From a virus, in IMG/VR virus record IMGVR_UViG_3300028920_000269, positions 1 to 23,816 of that record: a stretch of DNA of 23,816 nt. One strand, given 5' to 3'. Both the position numbers and the translations under genes were made by a program. The notes under the pieces were generated by a model. It was not told the origin of the DNA, searched no databases, and worked only from the letters and a program-made list of their open reading frames with translations. This document shows positions 1-23,816 of this stretch, piece after piece; the first letter of the stretch is position 1; every line of letters begins with the position of its first letter.

Positions 1-256
1 TATGGACACGGAAACCGGCCGACATCAGGTCTGTAACAATATCAAACTCGATGTTATTCCCGGATCTGAATAGTCTTAATATCCGGCCCTCAGGTTGTTT
101 GCCAACATAACCATGATGTTTATACCATTTGTATCGCTGGCACTTGTGGCCGACTTCAGACAGTCCGAGGTGCAGCCGTGGCGCTGCGATTGATTCAAGA
201 TACAGATCCACGGCTGCGATTGATGATGATTCTGAAATAAATGTTAAGTCAGACAT
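1..256 (-). CDS. PD-(D/E)XK (RecB/YqaJ-like) phage exonuclease, N-terminal part only
   Basis: This gene is read on the minus strand from ATG at 256 and stays open to the left edge, giving about 85 visible residues. The N-terminal pattern is the one I know from phage RecB-family exonucleases: an APRLHLGLSEVGHKC segment (conserved surface helix with Ser and Cys/His) followed by PEGRILRLFRSGNNIE. The catalytic D...ExK residues would lie outside the window. The start lies one base after the stop of the DUF669 gene (TAA, A, ATG), so the two are translationally coupled. Together with DUF669 and the Sak4-like ATPase it would form a recombination or strand-annealing module in which the nuclease resects dsDNA ends. 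Family assignment is from motif memory. A different PD-(D/E)XK nuclease subfamily is possible. Confidence 0.65.
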   Translation of the reverse strand, partial: MSDLTFISESSSIAAVDLYLESIAAPRLHLGLSEVGHKCQRYKWYKHHGYVGKQPEGRILRLFRSGNNIEFDIVTDLMSAGFRVH

Positions 257-257
257 T

Positions 258-737
258 TTACCATGCGTCCGGTGATGCTTGCTGTGATGTCTGTGCCGGC
301 GCAGGAGTTGCCGGTGCAGAGCCTTTGACAGCGTATTTTTTAATTTTGTTTGAACTCAACTGTTTCCCTGATTTGTTGCTCGTGAACTCCTCGACTGCGA
401 GCTGGATTGACATAGGCTTTCCGCGCAGCAGGGTTGTGTCTTTCGGAGGGAAAGGCACGTTGCAGATTTCACAGATGTTTTTCAGAACACCCTGTCCGAT
501 CTGCTGAGCGACAGGTGACGGGTTTGTGATGTTGAGCGTGTCTTTTAATACAGTTCCGGCAAACTGACCGGAAATGATCTGAACCGATAATTTGAGAATT
601 TTACCAGTCCCGGCTTTGTTGTCTGAAAGTTCGTCGCCGACAATGACCGCCTCATAATTTCCGGGAGGCAGTACTGTGAACTCACCAGTGTTTTTTTCAA
701 CGTTCGGGTCAATCCCGATGTTTGATAAATCAGCCAT
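258..737 (-). CDS. DUF669-family protein, probable phage ssDNA-binding protein
   Basis: The 159-aa product has the DUF669 pattern: an N-terminal FTVLPPGNYEAVI strand, a GKILKLSVQIISGQFAG core and a repeated beta-rich body. A Pro/Ala/Gln-rich flexible tail ends in SPDAW, which recalls the disordered tail and acidic-aromatic tip of SSB proteins. DUF669 proteins usually sit beside phage recombinases and are thought to bind ssDNA; that role here is inference. The start at 737 has a clear AAGGAG site and overlaps the end of the Sak4-like gene by 8 bases. It is the third gene of a leftward operon that continues into the exonuclease. Confidence 0.75.
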   Translation of the reverse strand: MADLSNIGIDPNVEKNTGEFTVLPPGNYEAVIVGDELSDNKAGTGKILKLSVQIISGQFAGTVLKDTLNITNPSPVAQQIGQGVLKNICEICNVPFPPKDTTLLRGKPMSIQLAVEEFTSNKSGKQLSSNKIKKYAVKGSAPATPAPAQTSQQASPDAW

Positions 738-1458
738 TGTTTGTTTCTCCTTTTATTGCTTTTAAAAGTTCATTGAAATCCAGCGGCAGAATTTCCGGAA
801 GGCTGTAACGATTACCCGCACGCCATGCCGGGTTCGGTGTCGTATATATAAGACGTTCTCCGGAGCCGGTTGCTTTTTTCTGCTTTTCCTGGATGTAGAT
901 TTTAAAATTTGCGAATAATATTGCATCTGCCCACTCCTCGATTTTAGCAGCCGCATGTCTGTGCAGTTTGATTTGGTATCTGTCAAAAGGTGATCCGTCA
1001 GGCGGGTTATGGGTTTTGATTTCGTTATGAGCCAGCAAGATAATTGCAAGTCCCTTATCCCTGATTTTATCAATACCATTCAGAAACTTTTCCCAATAGG
1101 TCATCGCGAACACATACGCCTTGCCATACCCCAGGTCTTCAGGCGATTTGATGTTATGGTCAGCGCATACCTGATTCCAGATCAGCTTTTCAAGCCAGTC
1201 CAGGGTATCGACCACAAACGTTTTATATTCGTGGTCTTCCTTAATAATAGCTGCCATGTAGTCCCAAACCTCCTGAAGCGTCGTTGCAAGCTGGAAATGC
1301 GGTACGTCGATTTCTGTCAGTCCGTCTTCAGTGATAAGAAAAACCGGATTCGGGGCCTGAGCTGCAAAGGTTGACTTGCCAACCTTTTGGATTCCATGAA
1401 GTACGATCCTGGGAGGTTTCTTTGCGATCCCTTTTTGAATTAATGATTCAAGTTTCAT
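730..1458 (-). CDS. Sak4-like RecA-fold ATPase (AAA_24), single-strand annealing/recombinase
   Basis: This 242-aa protein is a single P-loop domain. Walker A is GIQKVGKST (residues 22-30), the Walker B strand is FVVDT with Asp84, and a LLAHNE strand-end (residues 141-146) supplies the sensor-like position. The shape matches phage nucleotide-binding proteins of the AAA_24/Sak4 group, which are shortened RecA/Rad51-like recombinases that work with a cognate SSB. The start at 1458 overlaps the upstream stop as ATGA and has a strong GGAGG site. Neighbours are an SSB-like DUF669 protein and an exonuclease, which supports recombination over packaging or partitioning. Its catalytic activity is inferred from the family. 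Confidence 0.75.
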   Translation of the reverse strand: MKLESLIQKGIAKKPPRIVLHGIQKVGKSTFAAQAPNPVFLITEDGLTEIDVPHFQLATTLQEVWDYMAAIIKEDHEYKTFVVDTLDWLEKLIWNQVCADHNIKSPEDLGYGKAYVFAMTYWEKFLNGIDKIRDKGLAIILLAHNEIKTHNPPDGSPFDRYQIKLHRHAAAKIEEWADAILFANFKIYIQEKQKKATGSGERLIYTTPNPAWRAGNRYSLPEILPLDFNELLKAIKGETNNG

Positions 1459-1823
1459 GCCGTCACCTCCTCAATTTTGATTGAAGGCTTTGCAGGTTTG
1501 ACAGTGATGCATGATGCCACGATCGCCGGATCCACCATTTCAATTGCTCTAAGGCGTTTCAGGTCGATTGCCGGTTTCATTTCGACAAAAGCAAGGTTTG
1601 CCGGAAGGTCAAGCGCCTGGTAGGCCGGGAAGTCCAGGGAGCGGGTCAGCTTTGACGTGATTTTGATCTTGAAACCTTCTGTCGCGAAGGTTTCGGTTCC
1701 TTCTTGCTTTTCAAGTCTGATCGCATCGAGCAGGGCCTTTTCCGCTTCGAGCCTGCCTTCCTTTGCAAGCTGTTCGTTTTCCTTTGCCAGTTGGTACTGG
1801 CGGCACAATGTTTTTAAGTCCAT
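1455..1823 (-). CDS. conserved phage protein of unknown function, N-terminal coiled coil
   Basis: I choose ATG at 1823 (122 aa, MDLKTLCRQYQL...) because AAGGAG lies 7 bases upstream. A longer reading from 1856 would place that ribosome site inside the gene. The first 45 residues are a charged helix rich in Lys/Glu. The body has a short beta pair (FKIKITSKLTR) and a C-terminal VKPAKPSIKI strand. I recall this layout from unassigned small proteins encoded beside phage recombinase and DUF669 genes, but know no established function. It is the first gene of the leftward operon and overlaps the Sak4-like gene by ATGA. A role as helper of the recombination module is a guess from position. Confidence 0.7.
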   Translation of the reverse strand: MDLKTLCRQYQLAKENEQLAKEGRLEAEKALLDAIRLEKQEGTETFATEGFKIKITSKLTRSLDFPAYQALDLPANLAFVEMKPAIDLKRLRAIEMVDPAIVASCITVKPAKPSIKIEEVTA

Positions 1824-1848
1824 TTTGTTTCTCCTTTTCATTAAGTTG

Positions 1849-1868
1849 TCAGCCAACCGTATGGCTGA
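1849..1868 (-). promoter_or_regulatory. inverted repeat in the 5' leader of the leftward operon
   Basis: TCAGCCA (1849-1855) and TGGCTGA (1862-1868) are exact inverted repeats around a 6-base spacer. They lie between the leftward promoter candidate and the first leftward gene, so the transcript could form a 7-bp hairpin about 25 bases before the start codon. There is no T-run, so it is not a convincing terminator. A leader stem or protein-binding site is possible. Confidence 0.4.
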
Positions 1869-1886
1869 GATTTAAAGTATGATTAA

Positions 1887-1916
1887 TTTATAAATTAAGT
1901 ATTGACAAGTTGTCAA
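1887..1916 (-). promoter_or_regulatory. leftward sigma70-like promoter candidate
   Basis: On the minus strand TTGACA (1916-1911) is followed after 18 bases by TATAAA (1892-1887), a 6/6 and 5/6 match to the sigma70 boxes. It would drive the recombination operon. Its -35 box is half of the 15-bp palindrome at 1902-1916, and its -10 box lies inside the perfect 16-bp palindrome TTAATTTATAAATTAA (1883-1898). Confidence 0.55.
1902..1916. promoter_or_regulatory. palindromic operator shared by the divergent promoters
   Basis: TTGACAA-G-TTGTCAA is a perfect 7-bp inverted repeat with a one-base centre. Each arm contains a complete TTGACA box, one for each direction, so a protein bound here would block both promoters together. 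The ribbon-helix-helix gene starts 49 bases to the right and is the obvious candidate ligand. That pairing is inference; the symmetry is directly visible. Confidence 0.6.
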
Positions 1917-1930
1917 GACTTTTTTAAACT
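1902..1930 (+). promoter_or_regulatory. rightward sigma70-like promoter candidate
   Basis: TTGACA (1902-1907) is followed after 17 bases by TAAACT (1925-1930), 6/6 and 4/6 to consensus. It faces the RHH/primase operon. The -10 region lies in a tandem 10-bp repeat, TTTAAACTTA at 1923-1932 and 1933-1942, which could be a second binding element or an easily melted stretch. Confidence 0.5.
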
Positions 1931-1964
1931 TATTTAAACTTATTTTGAAAAAGGAGATTTTTTT

Positions 1965-2105
1965 ATGAAGAAGCAATGGACAATATATCCAACAAAAAAG
2001 CAGTTAGAACACATAAAGAAACAGGCGAAGGCCCTTGGAATTTCTGTGTCTGCGTATGTTCAGTTATTAATTGAAGGGGATAGAGAGATCGGAGAAAAAA
2101 AATAA
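1965..2105 (+). CDS. 46-aa ribbon-helix-helix (Arc/CopG-like) DNA-binding protein
   Basis: ATG at 1965 follows AAGGAG and encodes 46 residues, ending in TAA directly before the ATG of the primase-helicase. The fold is readable: a short basic strand (KKQWTIYPT, residues 2-10), helix A (KKQLEHIKKQAKALG, 11-25), and a turn at I26-S27 leading to helix B (VSAYVQLLIEGD, residues 28-39). This is the Arc/CopG/MetJ layout, whose dimers insert the strands into the DNA major groove at palindromes. It sits beside the symmetric operator at 1902-1916, so autoregulation and control of both early operons is the likely job. Binding of the heptamer repeats downstream of the next gene is another possibility. 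Confidence 0.75.
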   Translation: MKKQWTIYPTKKQLEHIKKQAKALGISVSAYVQLLIEGDREIGEKK

Positions 2106-4274
2106 ATGACTGATATTTCATGTATCGCAAAAGTTCTCAGGGATAACGGTCTTTTTGTGGACTCAATAATTTGTGACGATAAAATACACAGATGTCAGAG
2201 TTTGGCAAAAGACAAGAAAAATCTGGACGGCTGGTACACTGTAAAAGAATATTCCGGAGAATATTATTGTTATTATGGCTGCTGGATAAGAGGCTTTTCA
2301 GAACGGTTTTCAACAAGACCGGAGGCTACAAACAACGGTAACAGCCATGAAATATGGAAGTTTTTAAATGAAATTCAAAAGCGTGACGAGATTGAAAGAA
2401 AAAGAAATGCCGTGAAGTCCGCAAGCGCTTTTTTGTCTCAATGTGAGTCGGCTTCAGGACACCCATATCTTGATTCAAAAAATATAAATGATTGTGGTGC
2501 AATGGTTAATGGAGACAACCTTGTTATAAAAGCCGTTAACTCTGAAGGGGACGCTGTCGGATATCAGACAATTTCAAAAACAGGCGAAAAGCGGTTTATG
2601 ACTGGTAGTGTAATGAAGGGCGCTTCCTTCACGATTTACGGTGATGCAAATGTCGTTTGTATATGTGAGGGGTTCGCAACCGGCGCTACAATCCATAAGG
2701 CAACAGGGTATATGGTTGTGTGTGCATTTTCATCAGGTAACCTTCCTGTAATTGTAGGCGATATCGTAAAAAAACATCAAAAATCTAAAGTGATCGTTTG
2801 CGCAGACAATGACCACCACAACAACCATAAACAATGTGGGAACGCAGGGTTAAAAGCTGCAAAGAAAGCTAAGGACGACCACGGCGTTGATTATGTGTTT
2901 CCAGAAGGAATAATTGGAACTGATTTCAATGACATGGCGGTTGAAAAAGGGATTGATGCCGTAAAATCGACCATCATAAAATCAGTGTCGGTAAAGGTCG
3001 TCACCCGTGAGGACATCAAAGACGATTCTATTTCTCTTAATCTCACAAATGATATAATCGACCCAGGCGGTTTGATATCTCTTGGAATGAAGGCGTTCTC
3101 TGCTGATGATATCCCGAATATAGTTCAATATAATTTCCCGCTTGTTTTGTCTGTAATTGCCAGGGCTATTACCGGAAAAATAAAATTCGGTAACGTATGG
3201 CCGAACTTTTATAATATCAAAGTTGGTGGAACCAGTACCGGAAAGACAGACGCAGACAAAGCAATGAAGCAGGCAATAAAACTCTCAGGAATAACAGATT
3301 TTTACGGGCCTACTGACTTTTCATCAGGGCCAGGACTTTTGAGGGGGTTGTCAGAATATCCACAATGTTTAATCACATTAGATGAAATAAGCTATTTATT
3401 CAAGAGATTTGACAAGCCTGACATGAACTCAGCAGGGAAAATATCAGCGCTGCTTGAGTTATACACCAGTACCGGACACCAGCTTATTAAAACATATGGA
3501 GACAGCAAGAATAAAATAATTATAAATAACCCATGCGTAAACATCATCGGAAACGCTACGCCAGGTATATTCAGCGACTTAAAACCGGATGACCTGGAAA
3601 GCGGATTGATTCAGCGGTTTGATTTCTGGTGCTATGATGGGGATATTCCATACCGTAATCCGTTCTCTGGCGACCAAAACAGAAACCTTGATATATTCGT
3701 TAAAAACATAGCTGAAATAATAAGCATAGAAAATGAAAACCTGCCTGATTTATTCAAAGTTTTAAACGAGCCCACCACCATAATACCGGATTCAAAATGC
3801 AGGGAAATATTAAACGATTTCTCGGTTGACATAATCAACCGGGCTAACAGTGAAGATAACGCAGGGGCGAAAGGGATAATCTCACGAGGTTATCATTTGT
3901 CCGTAAAATACGCAATGCTCCATATGGCGTCCGAAAGGGTATCAACCGGACTGTTTGAACCAATGACAGAAAAAGACCTCGAATATGGAATCAAACTGTC
4001 AAACACTCTTATCAACTGGAAGCTGAAAGTTTTATTGTCAAACATTTCAGAAGGGGAATTCCATAAATTATGCCAGGACTTTAAAAGCGGAATTAAAATT
4101 GCGACAAAAAATAATATGGCTCCCACAGGTGCTGTAATCGCAAACAAGAAAAAATCTCTAAAAAACATCACTCCAAGAATATGGGACGATATTGTAAAGG
4201 TCTTATCTAAGCGCAATGAAATTTTTCTTGATGAAACAGGCAGATCAACAAAATATTTCCTGGTGAAAGAATGA
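2106..4274 (+). CDS. TOPRIM primase fused to P-loop helicase-like ATPase (replication protein)
   Basis: The 722-aa protein has a TOPRIM domain at about residues 160-290: CEGFATG (187-193) carries the conserved Glu, and ADND (233-236) plus GTDFND (271-276) carry the acidic residues. A P-loop NTPase follows with Walker A GGTSTGKT (374-381) and Walker B LITLDE (422-427, acidic pair Asp426/Glu427). An arginine-rich segment near ESGLIQRFDF (498-507) recalls DUF3987-type phage/plasmid primase-helicases. The first 70 residues contain few cysteines, so a classical zinc-binding primase domain is not obvious. The start is fixed by the abutting TAA|ATG junction with the RHH gene and a GGAG site. It probably initiates phage DNA replication at the repeat array immediately downstream. 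Confidence 0.8.
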   Translation: MTDISCIAKVLRDNGLFVDSIICDDKIHRCQSLAKDKKNLDGWYTVKEYSGEYYCYYGCWIRGFSERFSTRPEATNNGNSHEIWKFLNEIQKRDEIERKRNAVKSASAFLSQCESASGHPYLDSKNINDCGAMVNGDNLVIKAVNSEGDAVGYQTISKTGEKRFMTGSVMKGASFTIYGDANVVCICEGFATGATIHKATGYMVVCAFSSGNLPVIVGDIVKKHQKSKVIVCADNDHHNNHKQCGNAGLKAAKKAKDDHGVDYVFPEGIIGTDFNDMAVEKGIDAVKSTIIKSVSVKVVTREDIKDDSISLNLTNDIIDPGGLISLGMKAFSADDIPNIVQYNFPLVLSVIARAITGKIKFGNVWPNFYNIKVGGTSTGKTDADKAMKQAIKLSGITDFYGPTDFSSGPGLLRGLSEYPQCLITLDEISYLFKRFDKPDMNSAGKISALLELYTSTGHQLIKTYGDSKNKIIINNPCVNIIGNATPGIFSDLKPDDLESGLIQRFDFWCYDGDIPYRNPFSGDQNRNLDIFVKNIAEIISIENENLPDLFKVLNEPTTIIPDSKCREILNDFSVDIINRANSEDNAGAKGIISRGYHLSVKYAMLHMASERVSTGLFEPMTEKDLEYGIKLSNTLINWKLKVLLSNISEGEFHKLCQDFKSGIKIATKNNMAPTGAVIANKKKSLKNITPRIWDDIVKVLSKRNEIFLDETGRSTKYFLVKE

Positions 4275-4565
4275 ACTTACGAACTTACAACAACTTACAA
4301 CTCGAAGCTGTAAGTTTGGAAAAGAAAATAAATGTAATGATTTTAATAATATATATAAAAAATAATAATAATAATAATATAACTTACAGACTTATTCTAT
4401 ATTGTACAACTTTTTATTATATGGGGAAATGTATCTTTTTGTGTTCATTTTTTGGCTTTGGGGGTGTAGACGGCTGTAAGTTCGTAAGTTTCGTAAGTTA
4501 CGGTAAAATCAATAGGTTATGGCTGTAAGTTTGGCTGTAAGCAATTTCAAAAGCTGTAAGTTTGG
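4274..4565. repeat. GTAAGTT/AACTTAC heptamer (iteron) array, candidate replication origin
   Basis: This 330-base gap after the primase-helicase holds ten exact copies of one heptamer. AACTTAC occurs at 4274, 4282, 4292 and 4381; GTAAGTT occurs at 4310, 4476, 4484, 4493, 4525 and 4556. A near copy (GTAAGCA) lies at 4537. Three copies extend to GCTGTAAGTTTGG (4307, 4522, 4553), and a 10-bp tandem pair lies at 4282-4301. The copies cluster at both ends, with AACTTAC mostly left and GTAAGTT mostly right. They flank an A/T-rich core (about 4325-4440) containing an AAT run. Clustered repeats plus an AT-rich core next to an initiator or primase gene is the usual layout of phage and plasmid origins. 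Function is inferred. Confidence 0.7.
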
Positions 4566-4603
4566 AATTAATTGGATGAAATTACATTAAAGGAGATAAA
4601 ATT

Positions 4604-4846
4604 ATGGACGCAGAACAAAGACATTTAATGTTTTATTTCGAGATGGAGAAGGCTTGCCACGAAAGTGTTAAACACATGGGTCTGTTTTTAGATTTTTACA
4701 CAAAATTAAAATTACCATGTGGCTTTCAGGATGAAAATTATGATGAAGAGTGTGAAAAGAAAATCGAAGAGGTTACTCGCGCAATACAGGACGCACAGGT
4801 AGCTATGCACGGTGTGCTTTATGAAATGGAACAGGTGGAAAAATGA
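4604..4846 (+). CDS. small helical protein of unknown function
   Basis: ATG at 4604 follows AGGAGATAAAATT, a good ribosome site, and encodes 80 residues. The product is acidic and largely helical, with heptad-like spacing in its second half (EECEKKIEEVTRAIQDAQVA). It has no signal peptide, membrane span or recognisable motif. It is the first gene after the repeat array and overlaps the next gene as ATGA, so the two are co-translated. I do not recognise the family. Confidence 0.65.
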   Translation: MDAEQRHLMFYFEMEKACHESVKHMGLFLDFYTKLKLPCGFQDENYDEECEKKIEEVTRAIQDAQVAMHGVLYEMEQVEK

Positions 4847-5070
4847 CATGCCCGATATGCAAAGGAAAATCAGAAGGCTATCCGATACGCCATAACGGCG
4901 AATGTATCAACATATATACCCATGATTACGATCAGACCGCCTGCAAGGTTTGCTGGCTTATGCGGGTAAAAGAGTTGGAAGCAGAGGATATCGACGAAAG
5001 GCGGGCGCTGAATGCGTCAGATCGCCCAGGTCGAGAGATAATTGAAAATGAATGGGAAGGTAAGGGGTAA
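4843..5070 (+). CDS. small Cys-rich, zinc-ribbon-like protein
   Basis: The 75-aa product begins MTCPICKGKSEG and later has ACKVCWLMRVKELEAED. The two CxxC knuckles are spaced as in a treble-clef or zinc-ribbon fold, followed by a charged helix. The start overlaps the upstream stop (ATGA). Phage early regions often carry such small zinc proteins, which bind DNA, RNA polymerase or partner proteins; the target here is unknown. The acidic C-terminus makes simple nonspecific DNA binding less likely. The gene ends 25 bases before the pentanucleotide array. Confidence 0.65.
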   Translation: MTCPICKGKSEGYPIRHNGECINIYTHDYDQTACKVCWLMRVKELEAEDIDERRALNASDRPGREIIENEWEGKG

Positions 5071-5095
5071 AAATTTTATGGTGTTTAAAATATTC

Positions 5096-5155
5096 ATGGC
5101 AAGGCTTGGCAAGGCGAGGCGGGGCATGGCGAGGCAAGGCCTGGCAAGGCATGGC
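5096..5155 (+). repeat. pentanucleotide array, 12 units of NNGGC
   Basis: Twelve consecutive 5-base units share GGC while the first two bases vary: AT, AA, TT, AA, GA, GG, AT, GA, AA, CT, AA, AT. After one broken unit (AAATC) a further ACGGC follows at 5161-5165. It lies between the zinc-ribbon gene and a 42-aa gene and has no stop codon in any frame on the plus strand, so it creates spurious ORFs rich in Ala, Arg, Gly and Gln. The strict conservation of GGC with free variation of the other two bases is unlike plain slippage. Confidence 0.85.
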
Positions 5156-5192
5156 AAATCACGGCAAAAGTTACACAAAACAAGGACAAATA

Positions 5193-5321
5193 ATGTACTC
5201 ACCAGCGAAAATAGACCCATCATTCTTTTTCATCCCGCATATGAAGCTTATCCTTTTCTGGATGATGGAGGTGGCTGAACAGAACCCGGACTTTATTTTT
5301 AAAATTAGGGAGGAGGTTTGA
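5193..5321 (+). CDS. 42-aa protein of unknown function
   Basis: ATG at 5193 has an AAGGA site 6 bases upstream and gives a 42-residue protein whose TGA is directly followed by the ATG of the RusA gene. A hydrophobic central stretch (FFFIPHMKLILFWMMEV) could be a short membrane segment or an amphipathic helix, and the tail is charged. The frame stays open upstream into the pentamer array, but no ribosome site supports a start there. The tight junction suggests translational coupling with RusA. A tiny membrane protein is possible; function is unknown. Confidence 0.5.
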   Translation: MYSPAKIDPSFFFIPHMKLILFWMMEVAEQNPDFIFKIREEV

Positions 5322-5792
5322 ATGGCAACATTTAACAAAAAAGTACCATCACTTGATAGTTATAAGCCTGTTAGCGACTATGCAATCTGCAACATGATAC
5401 AGGGAAAAGCAACATTAACTATGAGAAAATATGAAATATTCATACCGGCCAGGCTGCCAAACCTTAATGACATCATAGCCGCTGCAAAAATCAGTAGAGG
5501 AAAATTCAATGGTTATGCCGCAATGAAAAAAAGATGTACCGACCAACTGACAGCTTTCTTTAAAAACATGCCGCATTTTGATCGAATATGGGTTGATTTT
5601 ACCTGGCACGAGAAAAACAAACGGCGGGACAAGGATAATGTAGCAGTTGGTAAAAAATTCATATTCGATGCGATGGTAGACGCCGGAGTAATAGAAAACG
5701 ACGGATGGAAACAAATTGACGGATGGAGCGACTCGTTTGTTGTGTCGCCGGATAAAACAGGGGTTCAGCTCGATATTAGAGAGGTTTCTTAA
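5322..5792 (+). CDS. rusA: RusA-like Holliday junction resolvase
   Basis: The 156-aa protein carries the RusA signature RRDKDNVAVGKKFIFDAM followed by GVIENDGW. Asp103, Asp105 and Asp127 match the catalytic acidic residues of RusA, and Lys111 or Lys112 sits near the usual basic position. The canonical fold begins at about residue 34 (MRKYEIFIPARLPNLND), so there is a 33-residue N-terminal extension. The upstream start is favoured by AGGGAGGAGG before 5322, whereas ATG 5421 lacks a good site. RusA cuts four-way junctions and would clear recombination intermediates before packaging, which fits the Sak4-like operon on the other strand. It is a member of the rightward early operon. Confidence 0.85.
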   Translation: MATFNKKVPSLDSYKPVSDYAICNMIQGKATLTMRKYEIFIPARLPNLNDIIAAAKISRGKFNGYAAMKKRCTDQLTAFFKNMPHFDRIWVDFTWHEKNKRRDKDNVAVGKKFIFDAMVDAGVIENDGWKQIDGWSDSFVVSPDKTGVQLDIREVS

Positions 5793-5821
5793 CTCAAATA
5801 ATAGATGACGGAGGATACAAA

Positions 5822-6016
5822 ATGGAAGAAAAAACAGGCCAGGCTCTTTTTGATTTATATGAAATTACAAAAGATCTGAATAAAAAAATACACGCAATTC
5901 TGAAGCACATGGGCGCTGATCTGGTGGCTGACTGCTCAGATGAAAGGTATGTCCTGAAATACCGGAATGAAGAAGCGCCGGAAGAAGATGAAAAGGAAAA
6001 TGGCGATGATATGTAA
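5822..6016 (+). CDS. small acidic protein of unknown function
   Basis: The 64-aa product starts at 5822 after a strong GGAGG site. It is mostly helical (TGQALFDLYEITKDLNKKIHAILKHMG) and ends in a highly acidic tail (NEEAPEEDEKENGDDM). The tail resembles DNA-mimic or SSB-type acidic tips, but I see no known family. It overlaps the next gene by 17 bases in another frame. Confidence 0.6.
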   Translation: MEEKTGQALFDLYEITKDLNKKIHAILKHMGADLVADCSDERYVLKYRNEEAPEEDEKENGDDM

Positions 6017-6149
6017 CCACAAACAATGGATGATACTCGATAACTATGCGATATGCCTCGATTGTGGTATAATCGAAAACAGGCACGTCGTCATTGCTTA
6101 CCTTTTGCGGGTTAATGGGGAGATTCGCTCTGCTTATTTACCGTATTGA
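6000..6149 (+). CDS. 49-aa zinc-finger-like protein
   Basis: I choose ATG at 6000 (MAMICNHKQW...), preceded by AAAAGGAAA. An earlier in-frame ATG at 5967 would add a poly-Lys/Arg stretch that is only the shadow of the neighbour's acidic tail. The motif CNH...CLDCG (about residues 5-22) has the spacing of a short zinc finger. The rest, ENRHVVIAYLLRVNGEIRS, looks like two strands. It is the last gene before the hairpin at 6156-6193. Function is unknown. Confidence 0.5.
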   Translation: MAMICNHKQWMILDNYAICLDCGIIENRHVVIAYLLRVNGEIRSAYLPY

Positions 6150-6155
6150 TTAACT

Positions 6156-6193
6156 ATACCGGGCCGCCCGGTTTAACTCCCCTGGCCCGGTAT
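6156..6193 (+). terminator. hairpin with two competing stems before the lysin gene
   Basis: ATACCGGGCC (6156-6165) and GGCCCGGTAT (6184-6193) are perfect 10-bp inverted repeats. Inside the left part, ACCGGGC and GCCCGGT (6158-6164 and 6166-6172) form another strong stem that cannot coexist with the first. There is no clear T-run after the long stem (TCTTAAT), so a partial terminator or an attenuator between the early genes and the lysin is more likely than a full stop. Confidence 0.55.
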
Positions 6194-6214
6194 TCTTAAT
6201 GAAAGGATTTTAAA

Positions 6215-6613
6215 ATGTCAAATAAATACAAATATTTTAGCGCGGCAGAACTCGCCTGCAGGTGCGGGAAGTGCGGGCTTGGACAGAATGACATGAACGA
6301 GGATTTCATGGAATTCCTGATTAGCCTTCGTGAAAAGCTTGGCTTCCAGTTCCCGGTAACGTCGGCAATCCGATGCCCTGAACACAACAACAACGTGTCG
6401 TCAACCGGGTTGGACGGTCCGCATACTACAGGTCACGCAGTTGATATCCAAATCTACGGGTCACATGCGCTGTGGTTAGTGGAATACTCCGTCAGGCTCG
6501 GCATGTCTGGTGTTGGGGTGTTTCAGAAAGGGCCGCTATCTCAAAGATTTATTCACCTGGATGATCTTAATGATATAACCAACCCACCACGCCCGTGGAT
6601 TTGGTCATATTAA
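6215..6613 (+). CDS. M15 peptidase endolysin (D-Ala-D-Ala carboxypeptidase-like)
   Basis: This 132-aa protein is a compact Peptidase_M15 domain. The zinc motif is GPHTTGHAVD, with His70 and Asp77 as ligands, and IHLD supplies the third ligand His114 with Asp116. Upstream are the family's FSAAELAC (residues 8-15) and PVTSAIRCPEHN (47-58). There is no signal peptide or wall-binding domain, as is usual for lysins of Gram-negative phages that cut peptide cross-links after holin release. AAAGGA lies upstream of 6215. It stands alone behind the double hairpin; no holin gene is evident next to it. Confidence 0.85.
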   Translation: MSNKYKYFSAAELACRCGKCGLGQNDMNEDFMEFLISLREKLGFQFPVTSAIRCPEHNNNVSSTGLDGPHTTGHAVDIQIYGSHALWLVEYSVRLGMSGVGVFQKGPLSQRFIHLDDLNDITNPPRPWIWSY

Positions 6614-6630
6614 CCAAAGGAGGATATGAA

Positions 6631-6894
6631 ATGGAAACATCTGATTTCTTAAAATCAATTAAAAACAAAATAAGAGACCATGAGGACTGTTTTGGGAAAA
6701 AGCCTGAAGCTTTATTTCTCAATAATGATGAAATCATAGCTTTAGGCGAAGCTGTTTTATCAATAATTCCTGATAATATGAGAAGTTTAGAACAGTCTAT
6801 ATATGTTGCTGCTCTCGATATGAGTGTGGGGACATATTGTGACTCTGATTGTTTCAGGTATATGGGGATACCAATAAAAAAGCTACAATCATAA
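6631..6894 (+). CDS. small protein of unknown function
   Basis: The 87-aa reading from ATG 6631 is preferred because AAAGGAGGATATGAA stands immediately before it. A start at 6595 would overlap the lysin gene and lacks a site. The product is soluble, with a helical N-terminus (SDFLKSIKNKIRDHED) and a conserved-looking middle LFLNNDEIIALGEAV. No membrane span is seen, so it is not a holin. CDSDCFRYMGIPIKK near the end resembles small phage proteins that bind partner DNA proteins, but no family is recognised. Confidence 0.6.
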   Translation: METSDFLKSIKNKIRDHEDCFGKKPEALFLNNDEIIALGEAVLSIIPDNMRSLEQSIYVAALDMSVGTYCDSDCFRYMGIPIKKLQS

Positions 6895-6907
6895 CGGAGG
6901 CGCTCAA

Positions 6908-7339
6908 ATGACAAAATGTGAATTTTTATGCGGATGTGTGTATGATAGAAAAGATATCAAGTATGATAGAACATTTGTCTTGTTGTGTCCGGTGCATGGG
7001 AAACGAGTTAAGACGTTTTTCCGGGTCTGTGAGGGGTGCGGCGAGGAATTCGAGCTGACGAAATACCAAATTTCAAGAAAGTTGAAATGCAACTCTTGTA
7101 AAAAAGCGGCTCTTATGGAATGGCAACAAAAACGGAATGAGAAAAAACGAAAAGGAAAGCCAAGGCCGAAAAATGCCTGGATCACTTTAGCCAGCTACGA
7201 CGAAAAAAAACAAATGCGGAAATTCCGACGAAACCGCGGCGGGGAATTCTGGAAAGTACAGGCAGTTAAAAAATTCTATAACGCCAGGGAGTTTGCAAAC
7301 GCGGCGATGGTCAACCATCAGATATTGATTGACCTCTAA
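6908..7339 (+). CDS. basic protein with zinc-ribbon motifs
   Basis: The 143-aa protein starts after CGGAGG. Its N-terminal half holds CEFLCGC, CPVH and then CEGCG...CNSC, spaced for a zinc ribbon. The second half is strongly basic (QKRNEKKRKGKPRPKN) and ends with a helix rich in Ala. The first zinc motif plus basic linker suggests nucleic-acid binding, perhaps late transcription control, since it is the last gene before the early/late boundary. That role is inference from position and charge. No named family is recognised. Confidence 0.65.
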   Translation: MTKCEFLCGCVYDRKDIKYDRTFVLLCPVHGKRVKTFFRVCEGCGEEFELTKYQISRKLKCNSCKKAALMEWQQKRNEKKRKGKPRPKNAWITLASYDEKKQMRKFRRNRGGEFWKVQAVKKFYNAREFANAAMVNHQILIDL

Positions 7340-7391
7340 ACCGAATTTATGTAGAATGAGTCTACTCTAATCATTCATTTTCTTCTCTTTT

Positions 7392-7435
7392 ACCCCCCGT
7401 TGACTGGCACTTGGCGGGGGGTTTTCTTATTCTTA
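7392..7435 (+). terminator. rho-independent terminator of the early operon
   Basis: ACCCCCCG (7392-7399) and CGGGGGGT (7415-7422) form an 8-bp GC-rich stem with a 15-base loop, followed by TTTTCTTATTCTT. This is a standard intrinsic terminator 50 bases after the last early gene. Confidence 0.85.
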
Positions 7436-7436
7436 C

Positions 7437-7561
7437 TGTGTCACTTTTTACCCACTTTTTAATCAAATCCTGAAAAACTATAAAAAGTGTTGCTTTTTTG
7501 ACACACCTATGGTATTTTCCACCCAGATATATCTTAAATAGGGTAATTTCCTACCCACTTT
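7437..7561 (+). promoter_or_regulatory. late-operon control region with extended dyad
   Basis: TGTGTCA (7437-7443) pairs with TGACACA (7499-7505), and CACTTTTT (7453-7460) with AAAAAGTG (7482-7489); both pairs are centred on base 7471. CACTTTTT also occurs at 7442, and TACCCACTTT is repeated at 7449 and 7552. A weak promoter match is TTGCTT (7490-7495), 17 bases, TATTTT (7513-7518). With the early terminator just upstream, a promoter for packaging and head genes is expected here, possibly needing a phage activator. Confidence 0.45.
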
Positions 7562-7579
7562 CAAGAGGGGTGACAAAAT

Positions 7580-8086
7580 TTGACAGTCAAGAAACCCACG
7601 AACAAAGCCCCAAAAAAACCAGCCAAAAAAATACTGAAAACCCCCAATAAATTAAATGTCTGGCTTTCTTACTACATAGACGCATCTAATCCTCGAACTT
7701 ATCTAAACAAAACAGAGTCAGCAAGGGCGGCGGGTTACAAGACTAAAATAGAGCAAAGCCTTGCGACTATTGGTTGCGAGAACTACAGAAAGCTGTACGT
7801 AGAGATTGAAAAGTGGCTCGACGAACAAGGCTTGTCAGAAAACTCCTTAAAAACCAAGCTGTTATCTCTAATGGATGCGAAAGAGACAAAATTTTTTGCA
7901 CACGAAGGCGTTGTCACCGACGAGAGAGAAGTGGAAGCGCTCGAGATTCAACGCCGGGCGCTTGACATGGCGTTCAAGGTCAAAGGGTCATATGAGAGTG
8001 ATAAAGCTGTTGAAAACGGCCTGGATAAGCTTGGTGAACGGTTAGCAAAGGCAATCATGAGGACTGATGGCACAGGCGGCAATTAA
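7580..8086 (+). CDS. terminase small subunit
   Basis: The 168-aa product begins at a TTG codon (7580) behind AGAGGGG; no ATG in frame lies near. A Lys/Pro-rich leader is followed by a helix-turn-helix-like segment, YLNKTESARAAGYKTK (residues 37-52), typical of TerS DNA-recognition domains. A helical oligomerisation part and a charged C-terminus follow. The TerL gene overlaps its end by 20 bases. TerS recognises the pac/cos site and loads TerL. The TTG start may limit its level. Confidence 0.75.
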   Translation: MTVKKPTNKAPKKPAKKILKTPNKLNVWLSYYIDASNPRTYLNKTESARAAGYKTKIEQSLATIGCENYRKLYVEIEKWLDEQGLSENSLKTKLLSLMDAKETKFFAHEGVVTDEREVEALEIQRRALDMAFKVKGSYESDKAVENGLDKLGERLAKAIMRTDGTGGN

Positions 8087-9584
8087 TTACCAGAAGCTTG
8101 AAGAAGAACTTCAGGAACGAATCACGGCGTTTCATGACGATCCTTACGGGTTTGTCATGTTTGCCTATCCTTGGGGTGAGCCTGGCACGCTGCTTGAAAA
8201 AGAAACCGGCCCAGATGTATGGCAAACTAAAGTATTAAAAGATATCGCTCACGGTATCAAATACGGTTGGGTTGACAATGACGGAGTGAAGGTCGATTGC
8301 TCGACTGGTATCCGTATCGCTGTCAGGTCCGGGCATGGTATAGGTAAAACCGCGCTTATGGCATGGCTCGATCACTGGTTCATGTCAACACATCCAAATC
8401 CAGGCATGAGGACAACTGCAAACACGAAAGACCAGCTCACAACAACCACATGGCGCGAAATGGCTAAGTGGCACGATTTATTAATAAATAAACATTGGTT
8501 TACCTGGACTGCGACAAAATTCACAATGAACGCAAGACCGGCGACTTGGTTTTCGCCTGCAATTCCTCAATCTGAAAATAACGCCCAGGCATTTGCAGGA
8601 CTCCATGAAAAGTTTGTCCTGGTCAAATATGATGAGGCCAGCGAAATACCTGATGTTATTTGGGAAGTTTCTGAAGGCTCGATGACTGACAAAGACGGTT
8701 TGAAAATCTGGATCGTGTTTGGAAACCCTACACAGAACACAGGCAGATTCACAGAATGTTTTAAACGGTTCAGGCATATGTGGATTTGTTACCAGGTTGA
8801 CGCACGAGATTCAAACAGGACTGACAAAGAATTGATTCAGCAATGGGTAGACGCCTACGGCGAGGATTCGGACTTTGTTAGAGTCAGGGTCAAAGGCATG
8901 GAGCCTCGTGCTGGCATCCTTCAGTTTATTCCGTCGGATTACGTTGAGGCTGCTGCAGGTCGGGTTATTCACATAAGCTCTTATGTCAATATGCCTAAAA
9001 TACTCGGCGTGGATTGCGCTCGGTTTGGTGACGATCAGTCTGCAATTATTACAAGACAAGGCTTAGCTGCTTATAATCTAAAAAAATACAGGAACTTGGA
9101 CTCTATTACGCTTGCCGGATATGTGGCCCAGGAAATCAAAGAACAAAAACCGGATGCTGTCTTTTTGGATATGGGTAACATAGGGGCTGCGGTTTATGAT
9201 TTGTTAATAAGTTGGGGTCACAAACAAGTTACCGGAGTCTGGTTTGGTGCGGCACCCGACGACAGCAGCATTTATTTTAATAAGCGTGTCGAAATGTGGG
9301 GCAGGATGAAAGATTGGCTGAGAGATGGCGGGTGCATCCCGGATGATAGGGAGCTGAAAGACGATCTTGTTGGCCCCATGTATGGATTCACCAGCAAGGA
9401 GCAGTTTCAGCTTGAAAAAAAAGAGGACATGAAAAAAAGAGGCGTTGCTTCTCCTGACCCTGGTGACTCGTTGGCCGTCACATTCGCATATCCGGTTGTG
9501 AAGCAAGTAAGGCAGGATTTTAGGCGCCAGCAGCCGCAGGCAATTACGCAATACAACCCATTACACGGGATACCAAGCAGATGA
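8067..9584 (+). CDS. terminase large subunit (packaging ATPase and nuclease)
   Basis: The 505-aa protein has a Walker A-like RSGHGIGKT (residues 87-95), a Walker B strand VLVKYDE (184-190) and coupling residues near IVFGNP. The C-terminal RNase H-like nuclease shows Asp316 in GVDCARFGDD, Asp368 in VFLDMG and Asp467 in DPGDSLA. The length and motif order are those of TerL proteins. It drives DNA into the prohead and cuts the concatemer. It overlaps TerS by 20 bases and the next gene by ATGA, indicating tight translation coupling. Confidence 0.93.
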   Translation: MAQAAINYQKLEEELQERITAFHDDPYGFVMFAYPWGEPGTLLEKETGPDVWQTKVLKDIAHGIKYGWVDNDGVKVDCSTGIRIAVRSGHGIGKTALMAWLDHWFMSTHPNPGMRTTANTKDQLTTTTWREMAKWHDLLINKHWFTWTATKFTMNARPATWFSPAIPQSENNAQAFAGLHEKFVLVKYDEASEIPDVIWEVSEGSMTDKDGLKIWIVFGNPTQNTGRFTECFKRFRHMWICYQVDARDSNRTDKELIQQWVDAYGEDSDFVRVRVKGMEPRAGILQFIPSDYVEAAAGRVIHISSYVNMPKILGVDCARFGDDQSAIITRQGLAAYNLKKYRNLDSITLAGYVAQEIKEQKPDAVFLDMGNIGAAVYDLLISWGHKQVTGVWFGAAPDDSSIYFNKRVEMWGRMKDWLRDGGCIPDDRELKDDLVGPMYGFTSKEQFQLEKKEDMKKRGVASPDPGDSLAVTFAYPVVKQVRQDFRRQQPQAITQYNPLHGIPSR

Positions 9585-9778
9585 AAGGCGAGCCTGAAAA
9601 ATTGAATTTTGATGGAGTGATAGCTGAGCAGTACGTTTCAGGCGAAAATATTGTGATCGAAAAGGACGGAAAGTATATAATTATTCCCGCGACCTTCAGG
9701 CCGTCGTTCGACTGCCCGTATGTGTTCAATGTCAAAGATATCGTTAAACACGTTCATGAAAGGTTTGAATGTTGCTGA
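9581..9778 (+). CDS. small protein of unknown function
   Basis: The 65-aa product starts in an ATGA overlap with TerL and itself overlaps the next gene by 10 bases, so the chain is translationally coupled. It is beta-rich (VIAEQYVSGENIVIEKDGKY) with a C-terminal VKHVHERFECC. I recognise no family. Small genes at this position between TerL and the portal are common in this phage group. Confidence 0.55.
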   Translation: MKGEPEKLNFDGVIAEQYVSGENIVIEKDGKYIIIPATFRPSFDCPYVFNVKDIVKHVHERFECC

Positions 9779-10113
9779 TATCATCAAAACGACCAAGCGA
9801 GCTGTCACATATACCTGTTGAAAATCATGTGTTTTTTTCAGGCGTTGACCCACTTGGCGTTTATGCCGTGGCAGCGATAGGGATCTCCGGTACAGAGGCG
9901 ACGTTTCATCTTGAAGTTATCAGGTGGACGGCTAAGACACTTCGATTGATTATGGAGGACTGGAAGCAGTTAAAATTGTTCTGCAAAAAAAGAGGCATAA
10001 AGAAAATATATGCTGCAAACAACAATTATAAAGACGGGCGCTGGCCGAAATTTATTAAAAAGTTCGGGTTTATGGAACCGCGAATTGTGGCCGTGTCTGA
10101 AATGGAGCTTTAA
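9769..10113 (+). CDS. 114-aa protein, possibly a reduced GNAT-like domain
   Basis: The ATG at 9769 lies within the end of the previous gene. The body alternates strands and helices: HVFFSGVDPLGVYAVAAIG, TFHLEVIRWTAKTLRLIMED, KKRGIKKIYAANNNYKD, FIKKFGF. The last part is reminiscent of the C-terminal half of GNAT acyltransferases, which sit between TerL and portal in related podoviruses. The usual acetyl-CoA loop (QxxGxG/A) is absent, so this may be inactive or another fold. Assignment is tentative. Confidence 0.5.
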   Translation: MLLISSKRPSELSHIPVENHVFFSGVDPLGVYAVAAIGISGTEATFHLEVIRWTAKTLRLIMEDWKQLKLFCKKRGIKKIYAANNNYKDGRWPKFIKKFGFMEPRIVAVSEMEL

Positions 10114-10116
10114 AAA

Positions 10117-10416
10117 ATGGGCGATTTGATGACCGGCGGAATTATCGGAGAAATTACGGGACTGCGGCGTCAGAAAAACAATATGATCGACGACGCAAGG
10201 ATGAGAAAAGAGGAAGCGCTCGCAGCTATGCAGGCTCAAATAGCAGAGCTTGAGCCGAAGAAAGCCGAGGACGTTGGAGAGAAGGCCGCGCTTGCGGCTA
10301 ACCTGGAACGCCGGAAGAAACTCGCCAAACAGGGCAAGCGCAGCACTATTGCAACCTCGCCGATGGGAATTACAGGATCTGGCGCGTCTAAACAGAAAAC
10401 ACTTTTGGGGGCATAG
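10117..10416 (+). CDS. small structural protein with KTLLG C-terminal motif
   Basis: The 99-aa protein is helical and charged in the first 70 residues (MRKEEALAAMQAQIAELEPKK) and ends with GKRSTIATSPMG...KQKTLLGA. I know the STI-T-P-G...KTLLG tail from small proteins directly upstream of T7-type portals in many podoviruses, where function is unassigned. It is probably a virion or assembly component that docks by this short peptide. It starts 3 bases after the previous stop and directly abuts the portal start. Confidence 0.65.
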   Translation: MGDLMTGGIIGEITGLRRQKNNMIDDARMRKEEALAAMQAQIAELEPKKAEDVGEKAALAANLERRKKLAKQGKRSTIATSPMGITGSGASKQKTLLGA

Positions 10417-12078
10417 ATGGAAACCAAAAAAGCTAAATATCTTCAAAAGTGGGCGTCGATGGATCAAATATATTCTCCGGCCCAGGTGCTTCACAAGAAT
10501 GTGACTGACTACATCCTGCCGACCTTCGGATCATACTTTGACCGGGGCGACCCGGCGCAGACTCCGAACGTTAACAGGTTCGAGAAAATTATCAACGATG
10601 CAGGGAGCAGGGCGAATCAGATTTTAGGCGCTGGCATGATGGATTTATGCAGTCCTTCTCGGCCCTGGTTTCAGTTGACATTGACTGACAGGGATCTTGC
10701 AGAGTTCGGCCCGGTCAAGGATTGGCTTCAGGAGTGCGAACAGGTTTTATATAAGCTGTTTGGCAACAGTAATTTTTACACCGAGGCGAACAATATATTT
10801 GAAAGCCAGGGCGGTTTCGGCACTGGTGTGTTGATGCAGACCGATGGGATGAACTCTGTGTTCGATTTTAGATGTTTCGATGTTGGCGAATACCGGATTG
10901 CAACCGGCCCCCAGAACCGCGTTGACACCTGTTACAGGCGATTCTTCAGGACCGCAAAACAGCTTGCGGACATGTTCGGCGTGGACGCGCTTTCAAACAG
11001 CACGAAACAAATGCTTGAGAAGACGCCTTACAATTATGTCGAGGTTTTGCATGTGCTTGAACCGAGAGGCAATGACGAGCGTGATTACAACAAGATTGAT
11101 AATTCGAATATGCCTTACAAATCCTGCTGGCTTGAGATTAACGGCCCTGATGACAAGATACTCAGGGAGTCAGGCTTCGAGGAAATCCCTTTCACGGCCC
11201 CGCGTTGGCGTCAGGTCGGTCAGTATCCGTATGGGATAGGCCCTGGCATGTTCGCAATGGGTAACGTGATGATGCTCCAGGAAATGGAAAAAACCGGACT
11301 GATCGCGCTTCATAAAGAGATCGACCCTCCTGTCTGGGCGCCTGGAAAGTTTAAAGACATTGTCAACCTTCTCCCTGGTGCGGTCAATTACGGCGAGGGC
11401 GACGGAAAAGAAAAGATCGAGTCTTTGTATAATGTAAGCATGAACTTACAGAACCTGGAATACAAGCTGAAGGAAGTTGAGAGCCGGATTGAGCGGACCT
11501 TTTTCAACGATTTATTCATGATGATTATCAATTCTGATCGGTCCGGGAGAGAGATGACGGCAACCGAGGTCATGCGTAGGCAGGAGGAAAAGATGCTTCT
11601 GCTCGGGCCTACGATAGAACGTCAGATCAATGAATTCCTTGACCCTGTCATTGAACGCTCATTCAACCTTGCATACAAAAAGGGTTTGTTCCCTCCGGCT
11701 CCTCCCGAGGTTGAAGGTCAGGAATGGGAAGTTGAATACATCAGCACGTTGGCAAGGTCGCAGAAATTGGCAAACGCCCAGAGCATGACGACATATCTGG
11801 GTGAGGTTGAGCGTGTTGCACAGCTTGACGAACATTCTCTCATTAAAACAAATTTTGAAGAATACCTGCAGCAGTATGCTGACATTATCGGCGTGCCGGT
11901 CAAGGTGCTTAGAACGCAGGACGAGTTTGAAAAGATCCTTGAAAACCAGGTGCAGGCAGAACAGCAGGCCCAGCAAATGGCACAGATGCAGGCAATGGTT
12001 GCCGGAGCGAAAGATTTAGGCCAGGCAAGTACTGAAGAAGGCACAGCGCTTGGCGACCTGAAAGCGAGTCTTGAATGA
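10417..12078 (+). CDS. portal protein (T7 gp8-like head-tail connector)
   Basis: The 553-aa protein is of the T7-type connector family. Family landmarks are the WRQVGQYPYGIGPG segment (about residues 263-276), the GREMTATEVMRRQEE helix (about 377-391) and the Gln/Met-rich C-terminus (QVQAEQQAQQMAQM), typical of the portal barrel and crown. It forms the dodecameric ring through which DNA passes and to which the tail tube proteins attach. The start follows immediately after the stop of the KTLLG gene. The end overlaps the Bbp19-like gene by ATGA. Confidence 0.92.
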   Translation: METKKAKYLQKWASMDQIYSPAQVLHKNVTDYILPTFGSYFDRGDPAQTPNVNRFEKIINDAGSRANQILGAGMMDLCSPSRPWFQLTLTDRDLAEFGPVKDWLQECEQVLYKLFGNSNFYTEANNIFESQGGFGTGVLMQTDGMNSVFDFRCFDVGEYRIATGPQNRVDTCYRRFFRTAKQLADMFGVDALSNSTKQMLEKTPYNYVEVLHVLEPRGNDERDYNKIDNSNMPYKSCWLEINGPDDKILRESGFEEIPFTAPRWRQVGQYPYGIGPGMFAMGNVMMLQEMEKTGLIALHKEIDPPVWAPGKFKDIVNLLPGAVNYGEGDGKEKIESLYNVSMNLQNLEYKLKEVESRIERTFFNDLFMMIINSDRSGREMTATEVMRRQEEKMLLLGPTIERQINEFLDPVIERSFNLAYKKGLFPPAPPEVEGQEWEVEYISTLARSQKLANAQSMTTYLGEVERVAQLDEHSLIKTNFEEYLQQYADIIGVPVKVLRTQDEFEKILENQVQAEQQAQQMAQMQAMVAGAKDLGQASTEEGTALGDLKASLE

Positions 12079-12407
12079 CAGATATTTCAAAATGGAAACT
12101 GGATGCCTTTGGCTTGAATAAGCTGGCTGAAGACGAGCGCAAAAAAAAAACCGATGAGCTGAGACAGCGCGAGCATGATTATCAGGCTGTTTTTGGTACT
12201 GAAGCAGGGCAACGCGTCTTTTGGGACATGATTGAACAGACATATGTGTTCCAACCATACTTTCATCAAAACGCCTCTGCATACGTCAAAGAGGGGCGCA
12301 GGGAAATAGGATTATATTTACTGGCGTCAGTTGGTTTTACGCCTGACGCTCAAAGTTTATCACGCCTGGTTGAGATGTTCAAACAGGCAACAATCAAGGA
12401 GAAATAA
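12075..12407 (+). CDS. Bbp19-like phage protein
   Basis: The 110-aa product matches the Bbp19 family pattern: a FGTEAGQRVFWDMIE helix, then FHQNASAYVKEGRREIGLYLL, then a closing helix. Bbp19-like genes stand between portal and scaffold in BPP-1 and its relatives, as here. The precise role is not settled; a minor virion or assembly factor is assumed. It overlaps the portal by ATGA, and the scaffold start lies one base after its stop. Confidence 0.75.
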   Translation: MTDISKWKLDAFGLNKLAEDERKKKTDELRQREHDYQAVFGTEAGQRVFWDMIEQTYVFQPYFHQNASAYVKEGRREIGLYLLASVGFTPDAQSLSRLVEMFKQATIKEK

Positions 12408-12408
12408 C

Positions 12409-13062
12409 ATGGCAGACGAACAAACAGCCTTGACACCGGATAACACCGTGACTGACGGGGCGGGATCAGAAGTATCTTTCTTGGACAGTATCACAGACGA
12501 ATCTTTAAAGGGAAACGAGGCTATCACGAGCTTTCAAAGCCTTGACGACCTTTTGAAAGATTATGTCATAACAAAGGAATTAATTCCGAAATTACCGGAA
12601 AACGAAGACGGTTATGTTTTTGAAACTCCTGAAGGCGTCACGCTTGACGAGACATCTTTCAAGGCCTTCCAAAAAACGGCTCATGAAATCGGACTCACCG
12701 CTGACCAGTTTCAGGCGCTTATGAAGTTTGACCTGGGACGGCAGGAAGCCGCGAACAAATCCGTTATGGAAGCTGAAGCGGCGCAAAAAGCCAAGATGGA
12801 AAAGGCGGCGGCTGAGATAAAAAAAGAGTTTGGAGCGGAGTTTGACGCAAAGCTGGACGGAGCAAGGAAAGTGCTTGAGAAGACCGGCGCTGTTGAGCTT
12901 GCGAATGATCCAGAGCTTGGGAACTCACCCGCTTTCTTCAGGCATTTGGTGAAAATATCGGAATTGATAAGCGAGGACAAACTCGAAGCCGGAACACCTG
13001 GATCGGGGGATCAGCGACCAAAGGATGAATTTGGCCGGGCGATTCTGCCGTTCAAGATGTAG
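12409..13062 (+). CDS. capsid assembly scaffolding protein
   Basis: ATG at 12409 (217 aa, MADEQTALTPD...) follows AAGGAG. A longer frame from 12331 only runs inside the previous gene. The protein is acidic and helical, with the scaffold signature F-SLDDLLKDYV (residues about 44-55), PENEDGYVFETPEG and a long Ala/Lys/Glu coiled middle. The final residues (KDEFGRAILPFKM) form the short C-terminal tip that often contacts the capsid shell. It lies directly before the major capsid gene as expected. Confidence 0.85.
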   Translation: MADEQTALTPDNTVTDGAGSEVSFLDSITDESLKGNEAITSFQSLDDLLKDYVITKELIPKLPENEDGYVFETPEGVTLDETSFKAFQKTAHEIGLTADQFQALMKFDLGRQEAANKSVMEAEAAQKAKMEKAAAEIKKEFGAEFDAKLDGARKVLEKTGAVELANDPELGNSPAFFRHLVKISELISEDKLEAGTPGSGDQRPKDEFGRAILPFKM

Positions 13063-13090
13063 GTTTCTTTAAATTATGGAGGTTTAAAAA

Positions 13091-14059
13091 ATGGCAACAT
13101 TGACACCAGCAGGATTAACGATTGCAGAGATTGTCAAAAGAACCGCTCCCAATGGGACTCTTGAGACAATTACGGAAGTATTGACCGAAGAAAACCAGAT
13201 CATGTTTGATGCGGTCTGGAAAGAAGCCAATGATATGTACGGCAATAAAAGCGTGCGACGGGCTTCCGAGCCTTCAGGCTCATGGCGTGACCTCAATGCC
13301 GGTATTGCTTCAGAAAAAAGCACCACAGTAACCGTGTACGATACAATCGGCGAGCTGGCGGCTGCTTCTGAAATCGACGTTGAGCTTATTAAAAACGCTC
13401 CGAATCCGGCACAGGCCCGCATGGATGAGGCGAGGTCGTTCATTAACGGTCTTGGCAAAACCATGACATCAACCCTGCTTTATGGCAATACTGCTGTGAA
13501 TCCTGAAAGATTTACAGGTATCTCACCACGGTTGAACACGGTTGCAGCTACCGCGAACGTGCTTGATGAAGGCGGATCAGGGTCCACTTGTACCTCGATT
13601 TATGTTGTTGACTGGGGTATGGACACAGCCCACATGATCTATCCGAAGGGCAGCCCTGCCGGTCTGGAGCATAAAGACAAGGGCGAGCAGATCGTCTACC
13701 CTTCAGCTTCTTCAACGAACAAAATGTTGGCTTATGTTGACTGGTTTATCTGGAAAGGCGGCTTTGCCGTAAAGAATCCCAAGTCGATTGGTCGTATTGG
13801 TTCCATCCAGGCGTCAGGGACATCCAATATTTTTGATGAGGACAACCTGATTACCCTGCTGAACAGGATGACCAAAGGCCCAGGGCGCAGAATTTATGTC
13901 AACGAAACCGTCATGACTCAGATGGAAATTCGACAGAACAAGAAATCGAATATGTATTATACAAAGGTTGACGGCCTGGCTCCTGGTCTGAACATGACCT
14001 TCAAGGGCGTTCCGATCCGTCAGGTTGACCAGATTCTTGACACTGAAGCAGCTATCTAA
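13091..14059 (+). CDS. major capsid protein (HK97 fold, Bbp17/Bcep22 type)
   Basis: The 322-aa product follows a GGAGG site and has the sequence flavour of the BPP-1 Bbp17-like capsid family: an N-terminal arm (LTIAEIVKRTAPNGT), YGNKSVRRASEPSGSWRDLNAG, and a C-terminal P-domain helix and strand VKNPKSIGRIG...RIYVNETVMTQMEIRQNKKS. Context between scaffold and cement genes makes the call firm. It builds the icosahedral shell. The 31-base gap to the next gene contains a palindrome on its ribosome site. Confidence 0.88.
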   Translation: MATLTPAGLTIAEIVKRTAPNGTLETITEVLTEENQIMFDAVWKEANDMYGNKSVRRASEPSGSWRDLNAGIASEKSTTVTVYDTIGELAAASEIDVELIKNAPNPAQARMDEARSFINGLGKTMTSTLLYGNTAVNPERFTGISPRLNTVAATANVLDEGGSGSTCTSIYVVDWGMDTAHMIYPKGSPAGLEHKDKGEQIVYPSASSTNKMLAYVDWFIWKGGFAVKNPKSIGRIGSIQASGTSNIFDEDNLITLLNRMTKGPGRRIYVNETVMTQMEIRQNKKSNMYYTKVDGLAPGLNMTFKGVPIRQVDQILDTEAAI

Positions 14060-14067
14060 GTTTAAAA

Positions 14068-14083
14068 CCTTTTAAAAGGAGGG
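14068..14083 (+). promoter_or_regulatory. 12-bp palindrome overlapping the cement-gene ribosome site
   Basis: CCTTTTAAAAGG (14068-14079) is perfectly palindromic, and its right arm runs into AAGGAGGG (14076-14083), the Shine-Dalgarno of the gene at 14091. Pairing would hide the ribosome site in RNA, though the loop is too small for all six pairs to form. Confidence 0.35.
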
Positions 14084-14090
14084 CAATATT

Positions 14091-14570
14091 ATGTTAGACG
14101 CAGGATTGAGATTTACAGCCGCAGGCGGGGACACTGTCACAGGGTCTGCAAACGCCGCAACGACATCACTGACAAATGTAATCGACATGTGGGAAACCAG
14201 TTCCACTAACCCGAACACGGACGCTTGGGACAGCGCGAAACTGCCTGAACTTGGCGGGATGACTCTCAATGTCGAAGTTGATACCGCGATTACCAGCACT
14301 ACAGCCGGGGCCGGGATCATTACTTTTCACCTGACATCACATACAGCCGCAGGCGTTTCAGCCGGTACATCCATTGCTTCACTTCCGCTGAACGGGTCAA
14401 CGACCCTTGCCGTGGACGAGGCTATCGGTGTAAGAAAGAGCCTGACGCTGCCGGATGGTTTTACCGTTCCATCCCGTTATCTTGGAGTGACCAGGGTAAT
14501 TTCCGGCCAGACAATTTCCGCCGGGGCGGTGCATGTGTTTCTGACCAAAGGCGCGGACGTACCGGGCTAA
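14091..14570 (+). CDS. capsid cement/decoration protein (Bbp16-like)
   Basis: The 159-aa protein begins MLDAGLRFTAAGG and has TNVIDMW, GMTLNVEVDTAITST and a C-terminal beta strand. This is the layout of Bbp16-type cement proteins, which bind the outside of the capsid at its local axes and stabilise it. It directly follows the major capsid gene, as in BPP-1. It is very rich in Thr, Ala and Gly and has no cysteine. A hairpin follows it at 14595. Confidence 0.7.
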   Translation: MLDAGLRFTAAGGDTVTGSANAATTSLTNVIDMWETSSTNPNTDAWDSAKLPELGGMTLNVEVDTAITSTTAGAGIITFHLTSHTAAGVSAGTSIASLPLNGSTTLAVDEAIGVRKSLTLPDGFTVPSRYLGVTRVISGQTISAGAVHVFLTKGADVPG

Positions 14571-14594
14571 TGACGTAAACATTAATAAATAAAC

Positions 14595-14626
14595 AATCCG
14601 GCCTCGGTTAATTCTGAGGCCGGATT
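14595..14626 (+). terminator. intra-operon hairpin after the cement gene
   Basis: AATCCGGCCTC (14595-14605) and GAGGCCGGATT (14616-14626) are exact 11-bp inverted repeats with a 10-base loop. Only TTTA follows, and the ribosome site of the next gene is 7 bases beyond. It is a leaky terminator or an RNA-stabilising stem that would keep capsid and cement mRNA in excess over downstream fibre genes. Confidence 0.7.
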
Positions 14627-14642
14627 TACCACAGGAGGAATT

Positions 14643-14876
14643 ATGGCTACAATCGTGTTGCAGGGAATAGCGGACGAAGGGAAATATCCGAGTGCGGATG
14701 ACATGAGGCATTCAGCTCCGCCTATTGACGCGGATCAGTATTATCATTTTGTGCAAAAAACAGCCGTTACCGCGGGAAGTGGCGTAACATCTGCGGTTAT
14801 CTGTGATCTGTATGTCCACAAGAGTATAACCACTACAACGGCTGACACTCACACAATCACATTTCAGGGCGCGTAA
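14643..14876 (+). CDS. small virion-type protein of unknown function
   Basis: The 77-aa product starts after CAGGAGGAATT. It is Thr/Ala-rich with alternating strands (GSGVTSAVICDLYVHKSITTTTADTHTITFQG). I recognise no family. Its place between cement and the Cys-rich gene in the late operon suggests a structural or decoration role. Confidence 0.55.
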   Translation: MATIVLQGIADEGKYPSADDMRHSAPPIDADQYYHFVQKTAVTAGSGVTSAVICDLYVHKSITTTTADTHTITFQGA

Positions 14877-14877
14877 T

Positions 14878-15627
14878 ATGTTTAAACAGCTTGCATCCCT
14901 TGACGTTGTTCGGATGATCGGCAATTCTTTATCGGCTCAGGGTTGGGTAATCGACAGGGATTTGGGGAAATATACCTGTAAGGGTAGAGCGTTCCACGAC
15001 CCGACAAAGCGTTGGATTTACGTCAACCCTGTGCCTGATTCTGCCTGCCCGTTTTATCAGACATTTGTTGAGTGCTGTAATTTTATACCGAGCCACTGCC
15101 TGAATTGCTGGAAAGTGGTGGTCAAGCCGCGGACTCTTTACGAGCTGGTTAGGGTTTACGAGTTCCAGAAAGATTTTGTGGAAGGCCGGATCGGCAAGGG
15201 GCATTACTGCAAATGCGGTGTTGAGCCGAGACAGCACGTCAACCAGCATTACGGCGCGTATTTCTATTGCAAGAGCCAGGAACATGGTCTGCATCGGTAT
15301 GAACAGGTAAGATCGGCAGTGAACGGCATAGACACGGAAATCCCGGTAACGCTGAAACGGTACTGCACCGAGTTTGAATTATCTTGCGGCCCGTCTGACA
15401 AATACCAGCGACAGCCGGATCATGACATTATCGAAGCAGAGATTTTGAAAGCGGTTGATTTAGAGCCGTTCAGGGGTCAATACCTTCAGCCTGATTTTTT
15501 AGTCAGACATATATTGTATCAGTGGGTAATGTTCGCATGGGATCGGAAAGACCCGACTGTCAACCTTTTTAATGATGACGAGCCTATTTTCCCGCCGTCA
15601 GTAACCTATCATGAGGAATCAAAATGA
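14878..15627 (+). CDS. cysteine-rich 249-aa protein of unknown function
   Basis: The protein has eleven cysteines, mostly in the first 170 residues: Cys34, 57, 66, 67, 74, 77, 111, 113, 131, 163 and 170. ECCNFIPSHCLNCWKVVVKP (65-84) holds a CC/HCxxC group and HYCKCG (109-114) a second one, followed by HVNQHYGAYFYCKS and a regular helix. This arrangement could bind zinc or an Fe-S cluster. I recall similar unassigned proteins in marine podoviruses, encoded near the capsid genes, but know no function. No signal peptide or membrane span is present. The end overlaps the next gene by ATGA. Confidence 0.65.
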   Translation: MFKQLASLDVVRMIGNSLSAQGWVIDRDLGKYTCKGRAFHDPTKRWIYVNPVPDSACPFYQTFVECCNFIPSHCLNCWKVVVKPRTLYELVRVYEFQKDFVEGRIGKGHYCKCGVEPRQHVNQHYGAYFYCKSQEHGLHRYEQVRSAVNGIDTEIPVTLKRYCTEFELSCGPSDKYQRQPDHDIIEAEILKAVDLEPFRGQYLQPDFLVRHILYQWVMFAWDRKDPTVNLFNDDEPIFPPSVTYHEESK

Positions 15628-16142
15628 AAAAATATCGTTGCATAACCGCATGTTTCAGAAATTCAAAGTTTTTCAATCCGGGCGAGCTGTTACCTGAAGG
15701 CATGGAGCCTGGTGAACACTTCGCATTGGTTGATGATGGCGTGAAGATCGAACAATCTGAAAAACCTATTATTCGCGTTTCAGGTGATGACCCCAGGTCA
15801 ACTATACAGATCATTGCAGACTTGAAAGACAAATACGGGATTAATGTTCCTGACACGGCTTCGAAGCGTGAAGCGTTCGACGCATGGGTGAGAGCTGAAC
15901 AGAAAGCCGCGCCAAAGAAAGAAACGCCTAAAGAGTATGTTGCTCCGGTTCCTTCAAAACGGTTTGCAGACATGACGCCTGACGAGGCCATGAACATGAA
16001 AAGTTACGAGATTACGGCCCAGGTAGAAAAAATGTACGGCGTTGAGTTGAGACATGCCGGAGTTAAGAAAGAGGACCTTTTGGCAAAGGCGGCAGAGATT
16101 GAAAAAGAATGGCTTGAGAAGCGACGCCGGGGAATAGTTTAG
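15624..16142 (+). CDS. protein with HeH/SAP-like motifs
   Basis: The 172-aa product has a short beta N-terminus (YRCITACFRNSKFFNPGELL) and two helix-extended-loop-helix-like segments: STIQIIADLKDKYGINVPDTAS (59-80) and MKSYEITAQVEKMYGVELRH (124-143, continued GVKKEDLLAKA). A Pro/Lys linker separates them. HeH/SAP domains bind DNA, and the first 30 residues match head-closure-like phage proteins, so a head completion or DNA-anchoring role is a reasonable guess. It is the last gene before the AT-rich cassette. Confidence 0.55.
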   Translation: MKKYRCITACFRNSKFFNPGELLPEGMEPGEHFALVDDGVKIEQSEKPIIRVSGDDPRSTIQIIADLKDKYGINVPDTASKREAFDAWVRAEQKAAPKKETPKEYVAPVPSKRFADMTPDEAMNMKSYEITAQVEKMYGVELRHAGVKKEDLLAKAAEIEKEWLEKRRRGIV

Positions 16143-16151
16143 AGGTTAAAA

Positions 16152-16178
16152 ATGGCACTCGTAAAACACACAGGTTAA
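16152..16178 (+). other. 8-codon ORF, possible remnant of a displaced gene
   Basis: GAGGT precedes ATG at 16152, which opens a reading frame of MALVKHTG and TAA, ending 3 bases before the next start. It has the look of a gene start cut short. It lies at the point where base composition falls. It could also be a leader peptide or chance. Confidence 0.3.
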
Positions 16179-16181
16179 ATA

Positions 16182-16619
16182 ATGGCTGAATTTTTACTAT
16201 TCAATAAAGATCATTGGACAAAGGGCAAGCCTGAAGAAACTCAAGAAAAGTTCTTGGGTTGCTACAAAAAGGGCGATGTTGTCGAAGTCCGTGAGGATGG
16301 ATACTGGGACACAAGGGGTTTTAACAAAAAAGCTTTCTGTGTGATTAAGATTCCAAAAATGCCCCTTAAAGATGCTCAGAAATATATGGGGCCATTAGAG
16401 GTTCCTGATGGAATTGAATATATAAATGATGAACCATTTCCAAAATACAAGATAGTTGCCACCAGAAAGTATCGGTTTGATGTTACAGAACCAAATAAAA
16501 CTCCTGGATTAAAAGCAGAGTTCTCAAAAATTGAAGACATTGACGGCATGGAGAAGACTGAAGAAACTTATCTGGATTGGGCACCTTCAAAATTAACAGC
16601 AGTAGAGGTTAGTAAATAA
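16182..16619 (+). CDS. 145-aa phage protein of unknown function
   Basis: The protein includes GDVVEVREDGYWDTRGF and FCVIKIPKM, a pattern I know from unassigned phage proteins encoded next to fibre or tail genes. It has no membrane span or signal. The C-terminal half is Lys/Glu-rich and ends WAPSKLTAVEVSK. The overlap TAATG with the next gene couples both. It is AT-richer than the genes before it, which marks it as the first member of an imported segment. Confidence 0.55.
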   Translation: MAEFLLFNKDHWTKGKPEETQEKFLGCYKKGDVVEVREDGYWDTRGFNKKAFCVIKIPKMPLKDAQKYMGPLEVPDGIEYINDEPFPKYKIVATRKYRFDVTEPNKTPGLKAEFSKIEDIDGMEKTEETYLDWAPSKLTAVEVSK

Positions 16620-17644
16620 TGGCTGAAATTGTAAGATACGTTGACCCTGATGCAACTGGAACAGGCGATGGTGAGTCTTGGGAAAATGCTTATACTTCTT
16701 TAAATGCGTGTGAGGCGGCAGAAGAACAAGACCTCACTGACGGTGATGGTGATATTTTTATAGTATATTGCCGGGCATCAAGCGGTACGGCTGATACTAT
16801 TGCTGTTGCATTTCAGAATTTTACAACAAGTGAAACTTGTACGGTAAACATAATAGGGGATAATACTATCGGCAAATGGAATACTTCTGCTTATAGACTT
16901 TCTATTGATGATGCCGATGCATTTACTCTTACTAATATTAATTATGCAAATGTTAATAATTTACAAATTGAAGTTACAGGGGCAACCGGAACAAATCGTT
17001 CAGTACTTCTTTGTTTGTTTTGGGGTTCACCTGGACCAAAATTAACTAATATTGATAGTTGTATATTTAAAGGGAATAATGGCAATGTTTGTGCTTACCC
17101 ATTAAACGACCCTTTTAGTGATAATGATGGAAATATAGTAGTAAAAAACAGTATATTCTATGAATTAAACGTTTCTGATATTGGATGTTGTATTATAAAT
17201 TCTAATTCAGCTAATTTTTATAATTGTGTATTTACTGATAATCATACGGGTTTCCGTTTGATTGGTGGTTCTGCTACATTAACAAACTGTGTTTTATTTA
17301 ATAATACTGATGATATTATTGGATCACCTACAATCGCGTATTCAGCTGGTGATGATGCTGATTTTTCATCTGGCACTGGCAATATTCAATGGACAAACGG
17401 TGCAACCGATTGGGCGGCTAATTTCACAAATTACGCTACAGGTGATTTTTCAGTAAAAGACACTGATGCAGACATATATCATGCTGGAACGGATGTGGGT
17501 ATTGATACAGATATAATCGGAACATCATGGAATGACCCACCAAGCATTGGAGCCTTTGAATATGTTAGTGGCGAGCCACCGGCAGAAGATATATGGAAAG
17601 GCGGACGTTGGCAATACTATCAAGATATTTTTTTAAGGAATTAA
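16619..17644 (+). CDS. right-handed beta-helix (pectate-lyase-like) protein, candidate tailspike/adhesin
   Basis: The 341-aa product starts with YVDPDATGTGDGESWENAYTS, the entry motif of parallel beta-helix proteins. It then repeats short rungs with Asn ladders: FTLTNINYANVNNLQIE, KLTNIDSCIFKGNNGN, VVKNSIFYELN, NFYNCVFTDN, TLTNCVLFNN. It closes with DPPSIGAFEY, a common end signature of such domains. Beta-helix spikes bind or cut surface polysaccharides, and no obvious catalytic residues stand out. The last 20 residues (PPAEDIWKGGRWQYYQDIFL) form a possible docking peptide. The gene is strongly AT-rich and stands in the fibre region. Confidence 0.75.
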   Translation: MAEIVRYVDPDATGTGDGESWENAYTSLNACEAAEEQDLTDGDGDIFIVYCRASSGTADTIAVAFQNFTTSETCTVNIIGDNTIGKWNTSAYRLSIDDADAFTLTNINYANVNNLQIEVTGATGTNRSVLLCLFWGSPGPKLTNIDSCIFKGNNGNVCAYPLNDPFSDNDGNIVVKNSIFYELNVSDIGCCIINSNSANFYNCVFTDNHTGFRLIGGSATLTNCVLFNNTDDIIGSPTIAYSAGDDADFSSGTGNIQWTNGATDWAANFTNYATGDFSVKDTDADIYHAGTDVGIDTDIIGTSWNDPPSIGAFEYVSGEPPAEDIWKGGRWQYYQDIFLRN

Positions 17645-17645
17645 T

Positions 17646-19175
17646 ATGAAAGAATTTAAGCAAAATTCAAGCAATTCTGTTTTACTTGGTCCAATAGTTT
17701 ATGCTTCAGCAGGTGATAATGTAACGCCATATACATCTGGTGCTCTCACAACTGCTATTATACAGGTTCAAAAAGGGGTTGCTGGTTTTAGTAACGCTGA
17801 TAATTCTGCTGGTGCTGCACAGGCAAGGGGTTATTATCCCTGGACTGCATCATCGTCTGAATGTGATACTACAGGTGAACTTTTAGCAAGTGTTTCTCTG
17901 ACTGGATATATGCCTTATGAAAAACGAATTAATGTAATAACCCCAACGGCATATGCTGAGACATATAGCTCTAGTGTTTCAACGACAACAATCAATAATA
18001 ATCTTGTTTCAGTTGGAACCGACACCACTTCCATTATTGGGAATCTGGCATCCGCACAAACAGATATCACGGGCCTTACCGCCAATCTGACCTCAACATC
18101 AGCCGACGTGATTGAAATTCAAGCCAATGTAATTTCTATCGGAACCGACACCACCGGGATACCCGCATTGCAAGCCGATCTCACCAGCACTCAGGCAGAT
18201 GTTACCGGATTGATAGATCATATAACCACAACCGGAAACGCCACCACTGACAGTATTGAAACTGCAATTACAAACGCTCAGAACGCCATTAATACTGCCG
18301 GAAACGCTAATACAGATGCGCTTGAATTGGTTATCGCAACAACTGGTAATGCGACCACAGACGCAATCGAAACGGCTATCACCAATTCTCAAAATGCCGT
18401 AAATACCGCAGGCGACGCCAATACTGGCACAATCACAACCGCAATCTCAAACCTGAATGATCTTGGATCCGCTGGCGCCTATACAGCGGCAAATGCGGCA
18501 CTTATTGAGCTTCACCTTGATCACTTGTTGGCTGCCACTTATGATCCGGCAAGCAAACCTGGGGCAGCAGATGCCTTGTTGAATGAGATATTTGAGAATG
18601 ATGGTGGTGTATCAAGGTTTACAGCAAATGCGCTTGAGAATGCACCAACCAGTACAGCCGGGGCATTAACTGCTGACACCATTACTGACGCTATTTTAAA
18701 CGAAGTGCTTGCCGGGGCGCATACGGCAGGTGGTTCGACTGGTGAGGCTTTAATTCTTGCTGCTGCCGGTGGAGGACTTACCACAGCACAGGTTCAGGCA
18801 TCAGCAGCGGCGGCTTTAGATGCCTACGATCCTCCGACAAGGGCAGAATTAACCACTGATATCAATAGTGTAATTACAGCCGGTAACGCTAATACTGACG
18901 CACTTGAGCTTCATATTACTACCACCGGGGATGCAGTAACCGATAGTGTCGGAAGCGCAGCAATGGCCGAGGTTATAGAGCAAAACAGCGATGGTTCAGA
19001 CGTGACAGCCGGTGGCGCATTAAGATTATTATTAGCCGTTAATACGGGGCTTTCTACAGGAGGCGGGGGCACGACGTTATCTTTCAGGGATATAGGTAAC
19101 TCAAAAACTGTACTTTCTGTTGATGTTGACGCGGTCGGGAACAGGGTAGCGCTTAACACAAGGGATGAAACCTAA
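17646..19175 (+). CDS. fibre-like protein with N-terminal beta domain and coiled repeats
   Basis: The 509-aa product has three parts. Residues 1-105 form a beta-sandwich of the type seen in BPP-1-like fibre/adaptor proteins (LLGPIVYASAGDNVTP...GYYPWTASSSE). Residues 115-290 are Thr/Asn/Ala-rich repeats: GTDTTSI/GTDTTGI, and GNATTDSIETAITNAQNA and GNATTDAIETAITNSQNA spaced 37 residues apart, likely trimeric coiled rod. The last part has AGAHTAGGSTGEAL and a C-terminal SFRDIGNSKTVLSVDVDA domain. The first 340 bases are AT-rich and the rest are not, so the gene appears chimeric. It starts one base after the beta-helix gene and overlaps the next as TAATG. Receptor binding is inferred. Confidence 0.7.
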   Translation: MKEFKQNSSNSVLLGPIVYASAGDNVTPYTSGALTTAIIQVQKGVAGFSNADNSAGAAQARGYYPWTASSSECDTTGELLASVSLTGYMPYEKRINVITPTAYAETYSSSVSTTTINNNLVSVGTDTTSIIGNLASAQTDITGLTANLTSTSADVIEIQANVISIGTDTTGIPALQADLTSTQADVTGLIDHITTTGNATTDSIETAITNAQNAINTAGNANTDALELVIATTGNATTDAIETAITNSQNAVNTAGDANTGTITTAISNLNDLGSAGAYTAANAALIELHLDHLLAATYDPASKPGAADALLNEIFENDGGVSRFTANALENAPTSTAGALTADTITDAILNEVLAGAHTAGGSTGEALILAAAGGGLTTAQVQASAAAALDAYDPPTRAELTTDINSVITAGNANTDALELHITTTGDAVTDSVGSAAMAEVIEQNSDGSDVTAGGALRLLLAVNTGLSTGGGGTTLSFRDIGNSKTVLSVDVDAVGNRVALNTRDET

Positions 19176-19663
19176 TGGCATTGCAGACTCCTGGCTTTTG
19201 GCCTGACACTTTTTTCCCGGAAAATTTTTATGCCGATGATTTTTGGCCGGATTATGGTGCTGGGCAGTCTGGCGTAATCGCAATTGATTCAACCTCTATT
19301 GCTTACGCAGGCCAGGCGTTTAATGTCAATGCAGAAACATTTGTTTCAATTGCAGCGGCTTCAATGGCATACGCTGGTCAGACTACAAAAATAAATCAAT
19401 CGGTTGCTCCGGGCGTTGCGTCGATTGCATACGCCGGTGGAAACATGATTGCAAACATGAAAGAAATCGTGGCTATCGCAAGCACGGCAATGGCTTACGC
19501 CGGGCAGACTTTAAAAATAAATGTAATACTTGGAATAGGCAGCGCCTTAATTCGATACATTGGCAAAGCGCCAACAATAATATCGGCGGGTGTCGCTGAG
19601 GTGCTGAAAAAGAGTTCATATTTACTTGAAAAACGTAGAAGGAGGGAATCTCGCCATGACTAA
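19175..19663 (+). CDS. AYAGQ-repeat protein with aromatic N-terminus
   Basis: The 162-aa product opens with GFWPDTFFPENFYADDFWPD, an aromatic Trp/Phe-Pro series known from small phage proteins. It then has five copies of a 20-23-residue unit built on IAYAGQ: SIAYAGQAFNVN, SMAYAGQTTKIN, SIAYAGGNMIAN, AMAYAGQTLKIN and a degenerate LIRYIGKAPTI. A basic tail (KSSYLLEKRRRRESRHD) follows. The repeats would stack as short beta pairs. A minor virion part of the fibre assembly is likely from position. I know no function. Confidence 0.65.
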   Translation: MALQTPGFWPDTFFPENFYADDFWPDYGAGQSGVIAIDSTSIAYAGQAFNVNAETFVSIAAASMAYAGQTTKINQSVAPGVASIAYAGGNMIANMKEIVAIASTAMAYAGQTLKINVILGIGSALIRYIGKAPTIISAGVAEVLKKSSYLLEKRRRRESRHD

Positions 19664-19955
19664 ACTTTTCAGTTTTCTTCAAAATTTCATCAGCGACCCA
19701 GGGCCGGGCGCAGCCCCCGCAAGATCAGGAGCGCAGGGACACCCGATTGTTGTCAACCCGACCCCAAACACCAAGCAAATGCACTCAAGGAACTTGCAGC
19801 GGATGGAGCGCATTAAGCTTGCAATGAAAAAACTTGAGAAAAAGAAGCTTCGAAACAGCAGGGAATGGAAACTCTATCAACTTGAACTTGAACGCAGAAG
19901 GATTGCGGTAGAACATTACGAGCTGCTTAACGAAGGTAATGGAGGGCAAGCATAA
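19656..19955 (+). CDS. small basic coiled-coil protein
   Basis: ATG at 19656 has GAAGGAGGG in front and gives 99 residues, overlapping the previous gene by 8 bases. A Pro/Gly/Ala-rich N-terminal linker (SDPGPGAAPARSGAQGHP) precedes a long basic helix, ERIKLAMKKLEKKKLRNSRE...LELERRRIAVEHYELL. Such a helix could be a virion-internal or fibre-anchoring rod. No family is recognised. It overlaps the following gene as TAATG. Confidence 0.6.
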   Translation: MTKLFSFLQNFISDPGPGAAPARSGAQGHPIVVNPTPNTKQMHSRNLQRMERIKLAMKKLEKKKLRNSREWKLYQLELERRRIAVEHYELLNEGNGGQA

Positions 19956-20404
19956 TGGCGTGGGTAATCTTTTCAAAATTCATGGAAAACCAGGAAGATG
20001 GCGGAGCGATCAATCTTGATGGCGGCGGCGACACCCTGAAATGTATGTTGGTTGACGACACCCGCGCTCCGGTTGGAGCTACGGATGAAAGCATTGAAGA
20101 CATTGACGACAACGAGGTTGCCGGTGCTGGATATTCATCTGGCGGGGCTGCACTGGCAAACCAGTCTATCACGATGACAACCGACGGCGCTACTGTAACA
20201 TTTGATTGTGATAATATTACATGGTCGCAGGATACTGGCGGGTTTTCGACGGCGAGGTATGCGATACTTCTCAAAGAAACCGGCACTCCGGCAGACGACC
20301 GGGTAATATGTTACGCGGATCTTGGAGGCAACAAAGGCAATGTTGACGGTGATCTGACCATTGAAATGAACGCCGCAGGAATATTCACGAAGACCAAGAG
20401 TTAA
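19955..20404 (+). CDS. conserved phage structural protein, beta-rich
   Basis: The 149-aa product has the familiar phage pattern DTLKCMLVDD, IEDIDDNEVAGAGYSSGG, VTFDCDNITWSQDTGGFSTARYAILLKETG and RVICYADLGG, ending IEMNAAGIF. Homologs with this order are common in fibre/tail regions of phages of varied hosts and are assumed to be virion components, but no role is proven. It starts by TAATG overlap with the upstream gene. Confidence 0.7.
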   Translation: MAWVIFSKFMENQEDGGAINLDGGGDTLKCMLVDDTRAPVGATDESIEDIDDNEVAGAGYSSGGAALANQSITMTTDGATVTFDCDNITWSQDTGGFSTARYAILLKETGTPADDRVICYADLGGNKGNVDGDLTIEMNAAGIFTKTKS

Positions 20405-20419
20405 TGGAGGATAATTATC

Positions 20420-20794
20420 ATGTCTATTTTGGAAACACTGAAAACAGAAGTAACGGTCACAGGAACAGCGTCAACAAACACGACTTCCTTTGAAATGCCG
20501 AACTGGGCGTCATTTGCGGTTGCGCATATCCCTTCAATGACCGATGGGGCAATCGGACTTGAGGTCACTGTTGACGGTACGAATTATGCTCCAATGTTAA
20601 AACCAGACGGGTCAGCAGACCTTGTGGTTTGCGCTTCAGGGGCCGATCCTGCTGTCATTGATATCTCTGATCATGTTCGTGCGCTGCCGTCGTATAACGC
20701 GACTTATAACCCGGTAAAAGCACGTTTTACATGCGCGGCTCAAACTGCTGGCGCGTCTGTTACGCATACAGTAACTGTTTTTTTCAAGGAGTAG
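20420..20794 (+). CDS. small beta-sandwich virion-type protein
   Basis: The 124-aa protein follows TGGAGGATAATTATC. It consists of strands rich in Thr and Val (VTVTGTASTNTTSFEMP, TVDGTNYAPML, VTHTVTVFFKE), like carbohydrate-binding or decoration domains. No named family is recognised. It is 4 bases before the gp11-like gene and 15 bases after the preceding one, in the tail operon. Confidence 0.55.
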   Translation: MSILETLKTEVTVTGTASTNTTSFEMPNWASFAVAHIPSMTDGAIGLEVTVDGTNYAPMLKPDGSADLVVCASGADPAVIDISDHVRALPSYNATYNPVKARFTCAAQTAGASVTHTVTVFFKE

Positions 20795-20797
20795 CCA

Positions 20798-21382
20798 ATG
20801 GCTTCACAAACTCAAATTTGCAATATGGCGCTGATTGATATCGGGTCGAACGCTATCAACTCGATTGACGATGGTTCTGTAGAGGCTGACACCTGTGCAA
20901 CGATTTGGGATTTATTGCTGCTGGAAGTTCTTGAGGCGCATACCTGGAATTTTGCTAAAAAATGGGTCAGCCTTGCAGAGGACGCAACATATACGATGGT
21001 TGATTCAGCTTGGGATTATGCCTATTCGCTTCCAGCAGATTACGTCAGGATGAGCCGCATGGAGGATAAGTCGTATAATTACGAGATACGCGGGAACAAT
21101 CTGTTATTCACGGCTGACGAGTGCAACATTGAATATATTTGGAAAGTTACTGATACAACGACATTCCCGTCTCACTTTGTAAAGGCGCTCGTTGCGAGGT
21201 TAAGGCCAGCGCTTTATGCCAAGCTGTCAGGAAAAAACAAAGGCGAGTTTGACTGGATGAACGTTTACATTGCGACGCTGGACAATGCGCGTATGCTTGA
21301 CGGGCTTTCAGACAATCCGACGATGGCGAATAAAACGCGGCACACACAGGCGACAGACACATGGCTTGCAGCAAGGACTTGA
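20798..21382 (+). CDS. tail tubular protein A / gatekeeper (T7 gp11-like)
   Basis: The 194-aa product begins SQTQICNMALIDIGSNAINSIDD, then WDLLLLEVLEAHTWNFAKK and YSLPADYVRMSRM. This N-terminal order is the hallmark of T7 gp11-like adaptor proteins, which form the ring joining portal and nozzle and hold the DNA in the head. The middle GNNLLFTADECNIEYIWKV is typical too. It ends 3 bases before the gp12-like gene. Confidence 0.85.
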   Translation: MASQTQICNMALIDIGSNAINSIDDGSVEADTCATIWDLLLLEVLEAHTWNFAKKWVSLAEDATYTMVDSAWDYAYSLPADYVRMSRMEDKSYNYEIRGNNLLFTADECNIEYIWKVTDTTTFPSHFVKALVARLRPALYAKLSGKNKGEFDWMNVYIATLDNARMLDGLSDNPTMANKTRHTQATDTWLAART

Positions 21383-21385
21383 AAA

Positions 21386-23816
21386 ATGACCATATCAATA
21401 AATTATTCCGCGTTCAACTCCGGTGAACTGAGCGAACTTGCGCGGTTCAGGGCCGACCTTGCCAAATATTCTTCAGGGTGCAAAACACTTTTAAATATGA
21501 TCCCGTTGGTTCAGGGTCCGGTTACACGCAGACCTGGCACTGAATATATTGACGAGTGCGACGTATTCCCTTCTGAAAATGCAAGGTTCGTACCCTTCAA
21601 GTTCTCCACGTCTGACGCTTATATTCTTCATTTTGCGGCCTATGCGCCAACAAGCATTTATTATTACAAAGACGGTGCGCAGATACAGGGGACCGGCGGG
21701 GCATATACAACTGCGACCCCTTACGCTGCCGCTGATGTGCCTGACTTGGATTTTACGCAAAGCGCAGATACTTTATTTATCACACACCCTGACCACGCCC
21801 CCAGGAAGCTTGTCAGAAGCGCGGATGATAGCTGGGCGATATCAGAGATAACGTTCGACGAACCTCCGTTTCTGGATGAAAACATCAATGAAAGTGTCAC
21901 GATAACAGCATCAAACATTGTCGGGGACATAACCCTGACATCAACATCGAGCGGCACGTTTACTGCTGATATGGTTGGCGGGTATTTTAAATTTAGGGAA
22001 ACAATAGAATCAAAATACGAGGAATGGACTGCTGATTCAAGCCTGCTGGATCTTATTGGCGATTCTGGCTATTTACAATACGGGGGGAACCTTTACGCGT
22101 ATAACGGGATATCTGTAGTTAATAAGAACGTAACATGGGCTGCATCATCTACGGCTAGTGGCGCAGTATCAGAATATTATATTGCAACAACTTCTTATGC
22201 AAGTGTCATAAGTTACATGATTGAGGACGGGTCGGAAATGGCGAGGGGGACCGCTGGCGGTCTAACATCTGGTAGTTGTGATTTTGCTGATAATGATGAA
22301 CTTGGATTTTCTACGGTATATGTACGTTTATCGGATGACGGCGACCCAAGTTCTAAAAGCACGCATTATCTCGTTAAGGTTGGACCGTATGTAGATGCGA
22401 AAACAGGGACGCTTCCGCCTGTTCATACCTCTGGATATGAATTTGATGGTGTCGAAACCGCGGTATATTGGCAGTATTATAATAGCGGGAGTGGATACTG
22501 TGAAATCACAGCTTTTTCTTCAGGTAGTTCTGTTACTGCTTCGGTTTCTGTTTCGCTACCATTAAGCGCAAAAGAAAGTGGCGTATCAACCTGGTCAGAG
22601 GGCGCATGGTCAGGCGAAAGGGGCTATCCGGCACACATTACCTTTCATCAAGACCGGCTGTTTTTCGCTTCTACAACATACCAGCCAAGAACGATATGGG
22701 GTTCGAGGACTGGAATTTACACGGATTTCAGCATTTCCGATCCGCTTGCAGATGATGACGCATTGGCATTGACTCTCGGCGGTAAGTTAATGGATCAAAT
22801 TCAGTGGATACTTTCAGAAAATGAGCTTTACGTCGGAACTTCTGACGCAGAAATAAGAGTGACAAACGCGACTGGCGACGGGCCTATCACGCCGACCTCG
22901 GCCAAAATGACTTATGGCTCGCATAATGGAAGCTCGTCAATCCTGCCGCTGGTTGCCGGGAACAAGATTTTACACCTTAACCGGCAGAATAAAAAGCTGT
23001 GGGAGCTTGGGTATTCCTGGGAAAAGGATTCTTTCGACTCGGCAGACCTGACAATCCTTGCCGAACATTTGACCCGTAATTCAGGGATCAAATGGATGGC
23101 ATATCAACAGGAACCATTTCAAGCTGTTTGGTGCGGCAGGGAAGACGGGAAGGTTTTGTCACTGACATATAACAGGCTTCAAGAGGTTTGGGCGTGGGCG
23201 CTTCATGACTTTGGCGGGACTGTGGTTTCAGGTGCCACGATTCCTGGTGACACAGAAGACGAGTTATGGCTTTTAGTTTTACGGGATTTTTCAGGCGAGC
23301 TGGTGCAATATATAGAGCGGATGCACACTTCATTCACTACTGACGATGTTTCAGACGCTTTCTATGTCGATTGCGGTTTGACATATGACGGTGATCCGAA
23401 AACGGTTGACATGGATTATTATCCTCATGAAACGCTGATTTATACTGAAGGTGCAAACGGCTATGCAACGACAAATACGATCTTGATTAGAACCGTAGAC
23501 GATGACGTTGAAGGCGAAGAAGACTTGCCGTCAATTAATATGATGCAGTGGACAATCACGACAAACGACGGAACGTCCTTCAGGTTCAACGACCCTGTTT
23601 CAGGATATATTCAGCTATCAGATTATAAAACATTCAAATCAGCGTATGTTTACAAGGTTGTGACTTCAGTAACAGGCTTAGATCATGTTCAAGGTCAAGA
23701 GGTTCAGCTTTTGGTAGACGGCCAGGTGTTTGATCCTGTGACAGTCACAACGGGCGGAGTGGCAACAATCTCAGGAGGCGGGACAATTGTTCATGCAGGC
23801 TTTGGATCAAAGGCCG
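21386..23816 (+). CDS. tail tubular protein B / nozzle (T7 gp12-like), C-terminus outside the window
   Basis: From ATG 21386 the frame stays open to the right edge, 810 codons, without a stop. Family landmarks are the N-terminal YSAFNSGELSELARFRADL and LLNMIPLVQGPVTRRPGTEY, then THPDHAPRKL and the central GYPAHITFHQDRLFFASTT...TIWGSRTG, which occur in nozzle proteins of T7-like and related podoviruses. The nozzle is a hexameric tube below the gp11-like ring that delivers DNA through the envelope. The final C-terminal domain is cut off. The start lies 3 bases after the upstream stop. No frameshift was noticed along the frame. Confidence 0.88.
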   Translation, partial: MTISINYSAFNSGELSELARFRADLAKYSSGCKTLLNMIPLVQGPVTRRPGTEYIDECDVFPSENARFVPFKFSTSDAYILHFAAYAPTSIYYYKDGAQIQGTGGAYTTATPYAAADVPDLDFTQSADTLFITHPDHAPRKLVRSADDSWAISEITFDEPPFLDENINESVTITASNIVGDITLTSTSSGTFTADMVGGYFKFRETIESKYEEWTADSSLLDLIGDSGYLQYGGNLYAYNGISVVNKNVTWAASSTASGAVSEYYIATTSYASVISYMIEDGSEMARGTAGGLTSGSCDFADNDELGFSTVYVRLSDDGDPSSKSTHYLVKVGPYVDAKTGTLPPVHTSGYEFDGVETAVYWQYYNSGSGYCEITAFSSGSSVTASVSVSLPLSAKESGVSTWSEGAWSGERGYPAHITFHQDRLFFASTTYQPRTIWGSRTGIYTDFSISDPLADDDALALTLGGKLMDQIQWILSENELYVGTSDAEIRVTNATGDGPITPTSAKMTYGSHNGSSSILPLVAGNKILHLNRQNKKLWELGYSWEKDSFDSADLTILAEHLTRNSGIKWMAYQQEPFQAVWCGREDGKVLSLTYNRLQEVWAWALHDFGGTVVSGATIPGDTEDELWLLVLRDFSGELVQYIERMHTSFTTDDVSDAFYVDCGLTYDGDPKTVDMDYYPHETLIYTEGANGYATTNTILIRTVDDDVEGEEDLPSINMMQWTITTNDGTSFRFNDPVSGYIQLSDYKTFKSAYVYKVVTSVTGLDHVQGQEVQLLVDGQVFDPVTVTTGGVATISGGGTIVHAGFGSKA

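Follow-up and report, generated by a model that had tools for sequence, protein, structure and literature searches.

A probable phage replication origin formed by opposed GTAAGTT iterons directly downstream of a TOPRIM-DUF3987 primase-helicase gene

The window, i.e., the whole stretch of 23,816 nucleotides analyzed here, is an IMG/VR virus fragment (IMGVR_UViG_3300028920_000269). Positions 4274-4562 are very probably a phage replication origin that has the protein of the directly upstream gene as its initiator. The array of repeats at these positions, its location, its geometry, the predicted fold of the upstream protein, and the recurrence of such arrays in relatives are read from the sequence, and on this basis an origin is by far the best reading of the array and a well-supported one. 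Three features lead to it: the array lies immediately 3' of the gene for a fused primase-helicase, relatives keep it with changed letters, and it has the geometry of the PICI pri-rep-ori regions. The same features uphold the candidate phage origin proposed in an earlier, sequence-only reading.

The gene and the array have the following features.

2106-4274, plus strand: primase-helicase of 722 aa with a TOPRIM primase, an MCM-like AAA+ helicase (DUF3987), and a C-terminal winged helix; proposed initiator
2655-2957, plus strand: TOPRIM primase domain, aa 184-284 (Pfam match)
3060-4031, plus strand: MCM-like AAA+ helicase domain, aa 319-642 (structure match)
4056-4265, plus strand: predicted winged helix, aa 651-720, candidate iteron reader (from the model; its similarity tracks the iterons)
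4274, 4282, 4292, and 4381, minus strand: AACTTAC copies
4310, 4476, 4484, 4493, 4525, and 4556, plus strand: GTAAGTT copies
4274-4298, minus strand: left iteron set, AACTTAC at 4274, 4282, and 4292
4310-4316, plus strand: iteron in reversed orientation, inverted pair with 4292-4298
4321-4400, no strand: A+T-rich stretch, candidate unwinding element (88-100% A+T per 40 bases)
4381-4387, minus strand: internal iteron, on the A+T-rich side of the gap
4476-4562, plus strand: right iteron set, GTAAGTT at 4476, 4484, 4493, 4525, and 4556

An exact-word count found ten copies of GTAAGTT or AACTTAC at 4274-4562, the same number as reported before. Twelve copies were found in the 23.8-kb record in total, only two of them outside the array. 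Dinucleotide shuffles gave 2.7 heptamers per window, i.e., about 0.03 per 292 bases, so the earlier estimate of approximately 0.04 is about right. The maximal count for any 7-mer was 5 among 2000 shuffles of the array region and likewise 5 for any 322-base stretch of 20 shuffled windows. The copies form two mostly opposed iteron sets, 4274-4316 and 4476-4562, and the A+T-rich stretch previously noted between them was found again at 4321-4400. The claimed polarity, AACTTAC to the left and GTAAGTT to the right, holds for 8 of the 10 copies and fails for those at 4310 and 4381. Three copies (4310, 4525, and 4556) share the longer word GCTGTAAGTTTGG, as had been stated. The adjacency of the array to the TOPRIM primase-helicase gene is also borne out: the first heptamer starts on base 4274, with which the TGA codon of ORF 2106-4274 ends. 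As a conserved unit, GCTGTAAGTTTGG was considered and rejected; 21 viral stretches in which CTGTAAGTTTGG lies close to a second TGTAAGTT gave 0 matches to three initiator profiles.

ORF 2106-4274 matched the Pfam families Toprim_3 (1e-10) and DUF3987 (1e-6) and was assigned to DNA primase in PHROG; the match to DUF3987 (PF13148) is marginal, with 28.6 bits at a gathering score of 27. At E 0.01, only Toprim and DUF3987 families were found in the primase-helicase, and no match to DUF927 or HTH_56 was found. The AlphaFold2 models had a pLDDT of 83 for the full-length protein and a pLDDT of 90 with a pTM of 0.88 for the helicase only. In VIA-align, the full-length model matched MCM with Z 18.3 over 272 residues (rmsd 3.6, 13% identity), and the helicase-only model did so with Z 18.1. 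T7 gp4 chains were among the structure matches of the full-length model, and the SaPI PriRep1 structure (7pds) was among the structure matches at rank 43. The modeled C-terminus has the winged-helix order, with helices at 651-668, 675-681, and 690-702 and strands at 706-709 and 716-720. A phmmer search against PDB sequences gave no match for the primase-helicase; in view of this lack of sequence similarity to any solved chain, the assignments to MCM, T7 gp4, and winged helix are statements of fold. According to the models, the primase-helicase has an MCM-type AAA+ fold.

Genes for a DUF7173 protein, an AAA_24/Sak4-like annealing protein, and a DUF669/SSB-like protein lie to the left of the primase-helicase gene and are transcribed away from it. 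Genes for a RusA-like resolvase, a terminase, a portal protein (PF12236), and a GP7-type capsid protein (PF20911) lie to the right. Satellites are recognized by an incomplete virion gene set, and here the portal, capsid, and terminase genes are all present; the window belongs to an ordinary tailed phage, not to a satellite. GC skew, previously suggested as a check, has no turning point or other feature at 4.3 kb and is uninformative on this fragment, because its genes mostly run one way. Separately, a run of twelve GGCNN pentamers, with GGC constant and the other two bases variable, was found at 5098-5157, not codon-phased and between two small ORFs. Nine-unit GGCNN arrays were found in at least 120 stretches of viral contigs, in many cases several to a contig.

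None of the relatives found exceeded about 40% identity. The combination of the same heptamer with the same protein family was also not found, neither in plasmids nor, for A1, in genome contigs. The sample of loci with a helicase of this group included 39 loci, the window and 38 relatives. The strongest short-repeat array of the locus was found within about 200 bases 3' of the stop codon in the window and in 11 of the 38 relatives (L124, L120, L003, L018, L128, L021, L134, L135, L015, L133, and L002). The iterons differ among these loci, being TGTACTTT, TTTGTACAG, CCGAAAACA, GGGGGAAAT, CATTAAACA, and others, and are akin within the clade of the window (GCTGTAAGT, CTGTACTTT, TTTGTACAG, and TTTTGTACG).

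Relatives lacking the array had been named as evidence that would speak against an origin. Arrays with other iterons directly follow the primase stop codon in the nearest relatives whose sequence reaches far enough (L002, L003, and L015, about 40% identity); the sequence of L001 ends too soon to show an array. For many distant DUF3987 relatives, however, none was detected. More than half of the sampled DUF3987 relatives have no clear array after the primase-helicase stop codon, a count that is an upper limit, since exact-7-mer scoring overlooks degenerate arrays (L017, L119, and L108). No array was detected in Roseobacter CRP-901, Shewanella S0112, Serratia Rovert, PaMx25, and VPv62. These arrays may be really absent or may consist of degenerate repeats. 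In L003 (3960-6290), the helicase half and the downstream array are as in the window, and the N-terminal half gave no TOPRIM match. Thus, the primase half appears to be exchangeable while the helicase and the array stay together.

Arrays of this kind were also found behind other initiator families. About 20 other initiator genes (DUF3987, DUF927/Cch, VapE, and D5) have a two-sided array of similar length directly after the stop codon, with an iteron word that differs by lineage. Among cultured phages with DUF927 helicases, THSA-485A has ten copies of GGTAACC and Epona has ten copies of GGTGAAA. Ruminococcus phage phiRg507T2_3 (L346), also with a DUF927 helicase, has seven copies of GTAACAA and one small gene between the helicase gene and the array; this gene (3381-3557) is annotated as DNA-binding regulatory and looks RHH-like by eye. 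GCGTAAC was found nine times behind a VapE helicase gene (L342), AGTAACT six times behind a D5_N helicase gene (L166), and CGACAAA eight times behind the DUF3987 gene of Croceifilum oryzae (L332). Achromobacter phage phiAxp-1 is, like THSA-485A, a cultured relative in which an array is clear. The arrays are about 100-320 bases long, with a largest gap of 37-131 bases.

The window's own heptamer was searched for in viral contigs by a scan of the DNA alone, without regard to proteins, for AACTTAC occurring three times at close range; 80 of the 83 stretches were examined. In seven of the 80 (L041, L050, L069, L081, L086, L089, and L102), a DUF927/Cch helicase gene precedes the array at a distance of up to about 300 bases, with a gap of only 3 bases in L102. 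These seven stretches represent six distinct arrays, L081 and L086 being duplicates. The polarity of the window's heptamers is repeated in L081, L086, and L102. Many other arrays from this search are one-directional and not accompanied by a DUF927 or DUF3987 gene; by itself, the heptamer is therefore not diagnostic. One locus, L049, has a gene for a large terminase (2056-5103) that carries an intein/LAGLIDADG insertion.

In addition to the iterons, a second, constant element was found. In phages with PrimPol-DUF3987 proteins, the density of TAAGTNNTTGATTT with up to one mismatch is 0.51 per kb over the first 350 bases past the primase stop codon and 0.016 per kb elsewhere, a difference of about 30 times from the rest of the loci, although the element was first noticed in the same regions where this enrichment was counted. 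It is common to arrays with differing iterons (L108, L128, L134, L135, L018, L017, and L021) and forms an opposed pair in L108, L128, L134, and L135. Behind DUF927 helicases, the arrays of L069, L346, and L347 share CCGCATGGTTGAG, again with differing iterons. TAAGTNNTTGATTT is absent from the array of the window. In L071 (11376-11919), four TAAGTNNTTGATTT copies were found beside an AACTTAC array, and the locus has no primase profile match. By one reading, the constant element would belong to the primase. A two-part origin code is conceivable, if rather doubtful, in which a fast-changing iteron is read by the winged helix and a clade-constant TAAGTNNTTGATTT or CCGCATGGTTGAG is read by the primase or another shared part. 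Such a code, if true, would make it possible to find origins in many phage groups and to assign them to their initiators with no more than the sequence.

The C-terminal winged helix of the modeled primase-helicase is the likely binder of the heptamers. An RHH protein had been noted near the array, and no RHH family was found in the neighboring ORFs tested; with this protein missing, the winged helix that ends the primase-helicase becomes the likely binder. Iteron similarity correlates more strongly with C-terminal domain identity (Mantel r 0.40, p 0.002; partial correlation r 0.30, p 0.003) than with helicase core identity (r 0.29, p 0.011), a modest covariation that comes from 11-14 strong-array loci and from statistics that ignore phylogeny. 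After thinning of single loci or of the window's clade, the partial correlation was still significant (p 0.002-0.035).

An unlikely alternative keeps the origin and assigns the heptamers to a small neighboring protein or a host factor instead of the C-terminus of the primase-helicase. GTAAGTT also serves arrays behind initiators of another family, whose C-terminal domain is different (DUF927 with HTH_56), so the reader cannot be told from the letters by themselves, and phiRg507T2_3 has its annotated DNA-binding regulatory protein encoded between helicase and array. Against this alternative, no DnaA box (TTWTNCACA) was found inside 4274-4562 (the nearest is at 4694). Besides RHH, no other recognized DNA-binding family was found in the neighboring ORFs tested. 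The tracking of the initiator's C-terminal domain by the iterons also argues for the initiator as reader, and in SaPI and SCCmec the binding is done by the initiator itself (PMC7581432).

For the origin with the primase-helicase as initiator, we infer a mechanism in which the TOPRIM-DUF3987 protein would bind the heptamers with its C-terminal winged helix, and the opposed iteron sets would load helicase hexamers, one on either side. The A+T-rich gap would melt, the MCM-like motors would unwind the DNA, and the attached TOPRIM domain would prime it, giving a bidirectional start.

Readings other than an origin are far less probable. With its repeated short sites between genes of the same direction, the intergenic array could serve as a set of operators for a transcription regulator of the genes to the right. 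This is improbable: promoter-like matches in the array region are fewer than in shuffles, no terminator was found, arrays also follow initiator genes of several families, and opposed sets around an A+T-rich gap suit an origin better. A structured RNA or attenuator at the end of the primase transcript is highly improbable; the region folds as RNA better than shuffles (z -3.4), but any array of opposed repeats is foldable, single-stranded DNA folds of array pieces from two relatives are unremarkable, no Rfam family was found at gathering score, and the mixed-orientation arrays of L015 and L348 do not keep one hairpin. Iterons generally occur in partition and packaging sites too, yet a partition/incompatibility (centromere-like) site of a plasmid prophage or a packaging site is scarcely credible here, with no partition gene recognized among the ORFs tested, terminase genes about 3 kb from the array, and an array position tied to initiator genes in relatives.

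Among tailed phages known only from sequence, most have unmapped origins. If the reading as an origin is true, an origin can be found as an opposed array of short repeats at the 3' end of an initiator-helicase gene, with its reader named. The layout once called unique to phage satellites would then also occur in ordinary phages and with several families of initiators. This bears on the ways in which satellites and their helper phages either share replication signals or stay clear of one another's.

In the SaPI/PICI pri-rep origin, two sets of short iterons, which differ between elements, flank an A+T-rich stretch immediately behind the gene for the initiator helicase, and the initiator recognizes them through its C-terminal domain (PMC6092414; Ubeda et al. 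2007, cited in PMC7581432). PICI origins of this organization drive plasmid replication, and in 2018 the organization was described as not shared by any other known bacterial replicon (PMC6092414). The window has the same geometry, with the origin directly 3' of the initiator helicase gene and two iteron sets around an A+T-rich stretch, as well as an iteron of its own; the C-terminal winged helix predicted for its protein is a candidate for the recognition. In contrast, the window's proposed initiator is a TOPRIM protein with a DUF3987 MCM-like helicase, and the window is from a tailed phage with its own portal, capsid, and terminase genes. The PICI pri-rep-ori was functionally tested (PMC6092414).

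In SCCmec, the AAGTG repeats of the putative origin downstream of the Cch2 gene are bound by the C-terminal domain of Cch2 (PMC7581432), and this putative origin likewise combines an initiator helicase of a mobile element with repeats 3' of the gene. It has three direct 5-bp AAGTG iterons and a separate primase, CCPol-MP, whereas the window has two opposed sets and a protein without a DUF927 or HTH_56 match. The phage DUF927/Cch arrays (L069, L081, L102, L050, L041, and L089) share GTAAGTT/AACTTAC beside the initiator stop codon with the window, and the C-terminal sequence of their initiators is unrelated to that of the window's protein.

No earlier description of GTAAGTT arrays behind DUF927/Cch helicases and no paper describing an origin of the window's type were found in the literature searched, which excluded most subscription journals. 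Foley et al. are said to have reported in 1998 that the origin of Streptococcus thermophilus phage Sfi21 is a repeat-rich non-coding element downstream of a putative primase gene; it may be a tailed-phage precedent. The earlier remark that no described origin is built on GTAAGTT needs to be qualified, in that origins of this architecture are widespread and GTAAGTT is the word that one lineage uses in them. A helicase function in mobile elements had been predicted for DUF927 and DUF3987 (PMC5862659), and the PICI and SCCmec layout is published. Thus, the array of the window probably represents a known kind of self-recognizing origin in a new setting: a tailed phage, a TOPRIM initiator with an MCM-like DUF3987 helicase, and a new iteron.
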